Shown in pieces: positions 1 through 64,000 of a DNA stretch of 64,000 nucleotides (position 1 is the stretch's first letter; the number at the start of each line of letters is the position of its first letter). The DNA comes from Psococerastis gibbosa. Lineage: Eukaryota; Arthropoda; Insecta; Psocodea; Psocidae. The notes under the pieces are model-generated. The model made no database searches. It had not been told where the DNA came from and saw nothing but the letters and a program-made list of their open reading frames with translations. Location of the stretch: positions 47,961,039 through 48,025,038 of the forward strand of contig OZ020487.1 of the NCBI GenBank assembly GCA_963971405.1, given 5' to 3'. A program made the translations under genes and the position numbers.

Positions 1-860
1 GTGTGTGGCCAGCTTTGTGATGGTCGAAATTTTCGATTCCGAGTTTTCAACGGATTTACACGTTTTGAGGTCCCAGGAACCCAAAAAAGTGGCTTTTACG
101 AAATGTCTGTATGTCGCTCTGTCTGTCTGTCTGTCTGTCTGTGCGTCGATTTCCGGGCAAAATACTCGGTCGATTTTGATGAAATTCGGCATGAAGGTTC
201 ACAAAAATCATACCTCGGGACTGTTTATTTTTTATTTTGGGCTAACTCAATTTGGGGGGGTTTTATTTTCCAAAAAACTCCAAAAAAACGTCTAAAAAAC
301 ATTATTTCTCAAAAACGGCTCCAACGATTTCTTTTAAATTCACATATATTGTAGTCGTTATTAATATTGACAAAATGCAAGGGGTCGGTTGCCCCTAGAT
401 ATTTTGCTTCTGGGGGTAAAAAAATAAAAATAACTAAATTTTAATGAAAAATGACTAAAAAACAATTTTTCTGCGAAACCTTGCTACTCATGATTTCTAC
501 CTTCAGGCATGTTTTAGGTGTTAAATTCGAGTAACGAAACCGGACAGATTGCTTTCCCAAAAAACTATTTGGTTTTGTGCAAAAAAGTTTTTTTTTTAAA
601 AATGATAGAAAATTCACGCTGAAATGCATTGCGTGCCCTGCCATTACTGCTGTGTGGTAATGTGTTGGTCTGACCTATCTAGAATTTACCTCACCTCCAG
701 TGAAGTCAGGTGGACAACCCCCCCCCCCCTCCCCCCGAGATATCGGAAATTTAACTAGAGGAAAATTATTTACCGCGTAGTTACTCATTTTCTCTATCTA
801 CTAATTTTGATAAATTGGAAAGCATATTCGAGGAAACTCGGACCGGTTCTTTCTTCAAGT
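1..860 (+). repeat. Dispersed repeat R1 (GTCT microsatellite family), copy 1
   Basis: Most complete left copy of a ~0.85-kb family: a lead (GGAAAGCTTTGTGATGGTCG), the block TTTTGAGGTCCCAGGAACCC, a GTCT/GTCTGT microsatellite, the block GATGAAATTCGGCATG, a TTTTGGGG...TTTTATT block, and an end near ACTCGGACCGGTTCTTT. The copy at 4362-5205 shows that the ends carry a short inverted pair (GCTTTCCAATTTATA / ATAATTTGGAAAGC), suggesting a non-autonomous DNA element. The class is uncertain. The open frames through it are repeat-driven, not genes. Confidence 0.85.
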
Positions 861-1146
861 GTACAAATTGCAATATAATTATCTTTGGAAGGGGGCCCAA
901 AGGATAAAGTAAAATAAAATAAATATACAATATAATCTTTACAACAATTTGATATGTAGGCAGACTCTGAAATATTATTCGGGTAATGGTCACAGGAGGG
1001 GATTTTGGGCAATACGCGTATTTTAGACGTTAAGGGCGATTTAAACGATTATATATTAATTTGTATACAAGGAATGGCTGTGTCGTGACGAAATTAACTT
1101 CGCAGCAGCAAAGCTAATATGAGCTATGAAAGTGGTCAGATGAAAA

Positions 1147-1422
1147 ATGTATACAAGCTTTAATGCAAGAACAAGAGACATCCACGAAAAGCTGCGAGAA
1201 AGACGACTAAGCTGGTGGGGGCACGGCGAGAGGAGGGGGGACAACGAGTTGATAAAAAGAGTGCGATCAACACCCGTACCAGGAACCAGAGCACGTGGAC
1301 GACCAAAAATCTCACTGGCGAGTAAAACATGGAAGGACCTACTAATTGCCAATCTCTCGAAGGAACAGGCCCAAGACCGGGTGACCTGGAAGCGTTGCTG
1401 TCGTGCCGCCGACCCCCCGTGA
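1147..1422 (+). pseudogene. LINE C-terminal fragment (RTE-like)
   Basis: An open frame ends in the typical tail of RTE-clade retrotransposons: RRLSWWGHGERRGDNELIKR, then GTRARGRPK, KTWKDLL, and LSKEQAQDRVTWKRCCRAAD before the stop. Only this 3' end is present; the reverse transcriptase and endonuclease are absent. It is a 5'-truncated insertion. Confidence 0.75.
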
Positions 1423-1654
1423 AGGGAAATGGCGCTGAAAAAGTAAAGTAAAAGTAAGTTTCATAAAAAGCTGCTTGTTCAACCGAATAATTGGCTTACT
1501 ACTATTACTATTCTGTAGAACTCGACTAGTACTACTGGGGGACCTATGGGCCCAAATTGTGGCCGGGATTTCGACTTCAACATCACACATGCATACATAC
1601 ATACTAATATTTTACTAGCAGTAGGTACACTTTTATAAATTATTTCCTATTTAT

Positions 1655-2235
1655 ACGTATAGTATAAGGAAAGCGTTGGGATGGTCGAAATTTTGATTTG
1701 GAGATTTTAGTGGATTTACACGTTTTAAGCAGTGGCGGCGCTACGGGGGTGCCCGAGGGGGCCTGGCCCCCTCAACAGTTTCTCCGGCCCCTCCAGGGCC
1801 CCCCCACATTTGAGATATTTTACATGTTGTTAAATTGCAGAATTAGTGAACGGTATACCTACTCCCAATGAAAAATGTTTTGTTTTTTCATTGGCCCCCC
1901 CAGATAGAAGTCATGCCCCTCCATGCCCCCCCCCGCCTTAAAATTTCTAGCGCCGCCACTGGTTTTAGGGTCCTTGTAACTGAAAAAAATGTTTTTTACG
2001 AAATACGAATGCATGAATGAACGTGTATTGAATTTATAAAAACAAACAATTTATACCCAATAATAGTAAGGCCGCACTAGTAGACCTATAACAACTCTCC
2101 CTGACCTAAAAATAAAATAAAAATGAAAAAATGCAATATAGAGGTATATCAGTCTGTTCGTTGATTCTTGGGCAAACTATTTAATAAATTTTGATGAAAT
2201 TTGGTCATACAAGTTCGCAAAAACCATATGCCTGG
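1655..2235 (+). repeat. R1 copy 2, interrupted by a MITE
   Basis: R1 sequence resumes after the MITE at 1730-1961: CACGTTTTA is split from GGGTCCTTG. The copy lacks most of the microsatellite and ends after TTTGATGAAATTTGGTCATAC. Confidence 0.8.
1730..1961. mobile_element. hAT-like MITE inserted in R1
   Basis: Terminal inverted repeats are CAGTGGCGGCGCTA and TAGCGCCGCCACTG. It is flanked by an 8-bp target duplication, GTTTTAAG (1722-1729) and GTTTTAGG (1962-1969), with one mismatch. Eight-bp duplications and CAGnGGCGG ends are typical of hAT elements. At 232 bp it has no coding capacity. Confidence 0.85.
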
Positions 2236-2289
2236 CATATCCTCGTAGAATAAAGGGTGGTGCTACACAATCAATCAATATTGACTTTT

Positions 2290-2490
2290 TGTTCTATTAC
2301 GAAGCCAGCCTAGCGGAGTTAGGGCTATAAGCCCCTCTCTCATTCAACTAGGAAGACCCGGGACCGCCTGCTTTACATGCCCTCCGATGCATGGCCAGAA
2401 ACTGTAGTAAGTGTGGGACTCGAACCAACAACCTTTCGGGGGAAAGTCGGAGCCTGTACCACTACTACATGTCCTGACAATCACGTTATT
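2290..2490 (-). mobile_element. tRNA-derived SINE S2, copy 1
   Basis: On the minus strand: AGGACATGTAGTAGTGGTAC (A-box region), then GGTTGTTGGTTCGAGTCCC (B box), a ~100-bp body with CTTTACATGCCCTCCGA-complement, and AGCCCTAACTCCGCTAGGCT. Full sequence shared with 14182-14372 and 59200-59380. Confidence 0.8.
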
Positions 2491-2499
2491 GCCCCATGA

Positions 2500-3250
2500 A
2501 TTAACCAGTAAAAACTTGTACATGAATGCTGTAATTAAAAATGAAATTGAGATGGCAATAGAAAAATGAAACTAGCAATTACTTTCGCAACATAAAGAGA
2601 GAAAATTTTGCTTGCATCGTGTATCAGGGTTACATGGAAATCAAAGCACGTTTGAATGAAATCAGATACAAAAACAATTTCGCTCAAGTCTGCCTCTGAC
2701 AAGCATGTACATTTTGTTACCTAAGGCTGCTGTAGGCTATTTTCGAACCCCCGTATTTAATGCAACAGACGTTTAATTGCGTCAGCAATTAGCCCATTGT
2801 TGATGTTGATTTAGATTTTGTTTATAAACAGTCGTAATGTTTCTTTAACTGTACCGTAATAATGACATTTTATCCCTTGTTGTCCACAGGGCACCTCACT
2901 ATTTTGTTATTACTGAGCTCGGGCGAAAGTTTAGTGTGCCTATGCACGCGCCAGTGGCGGATTTACCAATAATATGCAACTGAGGCAGATACCTACATCC
3001 GCGCGCATGTACGAGTACATTAAACATTTTTTTGTGCATATTATGTAAAAAAAAATAAAGTTATTATCAGATAATTATTGAGGAATAATTTTTAAATTTA
3101 TCCGCGCATTTCTGTTCAGTTGGTATTCCATGTAAACATGTGAACACCACCCTCCCCCCCCCCCCCCCCAACTATACATCATCCATACACAAAGTCAAAT
3201 CCCCTCTTGGCCTGTGATTAGTGCATGCAAGACCTTTCCTATTTGTAAGT
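2500..3250. other. No gene recognised
   Basis: AT-rich unique-looking sequence with a 16-C run at 3153-3169. No exon-like frame with splice signals was recognised. Confidence 0.5.
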
Positions 3251-3254
3251 AATG

Positions 3255-3560
3255 TAAGCTTTTTGATGGTAAAAATGGTCGAATTCGTGATTCAAATGGA
3301 TATATTATACACGTTTTGAACAGGAACCCAAAAAGTGGTGTTTACAAAATGTTTGTCTGTCTGTAACTCGATTTGGGGCCAAATTACTCGAAAGACTTTG
3401 ACGAAATTCAGCATGTAGGTTCACAAAAATATTGTCCAGGCTATTTTATTTTTCATTTTTTGGAAAACTTCATTGTTGGGGGTTTTATACCCTCCGAAAA
3501 CGACCACAAATGTTTTCTCTAATTGTTCTGTTTACATTTTTAACCCCAGGAATTAAGTTA
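3255..3560 (+). repeat. R1 copy 3, partial
   Basis: Contains TTTTGATGGTAAAAATGGTCG, CAGGAACCC, GTCTGTCTGT and GACGAAATTCAGCATG, then diverges. Confidence 0.7.
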
Positions 3561-3655
3561 ATACTAAACGGCATAGTAGTAAAAAAGTAAAATTTGGGCT
3601 CACACAGGCAGTCAGTACTATCCCATTTCCTATGGATTGTAGGAAGGAAACCTCC

Positions 3656-3842
3656 GCAGGTGGCAAAGTGGTAGCGTGCTTGTACTTGTGCGAGTCAATT
3701 CACACTTTGCGATCGGAGAAGTGCCGTAACTCGACACAAGTACCTATTACGAATAGGTTACTTAGTGAGGCGATTGAAGAGGTTAATGAAATACCTTCAT
3801 TAAATAGTTTGTATGTGATTAACCTTTTAAAAAACAAAAAAA
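3656..3842 (+). mobile_element. SINE-like repeat S1, copy 1
   Basis: GGTGGCAAAGTGGTAGCGTG (A-box-like), ACTTGTGCGAGTC, GCGATCGGAGAAGTGC, then GTTACTTAGTGAGGCGATTG and GATTAACCTTTTAAAAA with an A-rich tail. Seven copies are in the window. A clean B box is not seen, so tRNA ancestry is an inference. Confidence 0.7.
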
Positions 3843-3899
3843 AGTGAGTCACTGTATAATAGATTGCTTTTAGTCCATTTCAGTAGCTGTAACAAAACC

Positions 3900-4110
3900 T
3901 AGCGAGAGCTCTTCAAGAACAAGGTTAACTCAAGACAAATGGCGCAAGCACAGATGAGGGTATCAAGGTAGTGTGGAAAGGAGGATTGGGGGGGGGGGGG
4001 GGGGCATTCAATCGGCCAAAGTGACGTGACTGAAAAATATTTACACCAGCAAACATTATGTATTGCAGGTCGTGACATCCCATTCAGAGTCCTAGCCTGA
4101 GGACTGGTAG
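3900..4110 (+). repeat. Dispersed repeat R4, copy 1
   Basis: AGCGAGAGCTCTTCAAGAAC, GCATTCAATCGGCCAAAGTG, AACATTATGTATTGCAGG; matches 6408-6620 with an expanded G run at 3988-4003. Confidence 0.55.
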
Positions 4111-4295
4111 AAGCTCCTCTTTCATGACCACTGCCTCTATTTGGGATTTTGTGCTCAGCAGTTTAAAGCAAACGGAGCCCCCCCCCCCCCCTCCTTCTCC
4201 AATCTAGACGCGACATTCTTGACGCACTGCATGAGAAAGTTGGGGCACCAATCATAATGACGTCACCCGCTGGCAAAAGAGTTATTTTTCCACCA

Positions 4296-4330
4296 GTTAC
4301 CTAGCAACAGACACTTTGTTGCTAGGTAAC
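4296..4330. promoter_or_regulatory. Palindromic pair of RFX X-box-like sites
   Basis: GTTACCTAGCAAC at 4296-4308 and its exact reverse complement GTTGCTAGGTAAC at 4318-4330. Each fits the RFX X-box form (RYYNYY, 1-3 spacer, RRNRAC). Together they form a 13-bp-stem hairpin extended by flanking CCA/TGG. No gene start is recognised nearby, so function is unproven. Confidence 0.4.
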
Positions 4331-4361
4331 CTGGTCACCCGAATGAGTAGTTTTCTTTTGC

Positions 4362-5205
4362 TTTCCAATTTATACGTAGTATAAGGAAAGCTTTGTGATG
4401 GTCGAAATTTTCGATTCCGAGATTTCAACGGATTTACTCGTTTTGAGGTCCCAGGAACCTAAAAAAGTGGTTTTTACAACATGTCTGTCTGTTCATCGAT
4501 TGTCAACTGTACTCAGCCGATGTTGATGAAATTTGGCACGTAGGTTCACAAAAATCATACCTCGAGACCATTTTTTTTATTTTGGGCTAACTCAATTTGG
4601 GGGGGCTTTATTCTCAAAAAACTAAAAAAAAACGTCTAAAAAAATTATTTCTCAAAAACAGCTCCAACGATTTATTTTAAATTCACATATATTGTAGTCG
4701 TTATTAATGTAAACAAAATACGGGGGTCACTTGTCCCTTGATAGTTTGCTTCTGGGGGCAACAAAATAAAAATAACTCAATTTTCATGAAAAATGACTAA
4801 AAAATAATTTTTCTGTGAAACCTTTCTGATGATGATTTCTACCTTCAGGTATGTTTTAGGTGTTCAATATGATAACAAAAACGGACAGGTTGCATTGCCA
4901 AAAAAATATTTGCCTCTGTGCAAAAAATTATTTTTTGAGAAATTATGGAAAATTCACGCCAAATTACGTGCCATGCGCCATTGTTACTACTGTTACAATG
5001 TATTGGTCTGTTCGTTCCAGAATATGCAATTGAGTTTTAAGGGGTTTTTAATATATTGAGGTGAACCCCCCCCCCCCCCCTCGAGGGATCTGAAATTTAA
5101 CCATAGGGAAATTATTTCCTATGAAATTACGCATGTCAATATCTACTAATTTATAATTTGGAAAGCAAGTTCGAGTAAACTCGAACCGGTTCTTTGAAAA
5201 AATAA
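4362..5205 (+). repeat. R1 copy 4, near full length
   Basis: Runs from GCTTTCCAATTTATACGTAG to ACTCGAACCGGTTCTTT, with GCTTTCCAA at the left and TTGGAAAGC near the right as a short inverted pair. Used here as the reference for the family. Confidence 0.85.
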
Positions 5206-6035
5206 CGGACTGATCTTTAAAAGTTTTTAATTGAATATTTGAATATTAAATAAGTTTAATCAAAATTAAAAAAATGTTCTCTCACTCCAATTAATTAATA
5301 CACTACCTACTAAACAAAATTTAAAAATAATAGGTTCGCGCCTCTTTATAAGCAAGCTCTAACTTGTAGTCGTTCACAAAGGACTTATTTTAAAAAACTT
5401 ATGAGAATGTAGAAGAACAGTTCTTCTACTTTAAGGTATCACATTAATGGCTTTAAGATCGATACATTATGAGAAATATGACTTTATGAAGAAAAAAAAA
5501 CGTTTGCTCTTAACATGCAGGGAGTCGGGTAATTCCTCTAACGGTAAAAACAGTTAAGTGAGTTAACCCACTATAGGGTTGGGTGGACCCGTGAACAACT
5601 TGTACGCTGAGTCTCGAACCGTGATCTTCTGGTCCCCTACTCTCTATCAACTGGACTACGTTGGTTCCCCTAGTGCTCTAAGGGCGCATTCTGACTAGTT
5701 CGGTTAGTTGGTTAGGGCGGATTTTTTCTACAATACTACCGTTAAAGTAGGTATATATTATAACTATATACCTACAACATGTATAGGCCTACGTATTCGA
5801 TACAAAATGTATATACTGTATGTATATATACAGTTCATCATATATCAATCTCCAGTAAAGCTGAGAGTTTATGGGGAAAGTTGTCCAATCGTGCATATGT
5901 TATAATAATTAAGAATATCGGTTGGTTGGTTGGAATATCGATTGGCCACATAACCGAACAATGCAAATCATATTTGATATACGAGTCAGTTTGGGTTGAC
6001 ATCAAGGGTTGAACAGACTCCTATATGTACTTGGT
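5206..6035. other. No gene recognised except S4
   Basis: AT-rich sequence, the S4 SINE at 5580-5682 and TATA-type simple sequence at 5750-5850. Short open frames are AT-driven. Confidence 0.5.
5580..5682 (-). mobile_element. tRNA-like SINE S4, copy 1
   Basis: Minus strand GGAACCAACGTAGTCCAGTTGATAGAGAG (A-box-like), CACGGTTCGAGACTC (B box), body ending GGGTCCACCCAACCC. Confidence 0.6.
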
Positions 6036-6039
6036 TAAG

Positions 6040-6405
6040 TCATGCGTCAATGGTAAGCTTGTCAATTATCGCCTGTGGCCGGTGTAGGTTGACATTGAGA
6101 ACGTATACCAGTTTGCCAATGGCCAAAAATTCATAAAGAAACAATACAAATAATGTCCGAAATCCATGGAGTCGTGGGCATTGGACAAGAGACCTATGGG
6201 CCACTATAAGTAAGCCTGGGTCCATAAAAAGTCCTTCAAAAGTTACAAAGGGTTGAACCAGTTTGTCAATGGCTAGAAATTCATTCGGAAACAATACGGA
6301 ACAATACCAATAATGTCCTGTAACCTCTGGGGTCGTTGGCAGGGCAAGGGCCACTACAAGTAGGTCCATAGAAAACCCTTCAGTAATAATGAAGGGCGCT
6401 TCCAA
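6040..6405 (+). repeat. Dispersed repeat R3 (two units)
   Basis: GTCAATGGTAAGCTTGTCAA, GTGTAGGTTGACATTGAGAA, CAGTTTGCCAATGG, AATGTCCGAAATCCATGGAG, and a second half-unit from 6245 on. Other copies: 7760-7930, 24965-25195 (reverse), 42945-43075, 43210-43400 (reverse), 56712-56885. The long minus-strand open frame here is a by-product. Confidence 0.7.
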
Positions 6406-6407
6406 AC

Positions 6408-6620
6408 TAACGAGAGCTCTTGAACAAGAACGTTAAGTCAAAATAGGGGTTGGGAATTACGAGGTTTGAGAGAGGGGCAAGCAGGTTGGGGTTCGGCATT
6501 CAATTTGCGAAAGTGTTGGGGCTACGAAATATTCATCCCCTAACACACATTATGTTTTACAGGGCACTAGGTAACTCCCTTCTCCCGCAGTCCCGCGGCT
6601 TATATAGCCCGACCTCACCC
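6408..6620 (+). repeat. Dispersed repeat R4, copy 2
   Basis: AACGAGAGCTCTTGAACAAG, GGCATTCAATTTGCGAAAGT, CACATTATGTTTTACAGGGC; follows R3 directly. Confidence 0.55.
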
Positions 6621-6624
6621 TTAA

Positions 6625-7755
6625 GACCTAATGGTGCACCCCATATGATACATCTTTTCCCGAGTCTTACTCTTAAGACGTGATGGTGTATCCCCATTTA
6701 ATGCATCTTTGATAAGTCGCTGGTATTCTCACGATGCATCGAATTGAACTTCAGTACGTGGCTTTGCAAAAACAAAGAAGGGGGGGGGGAGGAAGATATG
6801 TTCATCTTTGCAGCACACATAGATCATCATTATGTATTGTATTTTAATAGTGGTACATGTATTATTTAACACTTTTGTTCTTTTTCTTCTTATATTACAC
6901 TTCTCTCTCTAATTTTGAAGAGATAATTGATTTGCACTGACCAGCGTGGGTTTCTTTTGAATTAAATAACCCACCTGCGGCCCTACTTTGGCGATTATTT
7001 TCAATCCTAACCTGGGATTAAAAATATAAACAAGATTAGCTATGAAAGCAGAATGAAAAATGATGAATGGCCCATTGAATCACTGTCTATTGCCCTAAGA
7101 TTTGCTTTTTACCCTTTTTAGTCTAAATCATGTAGTTTAATTTTGATCAATGCTGATTTTACTATATATATTGTACTATATTATGCCATTATAATAACAT
7201 TACAACTGCGGAATCATTGATTGACTGATTCCATTGAAGTATGCCCATCTTACCAGCTTGGAATGGATCCAGAACTCGATTTTGGTGGGCCTCCAACGTC
7301 CAGCCATAAAGCCCTGCCCCCCGCTATGTCCTTTTGTCTTTCCTGAGTTAGTTGCTTCTTCTACTAACATTTTAGCATAAGGGTGGAGCACTGAAGGAGT
7401 TTTACCGCGCGGGAATGCTTCACGGAAAGTCGATATCTATACAATTGAGATATAAGAGTACATAGCCCTCATAAAATATTTCTCCGTAGCGAAAATATAC
7501 TTCGCTACTCCATCTAGGTAATAGGCATTAGTTCTGCGTCTAGTCTGCCTATAGGAAATACCCAGTTCTTAACAACTTCTTTGTTCTGTTCCAGTTTATT
7601 TATTTATTATTATTATTATTTTTTTTTAATTTTAATTTCATTTTACACTTTATTGTTTTTACCTAGAATATTATTGACTCGTTGCCATACTTGGTTAAGT
7701 TGAGCTAGCACCTGTTACAAAGTCACTAATAAGTTTGTCTGAGCTTGCTGTTTGG
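6625..7755. other. No gene recognised
   Basis: AT-rich, with a (TTA)n/(T)n patch near 7590-7640. The minus frame 7200-7391 has no family match and no splice context. Confidence 0.5.
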
Positions 7756-7759
7756 CACT

Positions 7760-7930
7760 TGTCGTCGGTGCGGGTTGACATCGAGGAGTGATCCTGCTAG
7801 CCAATGACTTGAAATTTATTCGTAAACAAAACCAATACTCTCCGAAAACCGACGGGGTCGTCGGCATGGCAAACTTGAATGGACCACACTACCAATAGGC
7901 CTATGTCCATAAAAAGCTTTTCAACATTTA
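7760..7930 (+). repeat. R3 copy
   Basis: GTCGGTGCGGGTTGACATCGA, CCAATGACTTGAAATTTATTCG, CTCTCCGAAAACCGACGGGGTCGT. Confidence 0.6.
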
Positions 7931-7984
7931 GTTAATATGGATGTACAGGATATTATTTCTGCTGTAGGTCTACAGGTAGGGTAC

Positions 7985-8204
7985 AGAGACCCAGACCAGC
8001 AAATACTAGAAGAATTGAGCACCTTGTAGTACCAAGGGCATACATAGCAAATTTTACCAAATCCTACCAATATATAGCACCAAAATTATTTAACTTACTT
8101 AATATTTGTCCTGGGTCGCTGTCAATAAATAAATTTTCCAAATTCGTCCGGGAATGGCTGATGAGACGGGAAGAGGTGGAATCTTCATTTGAAATAGTGG
8201 ACTA
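7985..8204 (+). pseudogene. LINE 3' coding fragment
   Basis: Reads RDPDQQILEELSTL in one frame and, in the homologous frame, RIEHLVVPRAYIANFTKSYQ then KFSKFVREWLMRREEVESSF before the stop. It is a diverged copy of the C-terminus of the LINE at 8617-9414. The 3' tail runs to about 8400 and ends in ATTCATTCATTCAATTCAAT. Confidence 0.7.
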
Positions 8205-8616
8205 GACTATCATGTGTTTACGAGAGATCTGTTATTAATATGTAAGTGTAGTTTAATAAGTTAAATTAAGTCTAATTGATTTTTTTTCTTTTTTTCTTTA
8301 GTTGTAGAGTAGGGTAAATTGTTGTAGGTCTTCATGTGGGGCTTTACAATTATTGTATTTAAATTGTTCTATATTTAATACATTCATTCAATTCAATATA
8401 TGCCCATTTGATTTTGGGGGAGGGCATGACACCGCTTGGTTACCTTCAGTTGCAGGGAAAAAAGAGGCAGTCGACAATTTTGCATCATCCCAAATATAAC
8501 TTTTCGTGGTCGTGAAAACATGTTTTAGCCATAAATAAGATTGTATCGTTTTTAACTTTGTAATATTTTGAATACATAGGTATTGTATTTTTAACGAGAT
8601 TATATATCTTAGTAAA

Positions 8617-9414
8617 TACAAAAAGGATTTACAACGCCTAAACACTTGGTTTCAAATGCATGGTCTGACAATAAATGTGACCAAAACCTGCTATTTCCCC
8701 TTCAATCTAAGAGCAGGATACATAGAAGAGCCACTTGAAGTTAGATGCCACGTGTATAACTGTGACTGAGAAAACCCTATTTGCCATTGCCCAGCTATCA
8801 CGAAAGCATTAACAACTAAATACCTTGGCGTCCACTTCGATAGTGACATGAAATGGAGCTGTCACATAAAATCTATAAACGGTAAATGTCGAAATTTTTT
8901 AAGACAACTGTTTTACCTTCGCACTGTCTGCCCAGAAAACATTTTAATCCAGCTATACCACTCGCTGTGTGAATCTAGGCTTGCCTATGGGATCCAAGTG
9001 TGGGGTGAGACTTACATCACTAATTTAAGGTCACTTATAGTTACGCAAAAATATATAATTAGAACAATAGCCGGAAAACCAAGGATGTGTCCATCACTTC
9101 CCCTCTTTGTGTCACTTGGTCTATTCCCGCTAAGATACCTTTACCTATACAAGACTTTAAAAATATTTTATTCCATCTGTGGCGATATGGTACAGAGACC
9201 GAGGCCAGTAAATACCAGACAAATTGAGCACTTCACAGTACATAGAGCATATACAACAATTTTTACAAAGGCCTACCAATACCTAGCGCCAAAGACATTT
9301 AATCAACTAAAATTAGGGTCTGGATCTCTGACCACAAATAAATTTTCAAAATTTATTCGAGAATGGCTGATGGGACGGGAAGAGGTGGAATCTTTGTTTC
9401 AAATTATGGATTAG
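8617..9414 (+). pseudogene. LINE reverse transcriptase C-terminal part, 5'-truncated
   Basis: Upstream of the ATG at 8848 the same frame reads LQRLNTWFQMHGLTINVTKT then KYLGVHFDSDMKWSCHI, with one internal stop near 8768. This is the thumb region of a non-LTR reverse transcriptase. It continues through SRLAYGIQVWGETYITNLRS and RPRPVNTRQIEHF to REWLMGREEVESLF and a stop at 9412. A (GATT)n tail at about 9503-9520 marks the 3' end, as in CR1/L2-like elements. The polymerase active site is missing, so the copy is dead. Confidence 0.8.
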
Positions 9415-9523
9415 AAAGACCTATTATTAGCACGTAAGTTAATGTTAGTCGTTTTTTTCAAGGGCTTAATATTATGTGTATTTGTATTTTCTAATACACC
9501 TTTTGATTGATTGATTGATTGAA

Positions 9524-9735
9524 ACACAAAAGCACGACCGGTTTTGACCTTAGGTCATCGTCAAGTGAGTCTAAAATTTAAATTAAAACAAGTAAGTCTA
9601 ATTACAAGCTTGTTGGCGGTTAGGGAATAATATTTGTTTTGTTTTTTAAAGCTTTTAATTACTAGTTTTAATTTAATTATAGGCTCACTTGACGAGGACC
9701 AATGGTAGAACCGGTACCGTAGTAGTTTTGTGTTT
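9524..9735. mobile_element. Fold-back element after the LINE tail
   Basis: AAACACAAAAGCACGACCGG...CATCGTCAAGTGAG at the left and the complementary CTCACTTGACGAGGACC...ACCGG...GTTTTGTGTTT at the right. The ACCGG..TTTTGACC..GGTCATCGTCAAG motif relates it to 33722-33835 and 40005-40163. Confidence 0.65.
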
Positions 9736-9929
9736 TACGTAATATTTACTAAGATATAATCTCGTTAAAAATATGTTTCTATAACCGTTTCGTAATAGCA
9801 ATTTATGTGTGCTGATGACTAATGAATATGCTGATATACTATTTGTACTTCCGTGCTGAGGCTGACATTTATAAACAATAAAAATATGAGAGATAACGTA
9901 CGTCGCCATCATGTTTGGGGTTATCAGTA

Positions 9930-12445
9930 ATGAGACAACAGCGGCACAAAATGCTCGCTTCCATGTGCAATCTATTTATTTTATTATTTATTTGTGTTTT
10001 TAACATATCACTAACCTCCAAAATATTTAGTTCGCCTGCTAAAACTACCTATATCCCATACAATGTATCTAATCGGAATATTATTCTAGAAGCGGGAATA
10101 ACAAATCATCAGCTTATTCGGACTGACTATGCCGGTAAGAATGTGAATTCCCTAAATAATTCCATCGTAATACTATGATTGTATGGTACCTGCAACCCGA
10201 TCATGGCGACTTCGGATTATTATAATACAGAGGTTTATTCAATTATTTTAAACAAATGAGTGCAAAATGCGCGGGAAAATCAAATTGAAAAATTAATTGT
10301 TTTGGTGAGTAGGCCTATTCAATTTTGTCTCCCTTAGATGTAGACACATTAATTAAAATTCTTTTTATATTTCAAAATTCTACCTGTATATTTTAATGTT
10401 AAATAGTATTCCCTTCAAGTATTAAACAATGCAAACATTCTCTTGTATTCAAATAATTTTTTAATTTGAATTTCCCGCGCATATTTTAACACCGTCACGT
10501 GACACCTTACTACTGCGTATTAAAAAATAAACCCCAATATTATAATAATCCCAAATCACCATGATCGGGCTGCATTATTATTAGTACCTACCATGGTCAT
10601 ATATAAACATATGGACTCGCAACAGCCTACCAGTCGGCAAGATTCCCGCGGTCATTTGCATTGTTTCCAAAATTAAAATTTTCTTCATTATTTCTTATGT
10701 GTTTCATTGAATTTTGCTTTTTTATATCAAATGACAACTTTAAGCATTAAACTGGTTTCCACCAGGTTCCAAATTTTATGTTATCTACCACTAAAATGAG
10801 AAACTCTGCACCAAAAGTGGGTCCGGTACACACGGATAATATATTGGTAAGCCAGCTATTTACGCACGATATGTCATGGGAGCAATTGGATTGCTACAAA
10901 ACAAAATCAATTCCTGAACATCTCAAGATTTTTTACGTTGGCGCGCGTTCTGGGGCTGTTGAATGGAAAACCCTTTCACCAGAGAGTGCGGTCATCTTCA
11001 CGCCAGAATCAAAAATCTTCTGAGGCATAATCAGTGGTTTTCCAACTACATTTGTTACAATGACAAAATTTCCTTCCTTGTCTACCGGGCCTACGCCTTG
11101 TCATTTGCAAGCCAACTATTGGATGCATATATTCCGATTATACGCTGCGCAAAGGCATGCGCTCTGCATCATGTATTGTATTTCTTTATAAATAAAGAAA
11201 TATTGCGTCGTATTACATTGTATATTTTGACCTAGTGTATATTCTATTCTATTTCCAAGTGCGGGATTTCAACTCCCTAATTAGGGATTACACTATCGAT
11301 TGAGGGGTAGATTTCTTCTTGTACCTACCTTAATAATGCCTAATGGGAGTAATTTGCTTTCAGACTTGTTTTCTGATTCCTTTGGGAGGCTTTATTTATT
11401 TATTTATTGTTCCGTACATTTGGAATAAGGCAAAAAATCAGAGACAGTGAAAGTTCAGTTGAGGTGTCCCCACGTATTTTCACCTGTCTATTTCTTTTCA
11501 TCACGGTTAGTCCTGATTTGACACCGTCTTCGATTGAAAAGTGACATTCTGTCACTCGATCTTTCACTGACTTTTCCGGGGGCAACTTGACACCTTTCCA
11601 TTTGAGAGTCATGGAAATTGGGGGTTTATGGGTATTATCTATTTCAATTCCAATTCCATGACAAAACCTGTTCCACCGAGATTTTCCGATTCCTTCTCAA
11701 GAAAGGTACCGTACATTCACTATTTCCACTAACATACTTCAATATGTTCATCTTGAAATACGAAAGAAGGGTATACCGAACTTGAAATTGTAATTTTGTT
11801 GTTTTCTCAGGAAAGGTGTGGCGTATCCAAGAGCCTGATATTGAAATAAACGCGAAACCTGCTTTTGGCATTTACTCGAAGCTGCAAATTGTTGAGTTGA
11901 TTCCCTTTGAATCAGCAAAGCAATGGCGGGTCCACCCCCCCTCCCTCCCGAGAAAAATTAGCGTACACTATAGGCTATAAAATAGTATATTCTAAGCAAA
12001 GACCTTAGTCGACTGTAAGAAAAAATTGAAACCCAATAGAAACCAAACAATTCCCCGTAACAAATAACTAATTAGAAAGTTTTAAAATTTAACTGTATTT
12101 GCTATTGTTAATATTTGCTATAGTCATGATTAAAAGTCATGGTAGTCAAATGGTCAAAGTACTATACGTATGATACTGACAGGTGGAACGAAAACAGAAA
12201 ATTAAAAAAGAGGCTAGGTACACCCACTTTTCCCGGAATGCCCCCCCCCCCCGAAAATCTCTCCTGGACGCGCCCTTGCAGCAAAGACGATGCTAGGCTG
12301 GTTCAGTATTACAGCTATAGAATTAATTATTTATTTAATTGTTTCAACATATTATTCAATATCGGCATATTTCCGGTCCTCAGGTACAAGCTGTTCGCCT
12401 GGCTACAAACCTGATCGTCGTGGAAAATGCCGCAAGTCTCATTAA
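9930..12445 (+). CDS. Small secreted peptide with CxxGxxxDRRGxCR end, two exons
   Basis: Exon 1 is 9930-10134 and exon 2 is 12384-12445. Exon 1 ends GCCG|GTAAGAATG; exon 2 follows TCCGGTCCTCAG; the split Gly codon joins in frame. The product is about 88 residues. It has an N-terminal signal-like stretch with hydrophobic core LFILLFICVFNISLTS, then a linker rich in Asn, Ile and Thr, ending CSPGYKPDRRGKCRKSH. A second in-frame ATG at 9951 is an alternative start. AATAAA at 12592-12597 could be the poly-A signal. The two-cysteine C-terminal motif recurs in the gene at 13568, so the two are paralogues. I recall similar CPxGxxxDxxGxCR ends in arthropod secreted peptides but cannot name a characterised family or function. 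Confidence 0.62.
10191..10575. mobile_element. Inverted-repeat element in the intron of the peptide gene
   Basis: Left end TGCAACCCGATCATGGCGAC...GGATTATTATAATA and right end complementary to TGCAGCCCGATCATGGTGAT...GGATTATTATAATA, roughly 37 bp each. A second inner pair GCGCGGGAAA/TTTCCCGCGC is present. It starts 56 bp after exon 1 of the gene at 9930. Confidence 0.8.
10576..12383. other. Rest of the peptide-gene intron
   Basis: Holds an open frame at 10778-11023 (MRNSAPKVGPVHTDN..., 81 residues) and overlapping frames to 11235, none recognised. It may be an unknown repeat. A TTTATTTATTTATTT run is at 11390-11405. Confidence 0.4.
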
Positions 12446-13567
12446 GCCCACAAAAATTGGTAAGTAACGCTAGTTTATAGGTACAAACAATGCCTAGAGA
12501 TGGTTGATGGTTTATTGCAGTTTATCCGAACGGACCCGCAACAGCCCAAGCACGAACTCAATCGTGTAAGTTACCCCTGGGGTTATTAATTAATAAATTT
12601 ACAGTAAGGCCCGGTACGCGAGGGCGATCGCAACTCGGCTGGAAAATGTGTCATTGGAAGAAACAGGTTGGAGGTTGGTGATTGGCTAGTGCAATAAAAC
12701 AGTGAACGCAATTAAGAAAATATCTGACGCCAGTACACGGTTAAAAAAAAAAAAACGTGAGGTTAGCGTCAAATTAACGTTAAGCCAGCGTCATAAATCT
12801 AAATCTTATATAGACTCTGGGGGCTTGCACCAACCCATTTGCTCTATTTGCTCCAGTGACAAATTTTCCAGCGGGTCTGCCGCGTTGCAATCGTCGGTGT
12901 GTAGCGGGCCTTAAACTTGCACGTCTTGCTTGTTCTCTTTCGGACCAAAATATGAAAACACTTCTCGTTTATTGTATACACACTATACAAAACTACAATA
13001 CTATTTAATGTCTCTGCTGTTGACAAAGTATATGTTAATAATTTCCACCTTGTTTCTTGTTAGCCATATGGTGCATTTTATTAAGTAAAAAATTTGAGAA
13101 ATTCACGTCAAAGTTTTTAGCATAAATTTAAGCACAAAGGGTCAATGCAGCTGACATGACGGCTGTATATTGAACGTTAGATATGCTAAATATAGGCGGG
13201 CAAAAACATTTTTTGGGGCCTCAAAACTAAAAACGTAATAATGGAAATATTACGTCTTTGTGTAACGCCAGCTTGTATAACAGCACCAGCGATAAATTTT
13301 CCTTCTGTGTTCGTGCTAGGCCTGCAGCAGTAAATAAATACCCATAAATAGCAACCTTCGTTTTAACAATTACATTTACGTCACACAATGCACATTTTTA
13401 AACCTAAAACCGCCATAACATCAAAAACGACGCTAAACTGAACGACTGAAGTGACACGATACTGTTAACAACAAAAGTCTTTGTTAACATGCCCCAAGTT
13501 TTTTTTTATCTTAACAGTAGGAAGTCGAGTTACAGGCTAATCAGTAAGTGAAGCACTGAGTCACAGT
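12446..13567. other. Between the two peptide genes
   Basis: No exon recognised. AATAAA at 12592 may end the first gene. A pyrimidine-rich acceptor-like site ends at about 13517. Confidence 0.45.
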
Positions 13568-13777
13568 ATGCGCGTTATTGTATTTTGTTGGCTCCTTTTT
13601 CTTTTTACTTGTGATTTTAAACCTGGAAGAGCCGCGAAGAAACCAACAAATAAGCAGGCACATGTAGCGGTAACTACGTCTTTGCCAATACTAGACGGTC
13701 ATATCATATCTGGTGCCTTAAGATGTCCCACTGGCCATAAAATTGATCGTCGAGGAGTGTGTCGGCTAATTTTTTAA
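13568..13777 (+). CDS. Small secreted peptide with CPTGxxxDRRGxCR end, intronless coding region
   Basis: It codes for 69 residues. Residues 1-22 (MRVIVFCWLLFLFTCDFKPG then RA) form a clear signal peptide. A linker with TSLPILDGHIISGAL follows, then RCPTGHKIDRRGVCRLIF. The end aligns with the C-terminus of the gene at 9930-12445: Cys, Gly, Lys, Asp-Arg-Arg-Gly, Cys and Arg all match with identical spacing. A strong splice-acceptor-like sequence (poly-T, then TTAACAG, ending at about 13517) lies 50 bp before the ATG, so a 5' UTR intron is possible. No AATAAA was seen in the next 150 bp. Whether it is hormone-like, antimicrobial or structural cannot be told from sequence. Confidence 0.6.
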   Translation: MRVIVFCWLLFLFTCDFKPGRAAKKPTNKQAHVAVTTSLPILDGHIISGALRCPTGHKIDRRGVCRLIF

Positions 13778-13854
13778 CAATGACAGTTCGGTAGGTATAC
13801 AATTTTAAAGCTCAAGTATTATTAAGGGTCTTCTTCCTCATCTTTTTTTAATTC

Positions 13855-14010
13855 CTCTTCTGACGAAGATTGGCGATCATCATGACGATTCGGAGCTTGG
13901 AGACTGCTGCTCTGAAATGGGAAGTCGTGCTCTTGCCAAACCACTGCCTCAAGTTTTTCAACCAGGATGTTCTTCTTCTGCGAGGAGCCCTCCCCTCAGT
14001 CCTTCTTTAT
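13855..14010 (-). pseudogene. LINE C-terminal fragment
   Basis: Minus strand reads RRRTSWLKNLRQWFGKSTTS then FRAAVSKLRIVMMIANLRQ, matching the GRPxTxWxxNLRxWxG...AxxxxxxRxMIANLR tail of a common animal LINE. It lies just downstream of the secreted-peptide gene at 13568. Confidence 0.65.
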
Positions 14011-14181
14011 TCCCTTGGATTATTACATGCACAAAGCACAGCATCATCAGCTGCTTCCCAAAACCTCACATACAGTATGTTCCCTTGCTTAAGTGACTAA
14101 TTTAATTGGTTGTATAGTATAATTGCTTATTGAGTTACTAATTTAATTGACTGTATAATCTAAGAAGAATCACATTTACAC

Positions 14182-14372
14182 AAGTCAGGACATGTAGAGT
14201 AGTGGTACAGACTCCGACTTTCATTCGAATGGTTGTTGGTTCGAGTCCTACACTTGCAACATTTTCTGGCCATGCTTCGGAGGGCATGTAAAGCAGGCGG
14301 TCCCGGGCTTTTCTAGTTGAGTGTAAGAGAGGGCTTATAGCCCTAACTCCGCTAGGTTGGCTTATTAATGGA
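14182..14372 (+). mobile_element. tRNA-derived SINE S2, copy 2
   Basis: TCAGGACATGTAGAGTAGTG, B box GGTTGTTGGTTCGAGTCCTA, body ending CCCTAACTCCGCTAGGTTGG. A-box and B-box spacing fits a tRNA promoter. Confidence 0.8.
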
Positions 14373-14640
14373 ACAAAACATGTCAATATTTATTTATTTT
14401 ATGTCTCTGGCTTTTATTCTTTTACCAATATCTATACCAGTATCGTGTATACATAATATTTTCGGGAGGGAGCAAGAACAGATTGCCTGTAACTTTCTTG
14501 CCGTGGGTTGAGGTCCGAGACGACATTGAATTCTAGCGACAGAACCGCCCATCGCTCACTGTTGACCCGAACATCTATTAGATCTGTCAAATTATGTATT
14601 ACAACATTATTATTTAATTTCGTCTTACATTTTCTCATAA

Positions 14641-15262
14641 GGCTATTATTCCACTTGTCAATTTTTCTTCAATTATGATAATGTCATTGACGGAAAATCA
14701 TCAATGTTGCATTTATAATTTTACTTTATTATTTTTTATTTTTTTATTTTTTTTAAAAGGTTAATCGCATTCAAACAATTTAATGAATGTATCCGATTGA
14801 CCTCTTCAGTCGCCTCAATGAGTAAATTAATACTTGTGCTGAGTTACGACACGTCTCTGATCGCATGGCGCTTAGAGACTCGCACAAGTTCAAGCATGCT
14901 GCCACCTTGCCATCGAAGCCTCATTCCACTTGTCTTCAATAATTGACAATTTTTAGTTTCAATTTTTTCCAATTTTGTAAATTTGGCCGCCGTCTTTATT
15001 TTAATTTTATAATTCTACAAGAAATTTTATGATTTGAATTACGAAATAATTCGTTTGTTCACAAGAAATTAATTACAATTATTTATCATATCCAGACGAC
15101 GCCATTGTTTAATTTTATAGTTTGTTATTGTTTGCAAATCTTGATTTTACTCCATGATGATTGATCAATTTTAACATGCGGAAGTTAAAATGGACAATGA
15201 CATAGAATATAGAAAAAATCTCAACAATTATTGAAGAAAAATTGACAAGGGGAATAGCATGC
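14641..15262. mobile_element. MITE, CTATTCCACTTGTC family, copy 2 with SINE insertion
   Basis: Same ends and interior as 29083-29526 (GCCGCCGTCTTTATTTTAA, GATTGATCAATTTTAACATG, ATTATTGAAGAAAAATTGAC). A SINE-like repeat (14743-14927) has inserted between TTTAC(TTT)... and CCTCATTCCACTTGTC. Confidence 0.75.
14743..14927 (-). mobile_element. SINE-like repeat S1, copy 2, inside a MITE
   Basis: Complement of S1 (TTAAAAGGTTAATCGC ... CCACCTTGCCATCGAAG), splitting the MITE at 14641-15262. Confidence 0.75.
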
Positions 15263-15304
15263 TTATGTTTGTATTCAAACGATTTTCAAATAAACCCGCG
15301 AAAT

Positions 15305-15500
15305 GTAACTGCAAAGGCTTTCACGGCTGGAGTCGAATGAAGAACCAGTAGAATCCGGGCTGATGGGCCGTGGTCGAAATGAAAGCGAACTTCCAAACGT
15401 TTCGTCAACATCTGCGGTCGACATCTTCAGTGGTGCTGCGTAGACTTCGAAGATTGTACCTCGGTGGGTCCGTACTGAGACCCGCGAAAACCATTACCAA
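15305..15500 (+). repeat. Dispersed repeat R2, copy 1
   Basis: AAAGGCTTTCACGGCTGGAG, CCAGTAGAATCCGGGCTGAT, GGGCCGTGGTCGAAATGAAA, CTTCCAAACGTTTCGTCAAC. Shared with 16762-17040, 21250-21428 and 23088-23268. Confidence 0.7.
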
Positions 15501-16245
15501 TCGATTTAATTTTCCACCTGTTCCCCCTCTGAGTCCAATCCTAGCTAAGCCTATGCTAACAAGTGACTACCTATAGTAGTATGATGCTTATTAAACAAAA
15601 TAATTGGTGTTGAACTTACCTGTATAGTAAACACCAGAAACAATTCCAGCGTTTAAACTGAACTTAGGATGACTGACGACTATGTAAAAAGGCGACGCTA
15701 ATGTAGACATGGGGGGAGAACACCATTGGGATTCGTTGACTGTTGCTGTCTCGTCGTTGAGACCTCCCTCCTCCCTGTCAATAGAAAAACATACAGTATG
15801 AAGCCAATCAAAACCATTTTTGTTTTAGATTTTTAGATTTTTTAAGTTTTGTGCCTTTATCGATGAAGGCCTTGCCAGTGGCGGTCCCCACAAGCGAGAC
15901 TTTTTTTTAATAAAAAAAAATTAAAAGTTGAATTGGAATTGCTGCCTAAGAAGGAAACACTTTGCCCTATATGTAAACCCGGAATAACAAGTTTATGTGA
16001 TGTTTTTGCCGCGCAAAAAATGGTTTCTATAAATGGTCTCATATATAAGACGGGCAAAAAAATTTAATGTCAGTGTTATATATACCATATACGTAATACT
16101 GCAATACAATGCATAATTTATGGAGTAACGTAAGCTCATCACAGACTTGTTCGATTCGATTCTTGTATAGCTGTGCTAACCTGTCTAGAAATACGAATCT
16201 TGTCAATAAGAGCGTATAAGTAGAGGATGTAGAGGGACTGCTCTT

Positions 16246-16320
16246 GTCGGGGCTTGTGGTTCAGCGGTTAAGACGACGCCCCCACTAGGCGTAGATCGTG
16301 TGTGCAAATCCCGCAAGTCC
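16246..16320 (+). pseudogene. tRNA-like repeat S3, copy 1
   Basis: GGGCTTG...CAAGTCC forms a 7-bp acceptor-like stem (one G-T). An ACGCC/GGCGT anticodon stem with a 7-nt loop (CCCACTA) is present, but position 33 is C not T and the T-stem has a mismatch. TTTTTT follows. A decayed tRNA or the head of a SINE rather than a working tRNA. Confidence 0.6.
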
Positions 16321-16761
16321 AGTTTTTTCTACGTCCTCTAATTTCGGTTAAAAGATAGGGGTTGTAAAAGTTGAATGTCTGTCGGGTAGCCGTCGCTTAA
16401 ACTATGGGTCACAACCAACAACACTAATCATGTAACTTGTGGGTCCAACCACCTTCCGGCATTGTAATGAGCCCGCGAGGAGACCACGTAACCATCCAGC
16501 ATTGTGGCGGGTGGGGTTGGACCGTCTTGGGGCCCGTCTTTATTGATCAGGCCGTTCTAATTGACCTTCCTTTGAAGAACATGGCTATCTTTGCTAACAA
16601 AGTTGAGCTCTTGTTCTTCAACAGTTGATCAATTGGCATGAATGGTTGAGATCCATTGCTTGATCCCAATAATTATGCTGTTCAAAGGGTCCCCATTCCC
16701 CCAGCAAGAAGTAGCCTATTCTGTCAACCAGACCTCGCCGAATCATATTAAATTTATATGA

Positions 16762-17040
16762 GACGAAGCAGTAGAATCCGGGATGATAGGCCGTGGTCGA
16801 TCTGAAAGTGTACTTCCTCGACACAAGTACCTATTAGGTAACTTAGTGAGGCGACTGAAGAGGTCAATCGGATGCATTCATTGAATTGTTTGTATGGGGT
16901 TAACCTTTTTATAAAAAAAAACTTCCAAACCTTACAACCTTAGTAGTCTACGCAGTTCCACTGTTGACGAAACATTTGGAAGTACGCTTTCAGAACGACC
17001 ACGGCCTATCATCCCGGATTCTACTGGTTCGTAACGTAAC
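16762..17040. repeat. R2 fold-back with S1 insertion
   Basis: Arms GACGAAGCAGTAGAATCCGG...GTGGTCG and complementary CGACCACGGCCTATCATCCC...CTACTGGTTCGT. The S1 fragment at 16815-16915 sits in the left arm. Confidence 0.7.
16815..16915 (+). mobile_element. SINE-like repeat S1, 3' half, inside a fold-back
   Basis: CTCGACACAAGTACCTATTA to GGGTTAACCTTTTTATAAAA; splits the left arm of the fold-back repeat 16762-17040 exactly between GTACTTCC and ACTTCCAAAC. Confidence 0.7.
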
Positions 17041-17144
17041 TCCTTGAAAGCCTTTGTAATTAGGTAGCTATGTATTTAATTTATATTCATTAATGATAAT
17101 TACAATTATATTCTAAATCATTATTCTTGTTGTTTTTTGTCCAG

Positions 17145-17285
17145 ATGGAGAGTGTGACACAAATATTTCATTTGCAACACAAAAGCAACACTACAGCAAT
17201 AATAGATACCTACAATACAAGCGGAAGCCATCCACAAGAACTGGGACAAGGCAACCGCAAGAGCATGAAAGAAAATTTTTTTTTT
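17145..17285 (+). CDS. Possible orphan exon, unidentified
   Basis: A strong acceptor (TTGTTGTTTTTTGTCCAG) is followed by two open frames. One, in phase 1, reads GECDTNISFATQKQHYSNNR then YLQYKRKPSTRTGTRQPQEH and ends at TAG. It resembles the tail of a secreted basic protein. No upstream partner exon was found, and the GEC start only loosely recalls the GxC of the peptides at 9930-13777. Confidence 0.15.
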
Positions 17286-17539
17286 AGCTATACAGTATGT
17301 TTTTTTTTTTTTTTTGGCGTCGGCGATGGGGAGCCATACAGCCACTAATTATACAGTATGTAATGGATTGTTATTAAATTACTCAGCAAATTAATAAGAA
17401 AAAGTCTTTTTTTTTTAAATCATTTTTACCCTGCATGAACGAATGACAGGAGTCCTGAGAACTGAGAAGGGCTGATGATGGTTTTTAGGTGACTGACTCA
17501 TTGCTCTTGTATTCTACTCTGAATTATTGAGTAAATCCG

Positions 17540-17605
17540 ATGCCCTTGAGGATTCAAACTACCGTTCTCCCGATTGCAATGCAAGCCCTCTCACCATTCG
17601 ACCAC
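17540..17605 (-). pseudogene. tRNA-like fragment
   Basis: Minus strand GGCGAGGGCAGTGGTCGAATGG (A-box-like) and GGTAGTTTGAATCCTC (B-box-like), Pol III promoter spacing; no convincing cloverleaf. Confidence 0.45.
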
Positions 17606-17991
17606 TGCCCTCGCCAGAGTATACTAGTTTGAAACTTCTAACTGAACTTCACTTTTTAAGATTTTTAAGATAATTTAACATAATTTAATTATTATATTTT
17701 AAGGAGTTTGAAATATTTCTTCTTTCTAATGTAGGTACATTTTTTATGTATTTTACTTAATTGTAAGAGAAGAAGGTATTTTAAATTACAGTGAAAGAAC
17801 AATTGAAGTTCATTGTTTTTAATGTTTATTCTCAGTAAACTCAAAGAAAAAGTCAAAGTCATGCCAAGCTGCCAACGTGACGACAATCTTTTCACAGTTT
17901 AAACAGACTAATTTTAAATCGCTAATGGCGGGAAAATACTTTAAGACTTAACACATGTATTTGTAGACCAAAGCTGAAGCTAATGGCAAAA

Positions 17992-18622
17992 AGAACCGGT
18001 CCGAGTTTACTCAAACATGCTTTCGTCGTCCACCTGACGTCACTGGAGGTGACGTAAATTCTAGATAGGTCAGACCAACACATTACACAGCAATAATGGC
18101 AGGGCGCGCTATTCATTTAACCGTGAATTTTCTATCATTTCTTCAAAAACATTTTTTTTGCACAAAACCAAATAGTTTTTTGGGAAAGCAATCCGTCCGG
18201 TTTCGGTACTCAGTTTAACACCTAAAACATGCCTGAAGGTAGAAATCAACGATGGAAAGGTTTGACAGAAAAATTATTTTTTATTTAAAAATTTTCATTA
18301 CAATTTAGTTATTTTTATTTTTTACCCCCAGAAGCAAACTATCAAGGGGCAAGCGACCCCCCGCATTTTGTCAACATTAATAACGTCTACAATATACTGT
18401 ATGTGAATTTCAAAGAAATCGTTGGAGCCGTTTTGGATAAATAATTTTTTTAGGCGTTTTTTTGGAGTTTTTTGAAAATAAAACCCCCCAAAATTGAGAT
18501 AGCCCAAAATAAAAAAAATCGTTCCGAGGTATGATTTTTTTAAACCTACATGCCAAATTTCAGCAAAATCCATTGAGTAGTTTCCCCGGAAATCGGTGAT
18601 CAGACAGAGCGACAGACAGAGC

Positions 18623-18658
<36 letters not shown>

Positions 18659-18725
18659 TTTTGTAAAAAACACTTTTTGGGGTTCCTGGGACCTCAAAAC
18701 GTGTAAATCCGTTGAAATCTCGAAG
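17992..18725 (-). repeat. R1 copy 5, reverse orientation
   Basis: Starts AAGAACCGGTCCGAGTTTAC and ends AACGTGTAAATCCGTTGAAA, with a (GACA)n block at 18600-18658 that is the complement of the family's GTCT microsatellite. Confidence 0.85.
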
Positions 18726-19740
18726 TCGAATATTGGAAAGTAATAATCAATTTTAATTGCATTTGTATCGGGACAACTACAGTGATACTTTTAAGTTAAA
18801 ACTCTGTGCATAGAAAGAATTAGATTACTCGAGACTTCGTGGTATTTCATTTTAATAAACAAAAAATAACAAAAAATTAGAGTTTTAGAAAACCCCGAAT
18901 TAGTAAAACCCAATTAATCGTTAAGAAATTAACTTTGTCTAAGAAACCCACTTGTGTTAGTAAAAACCATAAGCGCTTTCGGCAAGAACTGCCATCTACA
19001 GAGGGAAACGCACTAGCCCAGTTACACCTTATCTGCGATTTGAGACTTGCTCAACTCGAGGAGAAGATGCAAATGTTAGTTATAACAAATGTTTCTAAGA
19101 CTCTAAGTTTTTGTTACTCTGTGCATTACGCGTGTGACTTTGTATTCCACTCGATGAGTTTTCACTAGCCATTGGCAGGTCCTTTATCGATTAGTCCCAA
19201 AGAGAAATGAATAGTGTAAAAGGGGGTTGACCGGAATAAATTTTCGTTCGCCCTTGTGAGGGTGAACGACACCAGTACCTTTCCAACCCCCTGCTGTTTC
19301 CATAGCGTAAGGTTTTCCGTGTTATTTTCCCCCGGTTTTCCGGCGGACCTGTCTTCTAAATGGTAATGAGCTTCCGGGTATAGGGGGCATCAATCTTGTC
19401 CTGCTCAGACAATGTGAAGGACATCACAATTGGATCACTTTTTTCACTGTTCATTGCCTCATTTCTTTCAAACTCAGTCAGTATGATTATTTTTCAGAAC
19501 AAATATAATGGAATAAATTAGCATTTTTTATTATACAATAGCACACGACTATTCACCATAATGTCTGTAACTACAACATCAATAAATTCAACAATATAGA
19601 GACCCCACTATCAGTTCACTTCTTGCACAACGTAAAATTACTCATGATACAATATATCGATCGTAGAGCCAGAAATGAGATGTTATAAAAGAGAAGAAAT
19701 GCTCCTATACATTTTGATACCCGTAGTATTTATATATATT
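18726..19740. other. No gene recognised
   Basis: A plus-strand frame at 18935-19168 (KKPTCVSKNHKRFRQELPST...) follows a weak AG and is not recognised. The rest is unique-looking AT-rich DNA. Confidence 0.4.
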
Positions 19741-20340
19741 CTTTTTGCTTACCAATTTATACGTAGTAGGCTATAAGGAAAGCTTTGTGATGGTCAAAAT
19801 TTTCAATTCCGAGATTTCAATGGATTTACACGTTTTGAGGTCCCAGGAACCCAAAAAAGTGGTTTTTACGAAATGCCTGTCTGTCGCTCTGTATGTCTAT
19901 CTGTTCATCGATTTCCGGGCAAACAACTAAGCCGATTTTAATGAAATTTTGCATGTAGGTTCACAAAAATCATACCTCGCGACACTTATTTTTATTTTGG
20001 GCTAACTCAATTTTGGGGGGTTTTATTCTCAAAAAACTTAAAAAAACGTCTAAAAAAATTATTTCTCAAAAATAGCTCCTACGATATCTTTTAAATTCAC
20101 ATATACTGTATTGTAGTCATTATTAATGTTAACAAAATGAGGGGGGTCGCTGGCCCATTGATAGTTTGCTTCTGGGGGTAAAAAAATAAAAATAACTCAA
20201 TTTTCATGAAAAATGACTAAAAAATAATTTTTCTGCGGAACCTTACGGTCGATTATTTCTACCTTCAGGTATGTTTTAGGTGTTCAATAGAGTAACAAAA
20301 CCGGACAGGTTGCATTCCCAAAACTCGGCCCGGTTCTTTA
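19741..20340 (+). repeat. R1 copy 6, 3' shortened
   Basis: Starts CTTACCAATTTATACGTAG and runs through GAGGTCCCAGGAACCC to a CGGTTCTTT end, lacking about 200 bp before the end. Confidence 0.8.
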
Positions 20341-21249
20341 ATATTATTACCGTAGCAACACAATATAGCGAATCAAGAGAAATGTGCTTTTTTGCAATGG
20401 CCACATCAAGACTGATGCCAACGTTACCATTTTGGGGGTTGATTCAAATAAATGCACAACAGCAATATGTATTATGAGACCGTTAGGTACTCAAAAAAAA
20501 TGGCCACAGCTTTGAAACTCGTTCCACATGGCATCCACAGCGCCCGCTATTTTTTCACAAATCTTCTTTATGAACTCAGGCCAATCGGTTTTTGAGACAG
20601 GGCCACATAATATCCATCAATTAGTGTAATAGAGGGTCTAATGGCCCTAACACAGCTCTCAGTTACAAATAAAGTCAAAAAATGTAGGATTCTACTTTAT
20701 GCTACAAAACTGTGAGTGAGAAGTTCCAAATTCACTCTTAAGAAACCGGTAGTATATAGTTTAAACCGGATCCCCCCCCCCCCAATCATAATTTTAAGGC
20801 GCGGGATATCATTTTTTGTAAAAATTAAAATTTTCTATCGTGAAGCTGTACAATGTCATTGGTTAAGTCGAGCTAACACCTGCTACATATTGTATTCCAT
20901 ACATACATTCCATACATGCATTCCTTTCATCAGTATACCGTATGCATTCATACATTCATAATAACCAGTAGGTACCGCATGAATAGATAAACAATTAAAA
21001 CTGACTGCAATATTTTTTCATTCTGGGAGATTGAAAAAGTTTGACTGTAGTTTAATTAATAACTTGTATTTCCACGTTCTGCAGAACATTTACTGTAGCA
21101 CAATAGGACTTTATTGTAATTTTGCCTCTCTAATTCAAGTTTAGAAACGTTTTGCTACATATTATACTCAGCCAACAAACCTGACCCTCGCTCCCTTTAA
21201 ATTTAAATTTCACATTGATATTTGATAGTACCTTAAAATACTATATTTA

Positions 21250-21428
21250 CGCAGGCTTTCATGGCCGGAGTTACGTGACGAAGCAGTATGATAGGCCGTG
21301 GTCGTTCTGAAAGCATTCTGAGCCTCCAACATGCAATCTTAGTAGTCTACGCAGATTTTGACGAAACGTTTGGAAGTACGCTTAAAGAACGACCACGGCC
21401 TATCATCCCGGATTCTACTGATTTGTCA
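21250..21428. repeat. R2 fold-back
   Basis: TACGCAGGCTTTCATGGCCG, AGCAGTATGATAGGCCGTGG and the complementary AACGACCACGGCCTATCATC; GACGAAACGTTTGGAAGTAC in the right arm. Confidence 0.7.
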
Positions 21429-21439
21429 CATTACAAATA

Positions 21440-21495
21440 GTTGTCAGCACATGTAGAGTAGTGATGCCGACTCTGTCTTTCACCCGAAAGGTAAT
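21440..21495 (+). mobile_element. SINE S2, head fragment
   Basis: GTCAGCACATGTAGAGTAGTGATGCCGACTC with TTTCACCCGAAAGGT, truncated before the B box. Confidence 0.55.
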
Positions 21496-21599
21496 TAAGT
21501 AAGTACGTAAACGTGTTTTGAAAAATCAAAACAAATACACAACAATTATTGCCTCTTAACTCATGCATTGTTGACTGCATTTTGAATTTACGATACTTA

Positions 21600-21740
21600 G
21601 GCGGGGTTTCTACATACGTCAATCGTCAATGACACATGTGAAATTGAAGGTTTAGCAGACATTAAAGACATACTAAAAATTCTGCTACCACGTCAAAACC
21701 ATATTTCTCATTGACGATTGACGTATGTGGAAACCCCGCC
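21600..21740. mobile_element. Palindromic MITE, GGCGGGG family
   Basis: Long inverted repeats start GGCGGGGTTTC(T/C)ACATACGTCA; the arms fill almost the whole 141 bp. A 3-bp TTA duplication is seen at 21597-21599 and 21741-21743. A GC-terminal palindrome with a TWA duplication fits PIF/Harbinger-type MITEs. Confidence 0.8.
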
Positions 21741-22561
21741 TTATGCTGGCCGGGGTGCATTTTATTATTCACTATCAGCATGGTGGAAAACTGTTAAAAT
21801 ATACCGGTATATCAAAAACGTCCATAAACATATCTTTATGTACCAACTAAATTTCCATTGTAGCTTATTTTATTTATTTACTAACTTTAACACAGAAATG
21901 TCAGCACCCCTATAATATTATTGATGTGAAGACCAGTTTGAGCCTGCAGTGTGGCTCGGAGAAGTGCTTAAACTCCTGAAGGAGCAGCTGAAGAGAGCCC
22001 ACTCCACAACTCGAGGGTTTTTGCTTTCTTTCTCAGTGACATTGTTATTCCGCTATTGTCACCAACAGCTCTCTTCGCTGTAATTTTTATTAGTTAATTG
22101 TCTTCTCAACGATAATTACGCTCCAACTCCAACTTCTAATGAAACTGGAAGGGAATAGTAGGATAGCCTACAGTAGGAGGGTTATTTTTATTTCGCAATA
22201 AACTGAAAACTTATGGTCCAAATTACACGAATGGAATTCAAGTGAAAAAATTAAAATGGATTTTGGACGAAAATATTTTATAACATAAATCATTCTAAAG
22301 TAAGCCGTTACTCGCAAAGGACTCCCAAACTCCTAATGAGCTTCTTTATAGATATTAATTATGTCCTGCCACTAGAAATGGTTCATAGCCTAAGATATAT
22401 TCTTAGCGATTTTATTTTCTTCCTTCAATTTATCCATGTGCATAGAGTCCTGGGGAACTGACAGGCGCAGGGAAAATAAACACAATTGTCTTTCTTTCTA
22501 TTGTCTTTCTTTCTCTAGTACCAACCCCGCCAGTGGCGCTAGTAGCAATCCCATAATCCTA

Positions 22562-22918
22562 GCAGTAGCCGTACTGACCTACCAGCAGGAGGTCTCAAAG
22601 ACCTTCCAGGCGCAGTGTCCCCACTGGGGCCTAGCGGTGTCTTCATAGGTACGGAGACCATAGTCCCAGCGCCAACATAGGCAGTAGCCGTACTTACCCA
22701 CGTGCAGGAGGTCCCGGAGACCTTCCAGGCGCAGGGTCCCCACTGGGGTCCAGCGGTGTCATCATAGGTATAGACACCACAGTCCTAGCGCCAACATAGG
22801 CAGTAGCCGTACTTACCCACGTGCAGGAGGTCCCGGAGACCTTCCAGGCGCAGGGTCCCCACTGGGGTCCAGCGGTGTCATCATAGGTATAGACACCACA
22901 GTCTCTAGCACCAAAACC
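22562..22918. repeat. 119-bp minisatellite, three units
   Basis: Units start GCAGTAGCCGTACT at 22562, 22681 and 22800 and include CAGGAGGTCCCGGAGACCTT, AGGCGCAGGGTCCCCACTGG and AGCGGTGTCATCATAGGTAT. Units 2 and 3 are almost identical. The array is far more GC-rich than its surroundings. 119 is not a multiple of three, so the open frame across it changes frame per unit and is not a repeat protein. Confidence 0.9.
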
Positions 22919-23087
22919 ACCAGTAACCATCTCCCGCGCATTTTGACTAAACCGTCTGCTGCACAATCAGACTGCTGACACACTGACTTTTACTTCTGAA
23001 AATAAAGAGAATCATATTTTAATCATAAAGCTGCTGTGGATAAATAATTTTTACCGTTATTTCACACTGAACGCCTCTCACAGGCGA

Positions 23088-23268
23088 TGAAGCAGTGGTC
23101 CTGCTGGTCGATATGAGAGCGTGCTTCCAAACGTTCCGTCAATACCTGCGGTCGGCATCTTCTGTTTCACTGCAATGATTGTAGATATCGTACATTGGAG
23201 GCTCATTACTCAGTAGCAGCGTTTTCAGACCGACCACGACCCATTAGCCCGGATTCTACTACTTTAAC
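23088..23268. repeat. R2 fold-back, diverged
   Basis: GATGAAGCAGTGGTCCTG, GCTTCCAAACGTTCCGTCAA at the left; GACCGACCACGACCCATTAG, GGATTCTACTACTTTAAC at the right. Confidence 0.65.
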
Positions 23269-24498
23269 ATTTTGACTCTCAAGTGGTTGTAAAAATATCA
23301 CCCTCACAGAAGCACTTTTATCCACTCCACTAGGTCTATTCGAAGCCCTGGCTATGAGTACACGAGTGTTAGCCTACATGCAGGGTCACGAGGCTACTGT
23401 CTGAAAATTAGTCTTTTGTTGCAATACGCCAATAAGTTTCCAACACGCTTTGGACAGAAACATGTACACTGAACGGCAACAGCTGTGGACTGCCAGCTTT
23501 TGTTCGTCAGTCAGCATTGTCAACAGCAGCATTGTGTCGGTTGCTACAGCAATGATTATATTGAGAGTGGCTGCTAATGTAGGATATGTAGTGGAACATT
23601 GTAGATGTACTCTAATTAATTATTTAGTGCCGTAACGTAAAGTAAAGTAGTAAAGTAAAGAAAAAATGTATTCCTCCAAAACATTACAGAATATTTTCAT
23701 TGATACCAATTTTCAATGCAACGACAATACAATACAATATATGCATGACTGCTTGATAGGCCATCCACCCTGTGCAATGAGAAACTCGTGTCTGCACGGA
23801 TGGAAGGCATATCAAGCAGGACAGAGAAATTTATATATTAATGATAATTGAAAAGAATTGCGGAGAGCCCCCACTATAAGAACTCTTGTCAAAGTGGAGG
23901 GCTAGAGCAACGTTCGTAAGGCTATCTGTGCAATTAAAAAAAAATGTATATACATGTATGTATATTTATTTATTTGTTACAAATTGAATGACAAATGCAT
24001 TTATTTAGATCGCACAGGTATACGATACTAGGGTTAGTAAAGAAGGTTAGTAAAAAAGATTAGTAATATAGAATTACCTACTTAGTAGGATGATGAATAA
24101 AGGAGAAAAATACAGCATATGTTATAAATATGTTACGTCCCTTAAACGTTTCGAAAACTTCTTGATGAGTTACTTTGGGGTTATCTCAATTATGTAATCT
24201 TTAAAGTACATTTTCGTAAAGGTAGGGACCATCGCATATCGTCTAATGTCTATTATTTTCGGGAATCGTTGAGACAAATTCAAAGTGAGTCTAAAAGTGT
24301 TGAAGATGACGTTTAAAGAGTGCTGATTCGGAATGGTACAGACATTCTGCTTCCCTTTATTCATAATCCGGCGCTAACCCGGGTATGAGAAATAGGATAA
24401 AGCGCGCATGGTTATAGTGTTCATTCAGTGGTTTTCGGTAGGAAATCATGTGTCCTAACGATATGAGAAACACTTTGCGTTGTGGTGGCGTTGAACAC

Positions 24499-24706
24499 CA
24501 GAGCCGGATTAACCCCTGTGGGGGCCGTGGGCACAAGATATGTGGGGGCCGTGGGTGAAAACCCCTCCAAAATTAATCAATGCTATTGGCGCTGTTTTCA
24601 ACTTTTAATTTTTCTTATTTATAATATAAAAAATCTCGTTTTGGGGGGCCGGAATTTTAGGAATTTTTGTGGGGGCCCAAAGTGTCCATGAGTTAATCCG
24701 GCACTG
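24499..24706. mobile_element. hAT-like MITE, second family
   Basis: Ends are CAGAGCCGGATTAA and TTAATCCGGCACTG. It is flanked by TTGAACAC (24491-24498) and TTGAACCC (24707-24714), an 8-bp target duplication with one mismatch. The interior repeats GTGGGGGCC blocks; 208 bp, no coding capacity. Confidence 0.85.
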
Positions 24707-24964
24707 TTGAACCCACACTGTCAGCTAAAGTATTAAACAAGTTGTCTCCTAGCGCCTTGTGACTTAAGTCACGTGGCGTCAAAGCCAAACAAGTGGTAAG
24801 CAGGCGTGAGACACACTCATACACACATCAATGTGGGGTCGGCTATAATCCCATGCATTCGTGTAAAAATTAAAATGATATAGGGCATTATAATGTATAG
24901 TCTATATATACAGTACATACAACAGGCTAATCCGCCTATAGTGTGAATAACTGAAGTTGATAAC

Positions 24965-25195
24965 TTAGTCCATCCGGGGGTCTCTTTAAGAACGTATGCT
25001 ACTTATAGTGGCCCATTGTCCCCTGGTCCATTGCCAATGGTGAGCCCCACAACCCCATGGATTTCGGACACTGTTATATGTATTGTTTCCGTATGAATTT
25101 TTGGTCATCGGCAAATGGTGGGCTAAGCATACGTCCTTGATGTCAACCTACATCGGCAACAAGCGATAAAGGGCAAGCTTACCATTGAAACTTAA
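24965..25195 (-). repeat. R3 copy, reverse
   Basis: CCATGGATTTCGGACACTGT, GATGTCAACCTACATCGGCA, AAGCTTACCATTGAAACTTAA: complement of 6040-6405. Confidence 0.65.
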
Positions 25196-25442
25196 CCAAG
25201 TACAGATACGAGTCTAATATGGTGCAGGTAAGTAAAGTATGTCTAGATACCTACAGTACGGTACACTACCAATCCCCCTATTTGACATGTTTGAGAAATT
25301 GAACTCTGGAAGCCCTCCTTAACCCCCCCCTCCCCCTGATCTCCCATCCTCTCCCTATTCAACGTTACAAGGATATACTAAAAGCACAAACTAAATTAAG
25401 ATAAAAGAAGAGCAGCAAATTATCCGAGGAAAGACTAATGAT

Positions 25443-26300
25443 GGTGCGGAGTTCAACAATTACAGCAGGCGGAGGGAAATTCACATTAATCATAAACAGG
25501 CATTGTCATTAGCTACTTGCTCTGACTCTTCATCAATCTTGCAGAGGAGGCGCCGCTGCGGAAGGTTATAGGGATTACTGAGCCGGAGATACGACGTCAT
25601 ATAAGAACATACACGATGTAGGGCTTTAGCTGCAGCTAATACAGGGTGCGGAGTTGAACAATTTTATTGCAACAGACGGAGAGAAATTCACATTACTCAT
25701 AAACAGGCATTGTCATTAGCTAGGTACTTGCTCTGACTCTTCATCAATATAATTACAGAGGTGCCTCTGGGTGCGGATGGCGATAGAGATTATACTGAGT
25801 TGCCAGTTAGAGATACGACGTCATTGTAAGCAATGTGTGAAATATGGGCCCATTTTGAAAGTTATCTGGCTCGTAAACTATACTTGCAGTTAGTACCGTG
25901 AAGAGTTCAACAATTACAGCAGTCGAATGGAAATTTGCATTAATCATAAACAGGTAGGTATTAGCTACCAACTTCGTTGAGACTCAGAACTTCGCGAGTT
26001 GGGAGTCCGTAGACGGTGGAGGGTTGTACAAAACCGAGATGACTGGAGGAGTGTTGTCGAGCAGGCCAAAGCTCATCAAGGGCTGTAGAGCCAGAAGAAG
26101 AAGAAGACTTAGTAGAGACTTGATCAATCGTACAAATGAGGTTGCGCCGCGCCGTTACACATAGGGATTACGGAGCCGGAGATACAACATTAGGTAAGTA
26201 ATACGGGGCACATTTTGAAACTTATAAGAAAGACCTGAAATTTAATGATAAGTTCAACAGTTGAAGCAACCTGATGGAAATTTACGTATAAAAAACAAAG
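25443..26300 (+). repeat. Tandem repeat of ~200-350 bp, four units, broken by LINE pieces
   Basis: Units start GTGCGGAGTTCAACAATTAC near 25444, 25645, 25896 (diverged) and 26250 (diverged). Each continues GGAAATTCACATTAATCATAAACAGG and most end in GATTACTGAGCCGGAGATAC. LINE tail pieces separate the later units. Confidence 0.75.
25975..26110 (+). pseudogene. LINE 3' tail fragment
   Basis: One frame reads ELGVRRRWRVVQNRDDWRSV then VEQAKAHQGL before a stop, the end of an RTE-like reverse-transcriptase protein. It sits inside the tandem-repeat region 25443-26300 and interrupts its third unit. Confidence 0.55.
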
Positions 26301-26379
26301 CAATGAACAAACTCAATGAAAAAATGTATAAAAGTGCTTAACGTCTACGATCGCTGAGGCACGTTCTAAGAATGGCAGA

Positions 26380-26605
26380 AAAATCACATACCGAACAGAA
26401 TATATTGTAGAAAACAAGCATTACGGAAAGACGACTAAAGGTACGTCCGCGAAAACGCTGGAAAGACAAATTAGACCTGGGTGAGTTGGGAGTTTGTAAA
26501 TGGTGCAATCTCGTTCAAAAGATTACTGGAGGAATGTTGTCAAGCAGGCCATAACCATAGGGCTGTAAAGCCGGAACAAGACGGAAGGGGAGAAGAAGGA
26601 AATTG
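26380..26605 (+). pseudogene. LINE 3' tail fragment
   Basis: Reads KVRPRKRWKDKLDLGELGV and, after a frameshift, RDYWRNVVKQA. This is the same tail type as 25975-26110 and 62555-62670, with frameshifts. Confidence 0.5.
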
Positions 26606-26689
26606 CTGTTATTAGTATTTAGTAAGTAAACTGCCAACAGCCTATCTCAATGTCCAAACACATTCATTTGGATCTACTGGTAATGGGCA

Positions 26690-26880
26690 GAGATGAGTGG
26701 GACTTGGACCGGGGGGGAGTTGTGGGTCAAAATAGAACAAACATATTATGTAGCATCGATTAAATTAGGGCTAAATTAACTTACAACTAATTTACTAAAT
26801 TTGGGGAGTAGCTAGCCCCGCCTTGCCCCCCCCCCCCCATGCCCCCCCCCCCCCCCCGTATCCGTCTTTGCTGCGTATCC
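26690..26880 (+). repeat. Dispersed repeat R5 with poly-G/poly-C ends, copy 1
   Basis: GGGGGGAGTTGTGGGTCAAAATAG, CATATTATGTAGCATCGATTAAATTAG, ending in long C runs. Other copies: 33255-33430 and, in reverse, 30785-30925 and 60930-61065. Their ends carry (A/G)GGAC/CGGATCCAGCC, as in hAT-like MITEs, but the exact termini are hidden by homopolymers. Confidence 0.6.
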
Positions 26881-27639
26881 ATACCGTCCTTGTTATCCGT
26901 AAACCAATATATTACCATTACCAATATCAAAGGCAAAGGTACACCTCAAAATGTCTACAGTAAAATAGTAGCCTATTGAAGACCTTTTGTTTTATCTATT
27001 TTAAAAATCAAACGGGTCTTAAAAGTTAAAAAGGCTCATCTCCCTGTAGCGGCAACTTTTTTACCTTTTTCAAACAATAAAACGGCTATTTTCTTTTGTT
27101 TGCACGACTCAGACAAGAGTCCTCGGGTCTTTTGTTGTAAAACTTCCCAGTTGAACTTTAAATTTATTTTCTTAGTTTAATTTTGTTAAAAGTTGAAAGA
27201 AAAGTGTTTGAGCATTCAAGGCAGGTGGGTTTTAAAGAGCCTTTAATGCAAAAATAGTTGGCTATTATTTTAGCATCTACCGATAGCAGGTCGTGACCTT
27301 CCGACCTTGTTTGCTCATTATCATACTTGAAATCGTTAGACTTTGGTTAAGTTCTTGGATAATTGCAATTAAGATGACTATGCCCAAGGCACTGTATTTG
27401 ACACAGGTAATTATTTTGCATATACAGAATTTTTTTATTTTTAATAATTAATTATAAAGTTCGCTGAGCAAGCAAGCTCGAAATGTCTTCATCAAACTGC
27501 AAAAAGTACTTGTGAGTACTTCGATTGAGAATAGGGAAATGTTATGTGTTCCCAAACGTTCAATATAGTATATGGGGGTATCGACACAGGCTACGGAGAA
27601 CAGAATCAGTGCATTTCAAATGTCCATGCGCATATCCTG

Positions 27640-27735
27640 GATACAGAATCCAAGTTGCTGTGACGGTTAAGAAACGGAAACTCTCATACTTCAGCCATGT
27701 GATAAGGAGCGAAAAACTATACCATTGCTTTCACA
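27640..27735 (+). pseudogene. LINE fragment
   Basis: Reads TVKKRKLSYFSHVIRSEKLY, matching the [KR]RKLxYFGHVxRxEKYxLL block of a widespread LINE family. It abuts the repeat copy that starts at about 27750. Confidence 0.5.
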
Positions 27736-27749
27736 CAGAACATTTTTGT

Positions 27750-28235
27750 TTTCCAATTTATACGCTACTATGAGAAATGCTTTGTTACAGTCAAGATTTA
27801 CGATGTCGAGATTTCAATGGATTTACACGCGTTGGGGTACCTACCTAACAGGAACCCAAAAAAGTGATTTTTACGTAATGTCTGTCTGTTAGTCTGTATG
27901 TTAGTCTGTCTGTCGGTTGGTCGATGCAAGTTTCGGTTTTGAATAATGGACACATAATAAATTTCATACCCTGCCGTTATTACTGTGTTATATTATAACT
28001 GTATTTAATATTGGTCTGCCTGTTCTAAGCTATGCAGTCGTCCCATAGATGCATTCATTGCTTTGTGGTAGGGAAACTCGAGGCACCCGAAATGTAATAC
28101 TGTGGACCATTCCGACAATTATTAACCATGGAACTAACTAACAATAATTGTATCTCGGTACCTCGGTACCTAAGCTAGGGTTAAATAGCGAACCGTGTAC
28201 AGGTTTACTCGTACCGGTCCTTCAATTGCAGTTAA
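27750..28235 (+). repeat. R1 copy 7, rearranged
   Basis: TTTTCCAATTTATACGCTAC lead, GTCTGT block with GTTAGTCTGT variants, then a diverged middle and a GTTTACTCGTACCGGTCCTT end. Confidence 0.7.
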
Positions 28236-29082
28236 GATAAGGCCAAGGTGTAATTTAAGATATTAGCCTACAATAGAAATACGCCTGCTTGTATTGACAA
28301 ATGCACAATATATTGTAGATATTTATTATTTTAATTAATTATAGTCCGCTGATGTAGGCCTATATGAGTCCATTGAAGAACCGGAACAAGTATAGCATGG
28401 AGTACTACATAGTATAGCCTATACTACCTAGGTAGTGCTTTCGCATCTAATATTTTTCAATCAAATTCCCCTTTCCTCCCAGGTCCAAGAAAGACGCCTC
28501 CTAAACTAATTTTGTAACAATCCTATCAAATATTTCCTAACTTAATGCCTTTCTCTGAGTTCTCTTCCTGCAAAGAAGCTGTCTACAGTATATGTACTCT
28601 GTTATGTTTGTTGTTATCACTACACTAATTGCTTGTGTCTACCTTGCTCGTATACCCTTCAGGGTGTCAAAGAACTCTCAATTATTCGTACATAACACAA
28701 TCTTTGTCGTTTGCACGATTTTTGCTTGGGCATGGGTACAACTACGGAATTTACATAGCGCCTAGCCTTCGTGTTTGAGCAAGCTATGATATGAATGAGG
28801 GAACCTCCTGATTATAATGGATTTCAAATCGCTTGGCTTCAGCCTATCACATGATCAATTATTTTCTAATTAGACAGGGGTGAATAGGTGGCGGAATCGA
28901 ACCCGGATTCGTTTTAATTTGGTAACATACTTTAATAGAATATTGAAATAAGGGTGTCTGTACGGGATGAAGGGATGAAGACGGATGTAGGGATGAAGGG
29001 TTGTACTGATATGCCTAATAAAGAATCAAAATTGCCTTTATTTTGCTTATATTGGGGAATTTTTAGTATTTCAGCCAGTTAA

Positions 29083-29526
29083 GCTGCTATTCCACTTGTC
29101 AATTTTTCTTCAATTTTGATAATGTCATTGGTGGAAAATCATCAATGTTTCATTTATATTTTTACACCTCATTCCACTTGTCTTCAATAATTGACCATTT
29201 TTGTTTTCAATTTTTTCCAATTTTGTAAGCTTGCCCGCCGTCTTTCTTTTAATTTTATAATCTAGGCATACAAGAAATTTTATGATTTAAATTATAAAAT
29301 AATTCGTTTGCTCTCAAGAAATTAATTATAAATTTAATTATTTAGCATAACCAGAGTTCAGACGACGCCATTGTTTAATTTTAATTTGCTATTGTTTGCA
29401 AATCTAAATTTTACTTTATGATTATTGATCAATTTTAACATGCGGAAGTTGAAATGGACAATGACATAGAGTAAAGAAAAAAACTCACCAATTATTGAAG
29501 AAAAATTGACAAGTGGAATAGCCGCC
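29083..29526. mobile_element. MITE, CTATTCCACTTGTC family, copy 1
   Basis: Ends CTATTCCACTTGTCAATTTT at the left and its complement (GACAAGTGGAATAG) at the right; flanks TTAA at 29079-29082 and 29527-29530. A TTAA duplication would fit a piggyBac-type element, though TTA/TAA cannot be excluded. The interior core (TGATTATTGATCAATTTTAA, CATAGAGTAAA) is shared with 48517-48903. Confidence 0.75.
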
Positions 29527-29529
29527 TTA

Positions 29530-31160
29530 ACTGTGCATGTAAACATTCAGCATTCTCTTTGGCATGTCAAAGCCATCTTTAAACGTTTTTGTGGAACTTG
29601 TCTATTGAGTGATTTAGAACGGAAACTGCAGGTTTGTGAAGTCGGTTCTGGCTGCTGGGACGGTGCCATTACTCTCAGAGGCGCTCCCAGACTTCATAAA
29701 AGGGGGAGGCACTTCACTTGTCAGTTGCGTAACGATAGGTTTTGCAAAATAAGGCTGAAATATTAGGGTTTTACGCATTTTCAGAGCAATAAGATTTATA
29801 AGATTGTGCACGAGGGGGGCCCGGGGATCTCCCCCGGGAGAAAATTTCTGAAAAATAGAGCTGAAATAGTGGGGTTTTACTTATTTTGAGTGCAGTTAAC
29901 ACTTGGATTTTAGAGGCAAAGAATATAACTGCCTTCCAAAGGGGGAGGGGGGAGGGGGTAATTGCCCGCAGTGCCGGTCGCTGTGTCCGCCTCTGATTAC
30001 TCTTCTGTCTACATCTGAACTGATTTTCATGCAGTTGTTTACATCCACTCCTGGGCAGACAGTGCCATTTTTTAATACATTAACCTACTGTACTACAATA
30101 ATGTAAATTAAAAATAAAATAAAATGTCTCACCTTAAAAGCGAAGACATGAAGTACTTAACCTACTGTAATGTAGAAAACGCACACTAAACACAAAGACA
30201 GACAGAAGGCCGCAAGAAAGGAAACCGTTAGACAAGAGGTCCGTAAACGTAACCCCCGCAAAAAAGAAAGGCCTCTAGTAGGTAACCGAGATTTGCAACC
30301 ACCGTAACCGTGACCGCAACCGAGTCCTAATGGCACTACAAGAAAGAAGGCATCGCCGCGACAAGAGTCGTTAAAAGATGTGGACACTAGAACCGAGAAA
30401 GGCCGCAATATACGAAGAAGAAAACATTTCGGGAGGGAGGCACGAGAACGTGCTTCCACCCTCAATACTTGCGCACAACTGAGGCGAATTCAGCGAAGAC
30501 CTCCCTTCGGTGACTCGCAGTTTGCCAATTTGCAAGGTGCTCTTTGTTCCCTTACTATATCGACGTGGCCCCGTTGCGTCGGGGGTCGGCTTGGGCCTAT
30601 TGCTTATTGTGGTATTATTGCTTACTGTAGAGGTTAGGGGTGCCTCTTACCATCACAGGTAAAGCTACCCCAAGAGACATTCCTTGCGTCCAATAGTGGC
30701 GAGGCCTGGCCAAGTTGTAGCTTTACGTGTATATCCTATTGTGTATGGTGCGGGAATTGTGGGTCAAGCTCAAACCTACCCGTACTCAAGGACGGATTCA
30801 GAAGGGACAGGGGGTAGCTGCCGCCCCCCCCCCCCCAAATTTAGTAAGTCTGTTGTAAGAAAATTAATTAATTACGTTCTCAAAACAAACAAAAAATGGG
30901 CTGGATCCGTCCCTGTCCCTGCCCGTATTCATCCAACTCAGCTCAAACTTTACTATTGTTTCACGTTGATGACTCAGTACAGACATATTCTATTCTATTC
31001 TACTACGAGCTAGGCAAAACCAAGACTTTCAGAATCGGGTAGAGTTGACAAAAGATGGGTTGTTGTATGTATAGTACGTCAGTCTCGTGAGGGTTACTTG
31101 TAATGGCTGTGTTTCCATGTATCTAGTGACCCAATAGTGCTGTACTAGTGGTATACTGTA
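29530..31160. other. No gene recognised; R5 copy inside
   Basis: Several 85-110-residue frames on both strands (30157-30465, 30380-30637, 30684-31013) share no family motif and overlap each other. They are read as chance. Confidence 0.45.
30785..30925 (-). repeat. R5 copy, reverse, shortened
   Basis: AAGGACGGATTCAGAAGGGA at the left, C run, AATTAATTAATTACG, and GGGCTGGATCCGTCCCTGTC at the right: inverted ends about 110 bp apart. Confidence 0.6.
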
Positions 31161-31164
31161 TTTG

Positions 31165-31355
31165 TTTTTAAACGTATGTGATATTGGTTCAATGATATAA
31201 AACTATTAGAACCTGCGCGCTGCAAGCATGTCATTCCGCTACTCGTCTCTCGACGCCGCCATTTTCTTCCATTTGCGGACGTTAAACTTTCGGATATTCC
31301 ACCTTCCGGATCATTATTAAGCACCTTCTTGGGCACTCTAGTCGAATCCATTCTT
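31165..31355 (-). pseudogene. LINE C-terminal fragment, frameshifted
   Basis: Minus strand reads RMDSTRVPKKVLNNDPEGG and, in the next frame, RPQMEENGGVERRVAE. This corresponds to the RxPKxLxxxxxGxRxxGRPxxRWxDGV block of LINE proteins, with a frameshift. Confidence 0.5.
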
Positions 31356-31837
31356 TCGATACACTGTACCGTATCTACTGCCTATATAGGTTTGGTAGCA
31401 CGTCCTCGGAGATCTACGACTTAACAGTTTTACAAAAAGGTCAGGTTTTTTTCAATAACGAACTTGAGGAGGGAAAACTGGGCGAAAGGAAATGTTAAAA
31501 TGATTGGGGGACCACTAAGAGCATTGTGGTAGTGCTGGCAGATATGCAAATCCATGTCGGCACGCGATCTTCCGATCAATTCCTACCCCAGCCCAAGCTT
31601 AAAGCATGCAGCTGCTAACTTAGCTATGTTATGCAATATCGTATCGTTTAATGGCGTCGTTGAAAAGGGGCAACAACCTATTCAATACCGTATATTACGC
31701 CTACAATATACTAGTATAGTGATAATAATGTGCGATGTACCCCGGAATTGAAAGAAATGAACTACTGGAGGGTGTTTTTCAACTAAGGATTACATACAGT
31801 ACATGGCCTGTTAATGTATCGACTTTGACTTCGATGA

Positions 31838-31990
31838 CCATGTGGTAAAGTGCTTGCACTTGTGCGAGTCTTTACACGCCATGCGATCGGAGACATTATG
31901 TAACTCAACACCTATGGAGGGGACTGAAGAGGTCAATCGCATACATTCTTTAAATTGTTTGCATGCGATTTACTTTCTTTTTTTTTAAAT
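31838..31990 (+). mobile_element. SINE-like repeat S1, copy 4
   Basis: TGTGGTAAAGTGCTTGCACTTGTGCGAGTC, CATGCGATCGGAGACATT, GGACTGAAGAGGTCAATCGC, ending in poly-T/A. Confidence 0.7.
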
Positions 31991-32039
31991 TATATTAGAC
32001 TAAACACTTCTGCTGTATTCCTTTTAATTACAGTTCTAA

Positions 32040-32285
32040 GAGTAAGCAACACCTATAATAGGTAGAGCAGTCTCCGGAGGCTCACCTATTTCGCCTAGGC
32101 CTGACTGCTTCAGAGCAATGTCCACTCTGCCTCAGCAAACGCATGGATGCTGCTGCCCACCTTCTAACGTGTCAATCGATTCAGAGCAGTAACAATGACA
32201 TAACATCACTATACTGGCAGGCGCGGCACCAGATGGCGGTATCGCCAAGAGTGGGCTTTGGATAAAGCAAAGTAAGTCTCCGAAG
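32040..32285 (+). pseudogene. LINE C-terminal fragment with zinc-finger-like Cys/His
   Basis: One frame reads LTASEQCPLCLSKRMDAAAH then LLTCQSIQSSN and YWQARHQMA. The CPLC...HLLTC arrangement is the C-terminal C-H-C motif of LINE proteins. The opposite-strand open frame here is a shadow. Confidence 0.55.
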
Positions 32286-33254
32286 TCCAGACAAGAACCG
32301 TGCTCCCCAAGACGACCACTGCTGCAGACGATGTTTGGCGTGAATGTTGTTCTGTCCAGGACACCGCCCACCTGTTGGTCTGTCAGGCACAGCTGACGAT
32401 TTATTTTTAGCGATCCAAGCCTCCCAAGCTGCCCAATATTGGACTCTTTCAATGTTCCTGGGCACGTGAAGTAAGTAAGTAACTAATTAAGTAGCCTAAT
32501 TAGTAAGTAGAGTTCTGTTTAGGAGAGATGGGGCAACAGCTCCATGACTTTCTAACTATAATGAGAGTGGTCGAAACAGACACGTGACAGGTGCCACTAG
32601 AAATTCAAAAAGTATCCTTATAGGAAGCGAATGTCCCATTTCTACTATTTAGTATAGAACTTTATAATAGAAACAGGCAGTTAAATGGGGTGAGAAACTA
32701 TAGCGCAATATAGCCGCGGAACATCACCAAAAATGAGACTACAATGGTTTGAATAGTATATATGAGTGGCATAGAAGCAAAACGGGCAAAGTCCATTTAA
32801 GTTAATATTTCAGGAGCGGCAAAAAACTATAGTTAACTACCCTGTGATTACATCTAAACCCTTATAATATAATATTTGAACTAGTTTAACGCTGGGCTAT
32901 GCTATAATTAGCTTCTGGTAATTAATTCAACGGATAGATTTCAATCAGACGAATCTTGGGGTCAAAACTCAATTTCTGAAATTTGTGGACTTTGTCTGTT
33001 TTGCTTCTAAGCCACTCATATGACGTAGGATATAAAAAGTTTCCGAACAACAGTGCGTTGTACATAAGAATTAAGACTACCTAGGCTATAAAGAGAATTC
33101 CGAGCAAAACAAGTGCATTGCATAAGAATTGAGACTATACTCGTATGTACTACCCGAGCACGATATGCCATTTGGAAAACTTTGTTTAATCGAAAACCTG
33201 CATAAGGGAGTTTTTCCGATTTGTATAAGTGTTCCAAATGTCATCCTTAGGTAC

Positions 33255-33430
33255 AAGGACGGATCCAGCCCAGTTTGGACGGGGGGGGGGGGGTAGTTGT
33301 GGGTCAAAATAGGAAAAACATAATATGTAGGATCGATTAAATTAGAGCGTAATAAATTAATTTACAATAGCTTTAGCAAATTTTGGGTGGGGGGGGGGTA
33401 GCTACCCCCCTTGTCCCCCCTGTATCCATC
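33255..33430 (+). repeat. R5 copy
   Basis: AAGGACGGATCCAGCCCAGT, a 16-G run, TAGTTGTGGGTCAAAATAGG, ATAATATGTAGGATCGATTA, a 10-G run, then a C-rich right end. Confidence 0.65.
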
Positions 33431-33721
33431 CATGCTCAGGTAGTACTTAGTAGGTACCAACCAAACGGCCTACCACCTACTAACAACGATAGTTAATTTT
33501 GTCTTACAAAACCCATGCTCCCTGGTATACGCGACTGTCTTGTTTCAATATCATGAGAGTTGTACCTGTAGCACTAGCAGCTCTTTACCCTTTAACTTAA
33601 TTTCCAAAGAAAGGCTACTGTTGTACTCCCCCCTCCCTTCCTCCCTAGCTTCGTACACGATGGACCTATACTCTAGTAGGTACTATATTTTTCTTACAGA
33701 CGTCTGGCTACTATAAGTATC

Positions 33722-33835
33722 ACTCATTGTTAAAATTAACTTTGTATAGTTTTACGTAATAAAATTAAATTAAAAATTCACACCCGGTTTCGGCTCACGC
33801 CATCGTCAAGTGCGACTGAAAACAGATAAAACAAA
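33722..33835. mobile_element. Half copy of the CACTCATTG MITE
   Basis: CACTCATTGTTAAAATTAACTTTG, then the GGTTTCGGCTC...CCATCGTCAAGTG block, the complement of that in 40005-40163. The right end was not found. Confidence 0.6.
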
Positions 33836-34159
33836 AGGTATGCAAGCTAAAACAAAATAAAACTCATTGTCAGGATAACACACAGCATCGCATAAAGTAA
33901 ACAATTTAAATTGAACAATTAAACATTAACCAATGGAAGCGCCAACAAGGGGGAACTACTTAAAAAGGTTATGTCATTAAGTAACGATTTTTTTTAAACC
34001 ATAGCTTCAGAAATTTCAGAAATTTCATTGGATATTACATGGTGGTTTTTATTTTTCCCCTCAAAATCCGATTCTATCTAGTATCAAGCCATTTCATCTC
34101 GGGGGGGGAGGGGGGGATTTTAACCCCAATGAACCCCCCCCCCCTTGGCTACGGCCTTG

Positions 34160-34475
34160 CAATCATGAGAATGTTAATGCCTCCCATTCTTTGGGGGCTG
34201 AGCAACTCCGCCAAGTCATTAGCTGCGGTACAACAAAAAGAACTAAGACTGATAACAAAATTACATTACCAACCCAATCGAAAGAAATAAACCTTTACCC
34301 TTTATCAAAGTAGCCGACAGCTGAAAAAATCAGCTCTTCATATATGGAACAAAAACCTGACTAGACTCCTCAAACAAACAAATGACCGCAAAAATGGTCC
34401 AAGAAAAAGGAATAGATGGACTCCGGCACGTGACCACAATTGCAATTCGCCATTTAAAATGGAAATGTCAGAGTG
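34160..34475 (+). pseudogene. LINE reverse transcriptase fragment
   Basis: Reads WGLSNSAKSLAAVQQKELRL then ITKLHYQPN and a stop; a shifted frame gives QSSRQLKKSALHIWNKNLTR. The 'xxLQxxxLRxITxx' block is typical for the post-catalytic part of LINE reverse transcriptases. Low-complexity poly-G/poly-C precedes it. Confidence 0.45.
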
Positions 34476-34739
34476 CTGAGATTTTCAAACATAAATGAAC
34501 TCAATTTCACGGCTGGCAACCTTATGCTGACCGTCAGCAACTGGGCGCAAGATCCTGATTACTATTCTCTTCTCAAAACGATCGAGACTAGGTGTTTACC
34601 CAATTTTAATAAAAACGGAACCTATGCCAAAATATTGTTGGAAACGAGTAATGCGAGACAATTTTTTTTTAATGATGCCTGTTCTACGAAATCCGTAAGC
34701 AATTATAGATATAGGAAGTTCAGGAACAGTAAGCAGTGA
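34473..34739 (+). CDS. Unidentified 88-residue open frame next to a LINE relic
   Basis: Reads LRFSNINELNFTAGNLMLTV, later KTIETRCLPNFNKNGTYAKI and ends RKFRNSKQ. It follows a reverse-transcriptase relic (34160-34475) and may be more of the same element or unrelated. No motif is recognised. Confidence 0.15.
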   Translation: MLRFSNINELNFTAGNLMLTVSNWAQDPDYYSLLKTIETRCLPNFNKNGTYAKILLETSNARQFFFNDACSTKSVSNYRYRKFRNSKQ

Positions 34740-35747
34740 GGCAAGTGTCCCAAAACCAATGTGTCATTATACAATGACCCAGTTGGCATATCCTGAGAGG
34801 CTGTCGGATGAGAAAATGCTTGGATCAAAATCAGCAATATTTACGAAACAAAACCTGACCTACTTGGCAAATTCGTGAAAGCAATTTGCCCTAAACCCCC
34901 CTTCCCCTGCTCGTTTTGGAGCCTCTATCAGTATGAAACCCCTCGTTGCCTATTCATTACACTTGATTCTAGTTTATCACTTTTTCTGTCTGTCTTTTTG
35001 TAAGGGTAGAGAAGGGGGGCTATGTCTGCTATGAGGGGTTTGGCACGTTAGACGGTCGTTAGCAATGTGCTCTGGGGCGATCACCATCATAATTATGTTT
35101 TCGCTAGTGGTCTGGTACATAAAGTTATTTTATTGTAGCAGGCTACATTGCATTGGGGTTAGAAATTATTGTAGCCCGCCCGTAGCGCTCAAGATCATGA
35201 TTATTTGTTGAAAAACTATCTAATGGAGCCTTCAAATGTGAATAAATGAGTAATTGGGAAATAACAAATTCAGTGTTAAAGCTGAGTTTCTTCTTTATTT
35301 ATTTTACCTGTTTATTATTTTATTGACTTTAGTAAGAAAATATACCATAATTAAAATGTACACCAGCCATCACAGTGGAGCCTGGGCCACTGGTCACTCT
35401 TCTACACTCAATTCGGACGACAAGCAAAGATACACATGCGCTAGTACACTACAATTCCGACATCATATCATACATACCTATCTGTATAAAAACTGAAAAC
35501 CCTATGGCACTCTACACCTCTACATGCTGGTCATATACACGACCTGAAAAATTCGATATTTCACATATTTTTAATGTGACCTAACACGTTCTTGAATTAT
35601 TATTATTATTATTATTATTTTTTTTTTTATTAAAGCGCGGGTCCCTGTTGGGAATTTGCGCTAGGAAATTGAGAATGTTTACCGATTATTTAGTGGTAGA
35701 GAGTTATCCGTTCTTTTGTGTAAGTAGTGGGGAGGGGGGGGGTGTGG

Positions 35748-35957
35748 TTAAATGTTGAAGAAGAGACCGGTGGCTCTTAGGAATTGAATGATATTATTTG
35801 TGGCTGTTATTGTGTTTCCTAGAGCATCGGAGAGGGAGGAGGGTGCTCGTAGGACGGAGGCTCGTTGGACCGAGTAGGTTGGGCAATCGAGAAGAAGGTG
35901 AGCTATTGTGAGGCCCACTCCGCACCTTGTGCATAGGGGGGGCGCCTCATTCCTCAT
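35748..35957 (-). pseudogene. LINE C-terminal fragment with CxxC...HLLxxC
   Basis: Minus strand reads MRNEAPPLCTRCGVGLTIAH then LLLDCPTYSVQRAS and ends ATGLFFNI before a stop. The CxRCxxxxTIxHLLxxCP motif is the tail of jockey/I-type LINE proteins after the RNase H region. It is followed by a (TTA)n run at 35598-35635 on the plus strand, near its 3' end. Confidence 0.65.
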
Positions 35958-35959
35958 TA

Positions 35960-38155
35960 GATGTTTGTGAGTGAGGTTTGTATGCCCTATTATTTATACG
36001 GTACTGTACTACAATACATATCATTCCCAACAACACGGTTGCATAATTACAAATCTGAAGGGTTTGCGGATGGAACACGGGGTCATTGGCCGCCCGCAAT
36101 GATGCATATTGCTGCACTTGCACTTCCGCATATTCTTTTCAAGGCCGGTCATCACTCATCAACCCTATTTAGAATCCAAGTTCAGCGTTGTCTTGTCATT
36201 TCTGCTGCTTGTTTCATGTGATGTGAAAATTAATCACAGATGTGATTAACTTTCACAGCATGTCGGCAAAGTCCCAAAGTGCTTTGTGGCTACAAATAAA
36301 TAGGTACATAGCCTAAAAATATAGAAACCTATAACTTCTTATATAATACCAATATGTTGAGAAAGGTAAGTTTAAAAAGGGATCACTATATAAAATATAA
36401 AGTGAAATATTACGAAGACTGCTAATAAAATATGTTAAATCCAGCCAGTTGAATCGACAGCTGTCATCAGCATAGGCATGCACGACAATATAATAAACTT
36501 AGTAAATGTAGGTTATACCATGGCTCTGTCGCTTGTCGGTGCATGCAATTTCAGACCTAAACTAAGACGTAGAAGCCATAATTAAATGGTTGATAAATAG
36601 TGGACTAGACTCAGTGGCGGCGCTAGAAATTTTAAGGCGGGGGGTCATGGAGGGGCATGACTTCTATCTGAGGGGGGGGGGGGCAATGAAAAAACAAAAC
36701 ACTTTTCATTGGGAGTAGGTATACCGTTCAATAATTCTGCAATTTAACAAGATGTAAAATATCTCAAAACTGGGGGGGGCCCCGGAGTTTAATAGTATAG
36801 TAGCCTGCTACGTCGTACAATACTAGTACAATTATGACGTTTACTTTTTTTTAAAATCTTTTTTAGTTCAGGGATGGGAAAGTTTTAATGGGTCTACCTA
36901 GGCTACAATAATTATTAAGTGTAGAATGTACCTATTGTCCTATTAATTGTTTTTTTTTTTAATGTTTCAATACACGTTTACTACTACTAATAATATAATA
37001 ATAATAATAATAATGTACGGTAATGAAGCATTGAGCATCATATTACAATCGTTTGGGCCTAGTTATCATTAGCAAGCAATTCACAATGCAATGAATTTTG
37101 TGGCTAGAATAAGACTGCAGGCGACGTTGTTTTTGTGCGTAAATTAAAATAGGCTAAGTCTTACCTGTGGTGTCAAAGAGAGTTTTCTTAATTATCAAAT
37201 TAGCCGTTACTGCTTATTTAAAGCAAAACATACAGTGTCGTATTTTTTTAATAAAGCAATACTAAGCAGATTATAATGATTTAATCAAATATTCTGTCAC
37301 TAACACCAGTTTTCTAACAAAATAACTGACACAGAAGGTGTCAGGTCGAAGGAGTTCCAAGCCTTTGGGCATCACGAAGTAGCGAAATTTAGTTACTTCT
37401 ACTTCAGGTCTTCATAACATTGACATCTCATTTATGGCTCTAAGATTGATATTTCGTGAGATAGATTACTTTTTGAAGAAACAAATTAATGGTGCCTACC
37501 AACCCTGCAAAAACATGGCTATGCAATTGTGCACCGGGCCCTTAAACCAATTTTTTATGGTGTTTTATTTTAACACTTTTAATTATAGTGGAAGGAACAT
37601 TCTCATCCCTTTCGTGATGTTCTCAGATTATTTATTTAAAAGTTATTCCAAAGTAAGTTATGTTTTATAGCTTGCAACTCTCTAAGGGCCTAATTACTGG
37701 TTATCAGATGGCGAGCTGGTGGCTGCGGGCAAAAGTCTCTACGGGCCAATTTAAGCCAAGTAAATGGTCAGCCTACCTAAATTCTAAGGTACAGTATGTG
37801 TGAATATTATTGAATCCGGATTAAGAATCGAATATTTAATACGCTCCGCCCCCTTTGGTAACAACATGTACCAAATAGGTAATCCTGTTTTTCTGCAGAA
37901 ATCAAACTAAGCAACAGTTATAGTCGTTATCTTAATGTTTGTAAAACATGGCTGTTATTGATTGGGGGCGCCAATGGCTATTTTGTCCTTAAAAATTTAC
38001 CATCACTGAATGAAAATTGAAAACCGATGAAATTTATAAATTTAACCTACTATCCTGAATAATTTTTCCATATCTAAGTGACATCGGCTCCCCTGTTCTT
38101 TGATTTATTCGTCGTGTTTTATTGTTAGAATCCAAGATAATTTGATCTTTTCCTG
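35960..38155. other. No gene recognised; MITE pieces
   Basis: Includes the truncated MITE at 36612, (AAT)n at 37000-37015, and an open frame ending TCCAAA|GTAAGT at 37652. That end is in phase 0 and could in principle feed the candidate exon at 38662, but its content (hydrophobic, AT-driven) is not convincing. Confidence 0.35.
36612..36800. mobile_element. Truncated copy of the hAT-like MITE
   Basis: Begins CAGTGGCGGCGCTAGAAATT and matches the complement of 1730-1961 through GGGAGTAGGTATACCGTTC and AAAATATCTCAAA. The far end is lost in a G-rich tract near 36770. Confidence 0.75.
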
Positions 38156-38157
38156 CC

Positions 38158-38582
38158 TTTTTTTTTTAATTTTAAAAGGTTAATCGCATGCGAACAATTA
38201 AATGAATGCATCAGATTCACCTCTTCAATCCCCTCAATGAGTAAATTGAGGAGGCTGTTTATAAACATGGCCAACTCCAAGTTTTAGAATTTTTCAGGAG
38301 AGCGGATTTTCTGTTGAAAATTGCATTAAGTTTATAGCTAACCCCAGGCTTCTCAGCGCTTCTTAGTTCTGTGTGCAATCTGGCTTTTGTCACTTTATTT
38401 TACAACGTGCAGGTGGACATTAAAATTTTCTGCAAGGTCGGATTAAAACCCAATTTTGCGAAAAAAATGGAGTTGGCCACGTTTGTAACCAAGCTCCTCA
38501 ATTAATACTTGTGCTGTTACGACACGTCTCCGATCGCAGGCATGTTGAGACGCTACCACCTTGCCATCGAAGTCAATTAATA
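38158..38582 (-). mobile_element. SINE-like repeat S1, copy 5, split by a MITE
   Basis: S1 complement, interrupted by the MITE at 38248-38499. Its 5' side (TACGACACGTCTCCGATCGC...CCTTGCCATCGAAG) resumes right after the insert. Confidence 0.75.
38248..38499. mobile_element. MITE inserted in a SINE, AATT target duplication
   Basis: Starts GAGGAGGCTGTTTATAAACA and ends TTTGTAACCAAGCTCCTC; ATGGCCAACTCCA near the left pairs with TGGAGTTGGCCA near the right. Flanked by AATT at 38244-38247 and 38500-38503. The host is the SINE copy at 38158-38582, whose sequence is continuous once the insert is removed. Confidence 0.8.
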
Positions 38583-38584
38583 AT

Positions 38585-38632
38585 TTATAAGTACCTATAG
38601 TATAAGGAAAGCTTTGTGATGGTGCATCTCAA
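38585..38632 (+). repeat. R1 fragment at the edge of the candidate exon
   Basis: Only AATTTATAAGTACC...TATAAGGAAAGCTTTGTGATGGTG remains. It ends 30 bp before the candidate exon at 38662. Confidence 0.6.
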
Positions 38633-38661
38633 TTTTTATCAAGCCGTGCATTGTTTTCCAG

Positions 38662-39463
38662 AACCAAAGGTCCTACCGCAGTTGGTATAAGCCGGGTAAT
38701 GTTTACCCAGACTTGGTGGGAATGGCCCTAAGTGTGGCTCCCACCAGCTGCAGAATTTCCTGTGGTAAGTAGAATCAAACAGATGCAATCTAAACATGCA
38801 TTGGAAAAGATGAAACATATTCTGCAAACAATACCACAGAACGAAGTGCAAGACAATATCATTCCTAATCCAAACTTACTTGCAGTTGGTGAGAGACGCG
38901 CCAAGAATTTGAAATAAAACCAAACACCATTAAAATACAACTTAATTTAATAAATAAATAATAAAAGACACGAAATACTTTGGCCTATACACCATAAGAA
39001 ATACTGAGAGTCTTTTCAGTCAGACTTAATCCAGTCAAAGTACCAAATTCAGAGGAATTCACTAAAAAAGAAGTATTTGCTTTAAGTAAAAGGTTTGCAA
39101 ATGCCTATACCATTTGTTCCATTACCTAAGCACAGAACCACAATTTACTCCTCGAAGCATAGGCTCCAGATTAGTGAATAAAAAGGTCTTACTTTCCTTC
39201 ATGAATTCCTCTGAATAAGTTAATCATTTACCTTACACAAAATTTAAGTTATAACATGATTACTTTTATCCATAAAGGTATCAACTTGATCGTACAATTA
39301 TGCCTCTTTCCAAATTGTATTTAGAGAAACCGGTTCTTTTGCAGTTACATCAACAACGATCAGTGGTCTCTACGATCGCGTTCATGATTGGGATTGCCAG
39401 AAACCTGTCAGACTTGCTAAAATCATGGGACTTGGCAAATGCAATCCTAGCGGAGCAAAAATA
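38662..39463 (+). CDS. Candidate two-exon coding segment with cysteines, unidentified
   Basis: Exon i is 38662-38764 (acceptor TTGTTTTCCAG, donor TGTG|GTAAGT). Exon ii is 39345-39463 (acceptor TTCTTTTGCAG, donor ATA|GTAAGG). They join in frame across a 580-bp intron, leaving in phase 0. Exon i reads NQRSYRSWYKPGNVYPDLVG then MALSVAPTSCRISC; exon ii reads TSTTISGLYDRVHDWDCQKP then VRLAKIMGLGKCNPSGAKI. The composition looks like a folded extracellular protein with four cysteines. No start or stop is assigned. If exon ii is terminal it would read on to a TGA at about 39487. I do not recognise the family. A competing open frame in another phase (38738-38917) overlaps exon i and the intron. Confidence 0.35.
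38738..38917 (+). CDS. Alternative candidate terminal exon, unidentified
   Basis: Open frame after GCTGCAG reading EFPVVSRIKQMQSKHALEKM, KHILQTIPQNEVQDNIIPNP and NLLAVGERRAKNLK, then TAA. AATAAA-type signals follow within about 60 bp. It contains a Lys-rich amphipathic stretch. It overlaps the donor of the candidate exon at 38662-38764 in a different frame, so at most one reading, or alternative transcripts, can be right. No homology is recognised. It could equally be chance or a decayed repeat. Confidence 0.2.
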   Translation, partial: LPPAAEFPVVSRIKQMQSKHALEKMKHILQTIPQNEVQDNIIPNPNLLAVGERRAKNLK

Positions 39464-40004
39464 GTAAGGACTTACTTAGTACGTTGAGCATGGCTAAACT
39501 AAGAGTAATAAAAACGCCATTGGCATAGCTTGCGGAAGCACAGTGCTTTTTGTTGGAATTATTGACATGACATGCATTGTGTTGGACGGTCGATGAAGAG
39601 AGAATTGAGACGGTAAGGAATACCCGGACCACAGCGGAGCAAAATAGGACAAAGAGAAAGAAAGGAAGACATGGACATATGGACGGAAACTGTATTTGAC
39701 TCCGAGCCCCCACCTTGCCGGGGTGGTTTGCTCAACATTGCCACAAAATCCGTCGCCATCTAAGTTATGTTATGTGATAACGTACAATATTGACGCAGAG
39801 TCAGAGAAAAACGCAGCTTTGCCCCCCACCGGCGAAGTAGAATTGATGAACTTGCACGCCATTCTAATGGCAACAAGTTCTGCCGTGAAGGGACAAAGGT
39901 CTTGAAGAGCAAGTAGTAGCAATACTCAACAGGCTTCAATGCATACGATATATGTAAAATGCTTACGTCCCCAATAATGAAAAATGCCTGATTTACTCTT
40001 GAGT

Positions 40005-40163
40005 CACTCATTGTTAAAAATTACTTTGTCAAGTTTTACGTTCAAACATGGTTTGGTTTTTACTGTTTTCTTACACTTGACGATGGCGGGAGCCGAAGCC
40101 GGTTGTATGTGATTTTTTACGTTTTAACGTAAAACTTTACTAAGTAACTTTTCACAATGAGTG
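40005..40163. mobile_element. MITE with CACTCATTG ends
   Basis: Ends CACTCATTGTTAAAAATTAC and complement of CACTCATTGTGAAAAGTTAC; inner TTTTACGT / ACGTAAAA. The middle carries ACTTGACGATGGCGGGAGCC. Half copies are at 33722-33835 and, for the outer flank, 59617-59665. Confidence 0.75.
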
Positions 40164-40644
40164 ACAGCAAGTTTTACAAAGTTACTAAGGAGACTATTAT
40201 GTATATATTACTCTTGAGTAAAGTGAGACGTGAGAAACCACTGAACGGCTGAGCCAACGATAACTGACAATTTGGAGAGAGGCCGCGAACATACACGTAC
40301 AATAATGGCAGAGATTGAAAAATAGACACCTATGTTAAAATATTATGGCCACAAAACATTATGTGATGCGAAAAGTTTAGCAATGGCAATGGTGGCAGAA
40401 ATCACACGGACTTTGCTCTCGCTCGGTCTGAATCTCGGAAAAGGAAGCTCAGTTTATCATTCGTTCGCGCATATGTCTCAAAAGCATCTGCAACAATAAT
40501 TACAAAACTAAAATTAAAAAACAACTCAGCCAATACCCTGAAATCTACAAAAACAGTCTTTTATAGTAACAGCCACCCAGAATATCACCATGTTTCATTC
40601 GCAAGTTATTGCAACTTATTATTATTAGCTTACTTGTCTTCTTA

Positions 40645-40820
40645 TATTTTTTAAAAAGATTAATCGCATACAAACAATTTAATGAATGTATCCGATTGAC
40701 CTCTTCAGTCGCCTCTGTAGGTTAGTACCTGTGTTGAGCTACGACACGTCTCCGATCGCATGGCGTGTAAAGACTCACATAAGTGCAAGCACGTTACCAC
40801 CTGGCCATCGAAGTCGATAT
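40645..40820 (-). mobile_element. SINE-like repeat S1, copy 6
   Basis: TTAAAAAGATTAATCGCATACAAACAATTT to ACCACCTGGCCATCGAAGTC; complete and uninterrupted. Confidence 0.7.
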
Positions 40821-40870
40821 ATATAGCCCTATGTTTTAGTTTTTAGTTTTAGTATCAGCTATTAGCTATA

Positions 40871-41020
40871 GGCGGGGATTCCACCAACGTCAATAGTGAT
40901 ATTAAATGTAGTTTTGACGTGGTTTGACGGGGTAGCAGACATTTTTAGTATGTCTTTAATGTCAGCTACCACGTCAAAACTACATTTACTATCACTATTG
41001 ACGTTGGTGGAATCCCCGCC
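40871..41020. mobile_element. Palindromic MITE, GGCGGGG family
   Basis: A 150-bp near-perfect hairpin: GGCGGGGATTCCACCAACGT at the left and its complement at the right. The inner arm (GACGTGGTAGCAGACATT-like) matches 21600-21740 and the arms of 48517-48903. Flanks are ATA and TTA. Confidence 0.8.
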
Positions 41021-41390
41021 TTAGTAAAAGGGGGCCCAGCACAGGCTCGTCGTAAAGGATCCCCTCCTATTTATTTATTTTTACTGAATTCCTTCGGAGC
41101 AGGGGAGTACCAGTCGAAGAAGAAGAAGCAGAAAAAAATTATAGGCGGAAGCTTGAGCGGGATAATTAGTTATGTATAAATGTTTTCAATATATTGCACC
41201 TTGTCCGGGGTTACTGGACAAGGAAAAAGTGAAAAAAATTCAAAATAAAAATCCTGTCTAGCCTAGTCCTAGTGTATATTACTATTACTAGTATTTATTT
41301 GAGAGGCACGTAGTAGTGGGGGAGTATCACATATTACACCCGGCTGACTGGAGTTGATTTTTGAAGGTGATGAGTTACTACCTAACTTAC

Positions 41391-41529
41391 CAAATGTTAT
41401 AGTTGCGGAATCTATAGCGACTGCTTTGAAGATGGCCAAGCTCTTCTCGGAATTCCATGAAAGAGCTCGCGAAGTCACTGAACAGAATTGCGAAAACGAA
41501 ATCTCTCCTTTCTCACCTTGGCCCAGCAT
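41391..41529 (-). CDS. Lpcat: LPCAT exon 7 (degenerate EF-hand region)
   Basis: This 139-bp exon follows GTTTTCAG and ends at TTTG|GTAAGT in phase 1. It reads MLGQGEKGEISFSQFCSVTS, then RALSWNSEKSLAIFKAVAID and SATITF. The GEISFSQF part sits where the first EF-hand loop of LPCAT1/2 (xDGxIxFxEY) should be, but the usual acidic calcium ligands are Gly, Gly, Lys and Gln. The family match is weaker here than in exons 4-6; the position, phase and hydrophobic pattern support it. At least one further exon must follow and was not found down to about 35000. Confidence 0.72.
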
Positions 41530-44500
41530 CTGAAAACAGATCAAGTTTAGACAATGGACATAGTATATTTCTTATGAGTCCATAGGGAAATTACGTCTAA
41601 ACCCAATGTTTTTATTGAATTGATCTGATTGGTTGGGCGCAAGCATTTTCCTGTACGAAGTAATTTGTCTCTGTATTCCCCCTATTCACACTCGAATATT
41701 ATTACAATATTCGATCCAATAAATATGGGTCCAACAATTGTTGAAAGAATAATACCTAAATTCAGATTCAAATCGTATCTTTCAGCTTACTCCAAAAAAT
41801 ATATATAATTACAAAGAGTTTCACGGCCGGACTCTTCTTTTTACATGCCCTCCGATGAAAAGGTGGCTAGTGTGGGATTCAAACCAACAACCTTTGGAGT
41901 GAAAGTCAGAGCCTGTACCACTTTATTACATATATTTTCAATTTATTGACAATTAGCAAAGTCAATACTTACAATAAACATGTGGCGCAGAATGGATATT
42001 AAGTTGCCGTTACAAACTACTACGAGGACGGTAAGCACGTATTCACTCCAGTCAATTACTCCACTACAATGCTGAAATAGAAAACAACTGCAATTACAAA
42101 AAGGAGTTCAAATAAAAATAAATTACGGCATTTAATTAAGACTGGCCACACCTGTTTTTGGCCCAAACTTTTTTATAAGAATCCAAAATGGAGGTACACG
42201 GATATACTGTAGGTACACCCCAGCAACATATAGCAAATCACCAACTTACAGTATCACACAGCTCAAATAGTTGCTTCAGCGGCAGAGACTCGGGGGAAAC
42301 AGCCAGTCTATCCGCGAACTGGCCTGGATCAAGACTGGCGTGCTCTAGCGGCCGAGTGAGGAACTGCTCGTCGGCCTGCGAGGTCTTGAGTTCGAGACAA
42401 TCTCGCAGCCGCTGAAACTCAACGAGACTGCCGGCTAGCGGCAGATGGAGACGTTTGGCCACCGTGAACAGGCGGCAGTCGTCGTATGTGTAGTTCGTTA
42501 CCGGCACCTCTAGTGCTCTGCAAACATGTCACCAGAAATTAGTGATCTATGTCTACGACGAAATTGACTTTTTTATAACCCAAACCAATAGAAGAATGGG
42601 AAAAATTACCAACTATCTGTGAAACTGCTTCACTTCCAATATTCAGTATCTGATGGAAACAAAACCATTCCCCCAACAACTGGGAAGGATAACAGAGAAA
42701 ACCAGCTCCTTGCATTTTCCTCCTGAGTTAGACAAGCAAAAGACGTTTCCTGGTTTCTTCAACTTCTCTACAGCCCTTGGCCACACTCCTACAGTCAACT
42801 CGGCTTTGCAAAACGTTGCAACATCTATACCGACTCCCAACCCGCGCCGGTTTCCAACGGATTATAGACGTCTCAGCCGCAGTCGTCTTCCCGTCATGGG
42901 CCTATGCCTGCTACTATGTCAATGGAAAGCGTGTCTCAGTGTGTCCATTGTCGCTTGCAACCGGTGTAGGCTGACGTCGAGGACATGTACCAGGTCACCA
43001 ACAGCATTTAGCGGAAGCAATACCAACAATAATGTCTAAATCATTGAGGTCGTTGGCATAAGGCAAAGTCCACAAAAAGCCATTAAAAATTAATAAATGC
43101 CTTTTAAACGGGCTTACAACTATTTATTAATATCGTGGGTATGTGGTTTACCTGTATGAAAACACTATGCCAATGCCTTTTGCCTTTGTCTCGAACTATT
43201 TTAATGATACGATCAGCATACTTTGGCTACTTTTACTATTTTGGAAGAGTTTTTGGACGTATGCCTGAAGTTGCTCATTGAACCAACGGCCCCATTGAAT
43301 TTTCCGACATTATTGATAGTATTGTATCCGCATAAATCATGGTCGGTACACGTCCAGAATGTCCACCCACACCGGCTACAAGCGACAATGGACAAGCTTA
43401 GACATTCTTACCAATGGCAACTGCAACAGGTGTGAGCGTAACATAACCAAGTCTGTGAATAGGAACAGGCTGTAGTTACCTGGCCATAACCTGTCGAACA
43501 TTGTGTGCGAACAGTTTGGGGTTGGCCCTCTCTTCAGCATTGGGTTTATACACGGGAAGGAACTCTATCTCGCAGCTACTGTGCACCTGCGTCAGCGTCA
43601 GCCAAAGCAGCTTCAATCTGCAACAACACACAGTTTATCAACAAAGGGTTGTCACTATGTTTTTCGAAGGGAGATTGTCAGATGGGCTACTGTATTGTAA
43701 GAAACTATGTATTGCGTTTCAATGAGGTTGCTCAGGGACCGTCTCAGATAGTTCGTTATGGTCTGTGTTTGAGAGTGTGGGTGAAGTAATTCACCGTTGG
43801 AATATTTGATTGAAAGTTACAGTTGTGTGTGACGGTTAATATCTTTAAAAAAATTAATTGTGGAGTTGACGACAGTGCTATACTGCCAGGAAGGTGGGGT
43901 AGAGTGTGAGGTGGTGGTAGGTTTTGCCCGGATGAGCTTCAGTTATAAATCTACTGCAATATTTTTACATTTTCGGCAATCCGTTGCAAAAGACTGTTTT
44001 CAGGACTTCCTAAATCAATACAACACTACGTCAACTTACGCTCCGGGGCCTTCCCACGTCCACGTGACCGTGTCCAGCTTGTTCGGGTACCGGATACAGA
44101 CGGGCTGGACCGGAACTCCGGGGTAGAAGGCGCCACATTTGAATGTGATGAGACAGGAGCGGTTGGTGCAGGTGCCCTCGGGGAAGATGAGGATCTGCGG
44201 CCAGTCCACAGGCGAGTTGGCCCGCCGCGATATTTCACGGATCGTGTTTTGACGCGACTCGGCGTCCTCGCGCCACACGTACACAGGTTGTGTGTAGTTA
44301 ATCAACTCTGTAATACATAAAAACATTTAGTTACAGTTCTAATTTGAAAGATAGGATCAGCAAACATGGACGAGCATTACTTAAGAGATCTTGTAAGGCC
44401 ACCGCCACGCACAGCCAAGTGTGGGCGACTGGATCCTATACTACAAGGTTTCGCCTACATTAGAAAAGTCCCAATTGAACTGAAAGCGGCGAGAAACCCT

Positions 44501-47500
44501 TCTAACTTCCCTAAATTGCTTAGAAACCATCTCTTAGAGAAAGCTTTCTACACTGTCACTGAGGCACTAGCACAATAGCAATGACAGAACTACCTGATTT
44601 TGACGATTTTACTTTATACTTTCTTGTCAATTACTTGTATTGTATAATCTAACAGAAATATATATTTATTTATTAATAGAAAATCGGAGGGTGAAAAGCC
44701 GAAAAAACCTTAAAGGTGTAAAAATCAAATATCTCATGATAGGTATATTAATTGTAAATTTGTCAAAAATATCAGCACAAACAGAAGAAATTTGTCTGAG
44801 CATTTTAATACATAAATTATGATGTACCTCTTTCCAACACACATTGACCACAATGTCAAAAACAATTATAGAATATTATTTATAATACTACAAGATATAC
44901 TAGGTAGTTCTTATGAAATAACAGTAAAAATTAGCACAGATACAACAATTACAGCTGAATCATGACCAATATTGGTTAAAATAAATTAGCGTTTAAATCT
45001 AATTCCATTTCGCATACTCCATAATTTCCACGAGTCTTGAAAGTCCAAAAATTTCAAGAAGACACGTGGAAATGGAATGCGGAATGCGCTATGGAACGCT
45101 GCGTTGATTGATGGGTGAATGAATGGATTTAAACCCACAGTAACTTTACCCGGGCAAAGTAGTGTTGAAAGAAAGCTTCTGCGGGGAAAACTACACAAAA
45201 TACGTATGCACTGGTTGCATAATCATGAAAACGCAGGCGAAGTTGGGCGTGCAGACACTTACGGCAAATCACCTATTAATGTCACAATCTAAATAGAACA
45301 ATACACAACAACTTACAAGCCAACGATTATACATAAAAATACGCAAGCTCAGCAAACTACGATAATCCTAGCCCAAATAAAATACTAAACCAATATTCAA
45401 TTCATAGGCCTATGACGTTCAGTTTCACACAAAAGCCAGTAAAAAAGATGCAAAAACAACTCACTGCCAAGCCAGGGATTAAGACCACTCTCCCAGCGCG
45501 CAATAATGGAGGGAAACCCTGTCACGTAGACAACAACGGCATCGAGGAATGTCGAGTGGGGGGCGATGACGAGGATGGGCGCCTCGTGCCGCGCCGCCTG
45601 GCGCCCCTTCACTATGATGCTCATGCCGCCTATGCGGTACGTCAGCTGCCCCACGATCGCGATGATCTCGCGCAGCTTCCTGAAAATTGCCACAACTTAC
45701 GCTCCTCATTGTCGTCGGTTAGCTCCAGTCCCCCGGGATTAGTCGTGGTTGGTTGCCATGTCAACGGATTGTTAGTGGATGCGTTATGAGCGAATCGGAC
45801 ACCCCTTCTACGCCCTTTTTGTACAATGTCTGATTGATCATGAAATATCTATCATAGAGCCATAAATAACAACAGGTTAAGCATACGAAATGCTCCTGTA
45901 AACTATTTATATAGTAAGCCGACACTAGCACAGTCCCAGTTTTTCAAGGCGTGAAAAACAATGTAAGGATATGTTAGGCCCACGTCTTCAAAAACTATTG
46001 CCAAAGGGTATTAGTGTCGGCTACATACAATGTATTAAAATGTAGAAAAGCTTATCGTCTACTACTTGATAGAAATTTAATTGTGTACAAAAAACTAGTA
46101 GTGGGGTATCCGACTTAATGTCACTTGCTGGCCCTTTTGCGACTTTCTCATGCTACTCAAAATAACGTACCTTTTATTGTCGTGTGTAGCCAAAGCTGTA
46201 AACTAATTTAACAACAGAAGAAACATAAGCTGACAGTTTCTTCTTGCTAGGTATTTTCTTATGTCGGTTGGAAAGTGACGATGAAACTATGAATTTACGT
46301 TTGCACAATTCCCACTCGGGTAGCTGCGACGATCTTTTGTAAAATAATTGTCTGAGAGGTAATATTTTCCTCAGTCTGATATCGTGCATAGGCCTACAAT
46401 TTACGTAGGATGTGCGTCACAAAATATGGAAAACAACCAGCCGATATAAACTCCCTCGGATGATGATGGTATGCTGACATTAAAGAGGCAATTTTACCCC
46501 TTGAATCAAAGGGAAACGGTACTCGTAACACCCCATGTTCGCCATTTTCAAAGAAATATTGGCATTTATTGTAGCTTCAGCACAGTGATTACAGTGTAAT
46601 ATCGTATTCAAAGTTCAAAGTACCCACGGTACATGATTAAACCTTTATAATACCTACGGGTATAAAATTAGTAGTTTCATCACATTTAGGTTTCTGTGAG
46701 GAAAAGTGGAGGCACGTTATGCATTAGAACATGGTGGTGCCACCATACCTACACGACAATGAAGTCAGACATAATATTGTAGCATTATAATATGGCATAT
46801 AATACTGACATTAAACTAACTTAGACTGAAGAGACAACCTCCTCGGTATAACCAGTTTTAAAATTTAAAATTTAAAAAAATCTGGACTTGGTGGGATTTG
46901 AACCCACGAGCTAAGCCTTGCCAGGACATCGTATTAACTGCTGGATCACAAGCCCGCTTAAGTACAGAGTTTGCTAAATCCTAAATTTATATCTTGGTCT
47001 TCGACAAGATTCTTATTTGTTAGACAGGTTAGCACCAGCTACACAACTATTTACCTAATAGGTCTGTGAGCTAACTTTAACATCAAACTTCTTTACCGAG
47101 CCATTGTTATGGAGCGTTACTTACGGGAGTATACACCCCCCCCCCCCCTTTCTTTATGTGTCTTTACTTGACATCTCTCTTCTAATTGTTCTCTAATATC
47201 ACTTATTCTCATAATTGCCACGATCCCACGAACGATATTCCGTCTTTGTTTTTGTTTTTGAACAGATTTAACCCACAAATATGGAACTTAATTTAACATT
47301 TGAGGTATTCTAGGATTCTCATTTTTCATTGACAATTGCGCCGTTTCGACATAACTAGGTTAAAATTATAGATTTATATTCCTGCCGATTGAAATTGCAT
47401 ATGATCCCTCCCAGTAACACATTTCTTAAAAAAAAGAAGATAAATTTGAAAAAAAAACCTTAATTTACAAGACTATCTTATTTTATTTTTTGGAGCATGA

Positions 47501-50500
47501 CGAATACATTTTACTAAATGCCCGTACCATCACCACAAGTTACAACCTCAATTTCTACACAACAAATACACACACACAAAGCAAAAAAGCCATGCACCAA
47601 ACTTATAAGCAAAAGAAAAAACCGGAAGCGTTAGTAAATTGAGCCCGTACTTCCAAAGAATGGGACGAATGCAGCCTCGGCCTTGGCGACAATGCTAGGC
47701 GCCCCCAGGTACACGACGGCAAGGGCGTCGAAAAAGGAAGAGTGGGGCGCCACTGCGAGAATAGGCGCCTCTCGGAAGGAGGCGCGGACGCCCTTCACCG
47801 ACACCCAGTGGAAACTCCCCACGCCAAGCAGCAAACGAACTAATTTTGCAGCCACAATTTTGAAATGCCTAGAAAAGTGTAAGCCAATATTTGGTTAGTC
47901 ATGTCCAGCCATAGTTACTCCGAGTAAAAAGAAATAAAAAATTGTATGAGAGGGACTGGAACCCCCGTGTCTTCGCCTCGTTGGGGCGTTTTGGTGACCC
48001 AAAATAAGCCAGGGTTCGAGTCCGGCTCTAGTTCAATTTTTTCATGTTTTCCTTTGACTAACATGAGCTTTGTACAGGCTAACTTTTAAGTAGTTAATGA
48101 ATGGAGTTCATAAAAAGAAGTATTTACATCCATAGTAAAAGGTGAAAGAAAGAAGCTACAATATTCCAATTTCCCCCAATAGATACAGTATGTTAAGAAC
48201 CATATTTACTACTAGAAGCAAAATCTTCTGCTCCAGCAGCATTTGCTCACATTTTATGAAGTAAAAGCTCTTTTTATGAATTCCATGAATGTTGACTGCA
48301 ATGTAAAGTATGAGTATAGCGACTAAAATACATTTTAATCGTTCAGTAATAATAGTACATCCATGATAACGCACCATGTACCATGACGGTCGAAGGTACC
48401 CAAAACCGTTCCAAAACAGTCACACATGAAAATGCTATACAAAAAATGTAAATGAACTGTTAGAGTAGTAAATAACCATCAACGAAACTTTTCATTCAGA
48501 GAGGTAATTCTGGTAAGGCGGGGTTTCCACCGACCCGCTAGGGCTAAATACAAATACGGAGACGTGGTAACAGACATTCAAGACTTAGGCGGGGTTTCCA
48601 TAGACCTCGCATTGCAGAATGCAAATGACATTGACGGAAATGTTTGTTTTTATTAATTTAATATTTTTTTTTAATTTAATTAACATATCACATGACGTCA
48701 TTATTTAATTTTAGTTTGTTTGTGATTTTACTGTATGATCATTGATCAATTTTAACTATGGCATAGAGTAAAACAAACATTTCTGTCAATGTCATTTGCA
48801 TTCTGCAATGCGAGGTCTATGGAAACCCCGCCTAAGTCTTGAATGTCTGTTACCACGTCACAGTATTTGGATTTAGCCCTAGCCGGTCGGTGGAAACCCC
48901 GCCTAAGTAAAAGTGTCTTGAAAATACACATCAACTGTAAGGTAGCTACAATGTTACAATTTTCCCTGCACTAAAATAAAATTATCCAGATAAGTCACTT
49001 TAATGGGAATGTTATACCCATTAGTTCCAACAGCTAGATCAAGGGTAACATTTATGTTGGTTACTCTGAAGGGGCTGAGCCGCAGGTGGCGGATAGCGCA
49101 TATGGTGGCTGCGGTCTGGTGGTAAGGTGCCCATTCCATTGACCGGCTAGGGCTATTTCCAAAAACGGTGACGTGGTAGCAGACATTCAAGACATAGGTG
49201 GCGTTTCCACCGACTTCACATTGCAGAATTGACGGAAATGTTTATTTTCCTCTATGCCATAGTTAAAATTGATCAATGATCATACAGTAAAATCACAAAC
49301 TAAAATTAAAAAATGGCGTCATGGGATATGTTAAGTACAAACATTTTAATAGATTTCTATAAAAAGAAAAATTCTAATTTCCATCAATGTCATTTGCATT
49401 CTGCAATGCGAGGTCGGTGGAAACGCCACCTAAGTCTTGAATGTCTGCTACGACGTCCCCGTTTTTGTAAATAGCCCTAGCCGGTCGATGGAATGGGCGC
49501 CTAACCCGAGGCTGACTATGTGACGGGGCGAATAGTTGCCACGGCACTCTTTTGTCCTGGGATTGGGCCCCGAAGCTGGAGGAACTCAACGGCATAACGA
49601 TGCACAAGGCAACGGGAAACCCCTGCATTGCAACTCCCTAGTACAGACATCATGACTAAGTACGTTTGATACTGTACACTCTTGACTTCCTTCCTACTTG
49701 TCTACGATTGCCATGATGATCGCTAATCTTCGATAGAAGAGGCATTACACAAGAAGATCCTAATAAAAACGTAGAGGAACATTTCTTCTACCTTACGACA
49801 TCTCAGATGGATATTTCATTATTATCGATATTTCCTGCGAAATTGTGTTTTATTAAAAAAAAAAATTGTGTAATACCTAATTCCAGATACATTAATTCTG
49901 ACAGACAAACGACAGACAACACAACACATGCTAATTATTGCACTAATTAATCTGGTCCGAATAATTAATATCTCACGGCATTTCCGTTTGATCTGGTACT
50001 CAACGTCAACAAAAGCCCATTGGGATTATTGCCGGCTGCGAATTTAGGACATAAAAGCCTGGCAACAATGCGTTAACCCATGTCACCCAACAATTCCACC
50101 TATATTATTACCCCGCGAAGGCTGCTGGGCGGTTCCAAACCGAATGTACGCACCAAACTACACATATGAGGTATCTACACTTTCCCTAGAACGGAATACG
50201 ACAAAACAATCATGCCTTATTTAAGTGCTTCCGAATTAACTAAATCGTTCTTAAAAGTGAACCTTCATGCGCACAGGCGTTGCAAAATTCTGCTAATGAT
50301 CACACGGGCCAACTACGTACTATGTAGTTATTTCCACTACTCACATAGTCAGTTTTTTTCTTTATAGAATCTAACTTCACAGAAAATCGTAGAGACATAA
50401 GGTCGTCCATTAATAACGCGATGTTTTTAGAGAATTTTTTAACCCACCCATGATGACACGTGGTGAGATTTAAGACTCCCCCCCCCCCCGCCGCACCCAA

Positions 50501-53500
50501 AATCACGCTTGACGAAAAAATAAATGCATTTGAGAACATACGACACCCCCTCACCTAGTGATATTTTGTTATTTTTAGCACCCCCCCCCCTCCCCCATTT
50601 CGAGCCTCATGAGACTAATGGATACCCCTCCCCCCACAAATGAGATGTTATATAGCAGAAGATATGTTCCTCTAAATTTCGACCTATAGCATGGGGCCGT
50701 CACTAACACCAGTTGGCCACAGTTTAGGAACTCCTTCGACCTGATATCCTCATTGGCCGTAATTGTTTTACAAATCAAATTCAATAACTGTCACCGATTG
50801 GTGTTAGTGACGGCAACATAATGTACATCAAAATGGGGAAGAACATTTTTATGTTTTATGACGTCGCATTTATGACGTCACCATCGATGTTTCCGGTTTT
50901 TAAACCGGTGAGGTTTCCCACCTCCGAATAATTACAAATTTGGGATGGCGTTATACTTTCCTACTTAGCCTATGTATTTAATTTAGAGAAGGAAACTTTC
51001 TGTCTCTGTGAAATCTTACAGGGTTAGTTTGGTTGTCCTATGCTAGTAAACCTTGAGACTCATAAGCTAAGAATAAGATACGTAACTGTAAATGATCTCT
51101 TTGGACCTAACGTAAAGTACATTAGTTCGTAATCAATGGAAATGTTCAATTGACAGTCGTGAGCAAAGGTCGCAGTGGCGACTAATCATGTAGCATTTAA
51201 TATTCACTAGACGCCACTGGCCTTGTGTTTTCTGGCACAAAAGCACCATTTGTCCCCTAGCGATGGCCTTAAGCGCACCAACGATAAAGGAAGGAAATGT
51301 CCCGGCGGAAGAAAAGGGTACTTGAAAGGCCAGAACCAATGTCCATGGATCCGTGCAAACAGTACTACCACGCGGGCGTAATACTGTCCCACCATGCACA
51401 CTATGCATTGGAACGTGGTGGTGCCGCTTTACTGCAGTACATTAAACACGGTACAGAATTCTGAATTCAGTTATGAAGTAAGGCGCCACCCCTATATTCC
51501 AATGCATATCGGTGCGCCAGTATTCCTCTCAAAAACCTTTCTAATCGCGGTGGTACCAAATACAAATACACCACTATCTGTTTTTGAAACAAAATCAAAT
51601 TTAGAAGGAAATATCATTCTTAGAGCTTCCACGTCACTTCGAAGAAATGTTCCTTTGTGCATTAAACTTTCAATTGTACATAATCTAGCCGTTTAGTATT
51701 AACTTATTCTTGGTGTTCAAAATGTAAACAAAACAATTTTGAATAGCACTTTCCATTCAAAAATTATCTTGTTTAGATTTTCAATCGCAGGTTAAGATTT
51801 CAAATAGTCGCCTTAGTAGGTCCGCAGGTCGAGGCTATGTTAATAATACCCAATCCGGTTTCGGAATACCGGGATTGAGGACTTAAAATCCAGTATTCTC
51901 AGGATTGACGAAAATGCCCCTGGAGTTATTCTCTAAGTACAAGCAGCCTTATAAGTGGGTTTTATACTTTGTCACTGTCATACAATACACAACTTATCAT
52001 GAAGAAACCCCCGTTTGCAAAATAATGGAATTGCTTTCATAAAGGGGAAGGAGGTAGTGTTTATCAACGTCATATACTCTGCTATAGAAACTTGTGAAAA
52101 TCAATAAATAGGTTAAGGTCATTGCGTTTAATTATCCCATTCCACACTGAAACCTTAGATATTTACAAAAAAAGAGCCAACAGTAGCTACAGTACTAAGT
52201 CCAAACTCCATTACCATGACAATCACATGTCATTATTCAGTAATATATACACAAATGGCCAAAAAGCTAGGCTATATTTTAACGGCTGTGGATTCGTCTA
52301 ATCAGTGGTTTATACTTTATAGCAAAGGAATACATGTGGAATACAATAAAAAGCTATGTCTTACCAACGCGAGCCACCCGCCAATCCTAGCAATAAGGTC
52401 TATATCAGAGGTCCACTAGTATATAGGAGAGAATGAATGAATGGTTTATTTCCCATTCCGTTCTCGTTGAAGAATATTTTTGAATCTCTTTGACATATCA
52501 GAGCACGCCATAGACGCGTCCAGAAAACAATCCCATCTTCGTTGCTAGGTATGCTCTGAATTGTGTGCAAGAAGATAGACCAACTATCCGAAGTGGTTGA
52601 AAAATCCCCTCGCAAGAACGAATGTCCCATCTCTTCAATATAAAACTAGGTCCGTATTAGCCAAAATCGACTACCATAAATCTGTTTTTAACAACAGGAC
52701 ACCAGAGCCGGCATTACAAAAATTTGTTTTCTTGTGAGATCCCATTTTTTTTTTTTTTCAATTTTGGCCTAGTTTTCTACAAAGAGGACTATCGCGCAAT
52801 GGTGGCCAGTGGGTCAATACTCACTTCCGCCATCCAGTCATAGGCTTCTCCCTGAGCTCGGCATCGTCGACCCCGTAGAGACCGACACAGGCAACGCACC
52901 ACGCCAAAACCAACAGCCCGCAAATCGCCGCCACCCTCAACGGCAGCACGGCCACAGTGAAGATTACAGTCTGAAAAACACAATCAAACATTTATACATA
53001 GTAATAATAAAAATATGTCAGTACTATTGTAGCTAGAACAAAATGGAACCCCCTCCCCCTTTTTTTGCAAAATCAAATTTCTCATGAACCGATTGTAGAG
53101 TATTGTATTGTACAATATGAGGTGTCATAAAGACAAAGTAAGAAAGGTTGCACTATATTTTACTATATAGTATGGTGATATACATTACTACCATATATGT
53201 GGCCACAGTTACATGGCATCCTCAGTGTCCGTTCTATTCTGCACACAGACACTGAGGCAGCAAAAACGAACTTTGTAACCAGCCATGAGAGAAGATTCTA
53301 ACAAGCAAGCAATAATAATATATGAACCAGAAGGAAATGGATTGATGGGGTTCAATAAAAAAAAAAAAATTAGTACCCCAAAAACCCACAAGTGCAATGG
53401 TAACAAAGATAAGTAAATTTGTGTGTTGTGGTGAAACGTGAGAAGGTAGGCTAATCGGCGACTGGATGTATGACATGGTTCCAAACTAATACCTATACGA

Positions 53501-56500
53501 GTAACACAATAAATTATATATTGGACGCTGTGCTGTATCATTTGACTGTTGCACACTTTCACTACAACTGATGCGCACACACTTGGATCCTACATGGGAG
53601 CTGTCATTCTCACAGGACCATTTATTCTTCCGCCAGCTTGACAACTCCAACTGATGGATGAACGAAATCTACAGAAGAACTATGATTACAATTACTGTGG
53701 CAGACATTTTTATTATATCGCGATATAAATATCGACAGTCAAGAACGGGTACTGCCATGATGGGGCCACGTCCCGTCGAAAGAAGGCAGCCAGATGACCT
53801 GATAAAACATATCGACGCAGAGGGAAAAAGAAGAAAAGGATGGCCCAGGCTAATTGTAGAAGCGAAAGTCCACCAAGATCTCAGAATTGTAGGAGCAACT
53901 GCAGCCGAAGCACAGAATCGCAAGGAGAGGAAGAGAACCTGCCGTATCGCTGACCCCTCTTAGGGATAAAGCGAGAAAAAAGTAAAAGTAAATATTGGCA
54001 CTCTCTGTGGAGACTCCCTCAGCTACAACTCCACAGCCACTGGTCGAAACATGTTTTTTATGTTCTCTTCGACCACGGCCCACGAGTCCGGATAATTGCA
54101 GTTGTTTTGAAATAATTATAACATAGGTTCGATTGGTAATAATTCAATTTAATTAGATCGGCTCCACTAATGGGGTAATGGCGGTTCCCATAATTGTTTG
54201 AAAAGTTCCGCTGGGCGGCACAGCCACACAATGGCACATGGTGTAGCTTTTCCTGTGCATGGTCAGTGGAATCTATAATGCAATTCTTTTACAATGAAAC
54301 AGTTGAAGGATATAAACTGAAACATAATAAATGAAAGCGTTGCCACTTCCCACACCACTTCCACATTACCACTTTAGCGACTTCAGAGGCAGGGTGGTAG
54401 CGTGCATGTACTTGTGCGAGTCTCTACATAACTTGCGATCGGAGACGTGTCGTAATTCGAAACAAGAGCTTATTAGGTTACTTAGTGAGGCGACTGAAGA
54501 GGTTAATTGGATACATTCATTAAATTGTTTGTACGCGATTAACCTTTAAAAAATAAAATAAAGAACCTATACACTTTAAGGGTGGCTCCCGCAATATGCA
54601 GTATTCCTTACCGAGCCTTAAGAAACTATCGAGGGACACTTCCTTATTAGTGGGAGTCGCTCTTGGTAGTTTAGAGCAGTGATTTGGTGGTAGCATGACG
54701 TCATGAAAAAAACCGAGTGTGTGCTTAAGACCGCACAGCAGAAGTGAAAATTGCATTGGCAATCCCAATCAATTTATATGTATAACCCTGGTAAATAATA
54801 TTATGTATGTATATGGGGAGAACTACCCGCCTGATCACCACAATTATAGCATGGCCTGAAAGAGGAAGAATAGACGAAGACATGGGTATAATTTACATTG
54901 AGATAGACCTTCTACATCTGCTTTATACCCGCCCATGCAATTCAAATGGGATTGCTGGAAATGCGTCTCAGTTTACTAATTTTGTGTTCCACTCGTGTTT
55001 CAGGGGTGAATTATAAATTTTTATATGTATTTATATTCGTTTGAAACCTTAATTCATACTGCTTCTAATGAAACATTAAAAATTCATCTCGGTTGAAAAT
55101 TGCAGGCCGTGGAATTTTTTTTCTCTATGCATGTAATGGTAAATGTACCCTTTGAACCTGTTTTCCGCCGAAACACGGATGGCTTACACACTCACCTGAG
55201 CCTGAACGAAGAGGCGGATAGTAAAACTGAATATATATGTCTGGAAAGAGTAAGAAAGGTGGAAAAGAACTAAAGTAGTTTGAAGATTTCAAAATGATAT
55301 TAACCCCTCCAAAAACGCTGCTGAAAAAGGCCTATTTTCGCCGAAAATCCATCACGTTTCCACCCCCCAAAGTCGAACCCCTGGCCCTATCGCATCAAGT
55401 ATAGCATGGCCTGAAAGAGGAAGAATAGATAAAGACATGAGTATAATTTAAATTGAGATAAGGCCTCTACATCTGCCCCAAAAAGTTGTTTTAAGCCCGC
55501 CCATACAATTTAAATGGGGTGTTCAGGCACCCCAACGAGCGTGTCGCGCCACGGGGTAGCCGTCACGAACCAGTCCAACTCACTGCCCTGCTAAAATCTG
55601 TGTGTGGTGCGCCTGAAGAAATGTTCAGTTAACTCTAACTTCTTTCTTATCTATTTCTTTTCTTTCTTTCTTCTTTCTAGCGAGCGTGTCGCGTGACGAA
55701 CCAGCCCAATTACTACCCTTCTAAAATCTGTGTGTGGTGCGCCTGAAGAAGTGTTCAGTTAACTCTATCTTCTTTCTGATCTATTTCTTTCTTTCTTTCT
55801 TCTTTCTAGCGAGCGTGTCGCGTGGCGAACCAGCCCAACTTACTACCCTGCTAAAATCTGTATGTGGTGCGCCTAAAGAAGTTTCCACTTCAAAAACATG
55901 GTGGCATGACAAGTTCAACAAAAACCCCAAGAGTTGGCTTGTGAGTTTTATACAGCTGTAACCCAAAGGCCACATGCTGCGATGGGTGATTTTGTACAGA
56001 TTTGACGTCTGCGGCGAGATGACTAGACATATTAGCCGGGCCGGTATGTTTACAACAATGGCCTGCTCACAACTCTCTCCCAGCCAAATTACTTTCTTCG
56101 TTTTGCACCGGGCACCTAAATTTGTCACTAACCTCCGACCACCCTTGCACACATGACACATAATATTATGTCGAGAAAGAAATCGTAGGATCCGTACATA
56201 ATCAAAACTGATGACATTTTTAAAGGCAAAATGTTATAACCCATGTTTGCCCCATTGCCTCATCCGAATCTTCCCTCCTGTGAATTACAAACTTAACAAT
56301 TATATCAGGCTTTATAATATCCAGGTAATTCTTAGCGCATAACTGAATTATATCTATAAAAAGGGCACGAATACGAAACGAAAAGAAAATGAAACTATGG
56401 TATTGTATGCTTCGTAAAGTTCATCAAAATTAATTCGGGGTACTTCGAACCTCGCACCTTCTCGTAACTTTAGCTAACACTCTATACCAACTAAACTGGA

Positions 56501-59500
56501 GAGTAAATAAACCTTAAGGCAGACTTATCACAAATGGTTCATGTGTCATATAAGTGGACGGGTGGTGGTGGTGACGTGTCTATAAGAAACAGACTGCGGC
56601 CGGTCATTGAATTCTATTTTTGTAGTTATGGAAGCTCACACAAAACATCTGCAGCCACTCCCTCTTATGGGGACTCGTATCTGTACTTGGTTAAATCTGT
56701 TTCATTGCGTCAATGGTAAGCTTGTCCATCATCGCTTGTAGCCGGTTTAGATTGACATCGAGAACGTACATATCAGTTTGCCAATGGACAAAAATGCATA
56801 CGGAAACCATACGAATAATGTCCGAAATCCATGGAGTCGTTGGCATCGAACAAGGGACCTATGGTCCATACAAAGTCATTAAAAAAATATTACAATTACA
56901 ATATTACAATTCCCTCTTATGACCACTTGGAAGATTTCAAACCCAAGTACCTTCCTTATTGGACTTCTCTAGTCAGCCATTACAAAATCTAGCATTTCTC
57001 TAATAATTATTGTCGATCCATAATCAATAGCGCATAGAGCGATCATGAATTCATGATAACCAAGCATTCAGTTTCTTCGATTTCAATTAATGGTCCGACA
57101 ATAATTTTAACTTTGAGCAAGCAACTAAATCTTAACTCTCGTGTATCTCAAGACTGTCTGGAAAGTCTTCCCGAGCAGTACAAGAACACCCTGTAGACTG
57201 AGAAAGCGATGGAGCTATTTGTAGGAAAACGACATCTAGCTGGCAGGCCTCCAGCTCAATAAACTGTCGGCAGATCCATGGACCTGGGTCCTGTATCAAA
57301 ATGCAAATTTAAGCAAGTAAGTGGGTTTCCCTGAATGTCAAATACCCATCAATTGATTTCTCTATGAAGCAATAGCTAGCAAGAATGGAACTTGCTCCCC
57401 AGGGTAGATGACCCCACGATGGGCAGACCACTACCAAGCACCGAATCGTGCTGAAGCCTGGCTAGCTGCTGCTGGAGAGAAAGTCTAGTCTAGTCCTAAC
57501 TACGATAAGTAATGCAGCAAAGCAAGCAAATATGTCGAGATGCCAACAAGCTAGGGAGATCTTCTTCCCCAGGTAGATGACCCCTAGACTGACTAAGAAG
57601 ACGATGGGAGTCCGAGAGGGTCGCCTGCACATGAAGTGGTACTTCCTACCTAAAACAACCAAAAGACCATCAGAGATACGCCGAAACCATTCTGACCATT
57701 AGATACTGAATGATGCCGGTTGGGACTCTATCAGTTCCAAGAGGACCTGCACCGAATTTTGCTGAAGCCTGGCAAGCAGCTGCTCAAGACCGAGCGAGAT
57801 GGCGAGGCTTTCTCAGAGCGGCCGAAAGTCCAACTATAGTTCTAGTCTAGTCTAGTCCTAAGTACGATAAGTAATGCAGCAAAGCAAGCAAATATGTCGA
57901 GATGCCAACAAGCGAGGGAGATCTTCTTCCCAAAAGACCATCAGAGATACGCCGAAACCATTCTGACCATTAGATACTGAATGATGCCGGTTGGGACTCT
58001 ATCAGTTCCAAGAGGACCTGCACCGAATTGTGCTGAAGCCTGGCAAGCTGCTGCGAGATGGCAAGGCTTTCTCAGAGCGGCGCCAAAGTCCAACTGGACT
58101 GACTAAGGCATCATAAGTAACTATAATGCAGCAACATCGTCGGAAACCACCCAAAACGCCACGTCGAAATATGTTCAGATAGTAGAGTATGATATTGTAA
58201 ATTGTTTCAAAATAGTATTAGAGTTGGTTACGTATCAAGACTGTTGATACAACTAGTTAGCGAACGGCTGAAAGTGTTGGCAGTGAACTTGGCGTTTCAC
58301 AAGGCCGTTCACTCTGCTTGAACGTATTTTGTTACCTTATCTGTAGCAGCAGACACATAACCCAGCACTGTTACATGAGTCACCATCAACAACTTAGCAA
58401 GCTCTGTTTACTCAAACTATGCCTAGGCTAGGTTCAAGAAGAATATTAGAACAAAGAATGATCCATCAATCAGTTTTTTTTTTATTGGAGCGGAGAATAA
58501 AAAAAAACAGTAAAGTTCAGAAAAATGTACCAAAACTATAAAAAAAAAATCGGTTAGAAGTTGGGAATCAATGACATGCCTGAGTTGGGTGGCATTCTTA
58601 ATAGCTTGATTATGACTGCACTATATGCATATGACTGCAAGGCGAGAACCACCCGCTGCGTAATCGTTGATTGAGCCGAGGATGGCCATCTTGCTAGCCG
58701 GCACAAACGAAAGCTTTCTCCCGCTCCCGCTAGCAACTTGTTCATTGACTGCAAGCCCAGCCAAACGCAATGGGGAGAGAAAGGCACAGCCACACTACTA
58801 CAACGTGTCAGTGGGTCAGTGTACCTCCATGACGGTGCACTTCGGCTGGCAGATTAATGTGCAGGAGAACGGCACGGATAGCCAATGAGTGTATGGCTGT
58901 GTCATGTCAGCCCCAAATTGATGTATCATTACATGCGGTTTTCGGGAGACAAAAAGAGAGCCAAGTGTCTGTTTACGGCAAATTAGCATTCAGCTACTTT
59001 GCCGGTCAATAATTACGACAATGAATGAGACTGTTCTACTGAAAAGTAAAAGTGTCGTGTTATAAGGGGGCGAAAGGGCAAAATTAGAATTGAATCGTAA
59101 AAGAACTGCCCATGAGGGTCAAGGCCTGGGCCTCTCTCTTGACGACTGCTCTAATAAATAAATAATAAATAAATAAGGACTTATTATTGTTTCTATTACT
59201 AAGCCAACCTAGCGGAGTTAGGGCTATAAAGCCCTCTCTTACACTCAACTAGGAAAGCCCGACCGCCTGCTTTACATGCCCTCCAAAGCATGGCCAGAAA
59301 ATGTAGCCAGTGTGGGACTCGAACCAACAACCTTTCGGGTGAAAGTCAGAGTCCGTACCACTACGCTACATGTCCTGGCTAATTGGGATGTCCAAGCCCG
59401 GCAAGGTCAGGTACGTACACATCCGGGTTGGGTGGACCCCTCCCCGAAAGAAAACTTCCTTTTAAACTTAATCTCGAACCTAAACCCTCCGTTTCATGGT

Positions 59501-62500
59501 CCAGTCATCTAACTACTGTACTATACCGGTGCCATGCATACTAGTATGATCTGATTATTCGTATTTTGTACCCTCAGGGGAGGCAAGGTCCACCACAACA
59601 ACTAAGCAAACGCCACTCATTGTGTGACAGCACGTTTTACAAAGTTACCATGGAGACTATTATGTATATAAGCAAACGTCATTAAAATATACTTTCTACC
59701 AATGAAAGGTGGGAGACCGCTTATAAAATTGAATGTTAATTTCATTTTTTCAAAAATTTGGGGTCCATGAACCCCTTGGTCCACCCCCCTGCCTGCCGGG
59801 ATACGGAACTGGTTACAGCCACGCACCCGTTTTTCAGCCCACTCTTGTATTTCATTCATAAGGTATCAATCAATCAATCACAGACCAAGTAGAAGAGAAC
59901 AGTCACTATAAATTAACCAAGAAACCGTTGCACTCATCGGCCGTTCAAATCCGAACAATGTTTTCAAGATTTGCCGTTCTCTTGACATTACACTTGGTTT
60001 CCAGCACTCCGCAATCACGATCACATTGTTGAGTCTGTTTGCTTAGCCGCTCTTAACTTTGACTACTTCGGTCAAGACCGTTCACGATTTGCTTTATATA
60101 CAGTTTATTTACATGGGCGGAATCCGTTAACTTCTCAATTGAAAAGCGCACACAAGGCAGTGACGGGGCATAAAAATAACTGGGTCAATGGGACCGACAA
60201 ATGTCTGTTTCCAAAATGAAGTCCCTGGGGTGTAGTAAATTAAATAAAATAACTATAAAAATATATTTAGTAAAACGTCACAAAGTTATTTTATTTACTA
60301 TGACGAAGTATTACAAAGTGAGTGTGGGAAATATTACTGAAATCCCTAGGGTGTTTTTGAGAATCAACAAAACTTGGCACAAGTTTCTTGGTTTTTCTGT
60401 TATGTGAGCACTTTATATTTATTTAATGGTTCTCCGGTTTGCTCGTAAATTCGTAAAAAGAACAACAATTTCATTAAAAGTAAAAGGTAGCTATTCGAAA
60501 AAGGTTAAGCAAGGTAAAAGGCAATGAAAATACGGTAAAAATTCTCAAATGAAGCCTTTCTTCATTTCGTGTTCATCTTCTAAAAGTCTTATAGGATTCC
60601 ATTCCACTTTACATTTTAATCCTTTTACTCTTTGTATAAAACAAACAATTATTCGTATGTCTGCATCTTTATATTAGTATATACGACAGTCAGATGGATC
60701 GATCATACGACACATGGAATATATGCCACCCTAATGTAATCAATACCATCAAAGTCGTCGGGACCCCATACCATTACCAACATTCCCATGCGAAATTAAA
60801 GCCTTAGCAGTGCTTGTCCCCAGACGCACGCCAATACTTCGGTCTAAACAGTAAAAGTCAAACTTTAGCAGGCACTTTACAACCAGAATAATATCCTACA
60901 GGCACCAAATGTCATGGGGGGCATAGACGGATACCCTCAAAATTGGATAAAACTATTGTAAGTTAATTTGTTACGCTTTGATTTAACCCACACTACGTAT
61001 GTCTTTCCTATCTTGACACCACAACTACCCCCCCCCCCCCCAAATGGGCTGGATCCGCCCCTGATGTGGCCAAGCATATGATTCAACGTCCTATTTAAAT
61101 ACTTCAGATTGAATTAAATCAATCTTACAATGCATTCTTCGTGCGCACAGATGTGCCTAGTACCGGGGAGACCTGCAGTATAACCCAACTCTAGATGTAG
61201 ATGGACATGAGGGGAGCCTTGGGCTTTATGGGTAACGAGGCGCAGCAGACGACAACGAAGACTACAACATCGTGGAGAAATAAGTAAAAGAAGAATGGTT
61301 TACAAAACATAGGCTATTCCTCAGTAGCCAATCAAAACACGATTATGAGTACCTTTCACTAACAGTCTAGAGGCTAGAGCAAAGGCAAACGTTAACGTGC
61401 CATTGACAGCAATAAAGCAGCCCATTGCCTTTGCAACCAAAAATTGGGAATCAACTGACAGTTAGTCTCGTTAATTAGACAGTTAGACAGTAGACAGACT
61501 CCAGCCCCCCCCCCCCCTCCGCATTCCATATGTTAGGATATTAAGTCCTGAGGGAGGAAGTTAGCTTTAATGCTATGGGCTACTTTATTAGGCCTACATC
61601 CATAAGAGTCCTTCGAAGAAAACGATAACCATAATGACTCAAGGCAGGCTTATACTTGATAGCACCCTTAGCCTTCAATATTGACATATGTGAAGATATG
61701 GACAATATGAATGAAGCGAAGCAAAACAAATAATTGATTAACGATTTGGACGTGGTTCAAATTGCAATACGTCAGCTGCCGGAAGGCTTAAGCGAAACAG
61801 AATGTACGTACGTACACTCACACCCAGTTAAAAATAACTCGAAATGCTTTGAGCATGATGCGCCTTACCAACAGCAGCAGCAGGTTTTCTGTAGGTAAAT
61901 AATAAGTCAAGTGGGAGGCCAAACAGTACATAACGCATGAGGATAGAGAATCAGGCTGGTTAGTCGATGAGGGATAATATTTCATAAGTTTCGTCCAACT
62001 CTACGGTTAACGGACAAAAAATGTACAACAAATGTTTCTGTACATTTTGTCTTTCGTTCGGCAAAATGTTTGACAACCTTTGACAAAAGTCATTACTGTA
62101 CTTTCTTCCAAAGCCATTACAGCATCTTGTCCAGCCGACCATCTGGTTTCTGACAGGATTTCACAGCAGGGGTTTTATTTTTTTATGTATGAGGTATTTT
62201 TTCATTTCGACTGCAAGAAAAGTTTTCCAGTGGCAATGACTAATTTGGTCACGTAGTAAGATTGTCAGAGGACTACAAGCTCAACCATAAGCGTAAATTC
62301 ACCATTTTCATTGGGAGGGAGAGAGGGGGGGGGGGGGTAAAGTTTACGAAGGGGTAGGGTCGTGGCCGCGTGTTTTGCTCTAAACAATGTTTTTAGTCTA
62401 GGTCGGGGTTTTTGCCTTGAATTATTGGGGGCAACTGCCTACCCCCCCCCCCTTGCCCTTCCCAATTTACGCCTATGAGCCAAAATTAATGTACAAAGCC

Positions 62501-63398
62501 AGCATGACGCCCATGAAACCGATGGATGGATGAATTATACATAGACCTCCACGTGTTGGGAGTCTGTAGATGGTGGAGGGTCGTGCAAAACTAAGAAGTA
62601 AGATGACTGGAGGAGTGCTGGTGACCAGGCCAAAGCCCGTCAAGGGCTGTTGAGCCAGAAGGCGAATATAGAAGAATAGCGCAAGGGCTGTGGGATCTGT
62701 CATTGAAGCATGTGGGTTGGTACAAAAACACGGGGTCTACTTCAGCAGATTTTTCTCAGCTCTGTTTGAGATGTGGTCATCAATATGCCTCGCAGCCGTG
62801 TTTCGGTTTAAGGTAAGGTTGGTTGAAGTGTTGAACACAAGTCACGCGGAATATTGTTCCTGTTGTGTCAAGTCTCGAGCCTCCAACTTTCGTTTCATAG
62901 ATAGGCTAGTTCTCTACCAACTCGACTATTTCGAGCCTACAGTAAGAACTATGCCTTTCATGAAGGTCGTTCAAAATACAGTAAGCTGTGTAACAGCTGT
63001 TGGTTTCTGAAGGTTTGCTTCAGCATATTTGTCATGCACTATAATATTTTAGGAATAAATAGTACAATGCCAGCAGTCTCAGCTTACTAAATTCGTATCT
63101 ATAACTTCAAAACTGCATACAAAAATATTGCAAAATCTCAAATTTGAAATGTAAACAACAGCGGCCATTGCTTCTACCGCATGAATCAGCCCCTATAAAT
63201 TGTCTCAAATTTCGCAATAACGTATTAATAACCATCATATTACAACTACTTGTAACAGAAATAAAGGCTCCTTGAGCTTACCTTAATTTTATCATAGGTA
63301 GTTGTAAGCTCCAGTCGATGTATAAATGGATTTAAGTGTTCAGCTGCAAGGGTTGCATCCTCCCCACCGTATCCCACAGATTTGCCGTTTCCATTCAT
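41391..63398 (-). CDS. Lpcat: Lysophosphatidylcholine acyltransferase (LPCAT1/2 family), multi-exon, C-terminus not found
   Basis: Transfers an acyl chain from acyl-CoA to lysophospholipid in the Lands cycle; family members are ER or lipid-droplet membrane enzymes. Eight exons are assembled on the minus strand: 63282-63398, 52825-52970, alternative 47651-47868 or 45465-45679, then 44040-44307, 43480-43617, 42250-42517 and 41391-41529. All junctions are GT-AG and the phases agree throughout. The order of parts is family-typical: an N-terminal NPFIHRLEL segment, a hydrophobic membrane helix ending GWRK, HxxxxD (motif I), YVWREDAESR, FPEGTCTNRS (motif III), VPVQPV (motif IV), then a C-terminal EF-hand-like region. 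One isoform gives about 431 residues to the end of the last exon seen, against roughly 500-540 in the family, so about 70-110 residues are missing. The last exon ends in phase 1 at a good donor. Assignment to the family is firm; choice between LPCAT1 and LPCAT2 is not. Confidence 0.93.
41835..41938 (-). mobile_element. SINE S2, partial
   Basis: TTTACATGCCCTCCGATGA, GGGATTCAAACCAACAACCT and GTCAGAGCCTGTACCACTTT; 5' part only, near the LPCAT exon 6-7 intron. Confidence 0.65.
42250..42517 (-). CDS. Lpcat: LPCAT exon 6
   Basis: This 268-bp exon codes for 89 residues starting ALEVPVTNYTYDDCRLFTVA, which matches the family block following MA[RE]. The remainder (LPLAGSLVEFQRLRDCLEL and so on) is the more variable linker leading into the EF-hand region, ending KQLFELCDT. 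The acceptor is TTTGCAG and the donor is ACT|GTAAGTTGG, phase 0. Confidence 0.9.
42945..43075 (+). repeat. R3 copy in the LPCAT exon 5-6 intron
   Basis: CGCTTGCAACCGGTGTAGGC, GACGTCGAGGACATGTACCA, AATGTCTAAATCATTGAGGTC. A reverse half copy (43210-43400) lies next to it. Confidence 0.6.
43210..43400 (-). repeat. R3 half copy, reverse, LPCAT exon 5-6 intron
   Basis: CACCGGCTACAAGCGACAAT, GGACAAGCTTAGACATTCTT, GTACACGTCCAGAATGTCCACC. Confidence 0.55.
43480..43617 (-). CDS. Lpcat: LPCAT exon 5
   Basis: This 138-bp exon lies between TTGCAG and the donor GCCAG|GTAACT and is too fragmented to show as an open frame from an ATG. It reads LKLLWLTLTQVHSSCEIEFL, then PVYKPNAEERANPKLFAHN and VRQVMAR. 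These match the LPCAT blocks G-x-x-x-LKxLWLT and E[FV]LPVYxPxxEExxxPxLFAxNVRxxMA. It joins exon 4 in phase 2 and exon 6 in phase 2 without a shift. Confidence 0.93.
44040..44307 (-). CDS. Lpcat: LPCAT exon 4 (acyltransferase motifs II-IV)
   Basis: This 268-bp exon carries most of the conserved core: LINYTQPVYVWREDAESR, then WPQILIFPEGTCTNRSCLIT, FKCGAFYPGVPVQPVCIRYP and NKLDTVTWTWEGPG. The EGTC block is motif III (acceptor binding) and the VPVQPV block is motif IV of the membrane glycerolipid acyltransferase family. It begins after TATTACAG and ends in phase 2 at GGAGC|GTAAGT. Residue for residue it is the most conserved part of the locus. Confidence 0.95.
45465..45679 (-). CDS. Lpcat: LPCAT alternative exon 3b (catalytic HSTFLD version)
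   Basis: This 215-bp exon follows the acceptor CAATTTTCAG and ends at the strong donor GGCA|GTGAGT. It codes for about 71 residues: KLREIIAIVGQLTYRIGG, SIIVKGRQAARHE, APILVIAPHSTFLDAVVV with catalytic His and Asp, then GFPSIIARWESGLNPWLG. It enters in phase 2 and leaves in phase 1, exactly as exon 3a does. Either exon joins exon 4 to make a Gly-Lys pair at the junction. Its local GC content is clearly higher than that of the surrounding intron. The 1971-bp gap between 3a and 3b contains an inverted-repeat element at 45917-46022. Confidence 0.92.
45917..46022. mobile_element. Small MITE between LPCAT exons 3a and 3b
   Basis: AGCCGACACTA at the left and TAGTGTCGGCT at the right, 106 bp, no coding capacity. 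Confidence 0.65.
46884..46960 (-). pseudogene. tRNA-like repeat S3, copy 2
   Basis: On the minus strand: GGGCTTGTGATCCAGCAGTTAA, T-arm GTGGGTTCAAATCCCAC (perfect stem, intact B box), CAAGTCC acceptor side, then a T run. Same acceptor stem as 16246-16320; the anticodon arm does not pair well. Confidence 0.6.
47651..47868 (-). CDS. Lpcat: LPCAT alternative exon 3a (catalytic HSSFFD version)
   Basis: This 218-bp exon follows the acceptor ACACTTTTCTAG and ends at the donor GGAA|GTACGG, a weaker site than that of exon 3b. It codes for about 72 residues: a helix (KIVAAKLVRLLLGVG), VSVKG, REAPILAVAPHSSFFDAL with catalytic His and Asp, then GAPSIVAKAEAAFVPFFG. It enters in phase 2 and leaves in phase 1. 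Over the 40 residues starting at EAPIL it aligns without gaps to exon 3b with 21 identities. It is the upstream member of a mutually exclusive pair. It is fully open, with no stop or frameshift, so it is not visibly decayed. Confidence 0.88.
48517..48903. mobile_element. Composite fold-back element A, in LPCAT intron 2
   Basis: Outer arms GGCGGGGTTTCCACCGACC/complement, flanked by TAA on both sides (48514-48516, 48904-48906). Inside lies a second palindrome (about 48591-48833) whose arms begin GGCGGGGTTTCCATAGACCT, followed by GCATTGCAGAATGCAAATGA. The centre holds GATCATTGATCAATTTTAAC. It could form a ~180-bp stem in RNA. Confidence 0.85.
49126..49501. mobile_element. Composite fold-back element B, in LPCAT intron 2
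   Basis: Same nested design as 48517-48903 but with the core in the opposite orientation. Outer arms GGTGCCCATTCCATTGACCG / complement of GGCGCCCATTCCATCGACCG. Flanked by TAA (49123-49125 and 49502-49504). Inner arms read GGTGGCGTTTCCACCGAC. Confidence 0.85.
50697..50814. mobile_element. Small MITE in LPCAT intron 2
   Basis: GCCGTCACTAACACCAGTTGG at the left and CCGATTGGTGTTAGTGACGGC at the right. A rearranged relative at 37290-37360 shares GTCACTAACACCAGTT and AGGTCGAAGGAGTTCC. Confidence 0.7.
51173..51223. repeat. Short hairpin CAGTGGCG...CGCCACTG
   Basis: CAGTGGCGACTA and TAGACGCCACTG flank a 24-bp loop. Its ends resemble those of the hAT-like MITE at 1730-1961; it may be a solo remnant of ends. 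Confidence 0.5.
52825..52970 (-). CDS. Lpcat: LPCAT exon 2 (membrane helix)
   Basis: This 146-bp exon opens in phase 0 after TTTTTCAG and ends in phase 2 at CGGAA|GTGAGT. It codes for about 48 residues: a strongly hydrophobic segment (VIFTVAVLPLR, then AAICGLLVLAWCVACVGLYG) followed by a polar tail ending in EKPMTGWRK. The P-[IL]-R motif before the helix and the GWR[RK] motif after it match the LPCAT family closely. The intron upstream is about 10.3 kb (52971-63281) and is full of repeats. Confidence 0.9.
53690..53963 (+). pseudogene. LINE C-terminal fragment (RTE-like), in LPCAT intron 1
   Basis: Reads GPRPVERRQPDDLIKHIDAE, GKRRKGWPRLIVEAKVHQDL and AEAQNRKERKRTCRIADPS before a stop. It is a diverged relative of the tail at 1147-1422 (GRPK, W..., AQDR, R-x-A-DP). 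The following bases (GATAAAGCGAGAAAAAAGTAAAAGTAA) resemble the 3' end after 1422. Confidence 0.6.
54383..54558 (+). mobile_element. SINE-like repeat S1, copy 7, in LPCAT intron 1
   Basis: TTCAGAGGCAGGGTGGTAGCG to GCGATTAACCTTTAAAAAATAAAATAAAG. Confidence 0.7.
54835..54955 (+). repeat. Segmental duplicate, copy 1
   Basis: TATAGCATGGCCTGAAAGAGGAAGAATAGA, GACATGGGTATAATTT, CCTTCTACATCTGC, CCCGCCCATGCAATTCAAATGGG; repeated at 55396-55520. Confidence 0.7.
55396..55520 (+). repeat. Segmental duplicate, copy 2
   Basis: TATAGCATGGCCTGAAAGAGGAAGAATAGA, GACATGAGTATAATTT, CCTCTACATCTGC, CCCGCCCATACAATTTAAATGGG, with small indels against 54835-54955. Confidence 0.7.
55536..55890 (+). repeat. Tandem triplication with splice-acceptor-like leader
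   Basis: Units start CGAGCGTGTCGCG at 55536, 55681 and 55810. Units 2 and 3 are each preceded by TTCTTTCTTTCTTCTTTCTAG, a pyrimidine tract plus AG. Unit 3 opens a frame reading GEPAQLTTLLKSVCGAPKEV then STSKTWWHDKFNKNPKSWL before a GTGAGT. Unit 1 keeps that frame for EPVQLTALLKSVCGAPEE; unit 2 has a 1-base loss. Possibly a duplicated exon of an unknown plus-strand gene. Confidence 0.6.
56435..56505 (-). pseudogene. tRNA-like fragment in LPCAT intron 1
   Basis: Minus strand TCCAGTTTAGTTGGTATAGAG and GCGAGGTTCGAAGTACCCC resemble A and B boxes; no full cloverleaf was assembled. Confidence 0.4.
56712..56885 (+). repeat. R3 copy in LPCAT intron 1
   Basis: AATGGTAAGCTTGTCCATCA, GTTTAGATTGACATCGAGAA, TGTCCGAAATCCATGGAGTC, GGGACCTATGGTCCAT. 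Confidence 0.65.
57390..58095 (+). repeat. Tandem array of a LINE-tail-like unit, in LPCAT intron 1
   Basis: Three copies of a block coding for APN[RF]AEAWxAAA occur near 57438, 57750 and 58021. A longer unit (TCTAGTCC...TAATGCAGCAAAGCAAG) starts at about 57486 and again at about 57847. The second long unit lacks roughly 100 bp after GATCTTCTTCCC. The 57750 copy reads AEAWQAAAQDRARWRGFLRA, a likely LINE C-terminus. It looks like a local duplication of a LINE end. Confidence 0.6.
58100..59195. other. LPCAT intron 1, unique-looking stretch
   Basis: No repeats of the families above and no recognised exon. Open frames on both strands at 58554-58888 overlap each other and lack motifs. Confidence 0.45.
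59200..59380 (-). mobile_element. tRNA-derived SINE S2, copy 3
   Basis: Complement of the S2 consensus: AGCCAACCTAGCGGAGTTAG ... GGGACTCGAACCAACAACCT ... CTACATGTCCTGGC. The best preserved B box of the family; lies in LPCAT intron 1. Confidence 0.8.
59400..59540 (-). mobile_element. tRNA-like SINE S4, copy 2
   Basis: GGGTTGGGTGGACCCCTCCC, TCTCGAACCTAAACCCTCCG, TGGTCCAGTCATCTAACTAC: the same order as 5580-5682, in LPCAT intron 1, abutting S2 copy 3. Confidence 0.55.
59545..62550. other. LPCAT intron 1, 5' part
   Basis: Mostly unique-looking AT-rich DNA with (AATC)n at 59866-59880, the R5 copy at 60930-61065 and C/G runs at 61505, 62327 and 62442. No exon recognised. Confidence 0.45.
60930..61065 (-). 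repeat. R5 copy, reverse
   Basis: TAAGTTAATTTGTTACGC, TTGATTTAACCCACA, ACACCACAACTACCCCCCCC, GGGCTGGATCCGCCCCTGAT. Confidence 0.6.
62555..62670 (+). pseudogene. LINE 3' tail fragment
   Basis: Matches the tail at 25975-26110 (GTTGGGAGTC...GGTGGAGGGT, then GACTGGAGGAGTG and GGCCAAAGC) with small insertions that break the frame. It lies just inside the 5' end of LPCAT intron 1. Confidence 0.5.
63282..63398 (-). CDS. Lpcat: LPCAT exon 1 (start codon, N-terminus)
   Basis: It codes for 39 residues, beginning MNGNGKSVG and ending in LNPFIHRLELTTTYDKIK. The NPFxxxLxL stretch ahead of the membrane helix is a hallmark of LPCAT N-termini. The start is the ATG read from 63398, which is the first ATG in this frame giving a family-typical length; the same frame stays open upstream to about 63443, with another in-frame ATG near there, so a longer N-terminus is possible. 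The exon ends in phase 0 at AAG|GTAAGC. No TATA box or other core promoter element was recognised in 63399-64000. Confidence 0.85.
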
Positions 63399-64000
63399 GG
63401 TGTCTTCACAAACAAAACACTGATTTCCAATCACATAATACACGAGGAACGGTTATTAGTGGAACCTTATTACTTCCACTTATTATTCGACCGATATTAA
63501 TCGGCAAACGTCAGAAAATGAAACAACGTTGAACAAAATCTCCATCGCGCAGAGAGAGCATTTCTTTTGAAAGCCGGCGTTTAGAAGATTGTTTTTTCCG
63601 TTTTTAACTTATGATCATGACCGTCTTCTTATAATTCTCACCCCCTCTTCGGATCCAAACAGAAGTCCAAGTTAATTTGGCGCGAGTGTAGTGAATTCAA
63701 ATTTCTAGGTTGCCGAATGTATTTTTTACCGTTTAATGCTTAATTAACCTTGCTTTGAAAGTTAGATCAGATTTTAGCCACTTATGTTTTCAAAAATAAC
63801 AGTAGAATCAATTAGCATTACAGGTTTAATAAACATGAGAACAAGAAGGTGTCTGTTATTTGAATGCCGTGAATGGAGTAGCTGATTAAAATACAAGGAA
63901 TGAAGTAAGGAGCTATGGACCGCTACACTAGCGCAACTAATGGCAGTTCCTGTAAGCGAAGTTAGGAGTTAAGAAGGTAAGTTCAATGACATTTTCTATA

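Follow-up and report, generated by a model that had tools for sequence, protein, structure and literature searches.

Familiar cases of mutually exclusive exons come from channels, muscle proteins and Dscam. Tandemly duplicated exon families of this kind occur in human, arthropod and nematode genes, according to the available text of PMC9741552, and in a human set of tandem exons, as described in the available text of PMC5740500, 377 of the 629 clusters hold exons whose length is not divisible by three. Neither paper's main text, as available, contains the words LPCAT, AGPAT or acyltransferase, and no published mutually exclusive exon pair of an LPCAT or other acyltransferase was present among the matches listed. 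For Drosophila, the paper on the orthologue CG32699 describes one gene that has LPCAT activity, and its main text, as available, contains neither the word 'splice' nor the word 'exon' (PMC4293825). The available part of a copepod transcriptome study includes a table with three lpcat1_2 entries and one lpcat4 and mentions no splice pair for the copepod LPCAT (PMC3929608).

Here we describe an LPCAT1/2-type acyltransferase gene, whose product would remodel membrane lipids, located on the minus strand of a 64,000-nt stretch of arthropod DNA, the whole of which is referred to as the window. Judging from the sequence, we assign a probability of about 0.83 to the reading that one exon of this gene was tandemly duplicated and that the copies, denoted 3a and 3b, are spliced in a mutually exclusive manner, yielding two variants of the enzyme. 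Compared with the pairs in the available text of PMC5740500 and PMC9741552, these are likewise homologous neighbouring exons that encode matching portions of a folded domain and break the frame when used jointly, but the gene and the position differ: in a lysophospholipid acyltransferase, the exons here encode motif I. The encoded protein resembles LPCAT1, LPCAT2 and LPCAT4 in its NPF start motif, HxxxxD, FPEGTCTNRS, PGVPVQPV, LDTVTWTW and, perhaps, EF-hand-like tail. Unlike the human LPCATs, which are encoded by separate genes, one gene here offers two variants of exon 3. A pair that covers the motif I region in a lipid acyltransferase would usefully extend the set of known cases, without a new principle.

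Gene model and reading frame

The modelled coding sequence extends from position 63398 to position 40402 and comprises nine coding positions, the third of which is represented by the two alternative exons (Table 1). AG is present at 9/9 acceptors and GT at 9/9 donors of the modelled splice borders. Exons 3a and 3b are adjacent and homologous and have identical phases. An isoform containing 3a or 3b alone is open from ATG to stop and encodes 492 or 491 amino acids, respectively. Upon re-reading, the coordinates and lengths of the two exons and the HSSFFD and HSTFLD motifs given in an earlier note on this DNA were all recovered, as were, for both exons, the entry and exit phases and the Gly-Lys at the junction with exon 4. 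The frame break claimed in that note for the use of both exons or neither was also borne out: joining 3a to 3b and skipping both each result in a premature stop in the gene model. The best reading is that exclusivity is enforced at least by the reading frame; transcripts with both exons or with neither would either never arise or be cleared by nonsense-mediated decay.

Table 1. Exons of the LPCAT gene and other elements of the locus, in window coordinates
Feature	Positions	Strand	Basis or context
LPCAT coding exon 1, with ATG; ends ...DKIK, phase 0	63282..63398	-	GT donor, frame with exon 2
LPCAT exon 2, hydrophobic segment; ends ...MTGWR + AA	52825..52970	-	AG/GT borders and frame, by eye
Alternative exon 3a, 218 bp; HSSFFD, SIVAKAE, VPFFG	47651..47868	-	Borders, frame, homology to 3b
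Alternative exon 3b, 215 bp; HSTFLD, SIIARWE, NPWLG	45465..45679	-	Borders, frame, homology to 3a
LPCAT exon 4, common to both isoforms; YVWR (motif II region), FPEGTCTNRS, PGVPVQPV	44040..44307	-	
LPCAT exon 5	43480..43617	-	tblastn against LPCAT1, E 9.5e-14; borders
LPCAT exon 6	42250..42517	-	tblastn against LPCAT1, E 1.1e-6; borders
LPCAT exon 7, degenerate EF-hand region	41973..42071	-	Borders; weak tblastn match to LPCAT2 EF-hand piece, E 0.37
LPCAT exon 8	41391..41529	-	Borders and frame, by eye
LPCAT last coding exon (9), with stop	40402..40487	-	Borders and frame, by eye
5'-splice-site-like AGC/GTAAGT, possible decoy	45695..45703	-	Between CTAAC branch-point-like motif and AG of 3b
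tRNA-like element, probably SINE head, 3a-3b intron	46883..46955	-	Rfam tRNA, 39.3 bits
Inverted-repeat element, 3a-3b intron	45992..46064	-	Complementary to intron 2, 50653-50725; score 61
Repeat fragment, 3a-3b intron	46688..46750	-	Complementary to intron 2, 51476-51538; score 63.5

The middle of the gene model is more secure than its ends because the matches of exons 1 and 7 are weak (for NPFIHRLEL of exon 1 against human LPCAT1, the tblastn E value is 2.5) and the positions of exons 2, 8 and 9 come from reading borders and frame. In exon 4, 62 of the 88 residues are identical to human LPCAT1, and likewise to LPCAT2 (human sequences as working versions, not database entries). The acyltransferase domain PF01553, with HxxxxD and EGT, was detected, as in the LPCAT1/2/4 family: spliced peptides from the tail of exon 2 to exon 5 scored 61.6 bits with 3a and 56.8 bits with 3b, at a cut-off of 23. 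Lone exon 3 peptides reached 15.0 and 13.8 bits in Pfam searches, under the curated cut-off, as expected for half a domain. EF-hand Pfam models match the 3b isoform from residue 375, all below their cut-offs.

Splice sites and candidate mechanisms of exon choice

Differences between the splice sites, or elements within the introns, might govern the choice between 3a and 3b. The donor of 3a is the weakest of the gene model, with a U1 duplex value of -1.9, compared to values from -4.9 to -9.5 at the remaining eight donors. The acceptor of 3b contains 10 pyrimidines in the last 20 bases, joint lowest with that of exon 5, compared to 13 for 3a. The AGC/GTAAGT sequence next to 3b is identical in all nine bases to the donor of exon 4 and is one of five GTAAGT occurrences on the sense strand of the gene outside the modelled donors. 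Steric hindrance is unsupported as a mechanism, given that an intron of 1971 nt separates 3a and 3b, and so is U2/U12 incompatibility, because all nine donors are GT, with no U12-type consensus seen by eye.

Competing RNA pairing of the docking/selector type would be a possible mechanism. In an ungapped scan, intron 2 and the 3a-3b intron were found to share two complementarities, whose scores of 63.5 and 61 exceed the highest null score, 36. Both overlap repeats that have inverted copies nearby; three of the four complementary intron pieces sit within strong local folds; and the stretch 45910-46070 also folds locally. The best score between the 3a-3b intron and the intron after 3b was 28.0 (null mean of the best, 28.5), and that between intron 2 and the intron after 3b was 30.0 (null mean of the best, 31.2), with 40 block shuffles in each case. 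The repeats at this locus look like shared transposon families, a difference from exons Ab/3 of U2AF1, a vertebrate splicing-factor gene (PMC5224494). ARAGORN called no tRNA genes in the window.

Constraint, copy number and alternative readings

The 21 identities previously counted in an ungapped block of 40 residues of 3a and 3b were right on recount, and along the whole exon, 28 of the 71 aligned residues are identical, with one single-residue gap. The local alignment score of 134 lies far above those of all 5000 shuffles (mean 24.3, sd 4.7, maximum 52; z 23), and chance likeness of the two exons is therefore excluded. At the nucleotide level, 3a and 3b are 47% identical, and third positions are saturated (divergence 49/71), with HxxxxD, VKG, EAPIL, PSI and PxxG retained in both. 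An omega of 0.5 was rejected in favour of a free omega (2dlnL 14.9); as divergence is saturated and its estimate is at the upper bound, the value of omega itself is meaningless, and omega was used solely in comparison with 0.5 and 1. When neutral decay was simulated at the observed third-position divergence, a stop appeared in 96-98% of the 300 simulated copies, and the mean amino acid identity was 0.09-0.11, compared to the observed 28/71 and no stop; a simulated neutral divergence of 0.2 substitutions per site left 35% of the copies stop-free. On the strength of the omega comparison and the simulation, a pseudo-exon that arose by long neutral decay was rejected for either copy. Hence 3a and 3b look like old, diverged versions of one exon, both apparently constrained; these decay tests rule out long neutral decay and would be compatible with a recent loss of one exon.

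When the animal's own 409 Mb assembly was searched with the 3a peptide at E up to 0.001 and with the 3b peptide at E up to 1, either query hit exactly two places, 3a and 3b themselves; neither these own-genome searches nor tblastn within the window revealed a third copy of exon 3. The exon peptides match only 3a and 3b, and these therefore represent an exon duplication, with neither an additional gene nor a duplicated piece of assembly involved. Exon 4 as the query, at E up to 1, hit the LPCAT gene and one GPAT3/4-like place; the gene thus looks like the sole LPCAT1/2/4-type gene of this arthropod genome. No relatives were confirmed via exon 4 in IMG/VR viral contigs or GTDB genomes. The genome carries a (TTAGG)n repeat, which we take to be the arthropod-type telomere repeat.

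It is improbable that an old tandem duplication left either exon behind as a relic, dead or seldom used, with a single protein made from the gene. The weak donor of 3a, the pyrimidine-poor acceptor of 3b and the 5'-splice-site-like sequence embedded in the latter would all fit a relic, and a recent loss would leave the coding sequence still intact, but both frames are open, the shared motifs have been kept while third positions became saturated, and long neutral decay would yield stops and an identity of about 10%. Quite improbable, too, is a pair of neighbouring cassette exons, or of transcripts with different ends produced by an alternative promoter or polyadenylation, which would not be strictly exclusive: no sequence feature forbids the joining of 3a to 3b across their intron, but the premature stops that follow when both are joined or skipped would leave no working acyltransferase. 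A collapsed or chimeric assembly duplicate of two loci or haplotypes is highly improbable; although a single assembly underlies the reading, alleles would be far more alike than the 47% nucleotide identity seen here, and the own-genome searches gave no further copy of 3a, 3b or LPCAT exon 4. A second gene or a haplotig was rejected on the same two grounds.

Mutually exclusive splicing thus remains the preferred reading, under which both 3a and 3b would be used and two LPCAT variants are probably made from one gene. From the earlier proposal of two isoforms produced in this manner, what is seen directly is one gene with two homologous, frame-incompatible and apparently constrained exons.

Active-site content and age of the exon pair

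Exon 3 encodes motif I (HxxxxD) and the position equivalent to Lys105 of TmPlsC, which, in an alignment along which the numbering was counted, is Lys in 3a and Arg in 3b. Motif II (YxxR), motif III (EGT) and motif IV all map to the common exon 4 (motifs as defined in the available text of PMC6688108). The earlier note had the exons swap the catalytic core; this holds for motif I and the Lys105 equivalent but is overstated as a whole because motifs II-IV sit in exon 4. Because exon 3 sets residues near motif I, including the Lys of 3a or the Arg of 3b, the variants may have different kinetics or substrate choice. Should both forms be produced, a single LPCAT gene would allow an animal to alter the wall of the active site in a Lands-cycle enzyme through splicing, without recourse to several genes, and the pair would provide a natural two-state test of the role of exon 3, in particular of Lys or Arg at the Lys105 position of TmPlsC, in the choice of acyl donor or acceptor.

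The pair could, in principle, be as old as the main split of animal LPCATs, with 3a of the LPCAT1-like (Lys) and 3b of the LPCAT2-like (Arg) type, an ancestor that switched between them by splicing and vertebrates that divided the types between genes; from the sequence comparisons, we consider this very doubtful. Trees fail to separate an origin at the old split from an arthropod-specific duplication. Plain identity to the human LPCAT1 and LPCAT2 sequences, which were working versions and not database entries in all exon 3 comparisons, gives no pairing (30/71 with each for 3a; 25/70 and 26/71 for 3b). The divergence between 3a and 3b (28/71 identical) is matched by 28/70 between human LPCAT1 and LPCAT2. 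Exon-only alignment scores against these sequences are 123 with LPCAT1 and 105 with LPCAT2 for 3a, and 126 with LPCAT2 and 88 with LPCAT1 for 3b, compared to 124 between 3a and 3b. The few informative sites (2, 0 and 0) lean towards the pairing of 3a with LPCAT1 and of 3b with LPCAT2.

Gene model and homology of the alternative exons

The minus strand of the window carries an LPCAT1/2-type gene that was modelled from start to stop over nine coding positions. The model opens with an ATG at 63398, closes with a stop codon whose last base is 40402, and has AG at the nine acceptors and GT at the nine donors. The two versions of exon 3, 3a and 3b, as well as exons 4, 5, and 6, were placed by tblastn using a provisional sequence of human LPCAT1 as the query (E-values from 2e-38 to 1e-6). 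Exon 1 gave a weak match to the same query (E-value 2.5) and exon 7 to a provisional piece of LPCAT2 (E-value 0.37); exons 2, 8, and 9 were positioned from their borders and the reading frame. Exon 2 leaves two codon bases, and exon 4 requires one base ahead; the break of the frame by joint use of 3a and 3b or by skipping of both, claimed in the earlier note, was confirmed, with premature stops met in both models. The modelled protein consists of 492 amino acids with 3a and 491 with 3b. As alternative exons of this arthropod LPCAT, 3a and 3b are genuine, well formed, and homologous, and they are very probably mutually exclusive.

Features of the window and the related locus elsewhere in the genome assembly
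Feature	Coordinates	Strand	Details
Exon 3a	47868-47651	minus	218 bp
Exon 3b	45679-45465	minus	215 bp
tRNA-like sequence	46883-46955	minus	3a-3b intron; Rfam 39.3 bits
Tandem repeat	22562-22903		period 119, 2.9 copies, 92% matches
Tandem repeat	55561-55882		period 130, 2.5 copies, 92% matches
Open frame	8770-9414	plus	214 aa
GPAT3/4-like gene (L004)	C1:14736773-14739979 (genome assembly)		sole other place matching LPCAT exon 4 among the best-scored candidates

The 3a and 3b peptides are identical in 28 of 71 positions, with one single-residue gap, and their local alignment score is 134, whereas 5000 shuffles averaged 24.3 and never exceeded 52; a recount of the ungapped block EAPIL...G gave the same 21 identities in 40 residues as originally reported. 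At the nucleotide level, identity is 47%, with 36, 27, and 49 mismatches at the first, second, and third positions of the 71 codons, respectively. A pairwise codon model rejected omega of 0.5 (2dlnL 14.9) and of 1.0 (26.0), at a saturated distance where the omega value itself carries little meaning. In simulated neutral decay of 3b to a similar third-position divergence, a stop appeared in 96-98% of 300 runs, and amino-acid identity at this depth was 9-11%. Taken together, the codon model and the simulations suggest that both exons have been constrained for most of their history. At 0.2 neutral substitutions per site, 35% of the simulated runs still lacked a stop, so that a recent loss of one exon would not show.

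Peptide searches covered the entire genome assembly of P. gibbosa (409,210,807 bases, 68 contigs), scoring the best candidates only, such that distant paralogues may escape. Among these candidates, the 3a and 3b queries each matched 3a and 3b only, and exon 4 matched this gene and one other place, with 39% identity. The neighbouring frames at the latter include EGTCINNTSV and YDPRFGDAFWNS, which we take to be GPAT3/4-like. Within this scope, the searches point to a single LPCAT gene.

Active-site content and age of the duplication

The PF01553 profile matched the spliced peptide from the tail of exon 2 to exon 5 with 61.6 bits when 3a was included and 56.8 bits with 3b; the whole 3b protein scored 54.7 bits. 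The sole PDB match at E-values up to 0.1 was Thermotoga maritima PlsC (TmPlsC, 5kym). In the alignment, with residue numbers obtained by counting, exon 3 spans HX4D (H84-D89), the stretch around K105, and P112 of TmPlsC; opposite K105, 3a has Lys where 3b has Arg. K105 is described as a proposed binder of the LPA phosphate that is highly conserved outside Archaea (PMC6688108), and as a residue thought to contact the acyl intermediate via its backbone, replaced by Arg in SalA (PMC8319176). Motifs II, III, and IV are all located in exon 4, which both forms share. The proposed exchange of the catalytic core therefore has to be narrowed: what the swap alters is the part of the active site around motif I rather than the entire core. 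A functional difference between 3a and 3b is thus far putative.

Comparison with provisional human sequences suggests that the duplication is old. In exon 3, LPCAT1 and LPCAT2 share 28 of 70 residues, level with 3a and 3b (28/71); 3a matches LPCAT1 and LPCAT2 in 30/71 positions each, and 3b in 25/70 and 26/71, respectively, with exon 4 showing 62/88 identities in all three comparisons. Exon-only alignment scores were 123 for 3a/LPCAT1, 105 for 3a/LPCAT2, 126 for 3b/LPCAT2, 88 for 3b/LPCAT1, and 124 for 3a/3b, the higher scores linking 3a to LPCAT1 and 3b to LPCAT2. This pairing is backed by two informative sites of the quartet, with none for either alternative, and, when LPCAT4 replaces LPCAT2, by three sites versus one and none. 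The likelihood trees do not discriminate: the three quartet topologies differ by no more than 0.3 log units, and no quartet was excluded by the AU test, nor was any of four five-taxon trees.

No such pair was found among the listed matches of a literature search on mutually exclusive exons and splice variants of LPCATs and acyltransferases and on arthropods; a predicted isoform may already stand in annotation databases. In Drosophila, CG32699 is described as the only predicted orthologue of LPCAT1/2 and as an active enzyme located on lipid droplets (PMC4293825), and several LPCAT-like transcripts are reported from a copepod, with no splice pair in the available part of that text (PMC3929608). 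The LPCAT pair would represent a further instance of an already known class of mutually exclusive exon pairs.

Possible mechanisms of exon choice

In a human set, 377 of 629 clusters contain exons whose joint use breaks the frame, and joined reads are reported in only 83 of these (PMC5740500, section 7), from which we infer that the frame is usually not the whole mechanism of exclusivity. Steric hindrance between 3a and 3b is unlikely because the intron separating them is 1971 nt long. Among the nine donors, that of 3a, GAA/GTACGG, is weakest, with a U1 duplex predicted at -1.9 kcal/mol (-4.9 to -9.5 for the others). Of the final 20 bases of the 3b acceptor, 10 are pyrimidines, the lowest count together with exon 5. 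An exact GTAAGT lies between a CTAAC motif and the AG of this acceptor and may be a chance occurrence, given that the 22,997-base gene contains nine copies on its sense strand (four of them modelled donors); two are found on the other strand. Pairing of intron 2, which precedes 3a, with the 3a-3b intron could loop out 3a: these introns contain two long complementary stretches with scores of 63.5 and 61 (maximum of 36 in 40 shuffles). However, the stretches overlap repeats with inverted copies nearby in intron 2 (I6, I13), and most also fold locally, so such pairing is a lead only as a candidate regulator of the choice.

Repeats and other features

Nested inverted repeats lie at 48509-49509 in intron 2. 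Their arms, 79-96% complementary, include ones of 167, 135, and 109 nt, and they have the look of two related elements of the foldback or MITE type. The tRNA-like element in the 3a-3b intron was not called as a tRNA gene by ARAGORN and is probably a SINE head. By eye, the open frame on the plus strand looks like the C-terminal region of a reverse transcriptase of the non-LTR type. In the complete assembly, (TTAGG)6 had 13,642 forward and 7,517 reverse matches, counting overlapping ones, compared with 0 for the reversed control; the matches listed cluster towards one end of a contig of 53.6 Mb. The repeat fits an arthropod genome, (TTAGG)n being the arthropod-type telomere repeat.
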